The translations under genes and the position numbers were made by a program. Below the pieces are notes generated by a model. The model did not search any database, was not told the origin of the DNA, and saw nothing but the letters and a program-made list of their open reading frames with translations. A stretch of DNA of 64,000 nt from the NCBI RefSeq assembly GCF_002979435.1, contig NZ_PCOV01000002.1, positions 620,001-684,000 on the forward strand, written 5' to 3'. This DNA comes from Microbacterium sp. MYb66. GTDB lineage: Bacteria; Actinomycetota; Actinomycetes; Actinomycetales; Microbacteriaceae. This document shows, in pieces, positions 1 through 64,000 of this stretch; positions within the stretch are counted from its first letter, which is position 1, and every line of letters begins with the position of its first letter.

Positions 1-783
1 CAGGACGTACCGTCCGGCCTCCAGCCGCTGCACGGAGAACAGGTTCATGCGCGGCTTGCCGACGAACGACGCGACGAACTCGGTCGCCGGCTCGTGGTAG
101 ACCTCGTACGGGCTGCCGTACTGCTCGAGCCGACCGCGGCTCATGACCGCGATCCGGTCGGAGAGCGTCATCGCCTCCTCCTGATCGTGCGTCACGTACA
201 CGCTCGTGGCGTTGAGCTCGCGATGCAGCATCTTGAGCTCGCTGCGCGTCTGGTCGCGCAGGAGCGCGTCGAGGTTCGACAGCGGCTCGTCGAACAGGAA
301 GACCGCCGGGCGCCGCGCGATCGCCCGCGCCAGCGCCACCCGCTGCCGCTGCCCGCCGGACAGGCTCTTGGGCTTCACATCCAGCACGTGGCCGATGTCG
401 AGACGGCCGGCCGCATCCACGACCCGGCGATCGATCTCGTCCTTCGCGACGTGTCGCATCCGCAGCCCGAAGGCGATGTTCTCGTAGACGCTCATGTGCG
501 GGTACAGCGCGTAGTCCTGGAACACGAAAGCGAGGTCGCGCTTGTCCGGGTCCAGGTCGTCGACACGGCGCCCGTCGATGAGGATCTCGCCCCCGGAGAT
601 GTCCTCCAGGCCGGCGATCATGTTGAGCGTCGTCGTCTTGCCGCAGCCGGACGGCCCGAGCAGGGAGACGAAGTGCCCGTCCTCGATCACGTAACTGAGG
701 TCGGAGACCGCTTTGCGCGCCTCCTGGCCCCGCTTCGGGCGTCCGTACGACTTCTCGACGCCCACCAATTCGATCTGTGCCAT
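1..783 (-). CDS. Carbohydrate ABC importer ATPase (MsmK/UgpC type), 3' end cut by window edge
   Basis: Nucleotide-binding subunit that powers sugar uptake at the inner face of the membrane. The 261 visible residues begin MAQIELVGVEKSYG. Walker A GPSGCGKT is at residues 43-50; Q-loop 'FQDYALYP', signature 'LSGGQRQRV', Walker B 'VFLFDEP' and the switch 'VTHDQEEA' follow in order. The family's C-terminal regulatory beta domain has just started when the window ends, so about 100 residues are missing. The start lies 2 nt after the stop of the upstream permease, so this is the last visible gene of the five-gene operon reading leftwards from 5064. ATPases of this type often serve several importers, and the other MalFGE-type systems in the window carry none of their own. 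Confidence 0.95.
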   Translation of the reverse strand, partial: MAQIELVGVEKSYGRPKRGQEARKAVSDLSYVIEDGHFVSLLGPSGCGKTTTLNMIAGLEDISGGEILIDGRRVDDLDPDKRDLAFVFQDYALYPHMSVYENIAFGLRMRHVAKDEIDRRVVDAAGRLDIGHVLDVKPKSLSGGQRQRVALARAIARRPAVFLFDEPLSNLDALLRDQTRSELKMLHRELNATSVYVTHDQEEAMTLSDRIAVMSRGRLEQYGSPYEVYHEPATEFVASFVGKPRMNLFSVQRLEAGRYVL

Positions 784-785
784 TA

Positions 786-1679
786 TCAGCCCTTCACCGC
801 ACCCTCGGTCATGCCGCGGATGATCCATTTCTGTGCCACGAGCGTCAGGATCAGGACCGGGATGGCCGTGATCACCCCTGCCGTCGCCGCGGATGTGTAG
901 TCCATGGCGAACAGCCCCTGGAACGCCGCGGTCTCGACCGGGAGGGTCACCGCATTGTTCGAGGTCAGCACCTTCGCCAGGAAGAAGTCGCTCCAGCTCG
1001 TGATGAACGCCAGGATCGCGGTGGCGGCCATGCCGGGGGCTGCCAGGGGGAACGCGATCCGGTACATGATCTGCAGCCTGTTGCAGCCGTCGATCCGCGC
1101 CGCCCGCTCCAGGCTCGGCGGGATGTCCTCGAAGAACCCGACGAGCATCCAGATCACCAGCGGCAGGATGAACGCCGTGTAGGTGGCGATCAGTCCCAGG
1201 AGCTGGTCGTACAGGCCCACCGAGCGCAGCAGGATGAACAGCGGCACGGCCAGCACGATCACCGGGATAGCCTGCACCGTCATCATGCTCAGCAGGAGCG
1301 GCTGACGACCGCGGAAGCGGAATCGCGCGATCGCGTAGGCGCAGGCCGCCCCGACGGTCATGCAGATGATGGTCGTGGAGAGCCCCACGATGGCGGAGTT
1401 GGCCATCGGAGTGAGGAAGCTCCCGTCCGACAGCAGCCGCGTGTACGAGTCCACGGTCAGCAGCGAGGGTGACAGGTCGGGGGTGCCGCCCTGCAGCGCG
1501 CTGGCGGGATAGACGCTGAACACGAACATCCACAGGAACGGCGCCAGGAAGAACGCCATCACGCCGATCAGGAGGATCGCGCACACGATGGCCGTGAGAC
1601 GTCGACGTCCGCGACGCGACACCCGCCGCCCTCTCGGACGGTCGGTGGTCACGAGCGCGGTGGTGGTCAGGTCAGGCAT
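786..1679 (-). CDS. Carbohydrate ABC importer permease, MalG/CUT1 type
   Basis: Inner-membrane permease of 297 residues with about six membrane segments; the first follows a basic N-terminus (residues about 28-50). The cytoplasmic EAA loop that docks the ATPase reads 'AARIDGCNRLQIMYRIAFPLAAPG' in part, close to the CUT1 consensus. It overlaps the 3' end of the partner permease by 8 nt, implying translational coupling. The ligand cannot be read from sequence; the linked dehydrogenase suggests a polyol, inositol-like compound or modified sugar, which is inference. Confidence 0.93.
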   Translation of the reverse strand: MPDLTTTALVTTDRPRGRRVSRRGRRRLTAIVCAILLIGVMAFFLAPFLWMFVFSVYPASALQGGTPDLSPSLLTVDSYTRLLSDGSFLTPMANSAIVGLSTTIICMTVGAACAYAIARFRFRGRQPLLLSMMTVQAIPVIVLAVPLFILLRSVGLYDQLLGLIATYTAFILPLVIWMLVGFFEDIPPSLERAARIDGCNRLQIMYRIAFPLAAPGMAATAILAFITSWSDFFLAKVLTSNNAVTLPVETAAFQGLFAMDYTSAATAGVITAIPVLILTLVAQKWIIRGMTEGAVKG

Positions 1680-2598
1680 GCGCTTCTCCCCTCTTCCGGC
1701 GGAATCCGCCGAACAGCGCGATCCAGAACACGGCGACGACGAGCACGAGGATCATGATCCCCACCGCCATCGCGGAGCCGTACCCGCGGTCGAGATTGCT
1801 GAAGTTGACCAGGTAGGCGAGGAAGTTGATGGTGGTCGTGCCCTCCGCCGGACCGCCGGATCCGCCGGTGAGCACGTAGATGGTGTCGAAGACCTTCAAC
1901 GACCACATCGACTGCACGATGAGCGCGAACATCAGCGCACCCCGCATGTTCGGCAGCGTGATGCGCCAGAACGCCCGCCACGGCCCCGCACCGTCGATCG
2001 CCGCCGCCCGGTACAGGTTCGACGGGATGCCCTGCAGCGCCGCGAGCATCAGGAGGCAGAGGAACGGCAGCAGCTTCCACATCTCCGCGAACACCAGGAT
2101 GTTCATCGCGATCGCCGGGTCCGACAGCCACTGCACGTTCTCGTCGCTGAGGCCGAGCCCGCGGACGATCGTGTTCGCGACGCCCGTGCTGCCGTCGAAG
2201 ATCAGCTTCCACATGATGCCGTTGACCACCGGCGGCACGGCCCACGGCACGAGCAGCAGCACGCGGGCCAAGGTGCGTCCGCGGAACTCCCGGTTCAGCA
2301 GCACCGCGATCGCGACCGCGAGCGCCACCCCGCCGATCACCGTGATCACCGAGAAGTACGCCGTACGCTCCATCGCCCGGTGGACGGCGGGATCCGTCAG
2401 CAGCTGACCGTAGTTGTCGAGCCCGATGAACGGATGCTCCATCCCCAGCTTGTCGTTCCACTCGTGGAGCGACATGAACACCGCGTACCCCATCGGGTAG
2501 CCCAGCAGCATCACGATGATGAGCACCGCCGGAGCGATCAGCATCAGGCCGAAGCGCAGGTCGCGCCGTCGGCTCCTTTCGGCGAGGTTCACGCCCAT
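1672..2598 (-). CDS. Carbohydrate ABC importer permease, MalF/CUT1 type
   Basis: The 308-residue first permease of the heterodimeric channel. A short basic N-terminus (MGVNLAERSRRRDLRFG) leads into a membrane segment at about residues 16-38; several more follow, and an EAA loop 'AAAIDGAGPWRAFWRITLPNM' lies near residue 220. It starts 12 nt after the stop of the binding-protein gene and overlaps the next permease by 8 nt, the usual SBP-MalF-MalG order. Role follows from family and operon position; substrate unknown. Confidence 0.93.
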   Translation of the reverse strand: MGVNLAERSRRRDLRFGLMLIAPAVLIIVMLLGYPMGYAVFMSLHEWNDKLGMEHPFIGLDNYGQLLTDPAVHRAMERTAYFSVITVIGGVALAVAIAVLLNREFRGRTLARVLLLVPWAVPPVVNGIMWKLIFDGSTGVANTIVRGLGLSDENVQWLSDPAIAMNILVFAEMWKLLPFLCLLMLAALQGIPSNLYRAAAIDGAGPWRAFWRITLPNMRGALMFALIVQSMWSLKVFDTIYVLTGGSGGPAEGTTTINFLAYLVNFSNLDRGYGSAMAVGIMILVLVVAVFWIALFGGFRRKRGEAHA

Positions 2599-2610
2599 CC
2601 CTGTCCCGCC

Positions 2611-3939
2611 CTACTTCAGGTACTTGTTCACGAGGCCCTCTGCCGTCTTCTGTGCACTGGCGAGAGCCTCCTTCGGAGAGGTCTTGCCGTTCATCGCGTT
2701 GATGAGCTGCACGGAGAGGGCCTGATCGAGCTCGTTGGACCACGGGGTCCCGTACCGCTTGGTGACGTACTCGGTGGACTCCTCGTAGGTGGAGAGGATG
2801 GGCAGCGCCTCACGTGCCGCCGGGTCGGCCAGCACGGTCTGCGAGACCGGGAACCAGCCCTCCTTCTCGACGATGTCGGTCTGCACGTCGCCGGTCGTGA
2901 CGAACTGCAGCCATGCCAGCGCGGCTTCCTTGTTCTTCGAGAACTTGCTGATCGCGAAGCCCTCCGATCCGTCGATCGACGCGGAGCGTACCGAGATGCC
3001 GGGGAGCAGCCCGTTGCCGACCGAGGTCGCGCTCGTCGCCGCTCCGTCGGTCGTCGCCACCGCGTACTGGAACGGCCAGTTGAACACCATGCCCGTGTTG
3101 CCCCGCGCGAACAGGTCGGCGAGGTCGGACGCGTTCGTGATCTGCAGCGACGACGGATCCATCACCTTGTGCACCTGCAGCAGCTCGACGAGCTTGGTGA
3201 GCGCTTCGACACCCTCTTCTCCGGCGAACGTCGGCCGGTAGTCGGCGTCGTAGAACTCGCCGCCGTTCAGGAGCAGCATGCGCAGGAAGTTCTGGTACGC
3301 GCCGGCCGGGTTGCCCATGTCGCAGGCGTATCCGTACCGGTCGCCGGTGGTGAGCGCCTTGGCCGCAGCCACGAACTCGTCCCAGTTCGCCGGTCCGACC
3401 TCGGGGTCGAGCCCCGCCGAGCCGTAGAGGTCTTTGTTCCAGAACATGGTCTGGGCGCTGACGAACTTCGGCAGGCCGTACACCTTGCCTCGCCAGGACA
3501 CGGCGTCCAGTGCGGGCTGGATCAGGTCCTCGGGGATCACGGACTTGTCCAACTCCTCGAGCCACCCGGCCTGCCCGAACTCGGCCGACCAGCCCGCCCA
3601 CGTCATCACCACGTCGAACGACGAATCCTGTGCCGCGAACATCGTGGCCATCTTGTCGTGCAGGTCGTTGAAGTTCCCCTGCTGGTAGGTGGCGACCTTG
3701 ATCCCGGTCTTCTTCTCGAACTCCGCGATGGCGCGGGCCTTGAAGACGCTGTTGGTGTTGTCGTCCAGGATGCTGATCTGCCCGGAGGGCTTCCCGCTGC
3801 CGGCGGTGAGGGGGCCGGAGCTCTGCTGCTCGGCTCCCGGGGCGCAGCCGGCGAGCGCGATCGCGCCCACGGCCAGCCCACCGAGCTGGAAGACCTGGCG
3901 CCGGGAGAAGCCCCGACTCATCGACGATGATGCGTTCAT
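2611..3939 (-). CDS. Extracellular sugar-binding lipoprotein with Tat-like signal
   Basis: Family 1 solute-binding protein of 442 residues, expected to be lipid-anchored outside the membrane. The N-terminus carries a twin-arginine motif (FSRRQVFQ) followed by a hydrophobic stretch and lipobox LAGC at about residues 29-32, so export by Tat and lipidation at the Cys are likely. Start ATG 3939 has an upstream GGAG at about 8 nt; a second in-frame ATG at 3921 would still keep the signal. It lies about 95 nt after the dehydrogenase stop and leads directly into the permeases. Unlike the other three binding-protein genes in this window, it is followed by no hairpin spacer. Confidence 0.93.
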   Translation of the reverse strand: MNASSSMSRGFSRRQVFQLGGLAVGAIALAGCAPGAEQQSSGPLTAGSGKPSGQISILDDNTNSVFKARAIAEFEKKTGIKVATYQQGNFNDLHDKMATMFAAQDSSFDVVMTWAGWSAEFGQAGWLEELDKSVIPEDLIQPALDAVSWRGKVYGLPKFVSAQTMFWNKDLYGSAGLDPEVGPANWDEFVAAAKALTTGDRYGYACDMGNPAGAYQNFLRMLLLNGGEFYDADYRPTFAGEEGVEALTKLVELLQVHKVMDPSSLQITNASDLADLFARGNTGMVFNWPFQYAVATTDGAATSATSVGNGLLPGISVRSASIDGSEGFAISKFSKNKEAALAWLQFVTTGDVQTDIVEKEGWFPVSQTVLADPAAREALPILSTYEESTEYVTKRYGTPWSNELDQALSVQLINAMNGKTSPKEALASAQKTAEGLVNKYLK

Positions 3940-4035
3940 TTCCTTGCTCCTTCGTGAAGTTCCTGACGGGGGTATCGCGTGTGTTTCGGGGTGACGCGGT
4001 GCTGCGGGGTGAAGGTGTTGCGGGATGAGGGGAGA

Positions 4036-5064
4036 TCAGACCGAGATCTCGACGACCTGTCCGGTCTCGAGGGCGGTGTGCACGGCTTCGATGGCCGCGG
4101 TGATGAGCAGCCCGTCATGGGCGTCCGGCACCTCGACCTCCTCGCCGCGCACGAGGCGGACGAAGTCGGAGACCATGTCGATCGGCACGCCCTGGATGCG
4201 GCCGCCGCGCTCGTGCACGGCCGACTGCACGAGCTGGCCGCGCTCGGCGCCGTAGTCGATCACGCCGTCGTCGGCGCCGTCGATGTGCACGACGCGATCC
4301 GCGGCCTGGATCTCGTACCGGAAGTCGAAGACCGAGGGCATGGACTCCGGCAGCACCCACGACGAATTGAGGGCCACATGGGAGCCGTCCGCCATGGTGA
4401 AGATCGCGTTGACGCGGTCCCAGGTGTCGATGCCGGCCTCGGTGAGGCGGTCGCGCGCGCCGACCGCGTACACGGACACCGGACGAGTGCGGCCGATCCA
4501 GCAGGCGAGATCGAGGGAATGCGGCATGAGGAACCAGGCCGGGGAGCTCTTCGCCGACCAGGACAGCATCTCGGTCGGTACGAAGACCGTGTCGTTGAGG
4601 TGGATGATCTGGGCGCTGATGCGCGGGTCGCCTTCGGCGACGAGCCGGTCGCGCACCGAGGAGTAACGAACGTTCCAGCGGTTCTCGAAGCCCACCATGA
4701 TGCGCGAACCGGACTCGGCGGCGGCGTCGAGGATGGCCCGCGCGTCGCCGACCTCGGTGGCGAGCGGCTTCTCGATCATGAGGTCGAGCCCCGCGCGGGC
4801 GCTGAGCACGGCGGCCTCGCGATGCGCGAAGTCGGGCGTGGCGATGACCACGGCGGTCAGCTCGGGGTGCGCGGCGAGGAGCTCCTCCGTGGAGGCGTAC
4901 CCGGGGACGCCGAGCTGATCGACCATCGTCGACAGGACCGCGGGGCTGCGGTCGCAGATCGCCACGAGCTCGGCATCGGGATTCTCCTGGAGCGCCCGGG
5001 CGAACATGCCGCCGCGGATCCCGCCGCCGATGACTCCGACTCGTGCTGACCTGCTGTGGTTCAC
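4036..5064 (-). CDS. Gfo/Idh/MocA family oxidoreductase
   Basis: NAD(P)-dependent dehydrogenase of about 342 residues, probably acting on the sugar or polyol brought in by the linked importer. The Rossmann motif is 'VGVIGGGIRGGMFA' at the N-terminus; the family 'EKP' lysine appears as 'LMIEKPLATEV'. A C-terminal alpha/beta substrate domain follows. The start is uncertain: GTG 5064 (VNHSRSARVGV) has GGGG upstream, while GTG 5076 would add four residues. It is the first gene of the leftward operon, under the promoter at 5116-5144. Substrate cannot be assigned. Confidence 0.9.
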   Translation of the reverse strand: MNHSRSARVGVIGGGIRGGMFARALQENPDAELVAICDRSPAVLSTMVDQLGVPGYASTEELLAAHPELTAVVIATPDFAHREAAVLSARAGLDLMIEKPLATEVGDARAILDAAAESGSRIMVGFENRWNVRYSSVRDRLVAEGDPRISAQIIHLNDTVFVPTEMLSWSAKSSPAWFLMPHSLDLACWIGRTRPVSVYAVGARDRLTEAGIDTWDRVNAIFTMADGSHVALNSSWVLPESMPSVFDFRYEIQAADRVVHIDGADDGVIDYGAERGQLVQSAVHERGGRIQGVPIDMVSDFVRLVRGEEVEVPDAHDGLLITAAIEAVHTALETGQVVEISV

Positions 5065-5108
5065 TGCCAACCCCACTTCTTCATGGATTCACCCGCGCGC
5101 CGCGAGGT

Positions 5109-5144
5109 ATGTATGACACTAAACCATACATTCTTCCTTGTAAA
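5109..5144 (-). promoter_or_regulatory. Promoter of the dehydrogenase-ABC operon with overlapping inverted-repeat operator
   Basis: On the minus strand, -35 TTTACA (5144-5139) and -10 TAGTGT (5121-5116) are separated by exactly 17 bp. A perfect inverted repeat ATGTATG-N9-CATACAT (5109-5131) covers the -10 and part of the spacer, a position that suits a repressor. The divergent ROK gene starting at 5200 is the obvious candidate regulator. Assignment is inference from position and symmetry. Confidence 0.7.
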
Positions 5145-5199
5145 CTGATCCGCAGACGGAGCATCGCCGCCTCCCGTCGCGAACGGAAAGGCAGGTGCG

Positions 5200-6417
5200 A
5201 TGGCACCGTCCCGCAGATCTCAGCCCGACCTGGCGTTCTCCGACCGATCCGCGCGGAAGCCCCTCATCACCACCAGTGCCATCGGCGCCGCGAACCGGCG
5301 ACGAGTGCTCGAGACCCTGCATCGCCTCGGCCCCTCCAGCCGCGCACAGCTCGCCCGATCGCTCGGTGTGAACCGCGCGACGATCGCCACCATCCTCCAG
5401 CCGCTGCTCGACTCGGCCACCCTCGTCGAGGGCGATCCCGTCGCCCCGTCCGAGGCGGGAGGCAAGCCCGCCCGCCCGCTGTGGTTCCGCAACGACGGCC
5501 CCTGGCTCGGCGCGGTGCACCTCTCCCCCGACTTCGTGGTCGCGGCGCGCATCGCGTTCGACGGCACGATCCACGAGATGCACCACGCGGCATACAGCCG
5601 CGACGCCTCCGCCGAAGAGATCATCACGTGCCTGCACCAGGTCACCGACGGGTGCTTCGCGGGGGAGCAGCTGGTCGGAATCGGCGTCGCCGCCGCCGGC
5701 ATGGTCGACACCAGCACCGGCAGCGTCATCTCGATGCACCTCACTCCGGGACTCAACGGCCTCCCCGTCGTCGCCCTCCTCGAGAAGCGCTTCGGCGCGA
5801 CGACGCTGATCGACCACCACCCCCGCGTGCAGGCGCTCGGCGACCGCTGGTTCGGTCTCGGGCGCGAGATCCAGGACTTCGCCTCGGTGTACACGGGCGA
5901 GGCTCTGGGCTTCGGGATCGTGCACGGCGGCGAGGTGCTGCGCGGCGAGAACGGGGCCGGCGGCGAATCCGGACACACGATCGTGCAGATGGACGGCGCC
6001 CTGTGTCGATGCGGGCGCCGCGGATGCTGGGAGACGGTCGCGACGCTCGGCTGGCTCCGTGATCGTGCCGCCGCGGCGAAGCTCCCCGGCGCGGACACCC
6101 TCGATTCACGAGGGCTCGCGACACTGGTCGATGCGGGGTCGGAGGATGCGGCGGCCCTGCTCGACCTCTATGCCCGGAACCTCGCCATCGGCATCGCGAA
6201 CAACGAGCAGATCCTGGCGCCCGGCCACTACATCATGCACGGCGACGCCTGCACGGGAGGCGACGCGATGCGTGAGGCCCTGCAGGCGTGGGTCACCCGA
6301 CTGGCGCCCGAGCGCGGACACCCGCCGACGGTCATGTTCGCCGACGATCCCGACCAGATCACTCTTCTGGGCGGGGCCGGACTGGTGCTGTCATCGGTCT
6401 TCAGCACGCAGGCCTGA
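5200..6417 (+). CDS. ROK-family transcriptional regulator
   Basis: Sugar-responsive regulator of 405 residues, NagC/XylR type. A winged helix-turn-helix lies at about residues 25-85 ('RRVLETLHRLGPSSRAQLARSLGVNRATI'). The ROK fold follows, with a glycine-rich phosphate loop and the zinc motif 'CRCGRRGCWE' near residue 270. ATG 5200 has a good ribosome site (AAAGGCAGG). It is divergent from the dehydrogenase-ABC operon and faces the ATGTATG-N9-CATACAT operator, so local repression relieved by a sugar or sugar phosphate is likely. Confidence 0.92.
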   Translation: MAPSRRSQPDLAFSDRSARKPLITTSAIGAANRRRVLETLHRLGPSSRAQLARSLGVNRATIATILQPLLDSATLVEGDPVAPSEAGGKPARPLWFRNDGPWLGAVHLSPDFVVAARIAFDGTIHEMHHAAYSRDASAEEIITCLHQVTDGCFAGEQLVGIGVAAAGMVDTSTGSVISMHLTPGLNGLPVVALLEKRFGATTLIDHHPRVQALGDRWFGLGREIQDFASVYTGEALGFGIVHGGEVLRGENGAGGESGHTIVQMDGALCRCGRRGCWETVATLGWLRDRAAAAKLPGADTLDSRGLATLVDAGSEDAAALLDLYARNLAIGIANNEQILAPGHYIMHGDACTGGDAMREALQAWVTRLAPERGHPPTVMFADDPDQITLLGGAGLVLSSVFSTQA

Positions 6418-6441
6418 TCCGCGATCGGACGGCGGGGATCC

Positions 6442-6981
6442 TCAGGCCGGCGACAGCTCGATCCAGTACTGCCGCACGCGCGGCTGCCCCGGCTCCGAAG
6501 CCTCGATCACGTCTTCCAGCTCGCCGCCGGCGCCTTCGATCGTGCGGATGGAGCCGACGTTGTCGTCGTCACAGGTGAGCATCACGCGGTCGTAGCCCTC
6601 GGACTTCGCGAAGCGGAGCACGAGACGGAGGGCCTCGCGCACGATCCCCTCCCGGCGCCGCGAGGGGATCGTCGCGTAGCCGATGTGGCCGCCGAAGCGA
6701 CGCAGCCATTCGTTGAGCTCTCGCCGGAAGGCGATGAACCCGACGACGCGGTCGCCCTCGGTGATCCAGAAGAAGTCGCACGGCACGTGCCCCTCGGGCA
6801 GCACCGCACCCGGAGTGGCATACAGCTCCGCCTTCTCGACGAACGCCTCGCATGCCGCGCGATCGGGAACGAATCCCTGCTCGTAACCCCCGCCGTCGAT
6901 GTGTCCACCGTCGAACTCGGCCACCGCCGCGGCCCAGGCGTCGAAGAGGTCGGTGGTCGGCCGAGCGAGTGTGATCGTCAT
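6442..6981 (-). CDS. GNAT family N-acetyltransferase
   Basis: Acetyl-CoA-dependent acetyltransferase of 179 residues. The start MTITLARPTTDLFDAW at 6981 is preferred over an upstream in-frame ATG at 7065 because the homologous-looking fold begins here. The acetyl-CoA region includes 'GYATIPSRRREGIVREALRLVLRFA', a variant of the Q/RxxGxG/A loop, and 'CDDDNVGSIRTIEGAGGE' is typical of the C-terminal half. Convergent with the ROK gene (24 nt apart). The acceptor substrate is not predictable; some close families act on amino groups of small molecules. Confidence 0.88.
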   Translation of the reverse strand: MTITLARPTTDLFDAWAAAVAEFDGGHIDGGGYEQGFVPDRAACEAFVEKAELYATPGAVLPEGHVPCDFFWITEGDRVVGFIAFRRELNEWLRRFGGHIGYATIPSRRREGIVREALRLVLRFAKSEGYDRVMLTCDDDNVGSIRTIEGAGGELEDVIEASEPGQPRVRQYWIELSPA

Positions 6982-7024
6982 CGCTCGATGAAAACACGAC
7001 CCATGCTCAGAGGCAAATGCGCGG

Positions 7025-7129
7025 TCATCGCCCGCGGAGCAGAGCGGCGAGCGCGATGTCTTCATCGACCTGCGGCCAGCGGATGCCCTCCCCGGCGCCG
7101 ATCAGCCGCCAGTCCCCACGTCCGGGAAG
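7025..7129 (-). pseudogene. 3' remnant of a DUF2442-type gene
   Basis: The minus frame ending at the TGA at 7027-7025 reads 'DWRLIGAGEGIRWPQVDEDI' followed by ALAALLRGR. This resembles the C-terminus of DUF2442 proteins (GIHWPDIDEDIS..GLL pattern). Upstream the frame loses that resemblance and runs into the MFS gene, with no plausible start, so the 5' part appears deleted. Recognition is by memory of the family pattern only. The rest of 6982-7175 shows nothing else I can support. Confidence 0.5.
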
Positions 7130-7175
7130 TGCGGAATGCGCACCTCCCGGACCCGTCGTGGAGGAAGAGTCGCTA

Positions 7176-8747
7176 CTACTCCGTGGTCGCGACCGCGGGC
7201 GCCGCGGCATCCGCCTTGTCGTACCGGCCGAGGAACAGCGAGGCGATGAGTGCGATCACCATGACGCAGGCCGGCAGCAGGATCGCCTGCGACATGCCGG
7301 CGGCGAACCCGTCGGCCACCTGCGGGGGCAGCGTTCCACCGGTCGAGATACCCGCCGGCGAATCGGCGAGACCCGGAAGGTTCGCCTCGAGTCGCGACTG
7401 CATGAACGCGGCGATGGATGCCGAGCCGATCACCGATCCGATGGTCCTGGTGGTGTTGTAGATGCCGGCTCCGGCACCTGCCTGACGCGGCGGGAGCTTG
7501 CGCGTCGCGGTGGTGGCGAGCGGCCCCCACATTCCGGCGTTTCCGATTCCCATCAGAGCCGAGGGGAGCAGGAACATCCAGATCGGGGTGTCCATATTGA
7601 TCAGCGCCGAGTACCAGACGAGCGCGCCGGCGACGCAGAGCAGGCCGGGGATCAGGATGATGCGCGGATCCACCCGGTCGAGCAGCTTGCCCGCGGCGGG
7701 GGCGAGCACACCCGAGAGCACGGCCATCGGGATCAGGAGCAGCGCCGCCTCCGTCGGGGTGAGTCCTCGTGCGGTCTGCAGGAAGAACATCATCGGCAGC
7801 GACATGCTCGTCACCGTGAAGCCCACCGCGGCGATCGCGACGTTCGCTCCCGAGAAGTTGCGGTCGCGGAACAGGTCGAGCGGAACCAGAGGCTCGCTGC
7901 GGGTCTTGGCCTGCTGCACGATGAACAGCCCGAGCACGACGAGGCCGACGATGATCAGGCTCCACACCGAGATGGGACCCCAGATCACGCCCCAGTCGTA
8001 CTTCTCGCCCTCCTGCAGCCCGAAGACGATGAGGAACAGCGCCACGGCACTCAACACGACTCCCACGATGTCGAAGCGGTGCGGGTGGGTCGCGAGCTTC
8101 GGCACCAGACGCCAGGCGAGCACGAAGGCGACGATGCCGACCGGGATGTTGACGAAGAAGATCCACTCCCAGCCGAAGCCGTCGACGAGCAGGCCTCCGA
8201 CGAGCGGACCGACGAGGGTCGCGACACCGGCGGTCGCACCCCAGAGCCCCATGGCGGCGCCACGGCGCTCCGGCGGGAACGTGCGCGTGATCACCGCCAT
8301 GGTCTGCGGGGTCATGAACGCGGCGCCGAGACCCTGCACCGCGCGGGCGACGATCAGGCCTTCGAGCGAGTTCGACAGTCCGCACCACAGCGAGGCGAGG
8401 GTGAAGATCGCGAGACCGATGAGGTAGATGTTCTTCGGCCCGAAGCGGTCGCCGAGACGCCCGGTGATCAGCAGCGGCACGGCGTAGGCGAGCAGGTACG
8501 CACTCGTGACCCACACCACGTTGTCGAGGTTGTTCGTGTTCGGATCGAGGGCGGCCTTGATCGCCGGGTTCGCGACCGAGACGATCGTGGTGTCGACGAG
8601 GATCATGAAGAAGCCGATGACCAGGGCCCAGAGGGCGGGCCACGGGCTCGTCGGTTTGTGGCCGACGGAGTAGGTGCCGGTCGACGGACCGGAGGTCGAG
8701 GGCGTGGACACCGGCGGGCGGTCTCCGTCGCGGGGGGATTCGGTCAT
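7176..8747 (-). CDS. MFS drug-efflux transporter, DHA2/EmrB family (14 segments)
   Basis: Proton-driven exporter of about 523 residues in the DHA2 group. Start MTESPRDGDRPP at 8747 overlaps the PadR stop as ATGA, so it is preferred to the upstream in-frame ATG at 8810. About 14 hydrophobic segments; the family motif 'DTTIVSVANPAI' lies in segment 1 and motif A-like 'GRLGDRFGPKNI' between segments 2 and 3. A motif C-like 'GATAGVATLVGPLVGG' is also visible. Co-transcribed with and presumably repressed by the PadR regulator; substrates likely lipophilic toxins, not determinable here. Confidence 0.93.
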   Translation of the reverse strand: MTESPRDGDRPPVSTPSTSGPSTGTYSVGHKPTSPWPALWALVIGFFMILVDTTIVSVANPAIKAALDPNTNNLDNVVWVTSAYLLAYAVPLLITGRLGDRFGPKNIYLIGLAIFTLASLWCGLSNSLEGLIVARAVQGLGAAFMTPQTMAVITRTFPPERRGAAMGLWGATAGVATLVGPLVGGLLVDGFGWEWIFFVNIPVGIVAFVLAWRLVPKLATHPHRFDIVGVVLSAVALFLIVFGLQEGEKYDWGVIWGPISVWSLIIVGLVVLGLFIVQQAKTRSEPLVPLDLFRDRNFSGANVAIAAVGFTVTSMSLPMMFFLQTARGLTPTEAALLLIPMAVLSGVLAPAAGKLLDRVDPRIILIPGLLCVAGALVWYSALINMDTPIWMFLLPSALMGIGNAGMWGPLATTATRKLPPRQAGAGAGIYNTTRTIGSVIGSASIAAFMQSRLEANLPGLADSPAGISTGGTLPPQVADGFAAGMSQAILLPACVMVIALIASLFLGRYDKADAAAPAVATTE

Positions 8748-9370
8748 TGCTGTGCAGCCTTTCGCTGAGCGCGGTAGCGGTCTGACTTCGGGAATGCCGT
8801 GGGACCCCACGGCAGGACTTCGGCGTCGAGGCGGTCGAGGAGGGAGTCGAGCCAGCGCAGCTCGGCCTCCAGGAGCGCCTCCTGGCGTTCGATCTCGACG
8901 AGCACCTGCTCGGGCACGCTCTTCTCTCTGGCCTGCAGAAGGCCGTCGCGGTGCCTGGCGTGGTCGTCGACGAGAGCGCCTCGCCTCACGCGCAGAAGGT
9001 CGATGACCTCCGGACGCTCAAGATTATGGGCCTCGGCGAGCGCGATGCGGAAGTCGGCGGGGCGGTCGACGCGGGGCAGTTCGCGTCGCACCCACGTCAC
9101 GACCGCTTCGCGTCCGGCATCCGTCAGGGCGTAGGTCGTGCGCTCCGGGCGGTTGCCCTCGCGATCGATGCCGAGTTCGTCGATCAGCCCGGCACGATGC
9201 AGCCGGGAGACCGTGTGATAGAGCGTGCCGTTGGTGATCGTCAGCAGCCGATCGTCGTGACGGGATCGCATGAGGCGGACCATCTCATAGGGGTGCATGT
9301 CGCCCTCGCGCAGCAGCGCGAGCACCATCACCCCCATGGGAGTGAGCCGGTCGACGGCATCCTTCTTCAT
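8744..9370 (-). CDS. PadR-family transcriptional regulator
   Basis: Winged-helix repressor of 208 residues: N-terminal PadR domain ('GVMVLALLREGDMHPYEMVR', 'YHTVSRLHRAGLI') and a C-terminal helical dimerisation domain (Vir-like). ATG 9370 is chosen because GAGGAGGG lies 2-9 nt upstream; the in-frame ATG at 9391 sits inside the operator and has no such site. It overlaps the MFS gene by 4 nt, the common self-controlled PadR-efflux arrangement. PadR proteins typically release DNA on binding aromatic or cationic ligands. Confidence 0.92.
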   Translation of the reverse strand: MKKDAVDRLTPMGVMVLALLREGDMHPYEMVRLMRSRHDDRLLTITNGTLYHTVSRLHRAGLIDELGIDREGNRPERTTYALTDAGREAVVTWVRRELPRVDRPADFRIALAEAHNLERPEVIDLLRVRRGALVDDHARHRDGLLQAREKSVPEQVLVEIERQEALLEAELRWLDSLLDRLDAEVLPWGPTAFPKSDRYRAQRKAAQQ

Positions 9371-9382
9371 AACCCTCCTCAA

Positions 9383-9401
9383 ATAGTCCATGTGGACTAT
9401 A
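9383..9401 (-). promoter_or_regulatory. PadR operator palindrome over the -10 element
   Basis: Perfect inverted repeat ATAGTCCA-TG-TGGACTAT at 9383-9400, only 13 bp before the PadR start. The -10 TATAGT (9401-9396 on the minus strand) lies within it, so a bound dimer would block the promoter. PadR sites are known to be short palindromes near their own gene. No convincing -35 is visible. Confidence 0.75.
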
Positions 9402-9580
9402 CGCCCTTTTCGCGTCTCTGCACAGCCGGGTTCTGCGATGAGGCGGGGGCTCGGCCGTGGACGAGGGAGAGCACGCGAAAGCGAAACCCGCGAGGGGGCG
9501 CAGTCGTGCGAGGCATCGACAGCCTCATCTCGTGGGCCGTTCCGAACAGTCGCTGACCGCTCATCTGGGAAGATGGGCGG

Positions 9581-10459
9581 GTGAGCACACCTGCAGAAGG
9601 CACAGCACAGAGCATCCCCGGCTGGCGGCACCTCTATTCGGGCAAGGTCCGCGACCTGTACGCCTCGGAGGATCCGGCGGACACGCGGATCCTGGTCGTG
9701 GCCTCCGACCGCGTGAGCGCCTTCGACACCGTGCTCTCCCCCGGCATCACCGACAAGGGCGCTCTGCTGACGCGGCTGAGCCGCTGGTGGTTCGCGCAGC
9801 TCTCCGACTTCCCCAACCACATCGCCGAGGGCGAGCTGCCGGAGTCCGTGGCCGATCACGCCATGCTCGCGCAGTCGCTCGAGATGCTGCCGATCGAGTG
9901 CGTCGTTCGCGGGTACATCACGGGTTCCGGCTGGGCCGAGTATCAGGAGAGCGGCACGGTGTGCGGCATCCCCCTTCCTGCCGGTCTGCACAACGGCGAC
10001 CGACTGCCCGAGCCCCTGTTCACCCCGGCCTACAAGGCGCCGATGGGGGAGCATGACGAGAACATCACCTTCGAGCGCGCCGTCGAGCTGGTCGGTGCGG
10101 AGCGTGCGGCCGAGCTGCGCGACACCTCGCTCGCGATCTATGCCCGTGCCGCCGCCATCGCCGAGGAGAAGGGGCTCATCCTCGCCGACACCAAGTTCGA
10201 GTTCGGGACGGATGCCGACGGCACCCTGCGCCTGGCCGACGAGGTGCTCACGAGCGATTCCTCGCGCTACTGGGACGCCGAGGCCTGGCGCATCGGCACC
10301 ACGCCGAGCGAGCGGATGGCGAGCTTCGACAAGCAGATCGTGCGCGACTGGATGGCGGCGAACTGGGACAAGCAGGGCGAGCCGCCCGCGCTTCCCGACG
10401 ATGTGGTCGCGCGCACCGCCGACCGCTACCGCGAGCTGATCGACCGCCTCGGCGCCTGA
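9581..10459 (+). CDS. purC: Phosphoribosylaminoimidazole-succinocarboxamide synthase
   Basis: Purine biosynthesis enzyme (292 residues) joining CAIR and aspartate with ATP to form SAICAR. Family signatures include 'YSGKVRDLYA' at the N-terminus, 'LPIECVVRGYITGSGWAEYQ' in the middle and 'LADTKFEFG' towards the C-terminus. GTG 9581 is the start; no Shine-Dalgarno is evident, but GAAGAT followed by 6 nt precedes it, which fits a leaderless transcript. It stands alone, away from purS-purQ at 22.9 kb. The spacer 9402-9580 shows nothing else clear. Confidence 0.97.
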   Translation: MSTPAEGTAQSIPGWRHLYSGKVRDLYASEDPADTRILVVASDRVSAFDTVLSPGITDKGALLTRLSRWWFAQLSDFPNHIAEGELPESVADHAMLAQSLEMLPIECVVRGYITGSGWAEYQESGTVCGIPLPAGLHNGDRLPEPLFTPAYKAPMGEHDENITFERAVELVGAERAAELRDTSLAIYARAAAIAEEKGLILADTKFEFGTDADGTLRLADEVLTSDSSRYWDAEAWRIGTTPSERMASFDKQIVRDWMAANWDKQGEPPALPDDVVARTADRYRELIDRLGA

Positions 10460-10477
10460 CGCCTCGTCTCACGCCGG

Positions 10478-10888
10478 TCAGTCGACCACCGGCTCGGCCG
10501 ACTCCACCCGGCGCACGTCCGTGTGGGTGAAGTCGTCGCCCGTGAAAAGCAACGGCTCGTCGCGCGTGATCGCGAGCGCATACGAGAAGCAGTCGCCGTA
10601 GTTCAGGCGCGCGCGACTGCCCGAGCCGCGGCCGTAACGCACGTACGCTCTGGTCGCCAGGCGCGCCTGCTCCTCGTCAAGCGGAACGACGCTGGCCCCC
10701 GTCGCATCCAGAAGCTCGTCGAGTGCAAGCGCCTTCTCCTCGCCCCCCTTACCGCGGAGCACGATCATGCACTCCGTGAGAGTGGCCGCGGACAGGGAGA
10801 ACGGACCCGCCTCCAGCAGTCGGCCGATCTCCGCAGCATCGGGCTCCGCCATCAAGACGGCTACGAGGGCCGAAGAGTCGACGATCAC
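10478..10888 (-). CDS. vapC: PIN-domain toxin, VapC type
   Basis: Putative endoribonuclease toxin of 136 residues. The four acidic PIN positions are visible: 'MIVDSSALVAVL' (Asp4), a Glu in 'TECMIVL', 'DCFSYALA' late in the protein, and 'FTGDDFTHTDV' near the C-terminus. It overlaps the upstream antitoxin gene by 4 nt (10885-10888), as in most vapBC pairs. Likely target is tRNA or rRNA, from the family. Convergent with purC, 18 nt apart. Confidence 0.9.
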   Translation of the reverse strand: MIVDSSALVAVLMAEPDAAEIGRLLEAGPFSLSAATLTECMIVLRGKGGEEKALALDELLDATGASVVPLDEEQARLATRAYVRYGRGSGSRARLNYGDCFSYALAITRDEPLLFTGDDFTHTDVRRVESAEPVVD

Positions 10889-11148
10889 CGTGGCATTCCC
10901 GTCTCGTCGTAGAGCTCGTCCATGATCTCTTCGGTCGTTCGCCCGGTGTGAGGAATCTGCTGTGCTCGCCGGATCACCGCACGGATACGACGACGACGCT
11001 CCAGCTCGTCATCCGAGCTCTGCTGCTCCAGCTCGGCAAGACGTCGGCGCACCGCGTCCTCCACCGCACTCGTCTGACTCTGCCCGGTGAGCGCCGCGAG
11101 CTGGCGCACCAGCTCGTGCGTCGTCTCGTTCTTGATGTTCAGGCTCAT
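10885..11148 (-). CDS. vapB: VapB-type antitoxin
   Basis: Small basic/acidic protein of 87 residues: N-terminal ribbon-helix-helix-like segment 'MSLNIKNETTHELVRQLAAL' with 'SAVEDAVRRRLAEL', then a charged helical tail ending 'DELYDETGMPR' expected to wrap the toxin. This matches PSK/Rv0623-like VapB antitoxins. ATG 11148 is preferred; an ATG three codons upstream (11157) is possible. No Shine-Dalgarno is seen and a -10 lies 7 nt upstream, suggesting leaderless translation. Coupled to vapC by a 4 nt overlap. Confidence 0.88.
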   Translation of the reverse strand: MSLNIKNETTHELVRQLAALTGQSQTSAVEDAVRRRLAELEQQSSDDELERRRRIRAVIRRAQQIPHTGRTTEEIMDELYDETGMPR

Positions 11149-11185
11149 GTCTACCATTCTACCTTCATGTTCTACCATGGTAGAA
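11149..11185 (-). promoter_or_regulatory. vapBC promoter/operator with 16-bp palindrome
   Basis: Minus-strand -10 TAGAAT (11161-11156) is followed by 7 nt and the vapB ATG. Upstream sits a perfect 16-bp palindrome TTCTACCATGGTAGAA (11170-11185), in the -35 zone. A second TCTACCAT half-site (11150-11157) lies next to the start codon. Autoregulation by VapB or the VapBC complex is the expected use. Confidence 0.72.
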
Positions 11186-11260
11186 GCGCTCAGGAAACAC
11201 TCAGGAATCGGTAGTGTTGCTCCAGCACTCCCGACATCCCCCGAACCTTGAGGAGCCCGC

Positions 11261-12589
11261 ATGGCCCTGTGGAAGCTGCACGGAGACGGCCGCACGGTCG
11301 AGCCCGGCGCCGTCGTCCGTCCCGACGAGCGCCTGAACTGGCCCGCCACGATCGCGATCGGGCTCCAGCACGTCGTCGCGATGTTCGGCGCGACGTTCCT
11401 CGTGCCGATCATCACCGGGTTCCCGGTCGCCACGACGCTGCTGTTCAGCGGTGTCGGCACGATCCTGTTCCTGCTCGTGACGCGCAACAAGCTGCCCAGC
11501 TACCTCGGCTCCTCGTTCGCCTTCATCGCACCGGTCACGGCCGCCACCGCCTCCGCGAACATGGGAACGGCTCTGGCCGGCATCGTCGCGGTGGGCGTAC
11601 TGCTCGCCATCATCGGCGTCGTGGTGCACACGGTCGGCGTCAAGTGGGTCGACCGCTTCCTGCCGCCGGTCCTCGCGGGGACGATCGTCGCGCTCATCGG
11701 CTTCAACCTCGCCGGCGCCGCGCACAACAACTACGCCGCAGCTCCGGTGACCGCCACGTTCACCCTCGCGATCACCATCCTCTTCGCGGTGGTCTTCCGC
11801 GGCTTCCTCGGCCGCATCTCGATCTTCCTCGGCGTCATCGCGGGGTACATCTTCGCGGCGTTCCGCGGCGAACTGAACTTCGAGGCCGTCGAGAAGGCGG
11901 ATTGGATCGGCCTGCCGACCTTCACCCTCCCCAACTTCACGGAGCCGGGCACCCTGACGGCACTCGCGATGTTCCTCCCGGTCGTCCTCGTGCTGATCGC
12001 CGAGAACGTCGGACACGTGCGCGGCGTCGCGACCATGACCGGCGACGCGACCGTCAACGAGCAGACCGGAAAGGCCCTGATCGCCGACGGCGTCTCGACC
12101 ACCCTGGCCGGCTTCTTCGGCGGTTCGGGCACCACGACCTACGGCGAGAACATCGGCGTGATGGCCTCCACGCGCGTTTACTCCACCGCCGCGTACTGGG
12201 TCGCCGGCGCCGCGGCGATCCTGCTCAGCCTCTCGCCCAAGTTCGGCGAGGTCATCAACTCGGTGCCCGCCGGTGTGCTCGGTGGCGTGACCACGGCCCT
12301 GTACGGACTCATCGGCGTCATCGGCATCAAGATCTGGGTCGACAACCGCGTCGACTTCTCGCGTCCGGTCAACCAGTACACGGCGGCCGTCGCGCTGATC
12401 ATGGCCGTCGGCGGGTTCATGATCAAGGACGAGGCGTCCGGGTTCGAGCTCGGCGGCATCGTCATCGCCACCGTCGCCGCGATCCTCATCTACCACCTGG
12501 GCAACCTGATCGCCCGCCTGCGCAAGACCGGTGCCGACGACCCGAAGCCGCTCGCGGCGGTCGGTCCGCTCGGCGGCGACCCCGAGTAG
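11261..12589 (+). CDS. Uracil/xanthine permease, NCS2 family (UraA-like)
   Basis: Nucleobase:proton symporter of 442 residues with about 14 membrane segments. NCS2 signatures: 'IGLQHVVAMFGATFLVP' in segment 1, 'LIAENVGHVRGVA' with the substrate-contacting Glu, and 'GGSGTTTYGENIGVMASTRVYS' in the second repeat. UraA-type proteins import uracil; xanthine specificity cannot be excluded. ATG 11261 has GAGGAG upstream, and a -10 TAGTGT (11212-11217) lies divergent to vapBC. Not obviously linked to the neighbouring genes. Confidence 0.93.
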   Translation: MALWKLHGDGRTVEPGAVVRPDERLNWPATIAIGLQHVVAMFGATFLVPIITGFPVATTLLFSGVGTILFLLVTRNKLPSYLGSSFAFIAPVTAATASANMGTALAGIVAVGVLLAIIGVVVHTVGVKWVDRFLPPVLAGTIVALIGFNLAGAAHNNYAAAPVTATFTLAITILFAVVFRGFLGRISIFLGVIAGYIFAAFRGELNFEAVEKADWIGLPTFTLPNFTEPGTLTALAMFLPVVLVLIAENVGHVRGVATMTGDATVNEQTGKALIADGVSTTLAGFFGGSGTTTYGENIGVMASTRVYSTAAYWVAGAAAILLSLSPKFGEVINSVPAGVLGGVTTALYGLIGVIGIKIWVDNRVDFSRPVNQYTAAVALIMAVGGFMIKDEASGFELGGIVIATVAAILIYHLGNLIARLRKTGADDPKPLAAVGPLGGDPE

Positions 12590-12594
12590 GCGGT

Positions 12595-12611
12595 CCCGCG
12601 GTCGACGCGGG
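12595..12611. terminator. Short GC hairpin between convergent permease and oxoprolinase genes
   Basis: CCCGCG-gtcga-CGCGGG, 6-bp arms and a 5-nt loop, 5 nt after the permease stop and 8 nt from the convergent oxoprolinase stop. No U-tract on either strand, so termination is only suggested. Confidence 0.35.
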
Positions 12612-12618
12612 CCGGAAC

Positions 12619-14229
12619 TCACCGGGCGGGGTGCACCTGGACGGTGAAGCGAAGGCGCACGCCCGGCGGCAGCTGACCCGCGACGTCGAGACTGCGGTCG
12701 GTCAGGGCGCCGATGATCGGGTACCCGCCGGTGAGCGGGTGGTCGGGGAGGAAGAGCACCGGCTGCCCGTCGGGTGGCACCTGGATCGCGCCGGTGACCG
12801 CCCCCTCGCTGGGCAGTTCGCCGCCGACGGAGCGCTCCAGCGGCACATCGCCCTGGAGGCGGATGCCGACACGGTCGGAGCGCGGGGTGACCGTCCACTC
12901 CTGGGTCGTGAGCACTTCGAGGGCGTGCGCCGTGAACCAGTCGTCGCGAGGCCCGAGCGTGATGTCGAGCTCGACGAGGTCGCCGGAGGCCGGGAGGTCG
13001 CGCAACACGGCCCCGGGCTCGACCGGGTGCCGAGCGGCATCTCCGATCGCGAGAACGGCACCGGGCGTCAGCGGCTCCGGGCCGAGCCCCGCGAGGGTGT
13101 CGGTCGCGCGGCTGCCCAGCACGGGCGCGACATCCAGTCCGCCGCGGACTCCGATGACGGAGCGCAGACCGCGCTCGGGATGACCGAGCGTCAGCTCGTC
13201 GCCGTCGACCGTGGCGAAGGGCTCTCCGTGGACGACCGGACGAACGACACCCTCGGCTCCGATCAGTGACAGCACGCCGATCGCGCCGGTGACCGCCGCG
13301 ACACCCGCCCCGTGGAATCGGAGCACCGCTCCCCCGACGCTCTCGAGCACCGCAGCCGTGGCGTCGTTTCCCACCGCACGGTTCGCATCGCGCAGGGCCC
13401 GGCGGTCCGCTGTCCCGGATGCCGAGACCCCGAGAGCCGCGTAACCGGGACGCCCGGCATCCTGCACCAGCAGCTGCAGCGCGGGGCGGACGACCTCGAC
13501 CGCCCCACCCGCGCCGAAACCCAGGCCCTCCGCGTCCGCTGCGGCGGGTTGCTCCACGACGCGCCGGGCGTGGGCCGGACCGTCTCCGTTTCGGCCCACC
13601 TGAGCCGCGCCCAGCCGAGCCGCGCCTCTTACGCGCTCGAACCGCACCGCGGTACCCGGCGACAGCAGGGCGGGCGGGTCACGATCGATGTCCCACAGCA
13701 CGGCATCCGTGCGTCCGATGAGCTGCCAGCCTCCTGGACTCTCGCGCGGATAGACACCCGTGAACCGTCCGGCGAGCGCAACCGATCCGGCAGGCACGCG
13801 CGTCCGCGGCGAGGAGCGGCGCGGCACATCGAAGAGCGGGTCGCTGCTCACCGCGTACCCGAACCCGGGGGCGAACCCGGAGAACGCGACCCGCCATTCC
13901 GCGGCGAGGTGCCGGTTCACGAGCTCCTCCGCCGAGACGCCGAGCAGCGACGCCGCCTCGTCGAGGTCCTCTCCGTCGTAGCTCACGGGGATCGTGATCT
14001 CTCCGGTGCCTGACAGCTGCACGGCGTCGACCTCCGTCGCCGCCAGCGTGTTCGCGAGCTCGGCGGCCGACACCCGCAGCGGGTCGAAGCGCACGAGCAC
14101 GGTGCGGGCGCCGGGGACGCGCTCGACGACGCCCGGCACACCCTCCCACGCGAGGTTCCAGCGCATCGCCTCATCGAGGTCGGCCGCCTCGACGAGAAGG
14201 GCACGATCGGATGCCGTGAGGATGCGCAT
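12619..14229 (-). CDS. 5-oxoprolinase subunits B and C fused (KipI-KipA / PxpB-PxpC)
   Basis: ATP-dependent 5-oxoproline (pyroglutamate) cleavage. The 536-residue protein joins a PxpB/KipI domain (about 1-200; 'FSGFAPGFGYAVSSDPLF', 'VPAGSVALAGRFTGVYP') to a PxpC/KipA domain (about 235-536; 'LLVQDAGRPGYAALGVSASG', 'DHPLTGGYPIIG'). In most bacteria these are two genes. The linker contains low-complexity Ala/Gly sequence. It starts 22 nt after pxpA, in the same operon. Older annotations call the two halves allophanate hydrolase or carboxyltransferase subunits. Confidence 0.92.
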   Translation of the reverse strand: MRILTASDRALLVEAADLDEAMRWNLAWEGVPGVVERVPGARTVLVRFDPLRVSAAELANTLAATEVDAVQLSGTGEITIPVSYDGEDLDEAASLLGVSAEELVNRHLAAEWRVAFSGFAPGFGYAVSSDPLFDVPRRSSPRTRVPAGSVALAGRFTGVYPRESPGGWQLIGRTDAVLWDIDRDPPALLSPGTAVRFERVRGAARLGAAQVGRNGDGPAHARRVVEQPAAADAEGLGFGAGGAVEVVRPALQLLVQDAGRPGYAALGVSASGTADRRALRDANRAVGNDATAAVLESVGGAVLRFHGAGVAAVTGAIGVLSLIGAEGVVRPVVHGEPFATVDGDELTLGHPERGLRSVIGVRGGLDVAPVLGSRATDTLAGLGPEPLTPGAVLAIGDAARHPVEPGAVLRDLPASGDLVELDITLGPRDDWFTAHALEVLTTQEWTVTPRSDRVGIRLQGDVPLERSVGGELPSEGAVTGAIQVPPDGQPVLFLPDHPLTGGYPIIGALTDRSLDVAGQLPPGVRLRFTVQVHPAR

Positions 14230-14251
14230 CAGACAGGACGCTCCGCGTTCG

Positions 14252-15019
14252 TCATCGCGGATCCGCGAACGGTGCGATCGTGATGCCCGCGTCCTGCAGC
14301 AGCCGCTTGATCTCGGCCGCCATCGCCACCGAGCCGGGGCTGTCGCCGTGCACGCAGATCGACTGCGCCATGACGGGTACGTCGGTGCCGTCGATCGCCC
14401 GGATCATGCCGTCGGAGGCGAGCCGCACCATGCGCTCCGCCACCACAGCCGGGTCATGCAGCACGGCTCCCTCGTCAGTGCGTGGCACGAGCTGCCCGTC
14501 CGGCCGATACGCGCGGTCGGCGAAGGCCTCGGCGGCGACCGCGAGCCCGGCACGCTCGGCGACGTCGAGCACGACGCCCCCGGAGAGTCCCAGCAGCACG
14601 AGGCTCGGATCGATCGCGCGGATCGCCGCCACCACGGCCTTCGACTGTCGCTCGTCGCGCGCGATCGTGTTGTACAGCGCCCCGTGCGGCTTCACGTACG
14701 AGACCCGCCCGCCGACGGCGGCGGCGAGCCCCATGAGCGCGCCGAGCTGATATTCGACGTGCGCCTGCAGCGTGGCCGAGTCGATGTCGACCTTCGTCCG
14801 CCCGAAGTTCTCGTAGTCGCGGTATCCGGGATGCGCGCCGATCACGACGCCCCGTTCCACAGCGGCGACGAGCGTTCGGCGGATGCCGAGCGGGCTGCCG
14901 GCGTGGAAGCCGCACGACACGTTCGCGCTCGTGACGAGGCGCAGCATGCCGGCGTCGTCGCTGACGATCCGGTCGGCGACGTTCTCGCCGAGGTCCGAGT
15001 TCAGGTCGATCGAAGTCAT
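14252..15019 (-). CDS. pxpA: 5-oxoprolinase subunit A (LamB/YcsF family)
   Basis: 255 residues, the LamB/YcsF partner of PxpB-PxpC. Recognised by '[26 protein letters not shown]', '[14 protein letters not shown]', '[15 protein letters not shown]' and '[11 protein letters not shown]'. ATG 15019 is chosen because the family begins 'IDLNSDLGE'; the longer in-frame extension to 15598 is an out-of-family shadow of the TetR gene. A stop codon of an upstream reading frame lies 7 nt before the ATG, which may be a relic of translational coupling to a lost gene. Confidence 0.93.
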
Positions 15020-15026
15020 GCGATCA

Positions 15027-15126
15027 CGCTCCGATTCCGAGGAAGGCGAAGAGGGGGCCGGCGGAGACGATCCCCTGCACCCGGTGGGCTGCGTCATGAG
15101 CGTACCGGCGATGAGCAGCCGCAGGC
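15027..15126 (-). pseudogene. Possible remnant of a membrane-protein 3' end
   Basis: Between tetR and pxpA, one minus frame reads '[18 protein letters not shown]' and an adjacent frame reads '[16 protein letters not shown]' ending in TGA a few nt before pxpA. Both are hydrophobic and have GC-rich third positions. Together they look like the tail of a membrane protein, broken by a frameshift and lacking its 5' part. 5-Oxoprolinase loci often carry a permease here. Speculative; family not recognised. Confidence 0.28.
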
Positions 15127-15801
15127 TCAGGAGGGCGGCAGATCCGTTCCCCGCGCCGCCGTCGCCCGCGGCCGCGGCTCGCCATCGCGGAGCGGAGCCG
15201 GTGGAGCGATCTGCGTCGTCGGCTCCGGCAGCGCGTACCGACGGTGCATCCAGCGCCGCGCCTCCTCGAGCGGATACGTCTCGCCGAAGACGGCGGACTT
15301 CACGAAGATGCCCTCGATCGTGCTGCGCAGCATGACCTCCTCGAGAGCGGGGTCCTGCGCTCCTCGGGCACGGAACAGGTCGCGCACGGCATCCTCCGCC
15401 GCCGTCGCCGCCTCCTCGTGCCGCGCCTCCGACTCGGCGAACAGCCGGTGCGTCGCAGGCTGCTGCTGCATCGCCAGAACGGCCCGCTGCAGAGGTATCG
15501 CGTAGGCGGTCGCCGTGAGTGCTCCGTCGATCACGGCGGCGAGCATCTCGTCGGGAGTGCCGTCGACGCGGGCGAAGCCGAGCACGGTCTCGAACCACCG
15601 GTCGATGACGGCCGCGACGAGCTGGTCCTTGCCGCCGAAGTGGTAGTTCACGAGCCCTTGGGCCACGCCCGCTCGCTTCGTGATCTCGGCGATGCTCGCG
15701 CCGGCGACCCCGAGTTCGGCGAAAAGCTCGATCGCTGCCTGCAGGAGGACCTCCCGTGCACGTTCCCGGGCCCGTCGGTTCTGCTCATCGGAGCGTGCCA
15801 T
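15127..15801 (-). CDS. TetR-family regulator of the 5-oxoprolinase locus
   Basis: 224 residues. The N-terminal helix-turn-helix is at about residues 12-58 ('[20 protein letters not shown]', '[19 protein letters not shown]'); a helical ligand domain follows, with a proline/arginine-rich tail. It lies 5' of pxpA on the same strand with a 107 nt gap and probably controls itself and the downstream genes. Ligand unknown, perhaps 5-oxoproline or a related amino acid. Confidence 0.9.
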
Positions 15802-15856
15802 GCAGCATCCACCTCCAGGGTTCCGTCCGCGCTTTTCCGAATCGTCCCCCCGCCGT

Positions 15857-15889
15857 ATAGATTACTCACTGAATATTCGTTCAATCTAT
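15857..15889 (-). promoter_or_regulatory. Candidate TetR operator upstream of tetR
   Basis: Inverted repeat ATAGATT-N19-AATCTAT (15857-15863 and 15883-15889), enclosing GAATATTC (15871-15878) and TGAA-N6-TTCA. It is a rare AT-rich patch 56-88 nt upstream of the TetR start. Which symmetry is used is unclear. Confidence 0.5.
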
Positions 15890-15924
15890 GAGCGAGCACG
15901 GATTCGGCTGACCTGTTCAGCCGG

Positions 15925-16006
15925 GCACGACGTCGGAGATCCGAGGCGCCATGCCGCGGCATCCACCCTTCGATGGGCGATTCGCCGCCGATCTCCGACG
16001 TCGTGC
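15925..16006. repeat. Long inverted repeat, 17-bp arms around 48 bp
   Basis: Perfect arms GCACGACGTCGGAGATC (15925-15941) and its complement (15990-16006). The 48-bp interior contains a perfect 12-bp palindrome ATGCCGCGGCAT (15951-15962). It lies between the end of the cellobiose operon and the TetR promoter. A transcript through it would form a strong stem; no coding sequence is evident. Function unknown. Confidence 0.6.
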
Positions 16007-16015
16007 AACCAGACG

Positions 16016-16062
16016 CACGGGTGCGTCCCTGGCCAGGAGGGGGCGCCAGGGCCGCACCCGTG
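16016..16062 (-). terminator. Strong hairpin after the cebR gene, terminator-like
   Basis: CACGGGTGCG pairs with CGCACCCGTG, and inside it CCCTGGC pairs with GCCAGGG, giving a 10 + 7 bp stem with one mismatch and an 11-nt loop. It starts 29 nt after the regulator's stop on the minus strand. There is no clear U-tract, as is common in high-GC actinobacteria. Confidence 0.65.
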
Positions 16063-16090
16063 TCTCCCCTCGTCCTCCGCGGAAACCGGA

Positions 16091-17086
16091 TCAGGCGGAT
16101 GCGCGAACCACGAGCTCCGTCGGCAGGATGGTCGTGGTCGGCGGGTCCTCCCCCGCGAGACGCGACAGCAGCACGCGCGCCATGGTCTCACCCTGCGCGT
16201 ACATCGGCTGGCGCATCGTCGTGAGCTGCGGATCGGTCGTGATCGCGACCGAGGAGTCGTCGAAGCCGACCAGCGCGATGTCCTCGGGGACCCGCACCCC
16301 GGCGGCACGCAGCACCGTCAGTGCTCCGCGGGCCATCAGGTCGCTGGCCACGAAGATCGCATCGGGACGGCCGCCGTCGAGCAGCCGCCGCGCCGCATCC
16401 GCTCCGCTGGCCTCGCTGTAGTCGCCCTCCTCCTCCGCGTACGGCGTCAGCCCGGCCTCCGCGAGCGCCGCGCGGAATCCCTGGATGCGGTCGCCCGACG
16501 AGACCATCGTCAACGGGCCGGAGATCGTCGCGATCCGCGTCCGTCCGATGTCGAGCAGTCGACGGGTCGCCTCGCGGGCGCCGGCGACGTTGTCGACGTC
16601 GACGACGTAGTCGCCCTCGAGTCGACGCACGGGCCGACCGCCGTAGACCACCGGCACCGCGTCCGCGACCCTGTCGATGAATGCGTCGCTCGTGTGATGC
16701 GACACGATCAGCGCACCGTCGACGCCGCCGTTGCGCACGAAGCCGGTCATCTTGTCACCCGGGTCGTCACTGGCGATCAGGAGATTGAGCAGGTAGTCGG
16801 AACCGCCGAGGGCGCCCGTGATGCCGGCGACGATCGCGGCGAAGAACGGGTCGCCGAAGAACCGGTTCGTGTCTTCCGGCACGATCAGCGCGATCGCGTG
16901 CGTCTGCCGCGAGGCGAGCGACCGTGCGGCCCGGTTGGGCACGTAGTTCAGCTCGTCGATCGCCGCGCGCACCGCGGCGAGCGCCTCCGGGCTCACCGCC
17001 GTCGATCCGTTCACGACGCGCGACACGGTCGACCGGGAGACACCGGCAGCGGATGCCACTTCTTCGATCGTCGCTCGGGGCGACAT
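16091..17086 (-). CDS. cebR: LacI-family repressor, CebR/CelR-type cellobiose regulator
   Basis: 331 residues. The LacI helix-turn-helix is 'TIEEVASAAGVSRSTVSRVV' followed by hinge 'ALAAVRAAIDELNYVPNRAARSLAS'; a periplasmic-binding-like sugar domain follows. ATG 17086 (MSPRATIEEVA) is preferred over GTG 17098. It is the last gene after beta-glucosidase, with a 120 nt gap. Assignment to CebR/CelR rests on linkage and on two copies of TGGGAGCGCTCCCA at the operon promoter, the site known for Streptomyces CebR and Thermobifida CelR, which cellobiose relieves. Confidence 0.85.
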   Translation of the reverse strand: MSPRATIEEVASAAGVSRSTVSRVVNGSTAVSPEALAAVRAAIDELNYVPNRAARSLASRQTHAIALIVPEDTNRFFGDPFFAAIVAGITGALGGSDYLLNLLIASDDPGDKMTGFVRNGGVDGALIVSHHTSDAFIDRVADAVPVVYGGRPVRRLEGDYVVDVDNVAGAREATRRLLDIGRTRIATISGPLTMVSSGDRIQGFRAALAEAGLTPYAEEEGDYSEASGADAARRLLDGGRPDAIFVASDLMARGALTVLRAAGVRVPEDIALVGFDDSSVAITTDPQLTTMRQPMYAQGETMARVLLSRLAGEDPPTTTILPTELVVRASA

Positions 17087-17206
17087 CAGCGTACGCACTC
17101 TTCCATCGCCCTATTCTCACTGACGTTCCCGCTCCGAACCGCGCAATCGGTGGCATGCCCGTCCCGGATGCCGCCATTCGCGCGATTCGAGAGCCGAAAG
17201 CGGCAC

Positions 17207-18646
17207 CTACAGCGACCGGGCGGCGATGATGCGCGCGTACTCCCGACCGGAGTCCTTCAGCGATCGCTCCTGCGTGTCGTAGTCGACGCGCACGATGCCG
17301 AAGCGCTTGTCGTACCCCCAGGCCCACTCGTAGTTGTCGAACATCGACCAGTAGAAGTAGCCCCGAACGTCGACCCCGGCATCCGCCGCGTCGAGCACCG
17401 CGCCGAGGTGCAGGCGCAGGAACTCGGTGCGGTCGGCGTCGTGCACGCGGGTCTCGCCCTCCTCGACCACGGCGACGTCGTCGTAGGCAGCGCCGTTCTC
17501 GGTCATGTACAGCACGGTGCCCGCAGGCTCGGCGTACTCGGTCCAGACCCGCTGCAGCACCCGGGTGAGCCCCTCGGGCTGCACCTCCCAGTTCTGCGCC
17601 GTGCGCGGGAGCCCCCGCTCGACCGCGTGGATGCCGTCGCTCGACGGGTACGGGCTGCGACCCACCCGCTCGGTGGCGGGTCCGCCGGAGACCGGAGCCT
17701 CGGCCGGAGCCGAGCCGGACACGAAGTCGCCGTGGTAGTAGTTCACGCCCTGGGTGTCGATGTGCTGCGAGATCGTCTCGAGGTCGCCGCCGTGGACCGC
17801 GGTCTCGAATCGAGCGACCGCGTCGGCATCCACCGCACGGATGTCCTCGACGATGTCGGCCGGGTAGCTCCCGCGATAGATCGGGTCGAGGAACCAGCGG
17901 TTGAACTGTCCGTCCACGCGGCGCGCGGCATCGACGTCGGCCGGGTTCTGGGGGTCGGCGGGATCGGCGACCGTGTGGTTCAGGGTGATGCCGAGATTGA
18001 GCGACGCATCGCGCCCCCGCAGCTCCTGGATCGTCCTGCCGTGGGCGAGCAGCAGATGGTGCGAGGCGAGCAGGCCCTCCGCGATGCTGGTGTGTCCCGG
18101 CGCGTGCTCCCCCGCCGTATAGGAGAGGAACGACGAGCACCACGGCTCGTTGAGGGTCGTCCACACGTTCACCCGGTCCCCCAGGGCGTCATGCATCGTG
18201 CCCGCATACTCGAGGAAGCGGTCGACCGTGTCCCGGTTCGTCCAGCCCCCGGCATCCTGCAGCGCCTGCGGCATGTCCCAGTGGTACAGCGTCAGCCAGG
18301 GCAGGATGTCGGCACCGAGCACCTCATCGACCAGGCGCTCGTAGAAGTCGACGCCGGCGGCGTTCACCGCGCCGCCGTCCGGACGGACCCGCGACCACGA
18401 CGTGGAGAAGCGGTACGTCTGCAGTCCCAGCTGCTTCATGAGCGCGACGTCCTGCGGGTACCGGTGGTAGTGGTCGCACGCGACATCGCCGTTGTCGCCG
18501 CCGATCACGGCGCCGGGCTCGCGGGCGAACGCGTCCCAGATGGATGCCGTACGCCCGTCCTCGAACGCCGCCCCCTCGATCTGGTACGCCGCGGTGGCGG
18601 CGCCGAAGAGGAAGTTCTCGGGGAAGGAGCGGGTCATAGGGGTCAT
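17207..18646 (-). CDS. Beta-glucosidase, glycoside hydrolase family 1
   Basis: Cytoplasmic enzyme of 479 residues (no signal peptide) that cleaves imported cellobiose or other beta-glucosides to glucose. N-terminal GH1 signature 'FLFGAATAAYQIEGA'; acid/base Glu167 in 'TLNEPW'; nucleophile Glu383 in 'YMTENG'; aglycone-side 'FDNYEWAWGYDKRFG' near residue 440. Length is normal for GH1. ATG 18646 overlaps the permease stop as ATGA. In Streptomyces the equivalent is BglC beside cebEFG. Confidence 0.96.
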   Translation of the reverse strand: MTPMTRSFPENFLFGAATAAYQIEGAAFEDGRTASIWDAFAREPGAVIGGDNGDVACDHYHRYPQDVALMKQLGLQTYRFSTSWSRVRPDGGAVNAAGVDFYERLVDEVLGADILPWLTLYHWDMPQALQDAGGWTNRDTVDRFLEYAGTMHDALGDRVNVWTTLNEPWCSSFLSYTAGEHAPGHTSIAEGLLASHHLLLAHGRTIQELRGRDASLNLGITLNHTVADPADPQNPADVDAARRVDGQFNRWFLDPIYRGSYPADIVEDIRAVDADAVARFETAVHGGDLETISQHIDTQGVNYYHGDFVSGSAPAEAPVSGGPATERVGRSPYPSSDGIHAVERGLPRTAQNWEVQPEGLTRVLQRVWTEYAEPAGTVLYMTENGAAYDDVAVVEEGETRVHDADRTEFLRLHLGAVLDAADAGVDVRGYFYWSMFDNYEWAWGYDKRFGIVRVDYDTQERSLKDSGREYARIIAARSL

Positions 18647-19533
18647 CCTTTCACCGCGCCCGCCATGATGCCACTGACCAGCTGCCGACCCGCGACCACG
18701 AAGAGCACGAGCAGGGGGAGGGTCGCGAGCACCGCGCCGGCGAGCACGATCGAGTAGTCGATGTAGTACCCCGACTGCAGCTGGCTGAGCGCCGTCTGCA
18801 GGGTCGGGTTCTGCGGGGAGAGCACGATCAGCGGCCACAGATAGTCGGTCCAGGCCGTCATGAACGTGAAGAGTCCGAGGATCGCCATGGCCGGCCGTGC
18901 CGCGGGAAGACCGACGGTCAGGAACGTGCGGAACTGGTTCGCACCGTCCATGCGCGCGGCTTCGATCAACTCGTCCGGGATCACGTCGACCAGGTACTGC
19001 CGCATGAAGAACACGCCGAAGGCGGTGACGAGGGTCGGCACGATGACCGCACCGATCGAGCCGGTCCACCCGAGCTCGCGCATCAGCATGAACAGCGGGA
19101 TGATGCCCAGCTGAGTCGGGATCGCCATCGTCGCGATCACGAAGATCATCAGTCCGTCGCGACCCTTGAAGCGGAGCTTCGCGAACGCGTAGCCCGCAAG
19201 CGTCGAGAACGTGACGACCGAGATGGTGATGATGCCCGAGATCAGGAACGAGTTGCCCAGGGCGAGCCAGAACGGGATCGCGTCGAAGACCTTGGCCGCG
19301 TTGGCCAGGAAGTTGCCGCCGGGGATCAGGGGCAGGGTCTCGCCGCGGGTGGCGTTCGTGCCGCTCGCGACCACGACCGACCACCACAGCGGGTACACGC
19401 TGCCGATGATGAATGCGGCGAGGAGTCCGTAAGTGAGGAATCCGGGGCGGCTGCCGATGCCGGCGGTGCCGGATGATGCGCTTCGCCGACGGCGGATCTT
19501 CTCGGGGACGCTCAGCGCCTGCGTGGCGGTCAT
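18643..19533 (-). CDS. cebG: Cellobiose ABC importer permease CebG
   Basis: CUT1 MalG-type permease of 296 residues with about six membrane segments and EAA loop 'AARMDGANQFRTFLTVGLPAARP'. It overlaps both neighbours by 4 nt (ATGA), showing tight coupling to CebF and to beta-glucosidase. The ceb name is by synteny and operator match; no ATPase is encoded nearby, consistent with a shared MsmK-type ATPase. Confidence 0.9.
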   Translation of the reverse strand: MTATQALSVPEKIRRRRSASSGTAGIGSRPGFLTYGLLAAFIIGSVYPLWWSVVVASGTNATRGETLPLIPGGNFLANAAKVFDAIPFWLALGNSFLISGIITISVVTFSTLAGYAFAKLRFKGRDGLMIFVIATMAIPTQLGIIPLFMLMRELGWTGSIGAVIVPTLVTAFGVFFMRQYLVDVIPDELIEAARMDGANQFRTFLTVGLPAARPAMAILGLFTFMTAWTDYLWPLIVLSPQNPTLQTALSQLQSGYYIDYSIVLAGAVLATLPLLVLFVVAGRQLVSGIMAGAVKG

Positions 19534-20618
19534 CGCGCGTTCTCCTCGGTCGTGGTGGCGAGCGTCGTGGCCGCGGCCGCGGCGGAAGCGGCCGTGGCGG
19601 CGGTGCGGGCACGGCGTCGGGCCGCGCGGTTCTTGGGGGCGTCTCCGGTGGAGATGCGCCGGGAGATCAGGAAATTGATCACGCCGATGCCGACGATCAG
19701 CAGGAACAGCAGGATGGCGACGGCGGATGCCTCACCGAGGTTCCGCCGGAAGAACGCGAGCTCCCACAGGAACAGCACGGTGGTCTGGAACTGCCGGTCG
19801 CTGCCGCCGATGCCGCCGGCGGTCGACACGTCGAAGAGGCGCGGCTCGGCGAAGATCTGCAGCCCGCCGATCGTCGCGGTGATGATCACGAAGATCAGGG
19901 TCGGCCGGATCGTCGGGATCGTGATCGAGAAGAAGCGGCGCGCGGCACCGGCCCCGTCGAGGGCTGCCGACTCGTACAGGTCACGCGGCACCGCCTGCAT
20001 CGCCGCGAGCAGGATGAGCGCGTTGTATCCGGTCCAGCGGAAGTTCACCATCACCGCGATCGCGATGTGCGAGAGGGCGGTGTTGTGCTTCCACTCCTGA
20101 TCGGCGATGCCGATGAGGTTCAGCAGGTTGTTGGCGAGGCCGTCCGCCTCGTTGAAGATGCTGGAGAAGATGATGGCCACGGCGACCGGGGTGACCACGA
20201 ACGGGATGAGCACGCTCATCCGCCAGAAGGTCGGGGCGCGGAGCCCGCGGTCGAGGAGGTAGGCGATCACGAGCGCCACGGCCAGCTGCGGGATCGCGGA
20301 GAGCAGGAAGATGCTCAAGGTGTTGCCGATGGAGTTCCAGAACATCGCGTCGCCGAGGATCTCGACGAAGTTGCCGACGCCGACGAAGTCGCCTTCGCCC
20401 TTGAGGAGGTCCCACTCGTGCACGGCCACCCACACCGTGTACAGCAGCGGGAACAGACCGACCAGTCCGAACAGCAGGAAGAAGGGCGAGATGTAGAAGT
20501 ACGGAGAGGCGTTCTGGTCGAACCGCGAGACGCGGTGGCGCCACGGTCGCTTCGGCGGAGCATCCGTCGCCGCGGCGGGTGCGGTGCGCTGCTCCGTGGG
20601 CGGGGCGGTGAGAGTCAT
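19530..20618 (-). CDS. cebF: Cellobiose ABC importer permease CebF
   Basis: MalF-type permease of 362 residues. The N-terminal 40 residues are Ala/Pro/Arg-rich and cytoplasmic, then the first membrane segment 'YISPFFLLFGLVGLFPLLYTVWVAV'; EAA loop 'ESAALDGAGAARRFFSITIP' near residue 225. The tail carries an unusual Ala/Thr-rich stretch (about 335-362). It starts 96 nt after the binding-protein stop, with a hairpin in between. Confidence 0.9.
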   Translation of the reverse strand: MTLTAPPTEQRTAPAAATDAPPKRPWRHRVSRFDQNASPYFYISPFFLLFGLVGLFPLLYTVWVAVHEWDLLKGEGDFVGVGNFVEILGDAMFWNSIGNTLSIFLLSAIPQLAVALVIAYLLDRGLRAPTFWRMSVLIPFVVTPVAVAIIFSSIFNEADGLANNLLNLIGIADQEWKHNTALSHIAIAVMVNFRWTGYNALILLAAMQAVPRDLYESAALDGAGAARRFFSITIPTIRPTLIFVIITATIGGLQIFAEPRLFDVSTAGGIGGSDRQFQTTVLFLWELAFFRRNLGEASAVAILLFLLIVGIGVINFLISRRISTGDAPKNRAARRRARTAATAASAAAAATTLATTTEENAR

Positions 20619-20649
20619 GGAGGTTCCTTGTCTCGGGTTTCCGAGGAGT

Positions 20650-20706
20650 TCCCGTCGCAGTCCCCGTCGCTCACCGCATGCGGGAGAGACAGGAACTGCG
20701 ACGGGA
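20650..20706 (-). other. Intercistronic hairpin downstream of the cebE binding-protein gene
   Basis: TCCCGTCGCAGT (20650-20661) pairs with ACTGCGACGGGA (20695-20706), 12-bp arms around 33 nt. It sits 8 nt after the cebE stop and before cebF. Such hairpins after a binding-protein gene commonly protect the upstream mRNA or attenuate read-through, keeping binding protein in excess over permease. Confidence 0.65.
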
Positions 20707-20714
20707 GGGGCGGG

Positions 20715-22025
20715 TCAGCCGACGAGGTCGTTCAGCAGGCCGACGGCCTGGTCCCAGGCACCCTGGGTGTCGGTCTCGCCGCGGTCCAGGCTGCTGAGAG
20801 CCGGGCCGAAGACGTTCTCCTGGATGACCGAGTCGTCGGCACCCTTGAACTGGGCGACGACTCCCTTGGCACGCTCGGCGAGGATCGCACCGGTCGGAGC
20901 GTCGTTGAAGAACGCGTTCGGCGTCGCCTCCTCGGCGAGCGTCTCCTGCGCCTTGATCGTCGAGGGGAAGTTGCCCGCGGCGGCGGACTGCTTCACCTGC
21001 TGCTCGGGCTGCGTCAGCCAGTCGGCGAGCTCAGCGGCCGCCTTCTTGTGCTGCGAGGACTCCGGGATCGACAGGAACGCGCCACCCCAGTTGGCCGCGC
21101 CCCCGGGGAACACGTCGGCGAAGTCCCATCCGGTCGACGCGTCTCCGCCGCCGGCCTCGACCTGGCCCTGCACCACGCCGAGCATCCAGCCGGGGCACAC
21201 GAAGGTCGCGAAGGTCCCGTCGACGAACGACTTGCCGCCGTTCCAGTCCCAGGCGGTCTGCGCGGCGGACTGGCCGCCCTCGGTCGCCGCGCCCAGCAGC
21301 TCGAAGCGCTCCTTGAGCTCGGCGTTGTCCTCGACGTTCAGCTCGCCGTCGGTCGTGTAGTAGCCCTCGTCGAGCTGGTTGACCATGGCGTTCCAGACGA
21401 AGCCGGAGTGGTCGTACCAGGCCTTTCCGGTCTTCGCCGTGTAGTCGGCGCCGACCTTGAAGTAGTTCTCCCAGTCGCCGTTCAGCAGCTCGGCCACGGA
21501 CTCGCGGTCGCTGGGGAGGCCGGCGGCCTCGAACGCGGCGCCGTTGTAGCAGATGCCGCTCGGACCGATGTCGGTGCCGTAGCCGATGACGCGGCCTTCG
21601 GCGTCGGTGGCCTGACCGTACTTCCAGTCGACCCAGTCGGCCTTGCGGTCTTCGATGCCGTAGTCGCGCAGGTCGGCGAAGGTGTCGGAGACGTCCATGA
21701 TGGCGCCGAGCCATCCCTCTTCGATCGCGACGATGTCGCTGAGGCCGGAGCCGGCGGCGATCTTGGTGAACGCATCGGTCCGGGCGTTGCCGCCGGTGTC
21801 GATGTTGGTCGCCTCGATCGTGACGTTCGGGTGCTCCTTCTCGTACTCCTTGTAGAGGTCTTCGTATCCGAAGGTGCCGAAGGTGGTGACGGTCAGCGTG
21901 ACGTCTTCATCGCCGCTTCCCTCGGTGGCGTCGCCGGTGCCGCCGGCGCAGCCGGCCAGGGCGAGGGCGGAGACGGATGCCACGGCGGCAGTCACGAGGA
22001 TCCGGTGGCGGGCACGTGTGTTCAC
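20715..22025 (-). CDS. cebE: Cellobiose/oligosaccharide-binding lipoprotein CebE
   Basis: Family 1 extracellular solute-binding protein of 436 residues. Signal peptide with basic start MNTRARHR and lipobox LAGC at about residues 22-25; the mature part starts CAGGTGDATEGSGDED, a typical flexible linker. GTG 22025 has AAAGGAG upstream. First gene of the operon cebE-cebF-cebG-GH1-cebR. Beta-glucoside binding is inferred from the linked GH1 and the CebR boxes. Confidence 0.9.
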   Translation of the reverse strand: MNTRARHRILVTAAVASVSALALAGCAGGTGDATEGSGDEDVTLTVTTFGTFGYEDLYKEYEKEHPNVTIEATNIDTGGNARTDAFTKIAAGSGLSDIVAIEEGWLGAIMDVSDTFADLRDYGIEDRKADWVDWKYGQATDAEGRVIGYGTDIGPSGICYNGAAFEAAGLPSDRESVAELLNGDWENYFKVGADYTAKTGKAWYDHSGFVWNAMVNQLDEGYYTTDGELNVEDNAELKERFELLGAATEGGQSAAQTAWDWNGGKSFVDGTFATFVCPGWMLGVVQGQVEAGGGDASTGWDFADVFPGGAANWGGAFLSIPESSQHKKAAAELADWLTQPEQQVKQSAAAGNFPSTIKAQETLAEEATPNAFFNDAPTGAILAERAKGVVAQFKGADDSVIQENVFGPALSSLDRGETDTQGAWDQAVGLLNDLVG

Positions 22026-22073
22026 AGTTCACTCCTTTGTGGGTTCGTGCGGTGTTGGTGCTTCGGGCGTTCA

Positions 22074-22130
22074 TGGGAGCGCTCCCACGAACTGAGCAGT
22101 CACTCTATGGGAGCGCTCCCACGGTGTCAA
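22074..22130 (-). promoter_or_regulatory. ceb operon promoter with two CebR/CelR operators
   Basis: Minus strand: -35 TTGACA (22130-22125), 17-bp spacer, -10 TAGAGT (22107-22102). One perfect operator TGGGAGCGCTCCCA (22108-22121) sits inside the spacer; an identical copy (22074-22087) lies just downstream of the start point. The centres are 34 bp apart, close to three helical turns, suiting cooperative binding. The 14-mer is the published CebR/CelR consensus. Confidence 0.9.
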
Positions 22131-22248
22131 GCGGGCCGGGTGCTGGGCGGGATCCGTGCACGACTCAGGAAGGCCACGCCACTTCTGCCCACCGCAGCCC
22201 CGCTTCCGCTCGATCCATCCCGTTTCTCCTGCGCCGGGCACGGAGGGG

Positions 22249-22260
22249 TAGCCTTGCTCG
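22249..22260 (+). promoter_or_regulatory. Leaderless-type -10 of apt
   Basis: TAGCCT (22249-22254) is followed by exactly 6 nt and the GTG start of apt, with no Shine-Dalgarno. The same TAGCCT-N6-start arrangement precedes the GH13 gene at 25885. Confidence 0.55.
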
Positions 22261-22794
22261 GTGCCCGAAGCCACGCTCTCTCCTGCCCTCATCCGCGCCG
22301 AAGCCCTGATCCGCAACGTGCCGGACTACCCGCAGCCGGGCATCATCTTCCGCGACATCACCCCGCTCCTCGCCGACGCCGAGGCCCTCCGGGTCACGAC
22401 CGACGCGATCATCGAGCCCTTCGCCGGCCAGTTCGACGTGATCGCCGGCATCGAGGCGCGCGGCTTCATCCTCGCCAGCGCCGCCGCGATCGCCGCGGGC
22501 GTGGGCCTCATCCCGATCCGCAAGGCGGGCAAGCTGCCCCGCCCCGCGGCATCCGTCGACTACGCCCTCGAGTACGGCACCGCCACGATCGAGATGCACG
22601 ACGACCTGCCCGCAGGATCCCGCGTACTCCTCATCGACGACGTGCTCGCCACCGGCGGCACCCTCGCCGCCGGTCGGGAACTCGTCGAGCGACTCGGCAG
22701 CCACGTCGTCGGCATCTCGGTGCTGTTCGAGATCGACGGACTCGGCGGACGCGAAGCCGTCGGCGACCTGCACACCGTCTTCCACTCCGCGTAG
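22261..22794 (+). CDS. apt: Adenine phosphoribosyltransferase
   Basis: Purine salvage: adenine + PRPP to AMP, cytoplasmic. 177 residues. N-terminal '[20 protein letters not shown]' is diagnostic for Apt; the PRPP loop is '[16 protein letters not shown]' at about residues 121-136. GTG 22261 begins [17 protein letters not shown]. It precedes purS by 80 nt on the same strand, so the purine genes may form one unit, though purS has its own -10 (TAGACT at about 22834). Confidence 0.96.
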
Positions 22795-22874
22795 CCGCTC
22801 CGGCACCGGGAAGAGCGCGGACGCCGGGGCAGTAGACTGGGTTCGCCCGTCCGCCCGCGACTCTTGGAGCCGTC

Positions 22875-23119
22875 ATGCCCACCATCGTCGTCGACGTCAT
22901 GCCCAAGCCCGAACTGCTCGACCCGCAGGGGAAGGCCGTCTCCGGCGCCTTCGCACGCCTGGGCGTCGAGGGCTTCACCGATGTCCGCATCGGCAAGCGC
23001 TTCGAGCTCACCGTCGAGGGCGAGGTCACCGACGAGGTCCTCGCCGAGGCCCGGCGCCTTGCCGACGAGGTGCTCTCCAACTCCGTGATCGAAGACGTCG
23101 TCGGCATCGAGGTCGCCGA

Positions 23120-23123
<4 letters not shown>
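22875..23123 (+). CDS. purS: Phosphoribosylformylglycinamidine synthase subunit PurS
   Basis: 82 residues, the small bridging subunit of the PurS-PurQ-PurL complex that makes FGAM. Starts [20 protein letters not shown], the usual PurS opening, and has a conserved '[10 protein letters not shown]' strand. ATG 22875 has TTGGAG upstream. The stop overlaps the purQ GTG by 4 nt. Confidence 0.96.
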
Positions 23124-23827
<704 letters not shown>

Positions 23828-23862
23828 CCCCGACCCGACCCACCCCCTTCGGCACGAACCAG

Positions 23863-23887
23863 CCCCCTGCGTCTGCACGCACGGGGG
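23863..23887. terminator. Bidirectional hairpin between purQ and the convergent secreted-protein gene
   Basis: CCCCCTGCGT-ctgc-ACGCA with one bulged C then GGGGG. It lies 36 nt after the purQ stop and 11 nt after the convergent stop. It shares the motif GGGTGGCTCG with the spacer at 32.2 kb and belongs to the GACCCGGCC-type intergenic family. Confidence 0.65.
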
Positions 23888-23897
23888 TGGCTCGCCC

Positions 23898-25172
23898 TCA
23901 AGAGGCCGGGTCGACCGGGAGGGCGAAGGGGTTGTCCGCCGCCGCCGCGAGCAGGTACCAGGCCGTTGTGCCCGTGTGCAGGCTCGCGTAGTACAGGTCG
24001 CCGAACCCGGAGTCGAGACCGTCGTTCGACGTGGCGACGATCCCCTTGCCGTCGCCGTTCGGGGCATCGCGCTGCGCGAGCCGGATGCTCGCGAGCAGCG
24101 ACTCCGCGCGGTCGGCATCGCCCGCTCCGTCACGCAGCCGGAGGGCCAGAGCCAGATGTCCGCTGCCCTCGAACCACACCTTCGACACGTCGGTGTCGCT
24201 GATCGACGGGCCCTGGTACGGACCGTCGGTGGCGATCAGGTTCTCCAGCGTCCAGTCCAGCGCCGCCCCGTACCGCCGGTCTCCGGTGCCGAGGGAGCTC
24301 CAGGTCTGCGCATCCAGGGGGATCGGGTGCGTGTTGACCGTCGAGCCGTCGAGGAGCGTGCCGGTGTCGACGTGGCCGTCCGCGCTCTGCATGGCGGTGA
24401 CGAAGCTCGTGGCCACGGCGGCCCGCTCCGCCCACATGGGGTCATCCGTGAGCTGCGCCAGCTGCGTGAAGAACCCGGCGACGTCGCTGTTGTGCTCGGT
24501 GGACTTCCACGTCAACGACGTACCGTCATCCGTCTGGCCTCCGGTGTAGCCGTAGGGGGCGCGGACCGTGTCCGCGGTGTTCGTCTGAATCCACTGCGCG
24601 GTCCGCAGCGCTCCGTCGAGGTATCGCGCATCACCGGTCGCGTGGAAGAGGCGTGTGAGCGCCATCCCGACCCACGCCTGGTTCCCGGTGAACGTACCCG
24701 GCCCGGTGATCTCCACCCGCCCCTGCCGGATCCCGTGGGGTTCGTAGGATGCCCGGGTTCGCCCGTCGCCGATCGGGTCGCTCTCCTGCACGAAGAGCAG
24801 GGTGTCGCCGATCGTCCGCGCCCGACGGAGATCGTCGGGCAGTCCGCGAGCGGTGTAGGCGATCACCACCAGGGCGTCGTCGTAGACGAACGAGGGCGTG
24901 AAGTCCCAGCTCGGGGTGGTGAAGAACCCGCCCTGATAGCTGCGCGGCAGACACCGGCCGGCTCCGTCGCAGAACTCGTCGACACGGGCGTCCAGGAACT
25001 CATAGGCCCGCTCGACGGAGAGGCTCGGATCCGGCGTGCTCACCCCGGGCACCGCACCCTCCGAGGGCGCTCCCGCATCCGAGATCGCCGGTGCCGCGCC
25101 CGCGAGCACGGTCGCGGCGACGAGCGCGGCGGCGAGCAGCCACGGCGCGGATCGGCGCGGAGAGACGGACAT
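23898..25172 (-). CDS. Secreted six-hairpin glycosidase-like protein
   Basis: 424 residues. Signal peptide at about 1-28 ('RRSAPWLLAAALVAATVLAGAAPA') without a lipobox, so probably secreted free. The mature part has repeating alpha-helical hairpins with aromatic and acidic residues ('WDFTPSFVYDDALVVIAY', 'NQAWVGMALTRLFHATGDARYLDGA', 'WKSTEHNSDVAGFFTQLA', 'SGFGDLYYASLHTGTTAWYLLAA'), the pattern of (alpha/alpha)6-barrel enzymes. It may act on an extracellular or cell-surface polysaccharide. I cannot place it in a numbered GH family. It is monocistronic, convergent with purQ. Confidence 0.75.
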   Translation of the reverse strand: MSVSPRRSAPWLLAAALVAATVLAGAAPAISDAGAPSEGAVPGVSTPDPSLSVERAYEFLDARVDEFCDGAGRCLPRSYQGGFFTTPSWDFTPSFVYDDALVVIAYTARGLPDDLRRARTIGDTLLFVQESDPIGDGRTRASYEPHGIRQGRVEITGPGTFTGNQAWVGMALTRLFHATGDARYLDGALRTAQWIQTNTADTVRAPYGYTGGQTDDGTSLTWKSTEHNSDVAGFFTQLAQLTDDPMWAERAAVATSFVTAMQSADGHVDTGTLLDGSTVNTHPIPLDAQTWSSLGTGDRRYGAALDWTLENLIATDGPYQGPSISDTDVSKVWFEGSGHLALALRLRDGAGDADRAESLLASIRLAQRDAPNGDGKGIVATSNDGLDSGFGDLYYASLHTGTTAWYLLAAAADNPFALPVDPAS

Positions 25173-25338
25173 GGAGACCCCTCGGACGGAACCGCGGACC
25201 GAGTGCGTGGTCCGCGGGCGACCCGGAGGTCACGAAGAGTAGCCTGACCGGACCGTCGTCGCCGGGGAAGCGGCGAAAGTCTAGGTTCGTCTCTCCCTTC
25301 GGCGAGCATGATGCTCCGACCGTCGACGGCGCCGTCGG

Positions 25339-25767
25339 TCAGCCGAGCGCCGGCGGCCACACGCCGATCAGCACGGCCATCACCACGACCGTGACCAGCT
25401 CGTGCGCGATATTGAGGGTGGTCAGCTTCGTGGAGCGTCCTTCGAACGCGTCGTGCGTGATGAAACGGGCGGCCGTGAAGCCCGCCCACAGCGTGACAGC
25501 GGTGACGATGGTGCCCCAGAAGAACGGTCCGCCGTAGAAATGCCAGGCGATGGCGGATGCCCCGGCGAGCACCCACGCCGTGATGAAGCTCACGATGACC
25601 GTGGTGATGATGGGCCACATCGCCGTGGCCGCCGGACGATCCATGTCGACGTCTGCCAGCTTCGACCAGCGGGTGCCGAACACCTTCGGGGCGTACCAGA
25701 TCGAGCCGACGAGCATGCTCGACGCGGTGGCCAGAAGGACCGCCCAGTAGTTGATCTCGGGAACCAT
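25339..25767 (-). CDS. DUF1761 family membrane protein
   Basis: 142 residues with four hydrophobic segments: 'YWAVLLATASSMLVGSIWYA', 'ITTVIVSFITAWVLAGAS', 'FFWGTIVTAVTLWAGFTAARF' and 'HELVTVVVMAVLIGVW'. The first segment with 'GSIWYAPKVFGTRW' is typical of DUF1761. ATG 25767 is preferred over GTG 25779 because GTGGAGG provides a ribosome site. Function of the family is unknown. The spacer 25173-25338 shows nothing clear. Confidence 0.82.
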   Translation of the reverse strand: MVPEINYWAVLLATASSMLVGSIWYAPKVFGTRWSKLADVDMDRPAATAMWPIITTVIVSFITAWVLAGASAIAWHFYGGPFFWGTIVTAVTLWAGFTAARFITHDAFEGRSTKLTTLNIAHELVTVVVMAVLIGVWPPALG

Positions 25768-25822
25768 GACAGCCTCCACTCATCGGATGCCGCCACCATA
25801 CTCCCCGGCAGGCCGCACCCCT

Positions 25823-25884
25823 GGATCGAACCGATTCGATCCCCGATCTGGCACGAGTGTAAGCGTTTGCAGTAGCCTGTTCGC
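25823..25884 (+). promoter_or_regulatory. Control region of the GH13 alpha-glucosidase gene
   Basis: Three elements: a perfect inverted repeat GGATCGAA-CCGA-TTCGATCC (25823-25842); a LacI-like site TGTAAGCGTTTGCA (25858-25871) matching the TGnAAnCGnTTnCA pattern; and a -10 TAGCCT (25873-25878) followed by 6 nt and the ATG, a leaderless layout. The LacI protein encoded downstream at 27648 is the likely user of the second site. Confidence 0.65.
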
Positions 25885-27555
25885 ATGGCACAGCTTGAGC
25901 AGATCGCAGCCCCCGGTTCCGAGTGGTGGCGCAGCGCCGTCATCTACCAGATCTACCCCCGCTCCTTCGCGGACGCCTCCGGCGACGGCATCGGCGACCT
26001 GCCGGGCATCACCAGCCGACTCGACGCGCTGCAGGAGCTCGGCGTCGACGCGATCTGGCTGAGCCCGTTCATGACCAGCCCGCAGCGCGACGCCGGCTAC
26101 GACGTCGCCGACTACCGCGACGTGGACCCGCTGTTCGGCACGCTCGCCGACTTCGACGAGATGCTCGCGCAGGCCCACGCCCGCGACATCCGCGTGATCG
26201 TCGACCTGGTCCCGAACCACTCGTCCGACCAGCACGTCTGGTTCCAGGAAGCGCTCAAGGCCGCGCCGGGAAGCCCCGAGCGCGCGCGCTACATCTTCCG
26301 CGACGGCAGAGGCGAGAACGGCGAGCTCCCGCCGAACAACTGGGAGTCCGTGTTCGGCGGCGGCATGTGGGAGCGGGTCACCGAGGCCGACGGCACCCCC
26401 GGCCAGTGGTACCTGCACATCTTCGACGCCACGCAGCCCGACTTCGACTGGAACAACGAAGAGGTGCAGGAGGAGTTCCGCTCCATCCTCCGCTTCTGGC
26501 TCGACCGCGGTGTCGACGGGTTCCGCGTGGACGTGGCCCACGGAATGATCAAGACCGAGGGGCTTCCGGACTACACGCCCCCGAGCGACGCCGACTCCAT
26601 GGGCGGCGGAGAGTCGAACGTCCCGTACTGGGGCCAGGACGGCGTGCACGACATCTACCGCGACTGGCACAAGGTGCTCGCCGAGTACGACGGCGACCGC
26701 GCGCTGTGCGGCGAGGCCTGGATGCCGACGCTCCAGCAGACGGCTCTCTGGGTGCGCCCCGACGAGATGCACCAGACCTTCAACTTCCCGTACCTGATGA
26801 CGCCGTGGGACGCGCAGCGCCTCGGCGACGTCATCCGCGAGTCGCTCGACGAGTTCGGCGGCGTCGGAGCGCCCAGCACGTGGGTGCTGTCGAACCACGA
26901 CGTCGTGCGTCACGCCTCGCGCCTCGCGCTCACGGCCGACAACCCGCAGGGCGAGGGCATCGGCCCGAACACCCCGCACAAGCCCGACATCGCCATCGGC
27001 CTGGCGCGCGCCCGCGCGGCGACCACGCTGATGCTGGCGCTCCCCGGCTCCTCCTACCTGTACCAGGGCGAGGAGCTCGGCCTGCCCGAGGCGATGGAGA
27101 TCCCGGACGAGTTCCGTCAGGACCCGACCTGGTTCCGCACGAACGGCGAGCGGTACGGACGCGACGGATGCCGTGTGCCGCTGCCCTGGGAGGCGGATGC
27201 TCCGGCGTTCGGCTTCAACGACACCGGCCTGTCCTGGCTCCCCCAGCCGGCGGAATGGGCGACCTACGCCCGCGACGTCGAGGAGGTCGACCCCGGCTCG
27301 ACGCTCGCGCTGTACAAGCGACTGCTGGCCGCGCGTCGTGAACACGGCTTCGGCACCGGGTCGCTGGTCTGGGAGGATGCGGGCCCCGATGCGGTGGCCT
27401 TCCGCCGCGGCGACGTGCACGTGGTCGCGAACCTCGGCACCGAGCCGATCGAGCTGCCTGCGAATGCGGTCGTGATGCTGCAGAGCCAGCCGTTCGAAGG
27501 CGCCGCGATCCCGGTCGACACCGCCGTCTGGTACACCACCGCAGCCCAGGCCTGA
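25885..27555 (+). CDS. Alpha-glucosidase / oligo-1,6-glucosidase, GH13
   Basis: Cytoplasmic amylase-family enzyme of 556 residues releasing glucose from maltose- or isomaltose-type oligosaccharides. The (beta/alpha)8 barrel starts 'WWRSAVIYQIYPRSFADASG'; region I 'DLVPNHSS', nucleophile Asp216 in 'DGFRVDVAHGM', acid/base Glu277 in 'LCGEAW', third acid Asp339 in 'LSNHDVVRH'. No signal peptide. No Shine-Dalgarno, consistent with leaderless translation. Likely regulated by the LacI protein 92 nt downstream. The bond specificity cannot be fixed by eye. Confidence 0.93.
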   Translation: MAQLEQIAAPGSEWWRSAVIYQIYPRSFADASGDGIGDLPGITSRLDALQELGVDAIWLSPFMTSPQRDAGYDVADYRDVDPLFGTLADFDEMLAQAHARDIRVIVDLVPNHSSDQHVWFQEALKAAPGSPERARYIFRDGRGENGELPPNNWESVFGGGMWERVTEADGTPGQWYLHIFDATQPDFDWNNEEVQEEFRSILRFWLDRGVDGFRVDVAHGMIKTEGLPDYTPPSDADSMGGGESNVPYWGQDGVHDIYRDWHKVLAEYDGDRALCGEAWMPTLQQTALWVRPDEMHQTFNFPYLMTPWDAQRLGDVIRESLDEFGGVGAPSTWVLSNHDVVRHASRLALTADNPQGEGIGPNTPHKPDIAIGLARARAATTLMLALPGSSYLYQGEELGLPEAMEIPDEFRQDPTWFRTNGERYGRDGCRVPLPWEADAPAFGFNDTGLSWLPQPAEWATYARDVEEVDPGSTLALYKRLLAARREHGFGTGSLVWEDAGPDAVAFRRGDVHVVANLGTEPIELPANAVVMLQSQPFEGAAIPVDTAVWYTTAAQA

Positions 27556-27565
27556 CCGCCGCCAC

Positions 27566-27630
27566 CCGTTCCCGTCGCACTTTCTGTCGGCCCCAGCCGC
27601 ACGGGCCCACAGTCGGTGCGACGGGAACGG
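27566..27630 (+). other. Intercistronic hairpin between alpha-glucosidase and LacI genes
   Basis: CCGTTCCCGTCGCAC (27566-27580) pairs perfectly with its complement (27616-27630), 15-bp arms and a 35-nt loop. It starts 10 nt after the GH13 stop and ends 17 nt before the LacI ATG. The TTCCCGTCGCA core recurs in the hairpin after cebE (20650-20706). Attenuator or terminator. Confidence 0.6.
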
Positions 27631-27647
27631 ATCACTCAGAGGAACAC

Positions 27648-28655
27648 ATGGCCAGCATCGATGAGGTCGCCCGGCTCGCCGGAGTCTCCACCGCGACCGT
27701 CTCGCGGGCGCTGAGCGGACGCGGTCACGTGTCCGAGTCCGCCAAGGAGCGCGTGCAGGCCGCGGCGCAGTCGCTCGGATACGTGGTGTCCTCGCGGGCG
27801 TCGAGCCTCGCCTCCGGACGCACCCGCAACATCGGCGTCGTGGTCCCGTTCCTCGATCGCTGGTTCTTCAGCACGGTCCTCTCCGGCGTCTCGGCCGCCC
27901 TGATGCGCGCGGGCTACGACATCACGCTGTACAACATCACCGCCGACAAGGACGTGCGTCGTCATGTGTTCGACACGTTCCTGCGCCGTCAGCGCGTGGA
28001 TGCCGTGATCGCCGTGTCGATCGAGCTCGACGAGGACGAGACGCAGCACCTGCTCGATCTCGGTCTTCCCGTGATCGCGATCGGCGGCCCGAACCCGAAG
28101 CTCGACACCCTCACGGTCGACGACGTCGCGGTGGCGCAGTTGGCGACCGAGCACCTGATCGGACTCGGCCACACCGACATCGCGCACATCGGCGCGAACC
28201 CCGAGTTCGACATCGACTTCCACATCCCCACGAACCGCCGCCTCGGCTTCGAGAAAGCGCTGGCGAAGGCCGGGATCCCGCTGAACCACGCCTTCCTCGA
28301 GCCGGCGGACTTCACGGTCGAGGGAGGCTACCGCGCGGCGAAGCAGCTGCTGGGCCGTCCCGGTCCGCGTCCGACTGCGGTGTTCGCAGCCTCCGACGAG
28401 ATGGCGATCGGGGCCCTGCTCGCGGCCCGCGACCTGGGCTTCAGCGTGCCCGAGGAGCTGTCGATCGTCGGCATCGACGGCCACGAGCTCGGCGAGTTCT
28501 TCCGCCTGACCACGGTCGACCAGTTCCCGCTCGGACAGGGCGAGCGCGCCGCGGACGCCGTGCTCGCGAAGCTCACCACCCCCGAGGCCGTGCACATCCC
28601 CTCGGCCCTGCCGTACGAGCTGAACGTCCGCGGCACGACAGCCCGCCTGATCTGA
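27648..28655 (+). CDS. LacI-family transcriptional regulator
   Basis: 335 residues. Helix-turn-helix 'ASIDEVARLAGVSTATVSRA' and hinge 'ERVQAAAQSLGYVVSSRASSLASG' then a sugar-binding domain with 'LIGLGHTDIAHIGANPEF' and 'VFAASDEMAIGALLAARDLG'. ATG 27648 has AGAGGAA upstream. Situated after the GH13 gene and probably its repressor via the 25858 site; inducer likely maltose- or trehalose-like, not determinable. Confidence 0.92.
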   Translation: MASIDEVARLAGVSTATVSRALSGRGHVSESAKERVQAAAQSLGYVVSSRASSLASGRTRNIGVVVPFLDRWFFSTVLSGVSAALMRAGYDITLYNITADKDVRRHVFDTFLRRQRVDAVIAVSIELDEDETQHLLDLGLPVIAIGGPNPKLDTLTVDDVAVAQLATEHLIGLGHTDIAHIGANPEFDIDFHIPTNRRLGFEKALAKAGIPLNHAFLEPADFTVEGGYRAAKQLLGRPGPRPTAVFAASDEMAIGALLAARDLGFSVPEELSIVGIDGHELGEFFRLTTVDQFPLGQGERAADAVLAKLTTPEAVHIPSALPYELNVRGTTARLI

Positions 28656-28678
28656 CGGCGTTCGCACTGCCGCGCCGA

Positions 28679-28754
28679 CCCACCCCCTCGCATACGACCC
28701 GGCCCCTTGCGGACGTCCGCAAGGGGCCGGGTCGTACGTAGCGGCCCGGGTGGG
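28679..28754. terminator. Bidirectional terminator containing a perfect 44-bp palindrome
   Basis: Bases 28693-28736 are fully self-complementary: 22-bp arms, no spacer, centred on GACGTC, with ends TACGACCCGG and CCGGGTCGTA. An outer pair CCCACCC (28679-28685) and GGGTGGG (28748-28754) extends it. It lies between the convergent LacI and sodA stops, so it can serve both. It contains the GACCCGGCC core shared with three other spacers. Confidence 0.75.
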
Positions 28755-28762
28755 CGGGGAAG

Positions 28763-29389
28763 TTACGCGACGATGAGGCCCGCGGTCGCCGTGCGGGCGG
28801 CCTCGAAGCGGCGCTGCACGTCAGGCCAGTTCACGAGGTTCCAGAACGCCTTGACGTAGTCGGCGCGCACGTTGAGGTAGTCGAGGTAGTAGGCGTGCTC
28901 CCAGACGTCGAGCTGCAGCAGCGGGGTGACACCGAGCGGCGCGTTGCCCTGCTGGTCGAACAGCTGGAAGATCACGGGGCGGGCGCCCACGCTGTCCCAG
29001 GCGAGCACGGCCCAGCCCGATCCCTGCACCCCCAGCGCCGTGGCGGTGAAGTGCGCGCGGAAGGCGTCGACCGATCCGAAGGCGTCGACGAGTGCGGCCT
29101 CGAGCTCGCCCTCGGGAGCACCGCCGCCCTCGGGCGACAGGTTCTGCCAGAACACCGAGTGGTTGATGTGACCGCCGAGGTTGAACGCGAGGTCCTTCTC
29201 GAGCTTGTTGACGTTGGCGAGGTCACCGGCGCTGCGGGCCGTCGCGAGCTGCTCGAGCGCGGTGTTGGCGCCCGTCACGTAGGCCTGGTGGTGCTTGGAG
29301 TGGTGGAGCTCCATGATCTTGCCGGAGATGTGCGGCTCGAGGGCCGAGTAGTCGTAGGGCAGCTCGGGGAGCGTGTAGGGAGTGGACAT
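28763..29389 (-). CDS. sodA: Superoxide dismutase, Mn/Fe family
   Basis: 208 residues; converts superoxide to peroxide and oxygen in the cytoplasm. Metal ligands by alignment to the family: His29 ('[13 protein letters not shown]'), His77 ('[10 protein letters not shown]'), Asp161 and His165 ('[12 protein letters not shown]'). '[10 protein letters not shown]' is typical; Mn versus Fe is not decided here. It starts 23 nt after the flavin-reductase stop, so it is probably the last gene of the SoxR-controlled operon. Confidence 0.96.
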
Positions 29390-29412
29390 GACGTCTTCCT
29401 TTCGATGATCTT

Positions 29413-29922
29413 TCAGTGGTGGGTGTCGTGCGGAAGCGCGTGGAAGCGGCGGTCGAGATAGACCAGTGGCCGGCCGGCCGACCCGGGCAGCACCTCGAGG
29501 ACCTCGGCGATGACCACGGTAGAAGAGCCGACGGCCACGGTCTGGATCGTCCGGCAGCGCAGGGCGGCCCTGGCCTCGGGGAGGTGCGGCTCGCCGGTCG
29601 GCAGCGTCGCCCAGCCCTGCTCCGGAGTGAAGCGCTCGGACCCGCTGACCGCGAAGCTCTGCGCCAGGGAGGAGTGCTCGTCGTCGATCAGGTGCACCAC
29701 GAACGTGTCCGCCCCGAGGATCGCCCCGGCGGAACCGGTGGCGCGGGTCACGGAGAACACGATCGCGGCCGGATCGACGGCGACGGACGAGACGCTGGAG
29801 GCGGTGAGGCCGACGGGACCCGCCGGAGTGGATGCCGTGATGATCGCGACTCCTGCGGGATGCGTGCGGAACGCGGCCTTGAGCCCTTCGCCGACCGGTG
29901 TGGGAACGGGTGTTGCGGTCAT
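29413..29922 (-). CDS. Flavin reductase family protein (DIM6/NTAB type)
   Basis: 169 residues, predicted to bind FMN and reduce flavin with NAD(P)H. Family features: '[31 protein letters not shown]', '[18 protein letters not shown]' and '[11 protein letters not shown]'. ATG 29922 overlaps the ferredoxin reductase stop as ATGA and is chosen for that reason. In the operon it may recycle flavins or serve a flavin-dependent detoxifying enzyme; that is inference. Confidence 0.88.
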
Positions 29923-31283
29923 CGACCGGCCTCCATCATCTGCTTCTGCTCCTGCTTCGCATGCGCCAGCATCTCCGCGCGGTCGACCAGTTTCGTGCGC
30001 TCGCGCCCGCGCTCGGCACCGGCACCGCGTTCGGCGGCGTCGATGCGCAACCACCCGTCGAGGTCGACGGCGTGCGCGAGATGGGCGACCGGATCGTCGT
30101 CGCGCGTCTCACGCTCGACGGCGGCGAGGTCGTCGACGAGGTGTGCGACGGTCTGCGCGGCATCCGACTTGGTCGATCCTATGAGCCCGACCGGTCCTCG
30201 CTTGATCCATCCGGTCGCGTACAGCCGGGGAATCGGCGCCCCTTCGGCATCCACGACGCGCCCCTCGGCGTGCGGCACGACGCCGCGGTCGAGGTCGAAC
30301 GGCATCCCGGGCACCGGGGTCGAGCGATACCCCACGGCACGGTAGACCGCGCCGACGTCGTAGCGGAGCATCTCGCCGGTGCCGACCATGCGACCGAGCT
30401 CGTCCGACGCGGTGCGCTCCATCTCGATGCCGGTCACCCGATCGGTGCCGAGCACCCGCACCGGACGCTGCCGCAGATGCAGGTGGATGCGGCGGGATGC
30501 GGCCCGCTCCGTCCGATCGCGCGCCGCCCACTCGGTCAGGGTCCGCACGATGATGCGGCGCTGCGAGAACTGGGCGACCATCCGCTCGGCATGCGCGTCC
30601 AGCTGAAGCTCCTCGGGGTCGACGACCACCTCGACGTCGTCCTGCTCGGCGAGTTCGCGCAGCTCCATGGCGGAGAAGCGCACGTCGGCCGGGCCGCGCC
30701 GGGCGAACAGGTGCACGTCGCGCAGCGGGCTGGCGGCGAGCTGGTCGAGCACGGCATCCGGGGTGTCGGTATGGGTCAGAGCAGAGGCGTGCTTGGCGAG
30801 GATCCTGGTGACGTCGAGTGCGACGTTGCCCGCGCCGAGCACCGCGACCGCGTCCGCGTCGAGCGGCCAGGTGCGCGGAGCATCCGGATGGCCGTCGTAC
30901 CAGAAGACGAAGTCGGCCGCGCCGAAGGATCCGGGCAGGTCGATGCCGGGGATGTCGAGCGCGACGTCGAGGTCGGCTCCGGTCGCCACGATCACTCCGT
31001 CGTACGCGGCGCGGAGCTCGTCGATCTCGATGTCGACGCCGATCTCGACGTTGCACCGCAGCCGGATGCGCGGGTTCACGAGCACCTCGTGCAGGGCATC
31101 GGTGATCTTGCGGATACGCGGATGGTCTGGCGCGACGCCGTAGCGGACCAGCCCGTACGGCGCCGGCAGCTTCTCGAACAGATCGATCGAGGCGGTGGGC
31201 ACACGGCCGAGCAGGATGTCGGCGGCGTAGATGCCGGCGGGACCCGCCCCGACGATGGCGATGCGCGGTTCGGCGACGGTCAT
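29919..31283 (-). CDS. Ferredoxin-NADP+ reductase, FprA / adrenodoxin reductase type
   Basis: 454 residues. FAD site '[18 protein letters not shown]' at the N-terminus; NADPH site '[16 protein letters not shown]' around residue 150; C-terminal '[21 protein letters not shown]' conserved in FprA of actinobacteria. It moves electrons between NADPH and ferredoxin. ATG 31283 overlaps the ferredoxin stop by 4 nt, so the two products are made together and FdxA is the obvious partner. Confidence 0.94.
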
Positions 31284-31606
31284 GCGTGATCTCCCTGGGG
31301 TGCGAGCGCGGCGATGACGGGGTGGTCGAACGCGAGCATCCCGGTCTTGGCAGCGCCGCCGGGCGAGCCGATCTCGTCGAAGAACTCGACGTTGGCCCTG
31401 TAGTAGTCCTGCCACTCATCGGGCAGATCGTCTTCGTAGTAGATGGCCTCGACCGGGCACACGGGTTCGCAGGCGCCGCAGTCCACGCACTCGTCCGGGT
31501 GGATGTACAGCGACCGTTCCCCCTCGTAGATGCAGTCGACGGGGCATTCGTCGATGCAGGCCTTGTCCTTCACATCGACGCACGGCAGAGCGATCACATA
31601 GGTCAT
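31280..31606 (-). CDS. fdxA: 7Fe-8S ferredoxin
   Basis: 108 residues. The cysteine pattern '[17 protein letters not shown]' and '[21 protein letters not shown]' binds one [3Fe-4S] and one [4Fe-4S] cluster, as in actinobacterial FdxA. ATG 31606 ([13 protein letters not shown]) is the standard start. First gene of the operon fdxA-reductase-flavin reductase-sodA; its promoter carries the SoxR box. Confidence 0.96.
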
Positions 31607-31675
31607 CGCGGGGTCTTCGTTCGGGTCACGCTGTCCTCGTTCGGGTCGATCGGCCCACGCCGGGGCCACTCGACT

Positions 31676-31706
31676 ACCGTAAAACCTCAAGTACACTTGA
31701 AGTCAA
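31676..31706 (-). promoter_or_regulatory. SoxR-type promoter with over-long 19-bp spacer
   Basis: Minus strand: -35 TTGACT (31706-31701), 19-bp spacer, -10 TACGGT (31681-31676). The spacer contains a perfect TCAAGT-AC-ACTTGA palindrome (31687-31700), very close to the known SoxR box. MerR-family activators work on promoters with 19-20 bp spacers by twisting the DNA, so oxidised SoxR should switch on fdxA. The divergent soxR start is 27 nt away. Confidence 0.85.
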
Positions 31707-31726
31707 ATCGAAGCAGGAGCACCCGG

Positions 31727-32176
31727 ATGAGCCCGCACGCGCCCGACGAGCCGCTGACCATCGGCGAGATGACCCGACGCACCGGCGTCGCCGCCTCCGC
31801 GCTGCACTTCTACGAGACGCTCGGCCTGATCGCCTCGACCCGCACGCCCGGCAATCAGCGCCGCTATGCCCGGCACATGCTGCGCCGCGTCTCGCTCATC
31901 ACGGTCGCCAAGCGCCTCGGCATCCCGCTGTCCGACGTGCAGACGGCCTTCGCCGACGTGCCGCTGACCGAGACCCCGAGTCACGCCGACTGGCAGAAGG
32001 CGTCCCGGCGCTGGAAGCGCGAGCTCGAGAAGCGGCGAGAGGGCATCGAGCGCCTCGAGCGCGAATTGACCGGCTGCATCGGCTGCGGCTGCCTGTCGAT
32101 GAAGGCGTGCGGCCTGCTCAACCCCGACGATGCCCTCGGCACCCAGGGCGCCGGGCCCCAGCGTCTTCAGGACTGA
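31727..32176 (+). CDS. soxR: Redox-sensing MerR-family activator SoxR
   Basis: 149 residues. N-terminal MerR helix-turn-helix 'TIGEMTRRTGVAASALHFYETLGLI', dimer helix, and C-terminal [2Fe-2S] motif CIGCGCLSMKAC (C-x2-C-x-C-x5-C), which defines SoxR. ATG 31727 has AGGAG upstream; longer in-frame extensions leave the family. Divergent from fdxA. As no SoxS is expected in actinobacteria, it should act directly on the neighbouring operon. Confidence 0.95.
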   Translation: MSPHAPDEPLTIGEMTRRTGVAASALHFYETLGLIASTRTPGNQRRYARHMLRRVSLITVAKRLGIPLSDVQTAFADVPLTETPSHADWQKASRRWKRELEKRREGIERLERELTGCIGCGCLSMKACGLLNPDDALGTQGAGPQRLQD

Positions 32177-32204
32177 CGCGCCTCCTCGCTGCCTCCTCTC
32201 CTCC

Positions 32205-32288
32205 CGCCGACCCGGCCCTCTGCGTAAGACCCGGCCCTCTGCGTGCGTCCGCAAGAGGGTGGCTCGGGAGCAAGGGGCCGGGTCGGCG
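32205..32288. terminator. Bidirectional long hairpin between soxR and the GH3 gene
   Basis: CGCCGACCCGGCCC (32205-32218) pairs with its complement (32275-32288). Inside is an exact 17-bp direct repeat GACCCGGCCCTCTGCGT at 32209-32225 and 32228-32244 (period 19), and a GTCCGCAAGAGGGTGGCTCG arm. It occupies the convergent spacer. The duplicated arm could pair alternatively. Member of the GACCCGGCC family. Confidence 0.65.
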
Positions 32289-32317
32289 AGGGAAGGAGGG
32301 AAGGAACGACGGGGGCG

Positions 32318-34564
32318 TCAGCCCACCTCGAAGTCGGCGGAGAGGAGCACCTCGTCTCGCGAGCTCGGGCCGACGAGCAGTTCGAAGGTTCCGGCCTCGA
32401 CCAGACGCGTACCGGCAGCATCCACGATCGTGCACTCGGCGACGGGCAGCTCCAGCCGCACCCGCACGGACTCACCGGGAGCGATGTCGACCTGTCGGAA
32501 GGTCTTGAGCTCCTTGTCGGTCCAGCTCACACTCGTGACGGAATCGCGCACATACACCTGCACGGTCTCGCGCACCGGCCGGTCACCCGTGTTCGACACC
32601 GTGACGTGACCGACGATCGTGTCGGACTCCCCCAGCGAGATCTCGTCGAGCGCCAGGTCGGCGTACTCCACGGTCGTGTACGAGAGCCCCTCGCCGAACG
32701 CCCAGGCGGGCGACTGCGTGAGGTCGGCGTAGCGGTCGCCGTGCTGTCCGCGGATCTGGTTGTAGTACGTCGGCTGCTGTCCGACGTGACGCGCGAACGA
32801 GATCGGCAGCCGCCCGGACGGCTCTGCTGCGCCGGAGACGATCTCGGCCAGCGCACGCCCGCCCTGCATGCCCGGGTTCGCCGCCCAGATCACGGCGGCG
32901 GCCTTGGACGCGGATGCCGGGAGCACGAGCGGCTTCGAGGCGAGCAGCACGATGACGACCGGCTTCCCGGTGTCGATGAGCGCATCGATCAGCGCGTTCT
33001 GCCCGCCGACGAGCTCGAGCGTCGCGGTGGAGCGCCCTTCGCCGACGAGCTCGATCCGGTCGCCCACGACGGCCACGACGACATCGGAGGCGGATGCCGC
33101 GTCGACGGCCTCCGCGATCAGCACGGCATCCGGCTCGCAGGCCTTCACCACCGGCGGACGCGGCTGCTTGTCGGGGAAGAACGGCCCCTTCGGGTCTTCC
33201 TCCAGCGTGAGGATGTCGGCGCCGCGAGCATGCGTGACGGTCCAGCCCTCGACCGCCCGGAGGCCGTCGAGCACAGTGGTGATCATCTCGCGCGGCTGCC
33301 CGTCGAGCCAGCCGGCCTGACCGGAGCCGCCGGCCCAGTCGCCGAGCTGCGTCTGCGCGTCGTCGGCGAGAGGCCCGGCGACGGCCACCCGCAGCGGGAC
33401 GGTCGGGTCGAGCGGCAGCACCCCGTCGTTCTCGAGCAGCACGAGCGAGCGCCGTGCGATCTCGAGGTTCAGCTCGGCATGCGCCGCACTGCCCACGACG
33501 GCGTCGAGTTCCGTTCCCGGCAGACGCGGATCCTCGAACAGCCCCAGCTCGAACTTCAGCGTCAGGATGCGGGCCGCTGCCGCGTCGAACGCGTCGTCGG
33601 CGAGCAGGCCCTTCGCCACCGCATCCAGTGCGCCCTCGAAGAACGCCGGCGTCGTCATGATCATGTCGTTGCCGGCCCGCACGGTCGCGGCGGCGGCGTG
33701 GGTGATGTCGGGCTGGATCCGCTGCTCCCACACCATGCGCCCGACGTTGTCCCAGTCGGTGATGAGCGTGCCGGTGTAGCCCCACTCGCCGCGCAGCACG
33801 TCGCTGAGCAGCCAGTCGTTCGTCGTGATCGGCACGCCGTCCGTGGTCTGGTAGCCGAGCATGAAGGTGCGGCATCCCTCGCGGGCGACGCGCTCGAACG
33901 GAGGCAGGAACCACGAGCGCAGCTTGCGGCGCGAGATGTCGGCCTCGCTCGCGTCCCGTCCGCCCTGCGTCTCGGAGTATCCCGCGAAGTGCTTGGCCGT
34001 CGCGAGGATCGCGGTCGGGTCGTCGAGTCCGTCGCCCTGGTACCCGCGCACCATCGCCGACGCCAGCTCGCCGATCAGGAACGGGTCTTCGCCGAAGGTC
34101 TCGTCGATGCGGCCCCAGCGGAGGTCGCGGGCGATGCAGAGCACCGGAGAGAAGGTCCAGTGGATGCCGGTCACCGCGACCTCTTCGGCGGTCGCCCGCG
34201 CGACCCGCTCGACGAGCTCGGCATCCCATGACGCGGCCATGCCGAGCTGTGTCGGGTAGATCGTCGCGCCGGGCCAGAAGGAGTGCCCGTGGATGCAGTC
34301 CTCGCCCACCAGCAGCGGGATGCGGAGGCGGGTCTGCGCCGTGAGCTCGTTCGCGCGCAGGATCCGCTCGGGCGAGGTGTGCAGGATCGATCCGGCGTGC
34401 CGGCGCCCGATGTGGTCGTCGAGGTCGTCGCGCGCGTCGAGCTGAAGCATCTGCCCGACCTTCTCCTCGAGGGTCATGCGGCCGAGGAGGTCGGCCACCC
34501 GCTCCGGGATCGAGAGGGCGGGGTCCTGGTACGGCAGCACCGTGGTCAGAGTCTGAGAGGTCAT
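32318..34564 (-). CDS. Beta-glucosidase, glycoside hydrolase family 3
   Basis: 748 residues, no signal peptide, so it acts on imported beta-glucosides. N-terminal TIM-barrel domain with 'AKHFAGY' (Lys191-His192) and nucleophile Asp270 in 'GTLITDWDNVGRM'; alpha/beta sandwich domain around 340-560 ('SLVLLENDGVLPL'); C-terminal fibronectin III-like domain ('VTVSNTGDRPVRETVQVYV'). ATG 34564 overlaps the permease stop by one base (TGATG). The longer frame to 35461 is a shadow of the permease. Last gene of the Opp-type operon, so the transporter probably imports its substrate. Confidence 0.95.
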   Translation of the reverse strand: MTSQTLTTVLPYQDPALSIPERVADLLGRMTLEEKVGQMLQLDARDDLDDHIGRRHAGSILHTSPERILRANELTAQTRLRIPLLVGEDCIHGHSFWPGATIYPTQLGMAASWDAELVERVARATAEEVAVTGIHWTFSPVLCIARDLRWGRIDETFGEDPFLIGELASAMVRGYQGDGLDDPTAILATAKHFAGYSETQGGRDASEADISRRKLRSWFLPPFERVAREGCRTFMLGYQTTDGVPITTNDWLLSDVLRGEWGYTGTLITDWDNVGRMVWEQRIQPDITHAAAATVRAGNDMIMTTPAFFEGALDAVAKGLLADDAFDAAAARILTLKFELGLFEDPRLPGTELDAVVGSAAHAELNLEIARRSLVLLENDGVLPLDPTVPLRVAVAGPLADDAQTQLGDWAGGSGQAGWLDGQPREMITTVLDGLRAVEGWTVTHARGADILTLEEDPKGPFFPDKQPRPPVVKACEPDAVLIAEAVDAASASDVVVAVVGDRIELVGEGRSTATLELVGGQNALIDALIDTGKPVVIVLLASKPLVLPASASKAAAVIWAANPGMQGGRALAEIVSGAAEPSGRLPISFARHVGQQPTYYNQIRGQHGDRYADLTQSPAWAFGEGLSYTTVEYADLALDEISLGESDTIVGHVTVSNTGDRPVRETVQVYVRDSVTSVSWTDKELKTFRQVDIAPGESVRVRLELPVAECTIVDAAGTRLVEAGTFELLVGPSSRDEVLLSADFEVG

Positions 34565-35682
34565 CACTTCGTGTTCTGGGTCGAGGTCGTCGCGGAGTCG
34601 GCGGAAGTCGTCGAGGCTACGGGATCGGTCGTGGTGTTCGGCAGGGGCACGCTGCGGACGGCCGTGACGGCGTCGTTCACGTTCAGCCCCTTCTTCTTCA
34701 TGGCCCTGGCGCGCTCGCCTGCCGAACGCAGGCGCGGGTTGACGTACTCGTCGATGCCGAAGTTGATCAGCGAGAGGGCGACGCCGATGATCGCGATGCA
34801 GAGCCCGGCGGGCACGTACCACCACCACAGCCGTGGGAACGCGCCGTTCTGCTGCGCCCAGAACAGGATCGTGCCCCAGTTCAGGTTGCTCACCGGGATC
34901 ACCCCGATGAAGGCCAGCGTGGTGAGGCCCAGGATCGCCGCGGTGACGGTGCCGACGAAGCTCGAGGCGATGAGCGCCATCAGGTTCGGCAGCATCTCGA
35001 CCGTGATGATGCGGCGCAGCGGCTCGCCGTTGGCCCGCGCGGCCTGGATGAAGTCGCGGTTGCGCAGCGACATGGTCTGGGCGCGCAGCACGCGCGCGCC
35101 CCACGCCCAGCCCGTCAGTCCGAGTACCGCGGCGATCACGATCAGCGGCGGGTTGTCGAACTGCGAGGCGATGATGATGATCAGAGGGATGCCGGGGATC
35201 ACCAGGAACACGTTGGTCAGCGCCGACAGCGACTCGCTCTTCCAGCCGCGCACGTAGCCGGCGATCACACCGATCGTGATCGCGATGATCGTGGCGATGA
35301 AGGCGGCGAGGAAGCCCACGACGATGACGCCGCGCGTCCCGTAGATGATCTGACTCAGCACGTCCTCCCCCATGTGCGTGGTGCCCAGCCAGTGCTCCCA
35401 GGACGGGGGCTGACGCAGCGCGGTGCGGTCCTTCTGGGTGGGTCCGTACGGCGCGATCCACGGTGCGAGGATCGCGACGAGCACGAACACCCCGAGGATG
35501 ATCAGTCCCGCGATCGACTTGGGGTTGCGGAACATCGCGAATGCCTGGGCGAGCTGCGTCCAGAAGGTCTTGCGCGGCGGGGTGCCGACGGGCGGGGTGC
35601 GCAGCGTCGCGGTCTCCGGCATGCCGGAGACGACGGCCGACCCGTCGGGGGCGGTGCTCGCTGCGGTGGTGGGAACGGTCAT
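34564..35682 (-). CDS. Opp/Dpp-type ABC importer permease C
   Basis: 372 residues. About six membrane segments with the long N-terminal cytoplasmic tail of DppC/OppC; conserved 'LGTTHMGEDVLSQIIYGTR' and EAA loop 'AARANGEPLRRIITVEMLPNL'. The C-terminal tail is long and Thr/Ser-rich. Start is 1 nt from the upstream permease stop. Family 5 systems carry peptides but also cellobiose and xyloglucan fragments in several bacteria; the linked GH3 favours sugars. Confidence 0.93.
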   Translation of the reverse strand: MTVPTTAASTAPDGSAVVSGMPETATLRTPPVGTPPRKTFWTQLAQAFAMFRNPKSIAGLIILGVFVLVAILAPWIAPYGPTQKDRTALRQPPSWEHWLGTTHMGEDVLSQIIYGTRGVIVVGFLAAFIATIIAITIGVIAGYVRGWKSESLSALTNVFLVIPGIPLIIIIASQFDNPPLIVIAAVLGLTGWAWGARVLRAQTMSLRNRDFIQAARANGEPLRRIITVEMLPNLMALIASSFVGTVTAAILGLTTLAFIGVIPVSNLNWGTILFWAQQNGAFPRLWWWYVPAGLCIAIIGVALSLINFGIDEYVNPRLRSAGERARAMKKKGLNVNDAVTAVRSVPLPNTTTDPVASTTSADSATTSTQNTK

Positions 35683-35683
35683 G

Positions 35684-36772
35684 TCAGGACTCCATCTGGC
35701 GCGTGCGCGGGTCGAGGTAGGCGTAGACGACGTCCGCGAGGATGTTGGCCACGAGCACCGACAGCGTGATCACGAGGAACACGCCCTGCATGAGGGCGAA
35801 GTCCTTGGCGTTGGTCGCGTCGAGCAGCAGTTTGCCCACGCCCGGGTAGCTGAACACCATCTCCATCACGATCGTGCCGCCGACGATGAAGCCGATCGAC
35901 AGGGCGAAGCTCTGGATCTGCGGCAGCACCGCGTTGCGCGCGGCATAGCCCCAGAGCACCCGCTTGTTCGGCATGCCCTTGGCCTGCGCGACCGTGATGT
36001 AGTCGTCGTCGAGGACGGTCAGCATCATGTTGCGCATGCCGAGCACCCAGCCGCCGAGCGAGGCGACCACGATGGTCAGCGCCGGCAGCGTGCCGTGCAT
36101 GATCACCTGGCCGATGAAGTCGAAGCTCCATTCCGGGGACTGCCCCTTGTCGTAGGCGTGCGAGGAGGGGAACCACTTCAGGGTCGACGAGAAGATCGCG
36201 ATCGCGATCAGCCCGAGCCAGAAGTACGGGATGGTGTTGAAGAACGTCGTGACCGGGATGATGGCGTCGAGCCTGCTGCCGCGCTTCCACCCGACGATCG
36301 CACCGGCGACCGTGCCGATCGTGAACGAGATGATCGTCGCGATCCCGACCAGGCCGAGCGTCCACGGCAGCGCGGCGGCCAGCACCTCGGCGACCGGCCT
36401 CAGCCCGTGCAGCGTCGAGATGCCGAGGTCGCCGCGCAGCAGCATCCCCCAGTACTCGATGTACTGCTGCCAGATCGAGGTGTCGGTGTCGATGCCGAGC
36501 AGGATGCGCAGCGACGCCTCGGCCTCGGGGCTCACACTGCGGTTGCGCGCGAGGTACGAGCTGACCGCGTCGCCCTTCATGAGACGCGGCAGGAAGAAGT
36601 TGATCGTGATGGCCGCCCACAGGGTGAACAGGTAGAAGCCGGCGCGACCGGCGAAGAAGCGCCACGGCACGCGCCGCTGTCCGCGCTGCGCCGTGGTCGC
36701 GGTGGTGCCGACCTCGAGGGCGTCGCGGGCGACGAGGTCGTTGTCGTCGAGCTGGGGGAACGCGGTGCTCAC
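35684..36772 (-). CDS. Opp/Dpp-type ABC importer permease B
   Basis: 362 residues, GTG start overlapping the ATPase stop as GTGA. First membrane segment 'FYLFTLWAAITINFFLPRLM', a periplasmic loop 'DAVSSYLARNRSVSPEAEASL', then five more segments; EAA-like loop 'VAQAKGMPNKRVLWGYAARNAVLP'. Forms the channel with permease C. Typical DppB order and length, slightly longer than average at the N-terminus. Confidence 0.93.
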   Translation of the reverse strand: MSTAFPQLDDNDLVARDALEVGTTATTAQRGQRRVPWRFFAGRAGFYLFTLWAAITINFFLPRLMKGDAVSSYLARNRSVSPEAEASLRILLGIDTDTSIWQQYIEYWGMLLRGDLGISTLHGLRPVAEVLAAALPWTLGLVGIATIISFTIGTVAGAIVGWKRGSRLDAIIPVTTFFNTIPYFWLGLIAIAIFSSTLKWFPSSHAYDKGQSPEWSFDFIGQVIMHGTLPALTIVVASLGGWVLGMRNMMLTVLDDDYITVAQAKGMPNKRVLWGYAARNAVLPQIQSFALSIGFIVGGTIVMEMVFSYPGVGKLLLDATNAKDFALMQGVFLVITLSVLVANILADVVYAYLDPRTRQMES

Positions 36773-37575
36773 AGGTCGCCTCCGTTCGAGGTGGCCGACG
36801 CGAAGTGCTTGTCCGGGTCGGGAGAGGCGGCGCGCAGTTCGCGCGTGTACGGATTCTGCGGGTTCAGGATGACGTCGTCGGCAGTGCCGTATTCCACGAC
36901 GCGCCCCTGGTTGAGGACCATGATCTCGTCGCTGAAGTGCCGGGCGGTGGCCAGGTCGTGGGTGATGTAGAGCACGCCGAGCCCCTCTTCGCGCTGCAGG
37001 TCGGCGAGCAGGTTCAGCACGCCGAGACGGATCGACACGTCGAGCATCGAGACCGGCTCGTCGGCGACGAGGAGCGACGGACGCGATGCGAGCGCGCGGG
37101 CGATCGCGACACGCTGCCGCTGCCCGCCGGAGAGCTCGTGGGGGCGACGGTCGATCACGGCATCCGCATCCAGCCGCACCCGATCGAGGAGCCGGCGCAC
37201 CTCGTCCTCGGTCTCCTTCTTGGGCACCACGTCGTCGAGGCGGATCGGCCGCTCCAGGTGGTAGCGGATCGAGTGGTAGGGGTTGAGCGAGGCGAACGGA
37301 TCCTGGAACACCATGCGCAGCTGCTGCCGGTACTTCCGGAGCCCCTTGCCGCGGCGGGGGATGGCGGTGCCGTCAAGCAGCACCTCGCCGTCGGTCGGGG
37401 TCTCGAGCTGGGTGAGGATCTTCGCGATCGTGGACTTGCCGCTGCCGGACTGGCCGACCAGGCCGATCGTCTGACCCGAGGTGAGAGTGAAGCTCACATC
37501 GTCGAGGGCCTTGATCTGGCCGGCGCCGCGGACGTTGTACGCCTTGGTGACGTTTCGGAACTCGAGGGTGGTCAT
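36769..37575 (-). CDS. Opp/Dpp-type ABC importer ATPase F
   Basis: 268 residues: Walker A 'GLVGQSGSGKST', Q-loop 'VFQDPFASLNP', signature 'LSGGQRQRVAIARAL', Walker B 'LLVADEPVSMLD', His switch 'ITHDLATA'. The C-terminal 'NPQNPYTRELRAASPDPD' is the oligopeptide-transporter C-terminal domain seen in OppD/F. ATG 37575 overlaps the oppD-like stop (ATGA). Confidence 0.93.
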   Translation of the reverse strand: MTTLEFRNVTKAYNVRGAGQIKALDDVSFTLTSGQTIGLVGQSGSGKSTIAKILTQLETPTDGEVLLDGTAIPRRGKGLRKYRQQLRMVFQDPFASLNPYHSIRYHLERPIRLDDVVPKKETEDEVRRLLDRVRLDADAVIDRRPHELSGGQRQRVAIARALASRPSLLVADEPVSMLDVSIRLGVLNLLADLQREEGLGVLYITHDLATARHFSDEIMVLNQGRVVEYGTADDVILNPQNPYTRELRAASPDPDKHFASATSNGGDL

Positions 37576-38396
37576 CGCACCAGCACTCCTCTCTCGCCGG
37601 TCAGTCGCGGGAACGACGACAGCAGCGTCTTCGTGTACTCGTGCTCCGGCTGCGTCCAGATGCGCTCGGCGGTCGCGAGCTCGATGATCTCGCCCTCGCG
37701 CATGATCGCGATCCGGTCGCTGATCTCCAGGAGGAGCGGGAGGTCGTGGGTGATGAAGATCACCGAGAACCCGAACTCGTGCCGCAGCTGCGAGATCTGC
37801 TTGAGGATCTCCCGCTGCACCAGCACGTCGAGTGCGGTGGTCGGCTCGTCCATCACCATCAGCTGCGGCCGCAGGGCGAGGGCCATCGCGATCATCACGC
37901 GCTGCCGCATGCCGCCGGAGAGCTCGTGAGGGAAGGAGCGGATGCGCTGACGCCCGACCTTCACGATCTCGAGCAGCTCCTCGGCCTCGGCGCGGCGCTG
38001 CCTGCGGTTCATGTCGGGGCGGTGGATCTCGTAGACGTCCTCCAGCTGGGAGCCGATCGTGGCCACCGGATTCAGGGCGTTCATCGCGCCCTGGAACACC
38101 ATCGACACCTTGTCCCAGCGGAAACGCTGCATCGCGTCCACGTCGAGCGCGTTGATGTCGATGTCGACGCCGGACACGTCGTGGAAGGTCACGGAGCCGC
38201 TCGTGATGACGGCCGGTGCGCGCAGCAGCCGCTGCACGCCGTACGCGAGCGTGGTCTTGCCGCATCCGCTCTCTCCGGCGAGACCGAGGATCTCGCCGCG
38301 CTGCAGATCGAGGGTGACGTTCTTCACCGCCGCCACGGGCGGATCGACGTCGTACACGACCGAGAAGTCGCGCACGCTGAGCAGGGGGTCTGGCAT
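37572..38396 (-). CDS. Opp/Dpp-type ABC importer ATPase D
   Basis: 274 residues: Walker A 'GLAGESGCGKTT', Q-loop 'VFQGAMNALNPV', signature 'LSGGMRQRVMIAMAL', Walker B 'LMVMDEPTTALD', His switch 'ITHDLPLL', then the Opp-specific tail 'WTQPEHEYTKTLLSSFPRL'. ATG 38396 (MPDPLLSV) is preferred since AAGGA lies 7 nt upstream; ATG 38411 would add MKDTP. Separated from the binding-protein gene by a hairpin spacer. Confidence 0.92.
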   Translation of the reverse strand: MPDPLLSVRDFSVVYDVDPPVAAVKNVTLDLQRGEILGLAGESGCGKTTLAYGVQRLLRAPAVITSGSVTFHDVSGVDIDINALDVDAMQRFRWDKVSMVFQGAMNALNPVATIGSQLEDVYEIHRPDMNRRQRRAEAEELLEIVKVGRQRIRSFPHELSGGMRQRVMIAMALALRPQLMVMDEPTTALDVLVQREILKQISQLRHEFGFSVIFITHDLPLLLEISDRIAIMREGEIIELATAERIWTQPEHEYTKTLLSSFPRLTGERGVLVR

Positions 38397-38420
38397 GGGG
38401 GTGTCCTTCATCGACCTGGT

Positions 38421-38458
38421 CAGGGGAGCCCGCGCCGTCGTCGGGCCGGGCTCCCCTG
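38421..38458 (-). other. Intercistronic hairpin downstream of the Opp-type binding-protein gene
   Basis: CAGGGGAGCCCG (38421-38432) pairs with CGGGCTCCCCTG (38447-38458), 12-bp arms and a 14-nt loop. It begins 11 nt after the binding-protein stop and ends 24 nt before the next start. Likely mRNA stabiliser or attenuator. Confidence 0.68.
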
Positions 38459-38469
38459 CGCGGTGGTGC

Positions 38470-40131
38470 TTACTCGGCGGGCTTCAGCTTCGTGAGGATC
38501 TGCACGATGTTCTGCTGCGTCGGGTCGGCAGAGGCGTACGGGTCCTGATCCGACGGCCACCCCACGTAGTTGCGGGTGTTGAACTCGCCCAGCAGCGGGT
38601 GCGCGCCCAGCGGGATGGCCGGCACCTGCTCGGAGAAGATCGTCTGCAGCGTGACGAGAGCGGTCGTGCGCTCCTCGTCCGACGAGGCGTTCGCGTAGGT
38701 GTTCAGCGCCGCCGTCGCGGCCGGGTCGTCGAAGCGACCGAAGTTGAAGCCGGCCTTGCCCTCGGGCGAGATCCAGCGCGGGTCCATGGTCGAGGTGTAG
38801 AGGCCGTAGGCGGTGCCGCTGTCCTCCAGCCAGTGGATGATCGCGGAGAAGGTTCCGTTGTCGCGGGGGTCGGCCCAGCCGCCCCAGTCGGGCATGTCGA
38901 TCTTGACCTCGGCGCCGATGCCCTCGGTGACGTCTTCGGCGATGAGCTCCTGCGCGGTGTTCCAGTCGCTCCAGCCGGAGGGGACCGAGAGCGTGAACGA
39001 GACCGGCGCGCCGTCGGGGTCGATCAGCGCGTCGTCCTTCCAGGTGTAGCCGGCCGTGGTCAGCAGGTCGCGCGCCTTCTCGGCGTCGACCGAGTACTCC
39101 GCGTCCTTGAACTCGGGCTGGATCTCCTCCTCGAGGATCGACGAGAGTCCGGTCACCGACCAGACGGCCTCGCTGGCGCCTTCGCGCGCGATGTCCACGT
39201 AGGCGTCGCGGTCGATCACCCAGGCGAGCGCCTGACGGAAGGCCGGGTCGTCGAACGGCTTCTGCTGCAGGTTCATGAACAGCGTCGCGGAGCCGGTGGT
39301 CGGTGCCGCCCAGAACTTGTTGTGCTCGGGGTCGACCGAGAGGAACTGCTCGTCGATCTGCGGGATGAACGCCTGCGCCCAGTCGGCGTCGCCGTTCGCG
39401 AGAGCCGTGGTGAGCGCGGTGTTGTCGCCGTAGGAGACGTAGTGCAGCTCGGGCACGGCCAGGTCGCCGCCCCAGTAGTCGTCACGGGCTTCGAGGGTGA
39501 CCGACTCGGTCGACCAGTTCGACAGCGCGTAGGGACCGGTGCCGACCAGATCGTCGCCCTTGACGGGGTTCGTGGCCGGATCGTCGAGGTTCTCCCAGAT
39601 GTGCTTCGGCACGATCGGCACGTGGAGCACGCGGGCCTGGTTGACGTACTTCGACTCGGCGAAGGTCAGCACCACCGCGTCGCCGTCGACCACGGCGCTC
39701 TCGAACTGGAGGCCGGCCGTGTCGAGGGCGGGCGTGGAGACGAGCTCGTAGGAGTAGACGATGTCGTCGGCGGTGAACGGCTCGCCGTCGCTCCAGGTGA
39801 CGTCCTTGCGCGGGACGACCGTGAGCACCGTGTAGTCGTCGTTCCACTCGATGCTCTCGGCGAGCCAGGGCGTGACACCGCGGTCACCGGTCTGGTTCAC
39901 GAGGCCGAGGGTCTCGAAGATCACCTTGCCGTAGCCGTACTTCGAGGCGGACGAGTCGCCGACATAGGGGTTGTTGGATTCGGTGGTGATCGCACCGTCC
40001 GGCTTCGCGATCGTCAGGGAGGCGGAACCGGCGTCGTCGTCGGATCCCCCGCCTGCCGAGCATCCGGCGAGGGCGGACATGCCGAGTGCGGTGATCGCGG
40101 TCACGGCGATCAGAGACTTTCTGAGCTTCAT
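38470..40131 (-). CDS. Family 5 substrate-binding lipoprotein of an Opp-type importer
   Basis: 553 residues. Signal peptide 'MKLRKSLIAVTAITALGMSA' and lipobox LAGC at about 21-24, then a Gly/Asp linker. SBP_bac_5 features: 'LAESIEWNDDYTVLTVVPRKDVTWSDGEPFTADDIVYSYELV' in part, 'GTGPYALSNW' and 'FRQALAWVIDRDAYV'. First gene of an operon ending in GH3 beta-glucosidase, so the ligand is probably a beta-glucoside rather than a peptide; peptide binding is the alternative. Confidence 0.93.
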   Translation of the reverse strand: MKLRKSLIAVTAITALGMSALAGCSAGGGSDDDAGSASLTIAKPDGAITTESNNPYVGDSSASKYGYGKVIFETLGLVNQTGDRGVTPWLAESIEWNDDYTVLTVVPRKDVTWSDGEPFTADDIVYSYELVSTPALDTAGLQFESAVVDGDAVVLTFAESKYVNQARVLHVPIVPKHIWENLDDPATNPVKGDDLVGTGPYALSNWSTESVTLEARDDYWGGDLAVPELHYVSYGDNTALTTALANGDADWAQAFIPQIDEQFLSVDPEHNKFWAAPTTGSATLFMNLQQKPFDDPAFRQALAWVIDRDAYVDIAREGASEAVWSVTGLSSILEEEIQPEFKDAEYSVDAEKARDLLTTAGYTWKDDALIDPDGAPVSFTLSVPSGWSDWNTAQELIAEDVTEGIGAEVKIDMPDWGGWADPRDNGTFSAIIHWLEDSGTAYGLYTSTMDPRWISPEGKAGFNFGRFDDPAATAALNTYANASSDEERTTALVTLQTIFSEQVPAIPLGAHPLLGEFNTRNYVGWPSDQDPYASADPTQQNIVQILTKLKPAE

Positions 40132-40201
40132 TGCTTCTCCTAGGGCACGGGTCTTTGTGCTGCGTCGCCGATGGACGGGAGTCCGCCGGCCGTCGTGATT
40201 T

Positions 40202-40259
40202 GCTTACTGTCGAGAAAGTAAGCTTCCGTGAGGTTACCGAGTAGTAAGTTGGATCGCAA
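40202..40259 (-). promoter_or_regulatory. Opp-GH3 operon promoter with two TTAC/GTAA operators
   Basis: Minus strand -35 TTGCGA (40259-40254), 17-bp spacer, -10 TAACCT (40236-40231). TTAC-N6-GTAA (40234-40247) overlaps the -10, and GCTTACT-N8-AGTAAGC (40202-40223) lies just downstream. Both are suitable sites for the divergent TetR regulator at 40290. Confidence 0.65.
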
Positions 40260-40289
40260 GCACAGCTCGACGACCGAGAGGAGGCCGCG

Positions 40290-40937
40290 GTGGCAGACAG
40301 CGACCAGACCGTACGCGTGCGCCCGGCGACCCTCGCGAAACGCGAGCAGATCCTGAAGGCGGCCATCGAGATCTTCGGCAACAAGGGCTCGACCAACGGC
40401 ACCCTGGCGGATGTCGCCGAGCAGGTCGGCATCACGCACGCCGGCGTCCTGCACCACTTCGGCTCGAAGCAGAAGCTGCTGCTCGAGGTGCTCGCCTATC
40501 GCGACCAGGCCGACGTCGCCGAGCTCGCGAAGAAGCACATCCCCGACGGCCCCGAGCTCTTCCTGCACCTGGTGCGCACCGCACTCGCGAACGAGAAGCG
40601 ACCGGGGATCGTGCAGGCCTACACGGTGCTGTCGGCCGAGTCGGTCACCGACGAGCATCCCGCCCGTCAGTTCTTCGAAGACCGCTACACGACGCTGCGC
40701 CGTGAGGTCACGGCCGCGTTCCACGAGCTGTGCGCCCAGGAGGGCGTGCACGATCCCGCGACGATCGCCTCGGCCTCCGCCAGCATCCTCGCGGTCATGG
40801 ACGGCCTGCAGCTGCAGTGGCTGCTGCACCCCGGCATCGTCGACCTCGGCGAGGCCAGCGCCTTCGCGATCCAGGCGATCGTGAACGCCGTGCTGCACCC
40901 CGGACCCCCGCTGCAGACCTACGTCCGCCCCTCCTGA
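40290..40937 (+). CDS. TetR-family regulator, divergent from the Opp-GH3 operon
   Basis: 215 residues. Helix-turn-helix 'QILKAAIEIFGNKGSTNGTL' with 'VGITHAGVLHHFGSKQKLL'; helical ligand domain with C-terminal 'LQLQWLLHPGIVDLGEA'. GTG 40290 has GAGAGGAGG upstream. Position and the TTAC/GTAA repeats make it the likely repressor of the beta-glucoside import operon. Sugar control by a TetR protein is less common than by LacI or ROK. Confidence 0.9.
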   Translation: MADSDQTVRVRPATLAKREQILKAAIEIFGNKGSTNGTLADVAEQVGITHAGVLHHFGSKQKLLLEVLAYRDQADVAELAKKHIPDGPELFLHLVRTALANEKRPGIVQAYTVLSAESVTDEHPARQFFEDRYTTLRREVTAAFHELCAQEGVHDPATIASASASILAVMDGLQLQWLLHPGIVDLGEASAFAIQAIVNAVLHPGPPLQTYVRPS

Positions 40938-40960
40938 TCGTCGAACCGGCCCTTTCTGCT

Positions 40961-41019
40961 CGACCCGGCCTGTTGCATGCGACCGCAGGGGGCCGGATCG
41001 AACACAACGGGCCGGGTCG
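40961..41019 (+). terminator. Hairpin between TetR and M20 genes, GACCCGGCC family
   Basis: CGACCCGGCC-T-GTTG (40961-40975) pairs with CAAC-G-GGCCGGGTCG (41005-41019), a 15-bp stem with one T-G wobble and a 29-nt loop. It lies 23 nt after the TetR stop and ends 18 nt before the -10 of the M20 gene. Confidence 0.6.
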
Positions 41020-41037
41020 GCGAGATGTGCTCCGGGC

Positions 41038-41049
41038 TAGGCTCGGGCC
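41038..41049 (+). promoter_or_regulatory. Leaderless-type -10 of the M20 gene
   Basis: TAGGCT (41038-41043) followed by 6 nt and ATG 41050, with no Shine-Dalgarno. Same geometry as apt and the GH13 gene. Confidence 0.55.
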
Positions 41050-42267
41050 ATGACGATCGACCTCGAAGCGCTGTACATCGACCTGCACCAGCATCCGGAG
41101 CTCTCGTTCCAGGAGACGCGCACCGCCGGCATCGCCGCCGCGCACCTGCGCGACCTGGGCCTCGAGGTCGAAGAGGGCGTCGGGGTGACCGGCGTGGTCG
41201 GCGTGCTGCGCAACGGCGACGGTCCCGTCGTGTGGGTGCGCGCCGACATGGACGGCCTCCCCGTCGAAGAGCAGACCGGCCTCGCCTACGCGAGCACCGC
41301 GAAGGGCGTCGATCCGGCGGGGACCACCGTTCCCGTGATGCACGCGTGCGGTCACGACATGCATGTCACCGCGATGATCGGCGCGGTCGAGAAGCTGGTC
41401 GCCGAACGCGAAGAGTGGTCGGGCACCCTCGTCGTGCTGATCCAGCCCGCAGAGGAATACGGCGCCGGAGCACGCGCGATGCTGGACGACGGCATCCTCG
41501 ACCGCTACCCGAAGCCGGACATCGTGCTCGGACAGCATGTGACCCCGCTCGCCGCCGGCGTCATCGGCGTGCGCAGCGGCACGCAGATGGCGGCCTCCGA
41601 CGGCCTCACCGTCACCCTGCACGGGCGGGGCGGCCACGGATCGCGTCCGCACGCCACCATCGACCCGGTCGTGATGGCCGCGGCGACCGTCATGCGCCTG
41701 CAGACCATCACCTCGCGCGAGATCGACCCGCAGGGCGTCGCCGTGGTGACGGTCGGCTCGATCCACGCCGGCTTGAAGAACAACATCATCCCCGCCGAGG
41801 CGAAGCTCGAGCTCAGCCTGCGCTACCCGAACGAGGAGGCGCGCGAGAAGGTGCTCGCGAGCGTCGAGCGCATCGTGCGCGCCGAGGCCGCGGCATCCGG
41901 CGCCGAGCGGGAGCCGGAGATCCGCACCGACCACACGCTGCCCGCCACGATCAACGACGAAGATGCCACGGCGCGGGTGACCGCGGCCCTGCAGCGCGCG
42001 CTGGGCGAGGCCTCCGTCATCGACCCCGGCATGTTCACCGGCAGTGAGGACGTCTCGTGGTTCGCGCGAGACGCCGGAGCGCCGCTCGTGTTCTGGTTCT
42101 GGGGCGGCATCGACCCCGCCCGCTTCGCCGAGGCCGCCGCGGCGGGCCGCCTGGAGAAGGACATCCCGACCAACCACTCCCCGTTCTTCGCCCCGGAGAT
42201 CCACCCGACGATCGAGGTCGGCGTCACCGCGCTTTCCTCGGCGGCGCGGGAGTTCCTCGGCTCTTAG
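41050..42267 (+). CDS. M20-family metal-dependent amidohydrolase
   Basis: 405 residues, related to hippurate and IAA-amino-acid hydrolases that release an acyl group from N-acyl amino acids. Metal-site motifs: 'MHACGHDMHV' (Cys/His ligands), 'QPAEEYGAGARAMLDDG' (catalytic Glu pair), and 'NHSPFFAPE' near the C-terminus. The dimerisation insert 'LHGRGGHGSRPHATIDPV' is typical. Cytoplasmic. No operon partner; a leaderless start is likely. Substrate unknown. Confidence 0.92.
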   Translation: MTIDLEALYIDLHQHPELSFQETRTAGIAAAHLRDLGLEVEEGVGVTGVVGVLRNGDGPVVWVRADMDGLPVEEQTGLAYASTAKGVDPAGTTVPVMHACGHDMHVTAMIGAVEKLVAEREEWSGTLVVLIQPAEEYGAGARAMLDDGILDRYPKPDIVLGQHVTPLAAGVIGVRSGTQMAASDGLTVTLHGRGGHGSRPHATIDPVVMAAATVMRLQTITSREIDPQGVAVVTVGSIHAGLKNNIIPAEAKLELSLRYPNEEAREKVLASVERIVRAEAAASGAEREPEIRTDHTLPATINDEDATARVTAALQRALGEASVIDPGMFTGSEDVSWFARDAGAPLVFWFWGGIDPARFAEAAAAGRLEKDIPTNHSPFFAPEIHPTIEVGVTALSSAAREFLGS

Positions 42268-42328
42268 GCATCGATCGAATCTGCGTGGGTCAGGTCAGCG
42301 CGGAGACGAATCCACTCGACCGACTGTC

Positions 42329-43405
42329 CTAGGCACGCGATTTGAAGAGGACGAAGAGACGATCCTCTCGAGTCAGGATGGCGGGGATGGCTGCCCCGAT
42401 GACGGCAGCGCCTGTGGCGATGACCAGGGTGATGATCAAGGAGGTCTCGTATCCAGCCAATGCCTCGCGGAGGAGGAATCTCGCCGCGAGCCTGGTGAAG
42501 ACGAACGTGGTTACCGCTGCCCCGAGTGCCCAGATGACGGTTTCCATGGCGATCCCCGCGAGGATGTCGCGACGACGTGCTCCGGCATGCAGATTGCCTG
42601 CCACCTCCATCCTTCTGCGGGCAGTGAAGCTGAAAGCCAGCACCCCGAAAAGAGCGACGACTCCGGCGGCAGCAAGCGCCGTGACCCGAGTGGTGTATTC
42701 GCGTGTGAAGTCGAACCGCTGTCCCACTGCCGGGTTCAGCGGCGCAATCTGGGGGGCGGAGTCTTCCGGTCCGGAGGTGGTGATGCTTCCGTACGCATAC
42801 TGGTCGGCAGCGTTGGACGGTGGCCAGACGCTGTACCAGCATTCGGAGGCCTGTTCAGACGCGTCGCCTACGACGACGATGGCGTTGGCGAGGCGTGGGT
42901 CTCGGCCGTCGTCTTCGGAGTACCTGTAGACGCCATCGATCACGACAGGGCCATGGGAGGTGTCGAGCCGGCTTCCTTCGCCGGCGTACCAGCGTTCGGC
43001 GAGGGACTCGGGAATGTAGACGCCACCGGGCCGGATGCTGGGGAACTCCAGCATCCGGGCGACTCCAGGACTGAGCTCGAAGACGGGTACTTCAACCCGG
43101 GGCAGGGCGAGGAGCTGTATCGAGTCGAGCTGCCAGATCGGTCCGGCGTCGGTGATGCTCTCCAGTTCGTCAAGGCTCGAGCACGCAGTCGGATCGATAG
43201 CTTGATCGGCGACGAGGACACGGATCGCTCCCGCTTGTGAACGGACCTGCTCGGCTCGTGCCTGCAACGCTCCGATGGCAGCCGCGTCGACGGCAAGAAG
43301 CGCCGTCGACGCAAGGACGAGGATCAGCGCTATCGTGCCGGCACGGCCGGATCCGGATCTGATGTTACGGATCGCCTCTCCAGCGATGTCGGAGATGCGC
43401 ATCAA
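42329..43405 (-). CDS. MacB/FtsX-like ABC exporter permease
   Basis: 358 residues with the four-segment MacB/FtsX topology: segment 1 at about 22-46, a 190-residue extracellular domain, then three segments in the last 120 residues ('TALAAAGVVALFGVLAFSFTA', 'GIAMETVIWALGAAVTTFVF', 'IITLVIATGAAVIGAAIPAI'). Overlaps the ATPase stop as ATGA. With the ATPase and adaptor it forms a type VII ABC system that works from the outer face on peptides, toxins or lipoproteins. GC is visibly lower than in flanking genes. Confidence 0.83.
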   Translation of the reverse strand: MMRISDIAGEAIRNIRSGSGRAGTIALILVLASTALLAVDAAAIGALQARAEQVRSQAGAIRVLVADQAIDPTACSSLDELESITDAGPIWQLDSIQLLALPRVEVPVFELSPGVARMLEFPSIRPGGVYIPESLAERWYAGEGSRLDTSHGPVVIDGVYRYSEDDGRDPRLANAIVVVGDASEQASECWYSVWPPSNAADQYAYGSITTSGPEDSAPQIAPLNPAVGQRFDFTREYTTRVTALAAAGVVALFGVLAFSFTARRRMEVAGNLHAGARRRDILAGIAMETVIWALGAAVTTFVFTRLAARFLLREALAGYETSLIITLVIATGAAVIGAAIPAILTREDRLFVLFKSRA

Positions 43406-44019
43406 CTCACAGTCCCCAGGTCGATCGACCTCCTGCAGACTCGTATCGTGTCGGCGTCGTGGGAGGCCACGAGCACAATCGAGCCGGCATCGGCAAGCCC
43501 GGCCAGGACATCGTTCACGGTTCGTGCAGCGGCCCGGTCGAGTTGCGCGGTGGGCTCATCGACAAGGAGAAGATCGGGGCGCGTCGCGACGGCACGTGCG
43601 AGCATCAGTCGTTGCGCCTCGCCGCCGGAGAGGTCCGCGAAAGGCCGATCGCCCCGATCGTCGAGGCCGAACCGGGCGAGGAGCTCGCTTGCTTCCCGAT
43701 CCGCTTCCGTTCGCCCGAGGCCCCGAGCGAGGAAGGGATAGGCGACATGGTCACGGGTTCTGCGACGTGGCTGCCCGTACGGATTCTGGAAGACCCAATG
43801 AGTTCTGTCGACCCCGACGCGTTGGACTCGCCCCGAGGCTGCGGGCAGCCAGCCGGCGATGATCGACAGCAGCGTCGACTTTCCAGACCCGGAGGGCCCC
43901 GTCAGCGCCGTGACGTCACCTGGCCGAAGTATCGCGCTGATGCCTTCGAAGAGAGGAGACCCGTCACCCCAGCTATGCCCGACCGCCTCGAGGATAAGGC
44001 TCGGTTCATCATCCGGCAC
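43402..44019 (-). CDS. MacB/LolD-like ABC exporter ATPase
   Basis: 205 residues: Walker A 'ALTGPSGSGKSTLL', Q-loop 'WVFQNPYGQPRR', signature 'LSGGEAQRLMLARAV', Walker B 'LLLVDEPTAQLD', His switch 'VASHDAD'. Short LolD-type subunit. Overlaps the adaptor gene by 11 nt and the permease by 4 nt, so all three are translationally coupled. Confidence 0.9.
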   Translation of the reverse strand: MPDDEPSLILEAVGHSWGDGSPLFEGISAILRPGDVTALTGPSGSGKSTLLSIIAGWLPAASGRVQRVGVDRTHWVFQNPYGQPRRRTRDHVAYPFLARGLGRTEADREASELLARFGLDDRGDRPFADLSGGEAQRLMLARAVATRPDLLLVDEPTAQLDRAAARTVNDVLAGLADAGSIVLVASHDADTIRVCRRSIDLGTVS

Positions 44020-45046
44020 GACACGCCCCCGGGTCCGGTTGGAGCAGAACCTTCGGTGGAGGGTCGCCGTCGAAGATGATCTGGGACATCCCGAGATTCA
44101 CTCCTGCCACGGTGACGGGATACGTCCTGCTCTCCGATTCGACGCAGCCCTGACTGCCGTGAACACCGAAGACGCTCGAGGCGGGGACGGGTGCCACGCG
44201 GAGAGCCGTGACCAGCTCACTCGTGCCGGAGATCAACGCCGACTCATCCTCTCCCTTGCCCGTGAGTTCTTTCTCAGCGTCCGGGGAAGCGGCGATCTGG
44301 GCGAGAGCCTCCGGATCTGCGAGGACACCGTTCTCAGGTATGACGACCGCGACGCCGAAGACCTGGAGCTTTCGCTCGCCGGGAATCATGTGCTCGGCTT
44401 CATCCCTCACCAGTGACAGAGCCGTGAGCGTTCGTGCCGTCGCGGCGAATGTCGTTCCGGGCAGGTAGCTCTGCCCGATCTTCGCCTCGCAGCTGTCGAC
44501 CGCGGCAGCTGTGGGTGGCACCCAGAGGAAGTCCGTGAGATGAAAACCCCCGTCGTCGAAGGCTAAGCCGTCCTTCTCCTGCATCGCGGAGAGTGCCTCG
44601 AAAACGTCCCGACTGAACTTCCCCGAAGGCTCGACCGAGTACCCCAGAGCGGCAAGAGCACGGCGGAGAGAGTCCACATCAGCGCCGGCGTCCCCCCAGC
44701 GAAGGTCTCGGTAGAACGGCACATCCGCGGACAAGGCGATCACGGGCGACCCGTCAACGGAGAACGCCACCGTGCCCGATGCGAAGGCCTGCCCCGGAAC
44801 ACAGGCACTGCTCGTCACCACCCCCGCCGCGGCTGCTCGTAGCTCTGAGCCCTCCGAGAAGGTCGGAGTCAGCGGTAGCGTTCGCTGATCGACGAAGTCG
44901 ACGAGCGTCACCGGATACGTCTTCTCCTCCGGGGTGGGGGCCAGATCGCCACCCGGGGCGGGCAAGAAGTAGTAAGCGACGGCCGCGCCGACGACGATGC
45001 CGCAACCGAGAAGAAACGCCGCGGTGACGATGAGCGCGCGCTTCAC
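44009..45046 (-). CDS. Membrane-anchored adaptor with peptidoglycan-binding domain
   Basis: 345 residues. N-terminal membrane anchor at about 4-26, then an extracytoplasmic part with a PG_binding_1-like motif 'LRWGDAGADVDSLRRALAALGYSVEPSGKFS' in part, around residues 116-150, and HlyD-like beta-rich segments. In Gram-positive bacteria such proteins accompany MacB-type transporters as MacA/HlyD equivalents and may fix the complex to the wall. Its C-terminus 'GMSQIIFDGDPPPKVLLQPDPG' overlaps the ATPase gene by 11 nt. Confidence 0.8.
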   Translation of the reverse strand: MKRALIVTAAFLLGCGIVVGAAVAYYFLPAPGGDLAPTPEEKTYPVTLVDFVDQRTLPLTPTFSEGSELRAAAAGVVTSSACVPGQAFASGTVAFSVDGSPVIALSADVPFYRDLRWGDAGADVDSLRRALAALGYSVEPSGKFSRDVFEALSAMQEKDGLAFDDGGFHLTDFLWVPPTAAAVDSCEAKIGQSYLPGTTFAATARTLTALSLVRDEAEHMIPGERKLQVFGVAVVIPENGVLADPEALAQIAASPDAEKELTGKGEDESALISGTSELVTALRVAPVPASSVFGVHGSQGCVESESRTYPVTVAGVNLGMSQIIFDGDPPPKVLLQPDPGACRAG

Positions 45047-45116
45047 TCGAACTCCGAACCCTCAACAGCGATTGCCAACGGCCCATTCACGCCAGAGCTG
45101 GTCAACGCACGTCCCG

Positions 45117-45380
45117 CTACTCGTCGACTTTCACGCTGTATCCCAAGGAATAGAGGCAGGTCTGCACCTTGGGATCCATCACATCGAACGGATACTCAGC
45201 CGGCTGCGCCCCCGAACCGGAGGCGTTCTCGAAGTCTTCTTTGGTGAACTGATCGTCGACCACCCCAGCCTTCTTCAGGCAGTTCACCGCCGCCTGGGGG
45301 AAGTCCGCCAACAAGTCGGGATTCGCCTGTTGCATCCGAAAGATCTCTTGGGTGGCGGCGTTTGGAGTCGTAACACTCAT
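45117..45380 (-). CDS. Small hypothetical protein; likely 3' part of a frameshifted lipoprotein gene
   Basis: 87 residues, MSVTTPNAATQEIFRMQQ..., with helical segments and two cysteines ('AVNCLKKAGVVDD', 'KVQTCLYSLGYSVKVDE'). The ATG overlaps the upstream stop as ATGA, so it could be a real coupled gene. However the two products together have the length and Cys spacing of one lipoprotein, and an intermediate frame reads 'GHYSDAEILAQGKAQHECYD', which looks like the missing middle. A gene with two frame shifts is therefore my preferred reading. Confidence 0.5.
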   Translation of the reverse strand: MSVTTPNAATQEIFRMQQANPDLLADFPQAAVNCLKKAGVVDDQFTKEDFENASGSGAQPAEYPFDVMDPKVQTCLYSLGYSVKVDE

Positions 45381-45742
45381 GCTGCGCTTTGCCCTGAGCA
45401 AGGATCTCGGCATCGGAGTAGTGTCCGGGAGGCGGCTGAAAGCTCGATGACCCCGTTCAAGAGCGTCGTCCGAGTGAACTCGACACCCGCCGACTTCAGG
45501 CACGCGTCGAAGAGGTCCATCCCCTCGACGTAGTCGGCCTGTGAAATCTGGCCGTCTTCGCTCGCCTTCTCCAGTGCTGCCCTGTCCCACTGGGACAGAT
45601 CATCACTGGCCAGCGCCTGGTCGATGAGCGCGGTCAGCGACGGCGCAAGACGCCCCGCACCTTCTTCTGGCGCCGGGGTACACCCGGACAGAGCCGATGC
45701 CGCGATCACTGCCGTCGCGACGAAGAACGCCCGCCTGCTCAT
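45377..45742 (-). CDS. Putative lipoprotein; likely 5' part of a frameshifted gene
   Basis: 121 residues. Signal 'MSRRAFFVATAVIAASALSGC' with lipobox SALSGC (Cys21), then a helical domain 'DLSQWDRAALEKASEDGQIS' and 'FDACLKSAGVEFT'. The last 20 residues (RTLLRCRDPCSGQSAA) look unnatural and have poor third-position GC, as expected after a frameshift. First gene of the exporter block, so it may be an accessory or immunity-like lipoprotein; function unknown. Confidence 0.6.
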   Translation of the reverse strand: MSRRAFFVATAVIAASALSGCTPAPEEGAGRLAPSLTALIDQALASDDLSQWDRAALEKASEDGQISQADYVEGMDLFDACLKSAGVEFTRTTLLNGVIELSAASRTLLRCRDPCSGQSAA

Positions 45743-46019
45743 CCCTGCCCCTGCCTACCGGGTGAGACGTCGATGCCGCCGACGACGCCCGACACCCGAC
45801 ACTTCTTCATCACTGAGCACTCGCCCAGACGCTGCCATCGCGGTAGAGGATGGCGTTTCTCCCTCGATCTGATGAGCACTGCTCCCTGTTCGAATCCTCG
45901 ACGCGCACTGTCGCGTAACACGTTAGATGATATCGGCCGACTGCTCAATGGCGACTTCCCGGCAGCCGCGGGGCACCGGGTCGCGTGGCAGCTTCGCGAA
46001 TCGACGAGATGCCTCGGCA
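45743..46019. other. Non-coding, lower-GC stretch between exporter block and the isomaltose operon
   Basis: About 280 bases before the ROK promoter with no convincing reading frame on either strand; base composition is less GC-rich than usual. It should hold the promoter of the leftward lipoprotein-exporter genes, but I find no clear -35/-10 pair. A tRNA-like TTCGAATC string at 45890-45897 was examined and rejected. Confidence 0.5.
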
Positions 46020-46064
46020 TTGACAGGACCTGAGACTTGTTTCTATAGTTCATTTAGTCCTAAA
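46020..46064 (+). promoter_or_regulatory. Near-consensus promoter and operator of the isomalto-oligosaccharide operon
   Basis: -35 TTGACA (46020-46025), 18-bp spacer, -10 TATAGT (46044-46049), unusually strong for such a high-GC genome. A perfect repeat TTTAG-TC-CTAAA (46053-46064) covers the expected start point, right for repression by the ROK protein it precedes. Confidence 0.75.
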
Positions 46065-46077
46065 CAAAGGGGTTCCA

Positions 46078-47304
46078 GTGACTCAGTCCTCGGCACGGTC
46101 CGACATCATGCGCTCCGCCGTCCTCGCCCAGGTCGGCGCGCTCGGACCCACCTCGCGAGCAAGCCTGGCGCGGCTGCTGAGCGTGTCACCGGCGCTGGTC
46201 ACGCAGATCACCAAGCAGCTGATCGCCGACGGGCTGCTCATCGAACTGGACCACAGCCCCTCGCAGGGCGGGCGTCCCGCACGACTGCTCGGACTCGTCG
46301 CCGATGCCGGTCGCGTCATCGGAGTGAAGGTCGCCGCCGATCACATCACCGTGGTCGAGGTCGGCATCGACGGCACCGTCGTCCGCTCGGCGTCCGAGCC
46401 CTTCGACGCGGCGGCTGCGACGGCGATCCCCACCCTCGCCACCCTGCTGCGCGCCTTCATCGCCGGCGGCAGCGACCGCCCGCTCCTCGGGGTCGGCGTC
46501 GGCGTGCCGGGAGACGTGGACGACCAGAGTCTCGGCAACGTCGACTCCACGCAGCTGGGCTGGAGCCACGTGCCGCTCGGCGACGTGCTCCGCCGCGAGC
46601 TGTCGCTCCCCGTGCTCGTCGAGAACAACGTCAACGCACTCGCGATGGCCGAGCTGCTCCACGGCCAGGCACGGGGACACGACAACGTCCTCGTCGTCAC
46701 GATCGGCACGGGCGTGGGCGCAGGCATCATCGCCGACGGCGCCGTGCTGCGCGGTCATGGCGGAGGGGCCGGTGAGATCGGCCACCTGCCGACACAGGAG
46801 GACGGTCCTCGCTGCGCCTGCGGCGCCGACGGCTGCCTCGAGTCGCTGATCGGCGAGGACGCCCTGGTGACCGCCGCTCGCGCGCGCGGGATCATCGGCG
46901 AGGCCGCCGGCATACGCACCCTGCAGGGCCGCGCGAACGAGGGCGACGCCGCCGCGCAGGAGCTGTTCTCGCACGCCGGGCACCTCCTGGGACGGGCACT
47001 CGCCGGCATCGTCAACACGATCGACCCCGAGATCGTCATCCTCCTCGGCGAAGGGGTCGAGGCGTGGAACCACTGGTCCTACGGCTTCGAACCGGCACTC
47101 CGTTCCGGCCTCATGCCCCGCAAGCGCGGCGTCCCGGTCGCCGTGGAGACCTGGCAGGACGACCGGTGGGCGCAGGGTGCCGCGAGCCTCGTGCTCGCGA
47201 CGCCGTTCGACGCGGCCGGCCGCACCGGCGAGCAGGGCCGACTGGTGCGCGAGCGTCTGACCGAGCCCTCCCCGCGCGACGGGGCCCGGGGAGCAGGCCG
47301 CTGA
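46078..47304 (+). CDS. ROK-family transcriptional regulator of the GH15-GH31 operon
   Basis: 408 residues. Winged helix 'VLAQVGALGPTSRASLARLLSVSPALVTQITKQL'; ROK domain with 'VLVVTIGTGVGAGIIADG' and zinc motif 'HLPTQEDGPRCACGADGCLES'. GTG 46078 has AAAGGGG upstream. First gene of a six-gene rightward operon; its stop overlaps the next ATG by one base (TGATG). Likely autorepressor through the 46053 site, induced by an isomaltose-type sugar. Confidence 0.93.
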   Translation: MTQSSARSDIMRSAVLAQVGALGPTSRASLARLLSVSPALVTQITKQLIADGLLIELDHSPSQGGRPARLLGLVADAGRVIGVKVAADHITVVEVGIDGTVVRSASEPFDAAAATAIPTLATLLRAFIAGGSDRPLLGVGVGVPGDVDDQSLGNVDSTQLGWSHVPLGDVLRRELSLPVLVENNVNALAMAELLHGQARGHDNVLVVTIGTGVGAGIIADGAVLRGHGGGAGEIGHLPTQEDGPRCACGADGCLESLIGEDALVTAARARGIIGEAAGIRTLQGRANEGDAAAQELFSHAGHLLGRALAGIVNTIDPEIVILLGEGVEAWNHWSYGFEPALRSGLMPRKRGVPVAVETWQDDRWAQGAASLVLATPFDAAGRTGEQGRLVRERLTEPSPRDGARGAGR

Positions 47305-48251
47305 TGACCGCGGTCGAGTCCCCTCCGGCCGTGAAGGCCCCGCCGGCGACACCGCGCCCTCCCGCCCGCGGACGCCGCTCCCGGCGAGCGCGATACGCGA
47401 TCACCGTGCTGATCTTCCTGCTGCCCAGCGCCCTGCCGCTGGTCATGTTCACGCTGTACCCCATGGTGGGCGCGCTGTGGACGAGCCTGCACAGCTGGAA
47501 TCTGCTGTCGCCGATGCAGTGGGTCGGCTTCGACAACTACGTCAAGCTCGTCAAGGATCCGGCGACGCACCGCGCCTTCCTCAACACGCTCTACTACCTG
47601 GTCGGGTACCTGCCCCTCGTCTACTTCGGCGGCCTCGCCCTCGCACTGGCCCTGAACAGCCGCATCCCCGCGCGCAACCTGCTCCGAGGCGTCTACTTCC
47701 TGCCCGTCGTGACCAGCTGGATCGTCGTTGCCCTCGTCTGGCGCTGGCTGCTCAACCCCGACATCGGCATCGTGAACTTCGTCCTCGGCCTCGTCGGCAT
47801 CGACGGACCCGGATGGTGGACGGACCCGGCGTGGGCGATGCCCTCGATCATCATCGCGTCGGCGTGGAAGGACCTCGGCTTCGTGATGATCATCCTGCTC
47901 GCCGGGCTCCAGGCGATCCCCACCGACCTCTACGAGGCCGCCCGCGTCGACGGTGCAGGCCCCTGGCGTCGGCTCGTGAGCATCACCATGCCGATGCTGT
48001 CGCCGTCGACGTTCTTCGTCGTCGTGATCTCGCTCATCAACGGCTTCCAGGTGTTCGACCAGGTGTATGCGATGACCGGAGGCGGACCGGCCGGGGCGAG
48101 CACGGTCGTCGTGCAGCAGATCTACGACCTCACCTTCCGATACGGGCGCGCCGGGGAGGCATCCGCTCTCTCCTGGATGCTGTTCCTCCTCGTGCTGGTC
48201 GTCACGATCGTGCAGATCCGCGGCCAGAAGAAGTGGGTGAACTATGCGTAA
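47304..48251 (+). CDS. Sugar ABC importer permease, MalF type
   Basis: 315 residues; basic Pro-rich N-terminus, first membrane segment 'YAITVLIFLLPSALPLVMFTLYP', EAA loop 'EAARVDGAGPWRRLVSITMP'. ATG 47304 is set by the 1 nt overlap with the ROK stop. Overlaps the next permease by 8 nt. Ligand probably isomalto-oligosaccharides, from the co-transcribed GH15 and GH31. Confidence 0.93.
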   Translation: MTAVESPPAVKAPPATPRPPARGRRSRRARYAITVLIFLLPSALPLVMFTLYPMVGALWTSLHSWNLLSPMQWVGFDNYVKLVKDPATHRAFLNTLYYLVGYLPLVYFGGLALALALNSRIPARNLLRGVYFLPVVTSWIVVALVWRWLLNPDIGIVNFVLGLVGIDGPGWWTDPAWAMPSIIIASAWKDLGFVMIILLAGLQAIPTDLYEAARVDGAGPWRRLVSITMPMLSPSTFFVVVISLINGFQVFDQVYAMTGGGPAGASTVVVQQIYDLTFRYGRAGEASALSWMLFLLVLVVTIVQIRGQKKWVNYA

Positions 48252-49059
48252 GCGCCTGGGCACCATCGCCCTGACGACCGTGGTCGTGCTCGGGGCGCTG
48301 ATCATGTTCTTCCCGTTCCTGTGGACGATCGTGACCTCGATCTCCCCCGGCGCCGGGCTCTCCTCCACGCCGCCCCTGATCCCGGAGAACCCCTCGTTCT
48401 CGGCCTACACCGAGCTCTTCGCGAACACGCCGTTCGCCCGCGTGGTGCTCAACTCGCTGGTCCTGGCCGTCGTCACCACCCTGCTGCAGCTCCTGACGAG
48501 CTCGATGGCCGCCTACGTGTTCAGCCGGATGCCGTTCCCCGGACGGGACGCCGTGTTCGCGGTGTACCTCGCGACCATGATGATCCCGATCCAGGTGCTG
48601 ATCGTGCCCCTGTTCGTGCAGATGCGCGATCTCCAACTCGTCGACACCTACCTCGGTGTGCTGCTGCCGAGCGTGGCGAGCGCCTTCGGGGTGTTCCTGC
48701 TCCGGCAGGCGATGAACTCGGTGCCGCGCGAACTCGACGAGGCCGCCACGCTCGACGGCGCCGGGCACTTCCGCATCTTCGGCACGGTCGTGCTGCCGCT
48801 CGTCGGTCCGACGATCGCCACGCTCACCGTGTTCGCGTTCATGAGCAGCTGGAACAGCTTCCTGTGGCCGCTGATCATCCTGCGCTCCGCCGAGCTGCAG
48901 ACGCTGCCCCTCGCGCTCGCCGGGCTCCAGGGCCAGTACACGACGCAGTGGGACGTGATGATGGCGGGCTCCGTCGTCTCGATCCTCCCGATGCTCGCCA
49001 TCTACGTGTTCGCCCAGCGATATGTCATCCAGGGCGTCGCCAGCTCCGGGATCAAGTGA
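48244..49059 (+). CDS. Sugar ABC importer permease, MalG type
   Basis: 271 residues, about six membrane segments beginning 'LGTIALTTVVVLGALIMFFPFLWTI'; EAA loop 'EAATLDGAGHFRIFGTVVLPLV'. The operon lacks an ATPase gene, so a shared MsmK-type ATPase is expected. Followed by 67 nt and the binding-protein gene. Confidence 0.93.
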   Translation: MRKRLGTIALTTVVVLGALIMFFPFLWTIVTSISPGAGLSSTPPLIPENPSFSAYTELFANTPFARVVLNSLVLAVVTTLLQLLTSSMAAYVFSRMPFPGRDAVFAVYLATMMIPIQVLIVPLFVQMRDLQLVDTYLGVLLPSVASAFGVFLLRQAMNSVPRELDEAATLDGAGHFRIFGTVVLPLVGPTIATLTVFAFMSSWNSFLWPLIILRSAELQTLPLALAGLQGQYTTQWDVMMAGSVVSILPMLAIYVFAQRYVIQGVASSGIK

Positions 49060-49126
49060 CCCGCAGCATCTGCACCATCTGCACCACCCGATCACGCACC
49101 ACCCGATGAGAAGGAGAACACCCACC

Positions 49127-50386
49127 ATGTCACGCACAGCATGGACCCCGGTCGGCACCGTCGCCGCCCTCGCGGTCGTCGGACTGACGCTCGCCGGATG
49201 CTCGTCCGGAGGCACGGACGCCTCCGGCGACGGCGACAAGGTCACCATCACGTACTCGAACTTCATCTCCAACGGCGGCAACGAGGAGAACCTCGCCGCC
49301 ATCGTGGAGGCGTTCGAGAAGGAGAACCCCGATGTGAAGGTCGACGTCACGACCCTCCCGTACGCGGACTACTTCACGGCGCTGCAGACCGACCTCGCCG
49401 GCGGCACGGTGTCGGACGTCTTCGACATCGAGTTCGCCAACTACGCGGCCTACCAGGCCAACGGCGTTCTCGCACCCCTGGAGGGCGTCGACACCGACGT
49501 CTACCAGGCATCCCTCGCCGACGCCTATGCCACGGACGGCACGCAGTACGCCCTGCCGAGCTCGTTCTCGAACGTCGTGCTGTTCTACAACGCCGACCTG
49601 TTCGACGCCGCCGGCATCGAGTACCCCACCTCCGACTGGACCTGGGCGGACGAGCAGGCAGCGGCGGAGAAGCTGACGGATGCCGGAGCCGGCGTCTGGG
49701 GCGACTACCAGCCGATCAGCTACCACGAGTACTACAAGGCCGTGGCTCAGGCCGGCGGAGACTTCCTGAACGAGGACGGCTCGGCCGTGGCGTTCAACTC
49801 CCCCGAGGGCCTCGCGGCAGCCGAGTGGCTGGTCGGCAAGAGCGGCACCACGATGCCGACGGCCGAGCAGGGCGCAGGCACCCCCGACTTCGACAGCGGA
49901 CTGTTCGCCGAGGGCAAGCTCGCCATGTGGCACACGGGAATCTGGATGTTCGGCGGCCTCGCCGACGCCGGCTTCGCGTGGGACATCGCAGTCGAGCCGG
50001 GTGACGCCACCCCCGCGAGCGCGCTGTTCTCGAACGGCGTCGCGGTGTCGGCCGGCACGAAGAACGCGGATGCCGCCCAGCGCTTCGCGGAGTTCCTGAC
50101 CAGCTCGAAGACCATGGTCGACGTGCGGCTGGACAGCGGATGGGAGCTGCCGCCGATCGCCGACGAGAGCCAGCTCGACGCCTACCTGGACAAGGGCGAC
50201 CCGGCGAACCGTCAGGCCGTGTTCGACTCGCTGGAGCAGGTCGCTCTCGCCCCGTCGATCGGGGAGGGCCAGACCGAGATGCAGGACATCGTGAGCGAGG
50301 AGCTCACCGAGGCCGCCGCAGGGCGCAAGAGCGTCCAGGAGGCGCTCGACTCCGCCGAAGAGCGCGTCAACGCGCTGCTCGGCTGA
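49127..50386 (+). CDS. Sugar-binding lipoprotein of the isomalto-oligosaccharide importer
   Basis: 419 residues. Signal 'MSRTAWTPVGTVAALAVVGLTLAGC' with lipobox LAGC (Cys25) and a Gly/Ser/Asp linker; family 1 binding-protein fold follows. ATG 49127 has AAGGAG upstream and replaces the longer in-frame start at 49022. It comes after the permeases, the reverse of the other systems here, and before the two glycosidases. Confidence 0.92.
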   Translation: MSRTAWTPVGTVAALAVVGLTLAGCSSGGTDASGDGDKVTITYSNFISNGGNEENLAAIVEAFEKENPDVKVDVTTLPYADYFTALQTDLAGGTVSDVFDIEFANYAAYQANGVLAPLEGVDTDVYQASLADAYATDGTQYALPSSFSNVVLFYNADLFDAAGIEYPTSDWTWADEQAAAEKLTDAGAGVWGDYQPISYHEYYKAVAQAGGDFLNEDGSAVAFNSPEGLAAAEWLVGKSGTTMPTAEQGAGTPDFDSGLFAEGKLAMWHTGIWMFGGLADAGFAWDIAVEPGDATPASALFSNGVAVSAGTKNADAAQRFAEFLTSSKTMVDVRLDSGWELPPIADESQLDAYLDKGDPANRQAVFDSLEQVALAPSIGEGQTEMQDIVSEELTEAAAGRKSVQEALDSAEERVNALLG

Positions 50387-50400
50387 CGCCACATCACCCC

Positions 50401-50424
50401 GGGGCGGGCCGACCGGCCCGCCCC
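50401..50424 (+). other. Intercistronic hairpin after the binding-protein gene
   Basis: GGGGCGGGCC-gacc-GGCCCGCCCC, 10-bp perfect GC stem with a 4-nt loop, 14 nt after the stop and 22 nt before the GH15 ATG. Third example in this window of a hairpin directly after a sugar-binding-protein gene. Confidence 0.7.
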
Positions 50425-50446
50425 TCTGACCACAGGAGTTCCCCCG

Positions 50447-51559
50447 ATGACGTCCCCCGTGCACACCGACCTCGGTGCCCTCCTCACGCACTCGCGATCC
50501 GTGATCACCTCCCTGCAGGAGCCGAACGGCGCCTATCCCGCCAGTCCGGACTTCTCCGCATACCGCGGATACTGCTGGTTCCGCGACGGCGCGTTCATCG
50601 CCGACGGCGTCTCGGCGGCCGGGGCGATCGAGTCCGCGACCGCATTCTTCGACTGGTGCTCCGACGTGCTGATCCGACATGAGAGCACGATCGAGGAGAT
50701 CGTCGCGGGGGCGCGATCCGGTCGACCGGTGCCCGACGACCGGATGCTGCCCGCCCGCTTCACGATCGCCGGCGACCTCGGCGACGACGACTGGTGGGAC
50801 TTCCAGCTCGACGGCTACGGAACCTGGCTCTGGGCCGCTGTCGCCCATGCCCAGCGACACGGCCTCGACGCGCAGCGCTGGCGCCGTGCGGCCGAGCTCA
50901 CCGTCGACTACCTCGTCAGCTCCTGGCAGCGACCCTGCTTCGACTGGTGGGAGGAGCACTCCGAGCACGTGCACGTCTCGACGCTGGGCTGCATCGCGGC
51001 CGGGCTCTCCGCGGCGGCATCCGCCGGGCTGGTCGAGGGCGAGCGCCTGCGGTCCGCGCTCGCGGCGCGGGACGCGATCGATCGGATGCTGCGCCATGAC
51101 GGCACGGCCGACGGGCACCTCGTGAAGTGGATCGGCGACGACGCGGTCGACGGCAGCCTCAGCTCGCTGATCGCCCCGCTCGGGGTGATCCCGGCCGCTG
51201 ACCCCCTCGCGGCGGGCACGGTCGCCGCCATCGAGCGCGAGCTCTCGGTCGACGGCGGCGTGCACCGCTTCCGCGCCGACACGTTCTTCGGCGGCGGACA
51301 GTGGCCGCTGCTGACCTGCTTCCTCGGCCTCGCGCAGGCCGCCACCGGTGACCACGACGGCGCGCGGCGGGCACTCGAGTGGGCGGCGAGCACCGCGACC
51401 GCCGAGCGGATGCTCCCGGAGCAGGTCGACGACCACCTGCTCGACCCGGCGTTCCGTCAGGAGTGGATCGACCGGTGGGGAACCGTCGCGACACCGCTGC
51501 TGTGGAGCCATGCGATGCTGCTGCGCCTCGCGGTCGAGCTCGGGGAGGTCGTCGCATGA
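50447..51559 (+). CDS. GH15-type glucohydrolase (glucoamylase-like), probably on isomalto-oligosaccharides
   Basis: 370 residues, (alpha/alpha)6 barrel, no signal peptide, so intracellular. Family-like motifs: 'YRGYCWFRDGAFIADGVSAAG', 'FQLDGYGTWLWA', the acid region 'CFDWWEEHSE' (Glu169/Glu170) and the base region 'MLPEQVDD' (Glu325). Shorter than fungal glucoamylase and lacking a starch-binding domain. Isomaltose-specific GH15 enzymes of this size are known in actinobacteria. ATG 50447 follows AGGAG; stop overlaps the GH31 gene (ATGA). Confidence 0.85.
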   Translation: MTSPVHTDLGALLTHSRSVITSLQEPNGAYPASPDFSAYRGYCWFRDGAFIADGVSAAGAIESATAFFDWCSDVLIRHESTIEEIVAGARSGRPVPDDRMLPARFTIAGDLGDDDWWDFQLDGYGTWLWAAVAHAQRHGLDAQRWRRAAELTVDYLVSSWQRPCFDWWEEHSEHVHVSTLGCIAAGLSAAASAGLVEGERLRSALAARDAIDRMLRHDGTADGHLVKWIGDDAVDGSLSSLIAPLGVIPAADPLAAGTVAAIERELSVDGGVHRFRADTFFGGGQWPLLTCFLGLAQAATGDHDGARRALEWAASTATAERMLPEQVDDHLLDPAFRQEWIDRWGTVATPLLWSHAMLLRLAVELGEVVA

Positions 51560-53802
51560 TCCGCCACCGCCCGGCCGGGTCCGGCCATCCGTACTCCGAC
51601 GACACCGAGCAGCGCTCCCCCGTGCATCCGGTCGCGGACGCCCCCCTGCGCCTCGGCGTGCGGACCTCCGCCGATGCCGAATCGGTCGAGGTCGAGCTCG
51701 AGATCCGGGATGCCGACGGCACGCGCTCCGAGCGGCACCGCCTCTCACCCGTCGCCCGCTCGTCGCGGGGACAGTCCGTCGACGGCGGGCACCTCGCGTC
51801 TGCGCAGGCCCGCCAGAACCGCGCGGCCGGAGGGTGGGAGCTGACTCTGCCGACCGTCCCGCCCGGGGCGACGCTGCGCTACCGGTTCAGCGCTCTCCGC
51901 CCCGGCGGCTCGGCGGAGACCACGCGGTGGTTCGACTGCCGCGTCGCGACCTGGCGACCCGGCGCTTCCGACACGGTGCGCGTGAGCGGCTCTCCGGCCG
52001 TCGCCGCACGCCCGTCGGATATCGAGGTGCTGGACGACGGCGAGCGCATCCTGCGCGTGCGGTTCGCTCTTCCACTGACCACCGACGAGCACGTCACCGG
52101 TCTCGGCGAGCGCTTCGACGCCCTGGACCACCGCGGCGAACGCCTCGACTCCGTGGTCTTCGAGCAGTACAAGAGCCAGGGCGCCCACCGCCGGACCTAC
52201 CTGCCCATGCCGTTCGCACACATCGTGGGCGGCAGTGGCTGGGGCCTCCACGTGCGCACGTCGCGGCGAGTGTGGTTCGACCTCGGCGCATCGGACGCGA
52301 CGCGCCTCGTCGTCGAGGCGGAGACCGACGCCGGTGCGGATGCCGAGGCTCTCGATCTCGCTCTGTACTCGGGCACCCCGACCCAGGTGCTCGATGCGTT
52401 CCTCGACGAGGTCGGACGCCCCACCGAGCTCCCCGACTGGGTGTTCCGGCTGTGGGCGAGCGGCAATGAGTGGAACACGCAGGCCGAGGTCGAGCGGCAG
52501 ATGGCTCTGCACCGCGAGCATGACATCCCGGTCGGCTCGGTCGTGATCGAGGCCTGGAGCGACGAGAGCACGTTCACGGTGTTCCGCGACGCACAGTACG
52601 ACGTCCGCAGCGACGGCGGCCCTCTCCGCCTGGCGGACTTCTCGTTCCCCGCCGAGGGTGCGTGGGCCGACCCGAAGGGGATGGTCGACCGGCTGCACGC
52701 GCAGGACATCCGGGTGCACCTGTGGCAGATCCCGCTCATGAAGATGCGGCCGCACCCCCAGGGGCAGGCGCGCGCCGACGCGGCGGCCGCGATCCGGGAG
52801 GACGTGCTGATCAAGGAGGTCGCCCCCGACGGCTCGCTGCGCCCGTACCGCAACCGCGGCTGGTGGTTCCCCCTCGGCCTCATGCCGGACCTGACCGATG
52901 AGCGTGCCGCGCGCTGGTGGACCGAGAAGCGCCGCTACCTCGTGGAAGAGGTCGGCATCGACGGGTTCAAGACCGACGGCGGCGAGCACGCCTGGGGTGC
53001 GGACCTGCGCTATCTCGACGGCAGCCACGGCGATGAGTCGAACAACCTCTTCCCGGTGGCGTACGCCGCGGCATACGGGCGGCTGCTCGCCTCAGCCGGG
53101 AAGGCGCCGGTGACGTTCAGCCGCGCCGGGTTCACGGGGTCCCAGGCGCACGGCGCGTTCTGGGCAGGAGACGAGAACTCGACCTGGGAGGCCTTCCGCT
53201 GGTCGATGTTCGCCGGGCTCTCGGCTGCCGCCAGCGGCATCCTCTACTGGGGCTGGGACATCGCCGGGTTCTCGGGCGACATCCCGGACCCCGAGCTGTA
53301 CGTGCGGGCGATGGCGGCCAGCGTCTTCGTGCCGATCATGCAGTACCACTCCGAGTTCAACCACCACCGTCTCCCCTCGCGGGACCGCACGCCCTGGAAC
53401 ATCGCCGAACGCACCGGAGACCACACGGTGATCGCCGAGGTGCGCGCGCTCGTGCACCTGCGCGAACGCCTCGTGCCGTACCTGGCCGAGCAGGCGCGGG
53501 AGTCGATCCGCACGAGCCGGCCCCTGATGCGACCGCTGTACTTCGACCACCCGGCCGACGCGCGGGTATGGGAGCATCCGCTCCAGTGGATGCTGGGGGA
53601 CGAACTGCTCGTCGCGCCGGTCCTCGAGCCCGGCGCCGCGGAGTGGCCCGTGTACCTGCCGCCCGGGGACTGGGTCGACGTGTGGACGGGGGCGTCGGTG
53701 CCGGGGGGCACGGTCATGACGACCCGCACCCCGCGCGACCGCATCCCGGTGTTCTGCCGTGCATCGACCTGGCCGACGCTGGAGTCGATCTTCGCCGTCT
53801 GA
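51556..53802 (+). CDS. GH31 alpha-glucosidase/alpha-xylosidase family enzyme
   Basis: 748 residues. N-terminal beta-sandwich, then a TIM barrel with nucleophile Asp474 in 'GFKTDGGEH' and acid/base Asp539 in 'FWAGDENSTWEAF'; 'GSVVIEAWSDESTFTVF' opens the barrel, and a C-terminal beta domain ends 'RDRIPVFCRASTWPTLES'. ATG 51556 overlaps GH15 by 4 nt; longer in-frame starts run through the GH15 gene. No signal peptide. With GH15 it probably degrades imported alpha-1,6 (or alpha-1,3) glucans; exact linkage undetermined. Confidence 0.93.
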   Translation: MIRHRPAGSGHPYSDDTEQRSPVHPVADAPLRLGVRTSADAESVEVELEIRDADGTRSERHRLSPVARSSRGQSVDGGHLASAQARQNRAAGGWELTLPTVPPGATLRYRFSALRPGGSAETTRWFDCRVATWRPGASDTVRVSGSPAVAARPSDIEVLDDGERILRVRFALPLTTDEHVTGLGERFDALDHRGERLDSVVFEQYKSQGAHRRTYLPMPFAHIVGGSGWGLHVRTSRRVWFDLGASDATRLVVEAETDAGADAEALDLALYSGTPTQVLDAFLDEVGRPTELPDWVFRLWASGNEWNTQAEVERQMALHREHDIPVGSVVIEAWSDESTFTVFRDAQYDVRSDGGPLRLADFSFPAEGAWADPKGMVDRLHAQDIRVHLWQIPLMKMRPHPQGQARADAAAAIREDVLIKEVAPDGSLRPYRNRGWWFPLGLMPDLTDERAARWWTEKRRYLVEEVGIDGFKTDGGEHAWGADLRYLDGSHGDESNNLFPVAYAAAYGRLLASAGKAPVTFSRAGFTGSQAHGAFWAGDENSTWEAFRWSMFAGLSAAASGILYWGWDIAGFSGDIPDPELYVRAMAASVFVPIMQYHSEFNHHRLPSRDRTPWNIAERTGDHTVIAEVRALVHLRERLVPYLAEQARESIRTSRPLMRPLYFDHPADARVWEHPLQWMLGDELLVAPVLEPGAAEWPVYLPPGDWVDVWTGASVPGGTVMTTRTPRDRIPVFCRASTWPTLESIFAV

Positions 53803-53839
53803 TCCGGTCGGCTCGCCTCGGCGGTCCGGACGGCTGGCG

Positions 53840-54115
53840 TCAGATGGGGCGGATCGTGATCGACTCCCGCTCGAGATCGCGGCGCCGGTTGGCCAGGCAC
53901 TGCGTGCACAGCAGCTCGACACGGCGGGGATGTCCGCCGCCGCAGGCGCATTCGATCGTGACCCGCCAGCGCGCCTTGTCTCCGCATGCCACGTAGTCGT
54001 CGCCGGCGCCGTGGTCGCACTCGCAGCGCGGATCGCCGCCGTCGAGCAGGGGGAGCTCCGCGAGATCCTCGCGCAGACGCGAGGCGGGCGGAGCGATCGA
54101 AGTCGTCGAAGTCAT
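53840..54115 (-). CDS. Small cysteine-rich protein, possible zinc ribbon
   Basis: 91 residues. Eight Cys/His candidates: 'CECDHGAGDDYVACGDKA', 'IECACGGGHPRRVELLCTQCL', arranged as two knuckles that could bind zinc. N-terminal 25 residues are low complexity. No Shine-Dalgarno; TACGGT (54129-54124) plus 8 nt precedes the ATG, so it may be leaderless. I do not recognise the family. 21 nt from the end of the alarmone synthetase gene, same strand. Confidence 0.7.
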   Translation of the reverse strand: MTSTTSIAPPASRLREDLAELPLLDGGDPRCECDHGAGDDYVACGDKARWRVTIECACGGGHPRRVELLCTQCLANRRRDLERESITIRPI

Positions 54116-54136
54116 CGGGATCGACCGTACCGCGTG

Positions 54137-54871
54137 CTAGACGCCGACGACCCGCGACGCGGGCGCGGCGGGCGGAGCAGAGCGCGGCGCCGGGGGCGGC
54201 GGCGGGGCGAGCTGACGCTGCGGCACGCCGTGCGCCTCGCGGTGCAGTCTCTCCATGCGGCTGTCGAGCTCGGCGGCGGCATCGGCGGCGTCCGACAGGC
54301 TGTCGACGAGGTGCGAGGGCACCTGGTTCGAGAACTTGTAGTAGATCTTGTGCTCGAGACTCGCCCAGAAGTCCATCGCGATCGTGCGGAACTGCACCTC
54401 CACCGGCACCGACAGCGCACCGGTCGACAGGAACACCGGCACCTCGATGATGGCGTGCAGGCTCTTGTAGCCGTTGGCCTTCGGGTGGGCGATGTAGTCC
54501 TTGACCGTGCGCACCGTGACGTCGTCCTGCGCGGTGAGCAGGTCGAACAGGCGGTACACGTCGGCGACGAAGCTGCAGGTCACGCGCACGCCGGCGATGT
54601 CGGTGATCTCGGTGCGGATGCGGTCGAAGTCGGGCTCGGCGATCCCCTTGCGGGCGATCTTCTCGACGATGCTGTCCGGCGACTTGAGACGGCTCTTCAC
54701 GTGCTCGATCGGGTTGTACGCGTGGTCGTGCGTGAACTCGTCCCGCAGGATCGAGATCTTGGTCTCGACCTCGCGCATCCCGAACTCGTACTCGCGCAGG
54801 AACCGCTGCAGCTCGTCACGCAGCTCGCGGGCCCGGTTGATCGTGTCCTCGGTCACGTGAACGGTCGACAT
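54137..54871 (-). CDS. Small alarmone synthetase (RelA/SpoT domain GTP pyrophosphokinase)
   Basis: 244 residues; transfers pyrophosphate from ATP to GDP/GTP to make (p)ppGpp. YjbM/RelQ-like: helical N-terminus 'ELRDELQRFLREYEFGMREVETKI', synthetase core 'DIAGVRVTCSFVADVYRLFDLL', 'HPKANGYKSLHAIIEVP' and 'VEVQFRTIAMDFWASLEHKIYY'. No hydrolase, TGS or ACT domain. The Pro/Ala tail (about 220-244) is disordered. ATG 54871 follows TAACGT plus 7 nt, a leaderless pattern. Confidence 0.93.
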   Translation of the reverse strand: MSTVHVTEDTINRARELRDELQRFLREYEFGMREVETKISILRDEFTHDHAYNPIEHVKSRLKSPDSIVEKIARKGIAEPDFDRIRTEITDIAGVRVTCSFVADVYRLFDLLTAQDDVTVRTVKDYIAHPKANGYKSLHAIIEVPVFLSTGALSVPVEVQFRTIAMDFWASLEHKIYYKFSNQVPSHLVDSLSDAADAAAELDSRMERLHREAHGVPQRQLAPPPPPAPRSAPPAAPASRVVGV

Positions 54872-54962
54872 GTCATCGACGTTACGGGTTCGTGATCGGA
54901 AACCGCTGTGGATGTGCGATGTCCTGACGATTCCCGTACGGCCGCGCCGGGCTCGCCCGGGA

Positions 54963-55703
54963 TCAGGGACGCGGGCCGGCGGGGTCCTGGCCGAGACCCG
55001 CCTCGCGCGCACGCACGATCAGCGCACTGCGGTCGGAGACGGCGAGCTTCGCGAGGATGCCGGACAGGTAGTTGCGCACGGTCTTCGAGGAGAGCACGAG
55101 CCGCCGGGCGACGGCCTGGTTGTCGAGCCCGCGGGCGATGAGGTCGAGCACCTCGCGCTCCCGGTGCGTCAGTTCGGGGAACACCACGGGACCGGTCGTA
55201 CGCGCCCCGGAGAGCAGCTCGATAGCCCGCTGCCCGATCTCGGCGGTGAGCAGCACGTCGCCGGATGCGACAGCCCGAAGCCCGCGTTCGATCTCGTCGG
55301 GCAGCGCACTCTTGAGCAGGTAGCCGCGGGCACCGGCACGGAGCGCGGCGAACACCGAGTCGTCGTCGCCGAGCATCGTGACGATGAGCACCCCGATCCC
55401 GGGAGCCGCCCGGACGATGCGGCGCGTGGCCTCGATGCCCGACCCCGAGCCGAGGTCGACGTCCATCAGGACCACGTCCGGCTGCGCGGCCAGGACCCCG
55501 TCGACCGCTTCGTCTTCGGCACCGGCCCGACCGACCACCTCGAACCCCTCGATCGACTCGAGGAAGCTCGACATCCCGTAGGCGAAGACCGGGTGATCGT
55601 CGACGACGAAGATGCGCACGGCGCTGTCGGGATCCGTCGCGTCCCCGCCGCCCGGCTGCTCTGGCATGCCGCTCACGCTAGCGGTCCCGTCGTCGGCGCG
55701 CAT
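54963..55703 (-). CDS. NarL/LuxR-family response regulator
   Basis: 246 residues. Receiver domain at about 30-150 with acidic pocket 'VDDH', phospho-acceptor Asp in 'PDVVLMDVDLGSGSG', Thr in 'VTMLGDDD' and Lys in 'YLLKSALP'; C-terminal helix-turn-helix 'LTHREREVLDLIARGLDNQAVARRL', 'SSKTVRNYLSGILAKL'. Start is uncertain between ATG 55703 (AGGA upstream) and ATG 55667 (MPEQPGGG). Divergent from the two kinases, which are its likely partners. Candidate binder of the GTCCCGNNGTCCCGG elements. Confidence 0.93.
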   Translation of the reverse strand: MRADDGTASVSGMPEQPGGGDATDPDSAVRIFVVDDHPVFAYGMSSFLESIEGFEVVGRAGAEDEAVDGVLAAQPDVVLMDVDLGSGSGIEATRRIVRAAPGIGVLIVTMLGDDDSVFAALRAGARGYLLKSALPDEIERGLRAVASGDVLLTAEIGQRAIELLSGARTTGPVVFPELTHREREVLDLIARGLDNQAVARRLVLSSKTVRNYLSGILAKLAVSDRSALIVRAREAGLGQDPAGPRP

Positions 55704-55969
55704 CACCGCGTCCTGCTCCCCGCGAGCCCCCTTTCACGCGCCCTCGGCGGGAGCAGCCCGATCTGCTCCCGCCGAGTCCCCGACGCAGCTCGCTTCTGCG
55801 TGAGCATCCGCATCGACACGGCCGGTGTCCCCGTACCGGCCCCCGTCGATCGCGCTCCGTCCCCCCGCGCGCCCGTCGCCCCGTCCGACCGCGCATGCTT
55901 CCTCCTCCCGCCGCCCCGGAGGCCGGCTGCGGCGCCGACGGGTGTCGACGACCACCACCGACGATAGGA
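55704..55969. other. Divergent regulator-kinase spacer, proximal part, with a 14-bp hairpin
   Basis: No convincing gene. It contains a perfect inverted repeat CTCGGCGGGAGCAG-N6-CTGCTCCCGCCGAG (55743-55776), 40 nt upstream of the response-regulator start. It could be an operator or a leader hairpin. The rest (55777-55969) shows no feature I can support. Confidence 0.55.
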
Positions 55970-56031
55970 GTCCCGGAGTCCCGGTCGAGAGGGAGCCCGG
56001 TCCCGATGTCCCGGGAGATCCGCCCCGGGAC
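55970..56031 (+). promoter_or_regulatory. Repeated GTCCCGG elements upstream of the kinase operon
   Basis: Two tandem pairs: GTCCCGGAGTCCCGG (55970-55984) and GTCCCGATGTCCCGG (56000-56014), 30 bp apart, followed by an inverted CCGGGAC (56025-56031). Heptamers within each pair are 8 bp apart. Near-identical pairs occur at 60917-60931 and 61023-61037. They fit binding sites for a NarL-type regulator; the adjacent response regulator is the candidate. Confidence 0.6.
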
Positions 56032-56093
56032 GCCCCGGATGCTGGCCTCGCCGGGCTGCACTCCGGCACACTGAGGGCCGGAGAGGAGTGTCC

Positions 56094-57989
56094 GTGACCG
56101 CCACGGCCGATGCACGCACCGCGACGCACTCACGGCACCGCGTCGCCCGCGCGCTGCCCGCGACACTCCTGCTGGTGCTGTCCTGGGTCCCCGCACTGGT
56201 CGGGATGCTGCTGTGCCTGCGCTCGGCGACCGGGATCGAAGCCGTGGGAACGCTCAGCGCCGCCCTGGCGTTCGGCGGAGCGGCCGCGCTGCTCCCGGCG
56301 CGGGGCGGACACGGCGGCCGCGGCGGCCCCCTGCTCCCGGTCGCCCTCGGGGTGGCGGCCGTGGGTGCCGGAGCATCCACCCTGGCCTCCGGATTCCGGG
56401 CGGCGGGGATCGGCGGCGGCCTCGGGATCGATCTGTTGGGCGTGGCGTGGATGCCCGGCGGCCTCACGGTCTCGGGCGTGCTGGGGGCGGCGGTGCTGCT
56501 CCGCTCACGCTCCCTGCTGGCCGGTGGCGCGCTGCTCTCCACCGCGATCGCCGCCGTGAGCGCCGTGGAGCTCCACCAAGCGCGTCCCTTCCCACTCGCC
56601 GCGGTGCTGTGGACCGTGTGGCTCGCGCTCGCGTTCGGATGCGGCCTGATGATCCTCTGGGCGGCGCGTCGGCGCTCGTCCCCCGACCGCGAGGCCGCGG
56701 TCTGGCTGGCCATCGCTCATTTCGCGCTCCTGGGCTCGGGGGTCGGCGGCTACATCATCGGCGAGGAGGGCGGATCGTCGTTCATCGGCACAGCGTTCGC
56801 CGCGGCATTCCTGCCGGCGGGTGTGCTGTTCGCCGCGGCATCCTTCGTGCTCACCGCGATCGCCCGCGCCCCGGATGCCGTCGACCCGCCCCGCGCGCGC
56901 TTCGCCGTCGGGGTGCTGCTGATGTCGGCTCTGCTCGTCGCCTACGGGGCGGTCGCCGCGACCGCGGCCCAGGTGGCCCCGCTCACCCCGACGAGCGGCG
57001 GCATGATCGCCGTGGTGCTCCTCGCGGTGGGCGCGGAGCCGGCCCGCCGCGGCATCCAACGGGCGGTCGACCAGCTGCTCTACGGCCGATCGGCCGACCC
57101 CCGTGCGCTGCTGCGCACGGTCAGCGAGGAGATCGCCGGAAGGGAAGGCGGCTCCCTCGATGCGCTGGCCGCGGCCCTGCGGCAGTCGCTGCGTCTGGGG
57201 GGCGTGGCCCTCACATCCTCGACCGGCGAGGGCATCCGCGCCGAGGCGGGGGAGGTCGACCCCACGACCCGGCAGGTCATCACCCTGTTCGCGGCCGACG
57301 GGCCGTGCGGAACCGTGGAGGTGTGCGGCGCGGCCGGGCGTCGCGCCGAGCCGCGGACGATCGATGCGCTGCGCCGGATCGGCGGCGTGCTGAGCGTCGC
57401 CGTGCTCCTCGCCGAGGTCAACGAGGGTCTGCGCGAGGCCAGGGATCGAGCCCGACGGATCGCGGCCAGCGAGCGTCGGTTCGCGCGCGCCGAGATCGAG
57501 GCGGGGATCGAGCCCGCGCTCGCGCGCATCCGCAGAGACCTGCAGGAACTCCCGACGGCGACCGATCCCGCATCGCTGCTCGGGCGGGCCTCGACCGCGC
57601 TGCAGGCGGCGACGACCGATGTGCGGGATCTGGCGCGGACGCTGCTGCCGGGGTCCCTCGACGCGGGCGACCTCCCCGGCGCCCTCGCCGAGCTCGCCAC
57701 GCGCTTCGAGCAGCCGACGCTCGTCACCGACGTGCGGCAGGCGCCCGAGCATCCGGAGGCCGTCTACCACCTCGTCGCAGAGGCGGTGCTGCGCGCTCGA
57801 CGCCGTGGCGGCATCGAGCGGATCGAGATCGTCGTGCGCTCGGCCGACCGGTGGCGACTGCGCCTGACCGGCGACGAGACGCACACCCGACCGATCCTCG
57901 GCGCGCTGCGCGCCCGTGCGGAGGAAGCCGGCTACCGCACCGACGTCGACCATGGGGCGAGCGCCCTGACCGTGGGGGAGCAGGGATGA
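56094..57989 (+). CDS. Degenerate membrane histidine kinase (pseudokinase)
   Basis: 631 residues. About ten membrane segments fill residues 20-325, then a GAF-like region ('QLLYGRSADPRALLRTVSEEI', 'LAAALRQSLRLGGVALTSS') homologous to that of the downstream kinase. In the kinase half the H-box is absent: where the partner has RRELHDGLGP this protein has 'RRFARAEIEAGIEPALARIRRDL'. The N-box Asn and the DxGxG motif are also missing ('EAVLRARRRGGIERIEIVV', 'GDETHT'). So it should neither autophosphorylate nor bind ATP normally. GTG 56094 has GAGGAG 5 nt upstream. Overlaps the next gene as ATGA. Confidence 0.85.
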   Translation: MTATADARTATHSRHRVARALPATLLLVLSWVPALVGMLLCLRSATGIEAVGTLSAALAFGGAAALLPARGGHGGRGGPLLPVALGVAAVGAGASTLASGFRAAGIGGGLGIDLLGVAWMPGGLTVSGVLGAAVLLRSRSLLAGGALLSTAIAAVSAVELHQARPFPLAAVLWTVWLALAFGCGLMILWAARRRSSPDREAAVWLAIAHFALLGSGVGGYIIGEEGGSSFIGTAFAAAFLPAGVLFAAASFVLTAIARAPDAVDPPRARFAVGVLLMSALLVAYGAVAATAAQVAPLTPTSGGMIAVVLLAVGAEPARRGIQRAVDQLLYGRSADPRALLRTVSEEIAGREGGSLDALAAALRQSLRLGGVALTSSTGEGIRAEAGEVDPTTRQVITLFAADGPCGTVEVCGAAGRRAEPRTIDALRRIGGVLSVAVLLAEVNEGLREARDRARRIAASERRFARAEIEAGIEPALARIRRDLQELPTATDPASLLGRASTALQAATTDVRDLARTLLPGSLDAGDLPGALAELATRFEQPTLVTDVRQAPEHPEAVYHLVAEAVLRARRRGGIERIEIVVRSADRWRLRLTGDETHTRPILGALRARAEEAGYRTDVDHGASALTVGEQG

Positions 57990-60043
57990 CCCGCCCGACG
58001 CGAACCCGGACCGCCGCCGCACTCGCCGTGCTGATCCCGGCGTGGGGGCTGGCGGCCGCGTCGATCGCGCTCGCGTGGATCTTCCAGCTTCCCGCCGCCC
58101 CCGTCGCGGGGACCTTCCTGTCCCCTGCTCCCCCCGAAGCCCAGGCGCGTTTCGACGACATCGGCGTCGCGGTCGCCGTCGTCTACGCCCCGCTCGCGGC
58201 GGTGCTGCTGCTGCGTCGTCCGCAGCCGGTGGCGATCCTCCTGGGCGCGCACGCGGTCGGATCCGGGCTCGCGGCGTTCGGCGTGCAATACGGACTGCTG
58301 GCGCTCGAGCATCCGTCTCTGCCCGGCGCGGGTCTGCTCGCTTACGCCGGCGGCTGGGCGTTCGTCCCGGGCACGTTCCTGACCGCGATCGTGCCGCTGC
58401 TGCTCCTGCCCGGCCGGCGAGGGATGCTGCGCCGCGTGCTGGTCGGTCTGGTCGCGGTCGCCGCCGCCGTGGCGACCCTCGCCTCGATGACGCAGCAGGG
58501 CGACGGGTCTCTCGACAACCCACTCGCACCCGCATGGCCGGCGTATCAGAGCATCCTGCCGGGGACGTACGCCATCGCGGCGGCCTCGACGCTCTGCTCC
58601 TCGCTGGTGGTCGCCGGCATCCTGGCACGGCAGGCGGTACGGGCCCCCCGCGAGCAGCGGTCGCCCCTCCTCTGGCTGCTCGTCGGCCACCTCTTCCTCA
58701 CCGCGTCGTACGTCGTGACGGTGCTGCCCGCCTCGCTCCAGCTCGCGGCGCCGATCTGGGTGTTCGGCACCATCGCCCCGATCGTCGGACAGATCTTCTA
58801 CCCCGCCGCCGTGCTCGTGATGGGACTGCAGCACCGTCTCCGGGGCATCGACGTCGCCGTCAGCGCCGTGCTCACCACCAGCATCCTCGCCGTACTGGCC
58901 GCGGGCGGATACCTGCTCACCATCACTGCACTCGAGAGTCCCGGGCCGGCCACTCCGATCACGGTGTTCACGACCGCCGCCGTGATCGCGATCGCCCTGC
59001 TTCCCGCACGCCGTCTCATCCGCGACCGCGTCGATCGACTGGTCTACGGCGAGTCGGGAGCGCCCGAGCGCCTCGTCAACACCCTCGGTGCCGAGGTCGG
59101 CGAGATCGCGACCGGAGCCGACGGCCTGCGCGCTCTGGCGTCGGCGCTGCGGAGGACGCTGCGCCTCGGATCGGTGCACATCAGCACTCTCAGCGGGGAT
59201 GCCGTGGGCGTGCTCGTCGGCTCTCCGCAGGGTGCTCCCGCCCTCTTCCCCCTCCATGCCGGGGGCGAGGACACCGAGGCGGCCGCGGTGCTCGCCGTCA
59301 CCGGCTCGGACCCCGACCTGCCCGTCGGCCGCCGAGCCCGCGAGGCCATCGCCGACCTCGCCCCCGTCATCGGGGTCGTCGTGCGGCTCGCCACCGCCTC
59401 GACCGCGCTGGACGCGGCACGACGCCGGGCAGCCGATGCCCGGCACGCCGAACGACGCGCGCTGCGTCGGGAACTGCACGACGGACTCGGGCCGGCGCTC
59501 TCCGGGGCCGGCTTCTCGCTCGCCGCCGCGGCGAACCAGCTCGCACGCGGCGATCGCGCGGCCGCAGAGGCGGCGGCTGTGCGCGTCAACGAGCTGCTGG
59601 ACGCGCAGACCGTCGCCCTGACCGGCCTCGCGCGCGGCGGCACGGCGGCCGTGCACGACCTCGCGGGCGACCTGGAGCGCCTGGTCGCCTCGTTCGCGGG
59701 TGCCGACAGCGGAGTGCGCCTGGTCGTCGACGGCGAGGTACGACCGGATCCTCGACGTTCCGGCATCCTGCTGCGGATGGCCTCCGAGGCGGTGCTGAAC
59801 GCCGTGCGACATGCCGAGGCGACGTCGGTCGTGGTGACGCTGGGCGGCACGGACGCGATCCTGCGCGTCCGCGACGACGGGCGCGGCCTCGGCCTGCGCT
59901 CGGGTGCGGGTGTCGGGCTCGCCTCGATGCGGGAGTGGGCCGAGCAGGCCGGGCTGCAGGTGACGTGGGAGCAGCCGGCGGAGGGCGGCACGCTCGTCGT
60001 GGTGCGTGCCGCCGACCGGGTCCGCGCAGAGCGGTCCGCCTGA
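57986..60043 (+). CDS. Membrane sensor histidine kinase, NarX/LiaS-like (HisKA_3)
   Basis: 685 residues. About ten membrane segments (20-330), GAF-like region ('RLVYGESGAPERLVNTLGAEV', 'LASALRRTLRLGSVHIST'), then the H-box 'AERRALRRELHDGLGPALSG' with the phospho-accepting His, N-box 'SEAVLNAVRHAEAT', D-box 'VRDDGRGLGL' and G-box 'GVGLASMREWAEQAG'. All catalytic motifs are intact. ATG 57986 overlaps the pseudokinase stop. Expected to phosphorylate the divergent response regulator. Signal unknown; similarity to the first gene implies tandem duplication. Confidence 0.93.
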   Translation: MTRPTRTRTAAALAVLIPAWGLAAASIALAWIFQLPAAPVAGTFLSPAPPEAQARFDDIGVAVAVVYAPLAAVLLLRRPQPVAILLGAHAVGSGLAAFGVQYGLLALEHPSLPGAGLLAYAGGWAFVPGTFLTAIVPLLLLPGRRGMLRRVLVGLVAVAAAVATLASMTQQGDGSLDNPLAPAWPAYQSILPGTYAIAAASTLCSSLVVAGILARQAVRAPREQRSPLLWLLVGHLFLTASYVVTVLPASLQLAAPIWVFGTIAPIVGQIFYPAAVLVMGLQHRLRGIDVAVSAVLTTSILAVLAAGGYLLTITALESPGPATPITVFTTAAVIAIALLPARRLIRDRVDRLVYGESGAPERLVNTLGAEVGEIATGADGLRALASALRRTLRLGSVHISTLSGDAVGVLVGSPQGAPALFPLHAGGEDTEAAAVLAVTGSDPDLPVGRRAREAIADLAPVIGVVVRLATASTALDAARRRAADARHAERRALRRELHDGLGPALSGAGFSLAAAANQLARGDRAAAEAAAVRVNELLDAQTVALTGLARGGTAAVHDLAGDLERLVASFAGADSGVRLVVDGEVRPDPRRSGILLRMASEAVLNAVRHAEATSVVVTLGGTDAILRVRDDGRGLGLRSGAGVGLASMREWAEQAGLQVTWEQPAEGGTLVVVRAADRVRAERSA

Positions 60044-60085
60044 CCCGACAGCGGGAAGACGATCACGATCGGGTGTGCGGGCGGC

Positions 60086-60862
60086 TCATCGGAGCGGCTC
60101 CGCATCGGATGCCGCCGGCGCAGCAGCTCCGACCGAGCGCGTCTGCGCACGGTCGCCGACCGCGACTCCGCGGCGTCCCACCAGCAGCCACAGCGCCGCG
60201 AAGGCCAGGCCGAGCCCGCCCACCGGCCCGGCGAGACCGGGCACGCCTGTGACGATGTAGCCGGCCACCACCAGGAGCACGAGTCCCGCGAGCAGGGTGC
60301 CGAGGATGCGCGAGACCGAGCGCTCGACCCACGCCATCGCGGCGAGCGCGCCCAGCGAGACGAGCACCCCGAACCACGGGATGAACGCGCCGAAGTCGGT
60401 GAGGGCGTAGAACACGAGGAGTCCCTCGTCGTCGAAGCTGCCGAACTCGGGACCTCCGTGACCGTAGAGGGCGAGCGTGCCCTTCCAGGCGTATCCGAAT
60501 GTCAGGCCGGCGGCGGAGGTCACGAGTCCGGCGGAGAAGACGCGCGAGGCGACCGAGGTCTGCACCCGCTCGGTGCGCACCCGCCAGGCGCCGTGCAGCA
60601 CCAGAAGACAGGCGACGGCGGCGAACCCGAGGAGGAACCCGAACCGGTTCCCGGTCGGGTCGAGGTTCGGCATGTCCTCCGCGGCGGCGATGAGCACGCC
60701 GCCGCGCTCGTAGTCGGCCTCGGTCCAGGGCCGCACGTCGAAGAGGATGGTGGCGGCGAAGCCCAAGAGGCCGGCGGCGACACCCCACAGCAGCCAGAGT
60801 CGGCCTCCGCGGGGCGCGGACGGGCGTGAGCCGCGGTCACGTGCGGCGGTGATCTGAGACAT
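60086..60862 (-). CDS. Integral membrane protein of unknown function
   Basis: 258 residues with six to seven membrane segments ('LLWGVAAGLLGFAATILFDV', 'FGFLLGFAAVACLLVLHGAW', 'VFSAGLVTSAAGLTFGYAW', 'FIPWFGVLVSLGALAAMAWV', 'ILGTLLAGLVLLVVAGYIVTG'). A conserved-looking outside loop 'RPWTEADYERGGVLIAAAEDMPNLD' follows segment 1. ATG 60862 has GGAGAG upstream. Convergent with the kinase and divergent from the next membrane protein, sharing a control region with GTCCCGG elements. Family not recognised. Confidence 0.72.
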   Translation of the reverse strand: MSQITAARDRGSRPSAPRGGRLWLLWGVAAGLLGFAATILFDVRPWTEADYERGGVLIAAAEDMPNLDPTGNRFGFLLGFAAVACLLVLHGAWRVRTERVQTSVASRVFSAGLVTSAAGLTFGYAWKGTLALYGHGGPEFGSFDDEGLLVFYALTDFGAFIPWFGVLVSLGALAAMAWVERSVSRILGTLLAGLVLLVVAGYIVTGVPGLAGPVGGLGLAFAALWLLVGRRGVAVGDRAQTRSVGAAAPAASDAEPLR

Positions 60863-60916
60863 TCGTCTCTCCTGTTCTGTCGGTGCGCCCCGAACGGACG
60901 CCCGGCCACTCTCCGC

Positions 60917-61037
60917 GTCCGGGCGTCCCGGTTCTCAGGGGCGGCGGTCACGACTCCGCGGGAAGCTGCCGCTGGGCTGCCCGGAGGATCTCCCCGGCAC
61001 CCGGGACATCGGTCCCTGCCGCCCGGGACACCGGGAC
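60917..61037. promoter_or_regulatory. GTCCCGG/CCGGGAC elements between two divergent membrane-protein genes
   Basis: GTCCGGGCGTCCCGG (60917-60931), a lone CCGGGAC (61001-61007), GGTCCCT (61011-61017) and CCGGGACACCGGGAC (61023-61037, the complement of GTCCCGGTGTCCCGG). These match the two pairs before the kinase operon at 55970-56014. The first is also part of a 10-bp inverted repeat GGACGCCCGG...CCGGGCGTCC (60896-60928). Confidence 0.55.
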
Positions 61038-61109
61038 GGCGAGGGTCGAGAGGCGTCGACTCCGGCGCCCGCGCCGAGTGCGCGCGCTCACAGACAAGGA
61101 CTCCGCATC

Positions 61110-61799
61110 ATGACCGCACCCGCCGTCTCCACACCGTCAGCCCTCACCGGGACGCCTCGCCCCCGTCTCTGGGCGGTGACCGGGGCCCTCGCCGCGATCG
61201 GCTCGATCGTGAGCGTCTTCCTCTCCATGTCGCTGTCGCCGGAGTACATCCGCGGCAGTGTCATCACCTCGGAGGCGATCAACGCCGGCCTCATGGACAA
61301 ACGCCCGCTGCTGATCGCCTTCCACATCGCGACGCTGGCCTCGGGGCTGCTGGTCGTGATCTTCGCGGCGGGTCTGCATCGGCGGCTGCACGCGACCACG
61401 GGTCCGCAGTCGATCGCACCGCTCGTCGCCTTCGCCGGACTGCTGCTGGTCGCCGCGGCGCAGGTGCTCGGCAGCGGACTGGACACCGAGTTCCTGTTCG
61501 GCGTCGACGACACCGCGATCAACCTGCCGGGCGACATCGGCTTCTACTCGCACTGGATCGCCACCATCCCCTGGCTCTGGGCGGGTGGCGGGCTCGCAGC
61601 CCTCGCGGTCGGCGTCGCTTCGCGTGCCGGTGCCGCGCCGCGATGGATCGGGGTCACCGGCTTCGCTCTCGGCGGACTCACGCTGCTGCTCGCCCTCTCG
61701 CCCCTCCAGTACATGGCGGCCCTGCCCGGCTCGCTCTGGCTCCTCGTGACGGCGCTCGGGTTCGCTCTCGGCGACCGGCGAGCTTCGCGGATCCGCTGA
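61110..61799 (+). CDS. Membrane protein, DUF4386-like
   Basis: 229 residues, six membrane segments: 'LWAVTGALAAIGSIVSVFLSM', 'LLIAFHIATLASGLLVVIFAAGL', 'IAPLVAFAGLLLVAAAQVLGSG', 'HWIATIPWLWAGGGLAALAVG', 'WIGVTGFALGGLTLLLALSP', 'LPGSLWLLVTALGFALG'. Layout resembles DUF4386 proteins; function unknown. ATG 61110 has AAGGA upstream. GTCCCGG-type elements 70-110 bp upstream suggest control by the nearby two-component system. Confidence 0.72.
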   Translation: MTAPAVSTPSALTGTPRPRLWAVTGALAAIGSIVSVFLSMSLSPEYIRGSVITSEAINAGLMDKRPLLIAFHIATLASGLLVVIFAAGLHRRLHATTGPQSIAPLVAFAGLLLVAAAQVLGSGLDTEFLFGVDDTAINLPGDIGFYSHWIATIPWLWAGGGLAALAVGVASRAGAAPRWIGVTGFALGGLTLLLALSPLQYMAALPGSLWLLVTALGFALGDRRASRIR

Positions 61800-61845
61800 C
61801 CGGCAGCGGTTGACGAAGCGGCCGCCCCGGCCTAGAACAGAGCAC

Positions 61846-62205
61846 ATGACGACAGCAGGCGAGAACTGGACCAAGGCCTACGTCGAGGCGTGGGAATCGA
61901 ACGACCCGGAGCACATCGGTGCGCTGTTCACCGACGACGCGCGCTACCTCACCAGTCCCGATTCCGAGCCGCGGGTCGGTCCCGCGGCGATCGTGGCCGG
62001 CTGGCTCGACGACCTCGACGAGCCGGGCACCTGGTCATTCGAGTGGAAGATCCTCCACGAGGTCGGCGACTTCGTCGTGGTCCAGGGGCGTACGGAGTAT
62101 CCGGCGGAGCGCGACTACCTCAACCTCTGGATCATCCGGCTCGCTCCCGACGGACGCGCGACCGAGTTCACGGAGTGGTACATGTCGCGACCGCACGAGG
62201 GGTGA
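61846..62205 (+). CDS. SnoaL-like / NTF2-fold protein
   Basis: 119 residues, the cone-shaped NTF2 fold: 'WTKAYVEAWESNDPEHIGALFTDDARY' helix pair, then 'GPAAIVAGWLDDLDEPGTWSFEWKIL' and strands 'FVVVQGRTEY' and 'LNLWIIRLAPDGRATEFTEWYM'. Such proteins are small enzymes or binding proteins; no catalytic assignment is possible. TAGAAC plus 7 nt precedes the ATG and no Shine-Dalgarno is seen. Confidence 0.85.
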   Translation: MTTAGENWTKAYVEAWESNDPEHIGALFTDDARYLTSPDSEPRVGPAAIVAGWLDDLDEPGTWSFEWKILHEVGDFVVVQGRTEYPAERDYLNLWIIRLAPDGRATEFTEWYMSRPHEG

Positions 62206-62224
62206 CGGCACGGCCCGGTCGACC

Positions 62225-62306
62225 GTAAGGATTCCGTGAGGACGGCGCAGGGGGCCGTAGGGATTCCGTGAGGATCGCGTGAGGATGCCGCTTGCGGGCG
62301 TAGTGT
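62225..62306 (+). promoter_or_regulatory. Five phased GTRAGGA heptamers before the KimA-like transporter
   Basis: GTAAGGA (62225), GTGAGGA (62236), GTAGGGA (62257), GTGAGGA (62268) and GTGAGGA (62279); the steps are 11, 21, 11 and 11 bp, all on one face of the helix. Within the first two pairs the linker is TTCC, so CCGTARGGATTCCGTGAGGA is repeated at 62223 and 62255. The last copy reaches the expected -35 zone of a -10 TAGTGT (62301-62306). Direct repeats every 11 bp are typical of OmpR/PhoB/KdpE-type regulators. Confidence 0.7.
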
Positions 62307-62314
62307 CGCCGGAC

Positions 62315-64000
62315 GTGTCGGACGAAAACAGGGAAAGCGCGGATGCACCGCCGCGCGCCAAGCGCATCCTCATCGGGGAGCCGCTGACGAGCCAGCAGGT
62401 CGACGACCAGCTGCTCCCGAAGCGGATGGCTCTGCCGATCTTCGCGTCGGATGCATTGAGCTCGGTGGCCTACGCCCCGCAGGAGCTCGTGATGATCCTG
62501 CTGATCGGCGGACTCACGTTCCTGTCCTTCACGCCCCTCGTCGCGATCGCCGTCGTGGTGCTGCTGATCGTGGTGGTGCTCAGCTACCGCCAGCTCATCA
62601 AGGCCTACCCGTCGGGTGGTGGCGACTACGAGGTGGCATCGAAGAACCTCGGTGAGATCCCCGGCGTGATCGTCGCGGCGGCGCTGCTGGTCGACTACGT
62701 GCTGACGGTGGCCGTCTCGGTCGCCTCCGGAGTGGACAACATCATCTCCGCGGTGCCCGGCCTCGACCCGTTCCGCGTCGAGCTGGCCGTCGGCTTCGTG
62801 ATCCTGATCATCGTCGTGAACCTGCGCGGCGTGCGCGAAGCGTCGCTCGTGTTCGCGATCCCGACGTACGTCTTCATCGCCTCGGTCGGCATCATGATCG
62901 TCACCGGCCTGATCCGCACGTTCCTCGGTGACGCTCCCGTCGCCTCCAGCGCCGAGTTCTCGGTGCAGGCCGAGAGCCTCGGACAGGCGGCCGTGATCCT
63001 GCTGATCCTGCGCGCGTTCTCGAGCGGATGCTCCGCCCTCACCGGCGTCGAAGCGGTGTCGAACGGCGTTCCCGCGTTCCGCGCCCCGAAGGTGCGCAAC
63101 GCCCAGTCGACCCTCGTGCTGATGGGGTCGATCGCGGCCTGCCTGTTCGCCGGGCTCACCGCACTCGCCCTGATCACCGGCGTGCACTACGCCGAGAACC
63201 CCTGCGACCTCGTCGGCTTCGACTGCACGACTCCGCAGCCCAGCCTGATGGCGCAGATCGCGGCGGCGACGTTCGGCGGCGGCAGCATCGCCTTCTTCAT
63301 CGTGCAGGCTGCGACCGCCTGCGTGCTGCTGCTCGCCGCGAACACCGCCTTCAACGGCTTCCCGCTGCTGGGCGCCGTGCTCGCCCGTGACGGCTATGCA
63401 CCGAAGTCGCTCAACACCCGCGGTGACCGCCTCGTGTTCTCGAACGGCATGATCCTGCTCGGCATCGCGGCGATCGCGGTGCTGGTGGTGTTCCAGGCGC
63501 GGCTGACGACCCTGATCCAGCTGTACATCATCGGCGTCTTCGTGTCGTTCTCGCTCGGGCAGATCGGCATGGTCCGGCACTGGCGGCGCGTGCTGAGGGG
63601 GCCGGTGGAGGACAAGGCGGGATCCGGGATCGACGGAGCATCCGCATCCGATCGTCGGTCGGCGAAGATCGGCCTCATCATCAACTCCGCCGGCGCGGTG
63701 ATGACCGTGCTCGTGCTGCTCATCGTGACGATCACCAAGTTCACGCACGGCGCGTACCTGGTGTTCTTCGCGATCCCGATCCTCGCCTTCCTGATGCTGG
63801 GCGTGAAGCGGTACTACCGCGACGTCGAGCATGAGATCGCGATCGACGACACCACCCGGTTCGGCGCGACCGGCGACCTCGCGATCGTCCTCGTCAACCG
63901 ACTGCAGAAGCCGGTCGTGAAGGCCATCGACTACGCGATCGCGGCGAAGCACGGCAAGACTCTGGCCGTACACGTCGCCGTGGCCTCCGACGATGCGGCC
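62315..64000 (+). CDS. APC-family transporter, KimA/YdaO-like (possible potassium importer), 3' cut by window edge
   Basis: 562 residues visible. The opening 'KRILIGEPLTSQQVDDQLLPKRMALPIFASDALSSVAYAPQEL' in part closely follows the KimA pattern (LIGxPLxSxx...L.K..AL..LSSDALSSVAYG). About 12 membrane segments are seen, then the start of a cytoplasmic domain ('DLAIVLVNRLQKPVVKAIDYAIA'), as in KimA, a potassium-proton symporter. Start GTG 62315 is tentative: TAGTGT lies 8 nt upstream, fitting a leaderless start; ATG 62285 and GTG 62303 are in frame. Amino-acid transport is the alternative. Confidence 0.85.
   Translation, partial: MSDENRESADAPPRAKRILIGEPLTSQQVDDQLLPKRMALPIFASDALSSVAYAPQELVMILLIGGLTFLSFTPLVAIAVVVLLIVVVLSYRQLIKAYPSGGGDYEVASKNLGEIPGVIVAAALLVDYVLTVAVSVASGVDNIISAVPGLDPFRVELAVGFVILIIVVNLRGVREASLVFAIPTYVFIASVGIMIVTGLIRTFLGDAPVASSAEFSVQAESLGQAAVILLILRAFSSGCSALTGVEAVSNGVPAFRAPKVRNAQSTLVLMGSIAACLFAGLTALALITGVHYAENPCDLVGFDCTTPQPSLMAQIAAATFGGGSIAFFIVQAATACVLLLAANTAFNGFPLLGAVLARDGYAPKSLNTRGDRLVFSNGMILLGIAAIAVLVVFQARLTTLIQLYIIGVFVSFSLGQIGMVRHWRRVLRGPVEDKAGSGIDGASASDRRSAKIGLIINSAGAVMTVLVLLIVTITKFTHGAYLVFFAIPILAFLMLGVKRYYRDVEHEIAIDDTTRFGATGDLAIVLVNRLQKPVVKAIDYAIAAKHGKTLAVHVAVASDDAA

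What the first reader, a model, noticed from the sequence alone, without database searches (positions are those of the whole stretch)
56094..60043. Tandem membrane kinases, the first stripped of both phosphorylation and ATP motifs
Seen: two adjacent, coupled proteins share ten-segment sensor and GAF-like regions. The second keeps H, N, D and G boxes; the first lacks the H-box His, the N-box Asn and DxGxG. Inferred: after duplication, the first became a pseudokinase that may heterodimerise with and control the active kinase, or act as a second sensor input. Retention of an open 631-codon frame with 4-nt coupling argues against simple decay.
Basis: partly seen in the sequence, partly recalled or inferred. 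Interest (0 to 1): 0.72.

Follow-up and report, generated by a model that had tools for sequence, protein, structure and literature searches.

The report
Kinase pair with a dead half
In some Microbacterium bacteria and their relatives a membrane sensor kinase was copied in tandem, and the first copy has lost the motifs for binding ATP and, here, for accepting phosphate, yet its frame stays open under selection, so it likely serves as the sensing half of a two-protein kinase whose second copy does the chemistry.

Summary
HK1 (56094-57989) and HK2 (57986-60043) overlap by 4 nt (ATGA) and share one layout: predicted membrane helices, GAF-like, DHp, CA. HK2 keeps every catalytic box. HK1 has Glu469 at the phosphoacceptor-His site and no N-, D- or G-box. 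It is not simple decay: 18 such pairs (12 of 366 Microbacterium genomes, 6 in three other genera) all have an open HK1 and the overlap; HK1 dN/dS is 0.18-0.22 in the window's clade, 0.42 in another pair, though its CA remnant is looser. HK1 and HK2 are sister clades with mostly mirrored branching: one old tandem duplication. No HK1 (0 of 18) has the N-box Asn or DxGxG; 6 of 18 still have the His, lost at least twice. Decay is reciprocal: a DHp-CA linker motif kept in 18 of 18 HK1 is mostly eroded in HK2. In one genome HK2 lacks about eight membrane helices while HK1 is full length. Most likely HK1 is the sensing and regulatory subunit of an HK1:HK2 heterodimer and HK2 the only enzyme; dimer formation is inferred, not tested. 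An uncharacterised membrane protein (60086-60862) occurs in 12 of 12 Microbacterium pair genomes and 1 of 354 others. A new natural variant of pseudo/split histidine kinases.

The parts
56094..57989 (+). HK1, degenerate sensor histidine kinase (pseudokinase), 631 aa from GTG 56094 (GTG 56088 also possible)
56130..57095 (+). HK1 predicted membrane sensor region, ten helices (residues 13-334)
   Evidence: AlphaFold2 model, mean pLDDT 81.4, pTM 0.59; hydropathy
57156..57332 (+). HK1 GAF-like domain core (residues about 355-413)
   Evidence: secondary structure; Foldseek matches to GAF-containing chains, prob 1.00, E 0.001 or weaker
57498..57500 (+). HK1 Glu469 codon (GAG) at the phosphoacceptor-His position
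57621..57695 (+). HK1 conserved DHp-CA linker motif (residues 510-534, VRDLARTLLPGSLDAGDLPGALAEL)
   Evidence: P519, L522, D523, G525, D526, A530, L531 invariant in 18 of 18 HK1
57714..57986 (+). HK1 remnant of the CA (ATP-binding) domain, without N-, D- and G-boxes
57986..57989 (+). ATGA stop/start overlap of HK1 and HK2
   Evidence: ATGA in 16 and GTGA in 2 of 18 pairs
57986..60043 (+). HK2, intact HisKA_3-type sensor histidine kinase, 685 aa
59477..59479 (+). HK2 His498 codon (CAC), phosphoacceptor
   Evidence: His in 18 of 18 HK2
59798..59800 (+). HK2 Asn605 codon, N-box
   Evidence: Asn in 18 of 18 HK2
59873..59917 (+). HK2 D-box DxGxG and G-box GxG (residues 630-644)
   Evidence: 18 of 18 HK2
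54963..55706 (-). NarL/LuxR-type response regulator, divergent from HK1 (likely start ATG at 55667)
   Evidence: Response_reg 78.8 bits, GerE 56.1 bits; a relative lies in the locus in 18 of 18, next to the pair except in G481, where it is about 2.6 kb away
55743..55776 (.). 14-bp perfect inverted repeat, 6-nt spacer, between the response regulator and HK1: candidate operator
60086..60862 (-). MP, uncharacterised membrane protein (258 aa) that co-occurs with the pair

Best explanation
HK1 is a conserved tandem copy of HK2 that has lost the ATP-binding boxes and, in this window, the phosphoacceptor histidine, and it is predicted to act as the sensing and regulatory subunit of an HK1:HK2 heterodimer in which HK2 would be the only enzyme. 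Shown: the duplication, the loss of H, N, D and G boxes in HK1, their full retention in HK2, purifying selection on HK1 as a whole, strict pairing, and reciprocal loss of a linker motif in HK2. Inferred: the two DHp domains would pair into one four-helix bundle; a signal on the membrane/GAF part of HK1 (with or without that of HK2) would change the bundle and so switch HK2; HK2 would phosphorylate His498 with its own CA domain and pass the phosphoryl group to the NarL-type regulator encoded next door. In the six pairs whose HK1 still has the His, HK2 could also phosphorylate HK1 in trans; in the window's lineage this route is gone, and an acidic residue (Glu 7, Asp 3 of 11 HK1 of that lineage) sits at the site.
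For: Catalytic residues: HK2 has His, Asn, DxGxG and GxG in 18 of 18; HK1 has the Asn in 0, DxGxG in 0, GxG in 1 (G204, in a glycine-rich insert) and the His in 6 of 18. Tree of 58 rows: HK1 clade (18 rows) 99/96, HK2 clade (17 rows) 100/99, the two joined at 100/99, next to single kinases of other families; 11 of 14 splits shared between the HK1 and HK2 trees, shuffled mean 0.23, largest 4 in 2000 shuffles. Selection, window against G233: HK1 0.22 (0.17-0.28), its DHp-like part 0.15 (0.06-0.29). Pairing: each of the 18 HK1 has HK2 downstream with a 4-nt overlap. Reciprocal decay: Pro519, Leu522 and Ala530 of the linker are in 18, 18 and 18 of 18 HK1 but 5, 5 and 4 of 18 HK2, against 8 of 8 near single kinases (three of 11 rows dropped) and 17, 17 and 15 of 17 far ones; HK2 needs at least three changes at each site on the tree, HK1 none. 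Natural deletion: G613 HK2 is open for 411 codons from the conserved overlap start and lacks about 289 residues, roughly the first eight membrane helices, while HK1 is full length. Precedent: a CA-dead ChrS in Corynebacterium glutamicum acts through the paralogue HrrS; its own His was dispensable and its DHp needed (PMC9491836, abstract and passages).
Against: No physical interaction was tested and no heterodimer was modelled. HK2 carries a complete set of motifs and could work as a homodimer. The CA remnant of HK1 is its least constrained part: 0.39 (0.22-0.68) against G233, and 0.86 against G362 (point estimate only; the second method failed there), where the HK2 CA domain has 0.37. The linker motif is not universal (from memory, DesK lacks it), so its erosion in HK2 may only mean relaxed constraint; two HK2 (G247, G019) keep all three residues. 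The four g80 HK1 keep a DGRG remnant of the D-box, without its Asp630. The G613 deletion is a single genome and could be an assembly error. In the precedent the two-hybrid assay saw the native ChrS-HrrS heterodimer but no significant one with the truncated ChrS.
Confidence: 0.67

Rival explanations
1. HK1 acts as a separate homodimeric allosteric partner or receptor (DivL-like): it senses a signal or the regulator and touches HK2 or the regulator transiently, without sharing a DHp bundle.
For: DivL, a pseudokinase with Tyr at the His site, repurposes its kinase fold as a sensory module that binds the phosphorylated regulator (PMC4211667, passages). HK1 keeps a whole sensor and a predicted folded CA remnant.
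Against: HK1 and HK2 are paralogues with the same layout, overlap by 4 nt in 18 of 18 pairs and decay reciprocally in the DHp-CA region, which a stable heterodimer explains more simply.
Confidence: 0.18
2. HK1 tunes the system by binding the response regulator or removing its phosphate, as a sink or a dedicated phosphatase.
For: In the HisKA_3 kinase NarX the His was nonessential for phosphatase action (PMC5231405, passages), so a His-less subunit could still be a phosphatase.
Against: The residue aligned with the Gln that serves phosphatase action in DesK (Gln193; its place five after the His is recalled) is Pro in 17 of 18 HK1 and 18 of 18 HK2, and the Asp after the His is gone in 10 of 18 HK1.
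Confidence: 0.09
3. HK1 is a gene in slow decay, carried along by translational coupling to HK2.
For: The CA remnant evolves fastest and is near 0.86 against G362; the His was lost at least twice.
Against: 18 of 18 HK1 frames are open; dN/dS of whole HK1 0.18-0.22 in the window's clade and 0.42 in G247-G019, all intervals below 1; 20 invariant residues in 18 HK1, 13 of them within residues 456-540. Where HK2 is short or frame-disrupted (G613, G766) HK1 is open.
Confidence: 0.03

Closest known systems
ChrS pseudokinase with HrrS, Corynebacterium glutamicum (PMC9491836; abstract and passages seen)
   Same: Actinobacterial kinase with a dead CA domain that works through an active paralogue; its own His is not needed, its DHp is; heterodimers of the native kinases seen.
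   Different: Arose by a frameshift in laboratory evolution; [quoted passage not shown] Here it is natural, old, tandem and conserved.
DivL of Caulobacter (PMC4211667; passages seen)
   Same: Pseudo-histidine kinase with the His replaced, repurposed as a sensory or regulatory module.
   Different: DivL keeps weak binding of an ATP analogue; HK1 lacks the nucleotide boxes. That DivL is no tandem copy of its partner is recalled.
Split histidine kinases CheA3/CheA4 (PMC3591291) and Hik36/Hik43 (PMC7656254), passages seen
   Same: Kinase functions divided between two proteins that act together.
   Different: CheA3 and CheA4 cannot autophosphorylate apart; HK2 here has both phosphoacceptor and ATP site.
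AbrC1/AbrC2/AbrC3 of Streptomyces coelicolor (PMC4428217; passages seen)
   Same: Two kinases beside one regulator in an actinobacterium.
   Different: Both AbrC kinases autophosphorylate, and the genes are separated (114 bp between abrC1 and abrC2), not overlapping.
RetS-GacS heterodimer (PMC12189002; passages seen)
   Same: One kinase controls another through heterodimer formation.
   Different: RetS inhibits GacS and can dephosphorylate it; that it is encoded elsewhere and not boxless is recalled.

Membership tests
HisKA_3 sensor histidine kinase | HK2: HisKA_3 and HATPase_c domains with H, N, D, G boxes | tested here: met
HisKA_3 sensor histidine kinase | HK1: phosphoacceptor His in the H-box | tested here: not met
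   Glu469 in the window; His in 6 of 18 HK1
HisKA_3 sensor histidine kinase | HK1: N-, D- and G-boxes of the ATP site | tested here: not met
   Asn 0, DxGxG 0, GxG 1 of 18 HK1, none in the window; no Pfam HATPase match
HisKA_3 sensor histidine kinase | HK1: common descent of the core with DHp and CA domains | tested here: met
   tree; HK1 profile matches DesK DHp and DevS/DosT CA chains at E 6e-5 to 3e-4
Pseudo-histidine kinase (DivL-like) | His replaced, kinase-like fold kept | tested here: met
   for the residue; fold is a prediction
Pseudo-histidine kinase (DivL-like) | acts without its own catalysis on a partner kinase or regulator | not testable with these tools
   needs biochemistry
Split histidine kinase | phosphoacceptor and ATP site on different proteins, neither complete | tested here: not met
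   HK2 has both in 18 of 18
AbrC-type two kinases, one regulator | both kinases catalytically competent | tested here: not met
   the window's HK1 lacks all boxes; judged from sequence, not by assay
Heterodimeric kinase pair (RetS-GacS-like) | physical heterodimer | not testable with these tools
   only indirect evidence

The most novel reading that the evidence does not exclude
A naturally evolved obligate heterodimeric sensor kinase made by duplication, degeneration and complementation: the upstream copy lost its ATP site first and its histidine later and became the sensor subunit, the downstream copy keeps catalysis but lost a linker element (and in one species most of its own sensor), and the module carries a dedicated membrane protein of unknown fold. 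The series of single intact kinase, pair with His, pair without His is preserved in living genomes.
Probability: 0.5. Interest if true: 0.78.

Novelty: new variant of a known kind. Interest (0 to 1): 0.62.

Why it matters
Histidine kinases are usually treated as symmetric homodimers. Six full-text searches of an open-licence library (listings seen: 1 of 1, 25 of 55, 0, 15 of 47, 7 of 8 and 0 papers) showed no natural, conserved pair like this one. The family offers a graded series (intact single kinase; ATP-dead with His; ATP-dead without His; an active partner without most of its sensor), so the order and consequences of losing each kinase function in a dimer can be tested with natural proteins. 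It also shows that domain-based counts miss such subunits: HK1 has no Pfam kinase hit, and of the five close relatives to which a source gave a name, four are called hypothetical protein.

Tried and rejected

Rows dropped or imperfect. In one search two near-single rows (L144, L145) were wrong-frame picks and L141 repeats s056a; the counts quoted use the other eight, recounted. In the tree the G613 HK2 row was cut from an over-long frame and holds about 300 spurious residues, which probably explains its long branch; G766 HK2 was left out because its frame is disrupted, and only its C-terminal piece was used. G456 was in the tree but not in the HK1/HK2 counts; G745 was not in the tree. The genome profile searches scored at most three candidates per genome and their tables were cut.
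Full report
What is there. The window lies in a Microbacterium-like genome (its nearest named relative found is Microbacterium sp. MYb62, 83% identical in HK1). A NarL-type response regulator (54963-55706, minus strand) is divergent from two overlapping plus-strand genes, HK1 (56094-57989) and HK2 (57986-60043), followed by a convergent gene for a 258-aa membrane protein, MP (60086-60862). HK2 passes the Pfam cut-offs for HisKA_3 and HATPase_c; HK1 matches no Pfam kinase family and only a far sub-threshold NCBIfam sensor-kinase model (21 bits, cut-off 700). A profile of HK1 orthologues finds the DHp domain of DesK and the CA domains of DevS and DosT among solved structures. The predicted model (mean pLDDT 81.4, pTM 0.59) shows a ten-helix membrane part, a GAF-like domain, a long DHp-like hairpin and a small folded CA remnant; Foldseek hits to GAF-containing chains are weak in E-value.

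Distribution. A profile of 12 HK1 scores 689 bits or more in 12 of 366 Microbacterium genomes; the next score, 273 bits, belongs to an HK2. Among 398 genomes drawn from the family it finds six further pairs, in three other genera: G481, G742, G613, G566, G766 and G411. In 396 genomes drawn from the order the strong hits outside the family (226 bits or more, 22 genomes) are one per genome, and where a second hit was listed it lies on another contig; each search scored at most three candidates per genome. Seven loci fetched there gave five readable kinases; with the earlier single relatives these make eight distinct near single kinases, all with intact H, N, D and G boxes. Every one of the 18 HK1 has an HK2 directly downstream with an ATGA (16) or GTGA (2) overlap. 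A NarL-type regulator is in each locus, next to the pair except in G481, where it is about 2.6 kb away. HK2 is open over its full length in 16 of 18; it is short in G613 and frame-disrupted in G766. A protein search (only the 7993 candidates sharing most words were scored) found 15 HK1 relatives; one is from Nocardioides sp. WV_118_6 at 60% identity, so HK1 has probably moved between orders. Its neighbours there were not seen.

Which motifs are lost, and when. HK2 keeps H498, N605, D630/G632/G634 and G642/G644 in 18 of 18. HK1 has the Asn in 0, DxGxG in 0 and GxG in 1 of 18 (G204, in a glycine-rich insert); the four g80 HK1 keep a DGRG remnant without Asp630. At the His site HK1 has His in 6, Glu in 7, Asp in 3, Gln in 1 and Ser in 1. 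Among the 15 database rows P0001-P0015 (P0001 is 99% identical to the window) the residue is Glu in 14 and Asp in 1 (P0012 read by eye). On the tree HK1 (18 rows, 99/96) and HK2 (17 rows, 100/99) are sister clades joined at 100/99, each divided into the same two lineages: one in which HK1 mostly keeps the His (6 of 7) and one that has lost it (11 of 11). His loss needs at least two changes. So one tandem duplication was followed by loss of the ATP site in HK1, and later by loss of the His. Branching is mostly mirrored: 11 of 14 splits shared, against a mean of 0.23 and at most 4 in 2000 shuffles.

Selection. For the window against G233 dN/dS is 0.22 (0.17-0.28) for HK1 and 0.19 (0.15-0.24) for HK2; the HK1 DHp-like part is 0.15 (0.06-0.29) and the CA remnant 0.39 (0.22-0.68), against 0.30 (0.17-0.51) for the HK2 CA domain. 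In the His-keeping pair G247-G019 HK1 is at 0.42 (0.34-0.51) and HK2 at 0.27 (0.22-0.33). Against the more distant G362 the window's CA remnant reaches 0.86 and the HK2 CA domain 0.37 (point estimates). The protein as a whole, and its DHp-linker part above all, is under purifying selection; the CA remnant is held loosely and may be near neutral over longer distances.

Reciprocal decay. The linker between DHp and CA carries a P-x-x-L motif followed by Ala. Pro519, Leu522 and Ala530 (HK1 numbering) are kept in 18 of 18 HK1, in 8 of 8 near single kinases, and in 17, 17 and 15 of 17 far single kinases, but in only 5, 5 and 4 of 18 HK2; G247 and G019 HK2 keep all three. On the tree HK2 needs at least three changes at each site and HK1 none. 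Thus HK1 kept what HK2 mostly lost, and the reverse. In G613 the HK2 frame starts at the conserved overlap and runs 411 codons: about 289 residues, roughly the first eight membrane helices, are missing, the flanking DNA is collinear with G566, and HK1 is full length. If real, the enzyme of that species relies on HK1 for most of the sensor. It is a single genome, so an assembly error is not excluded.

How it most likely works. HK1 would pair with HK2 through the DHp helices. Signals on the membrane or GAF region of HK1 would set the state of the bundle, HK2 would autophosphorylate His498 using its own CA domain, and the regulator would be phosphorylated. In pairs whose HK1 has the His, HK2 could also phosphorylate HK1. 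None of these steps was tested. The nearest experimental precedent seen is the laboratory-evolved CA-dead ChrS of Corynebacterium glutamicum, which needs its DHp but not its His and depends on HrrS; there the heterodimer was shown for the native kinases, not significantly for the truncated one. The pair is not a split kinase in the strict sense, since HK2 is complete.

Module partners. MP has no Pfam or NCBIfam match above noise and no significant fold match. In 366 Microbacterium genomes it occurs in 13: all 12 with the pair and one other, G135 (Fisher p 1.3e-21, not corrected for shared ancestry). Four of the 13 matches were listed with one TGA inside; open MP frames are seen in G086 and G247, in G061 and, shorter, in G135. 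MP lies in the same cluster, next to HK2 or the regulator, in 12 of 18 loci; in the other six (G061, G411 and the four g80 genomes) a predicted secreted repeat protein lies near the regulator instead, with an LAxTG-like C-terminus (motif recalled) in the three sequences that I printed. In G061 MP is on another contig, and no relative of the kinases was found in the stretch around it or around the G135 MP. Whether the five non-Microbacterium genomes of that group have MP elsewhere was not tested. A 14-bp perfect inverted repeat with a 6-nt spacer (55743-55776) lies between the regulator and HK1. A 22-letter core of it occurs once exactly in the genome, with one further place at one mismatch; the reversed control pattern, 6 places, was more frequent. 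The repeat recurs in G233 (with a symmetrical change), G250 and, altered, in G362 and G363, and is missing in G086: a candidate operator.

Literature. Searches and 73 of an open-licence library listed no description of this pair; only part of some listings was seen and most subscription papers are not held, so absence from print is not shown.

Noticed in passing
60086-60862 (minus): MP, a membrane protein of unknown family and fold, co-occurs with the kinase pair in 12 of 12 Microbacterium pair genomes and in 1 of 354 others; a relative is found in Nocardioides.
   Followed up: partly
55743-55776: 14-bp perfect inverted repeat between the divergent regulator and HK1, conserved in near relatives, with no T-run: candidate operator.
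   Followed up: partly
L129 3638-8141; L130 4487-8161: In another genus (g90: G456, G745) a different clade also has a tandem of two such kinases; in G456 the first keeps its His but lacks the N-box Asn, Asp630 and three of the four box glycines. Probably an independent origin of the same design.
   Followed up: partly
L125 7172-8407: G613 HK2 lacks about 289 residues, roughly eight membrane helices, by an in-frame deletion right after its start.
   Followed up: yes
L127 6930-9021: G766 HK2 is split over frames, while HK1 is open; sequencing error not excluded.
   Followed up: partly
L126 9964-12099; L128 810-3077; L046 813-3812: Where MP is not in the cluster (6 of 18 loci) a predicted secreted repeat protein lies near the regulator; the three printed have an LAxTG-like C-terminus.
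   Followed up: no
54137-54895 (minus): Small RelA/SpoT-type (YjbM-like, below the curated cut-off) GTP diphosphokinase just downstream of the regulator, also there in G233, G250, G362 and G363.
   Followed up: no
61110-61799 (plus): A second membrane-protein-like frame, of similar size to MP, follows it; relation to MP not tested.
   Followed up: no
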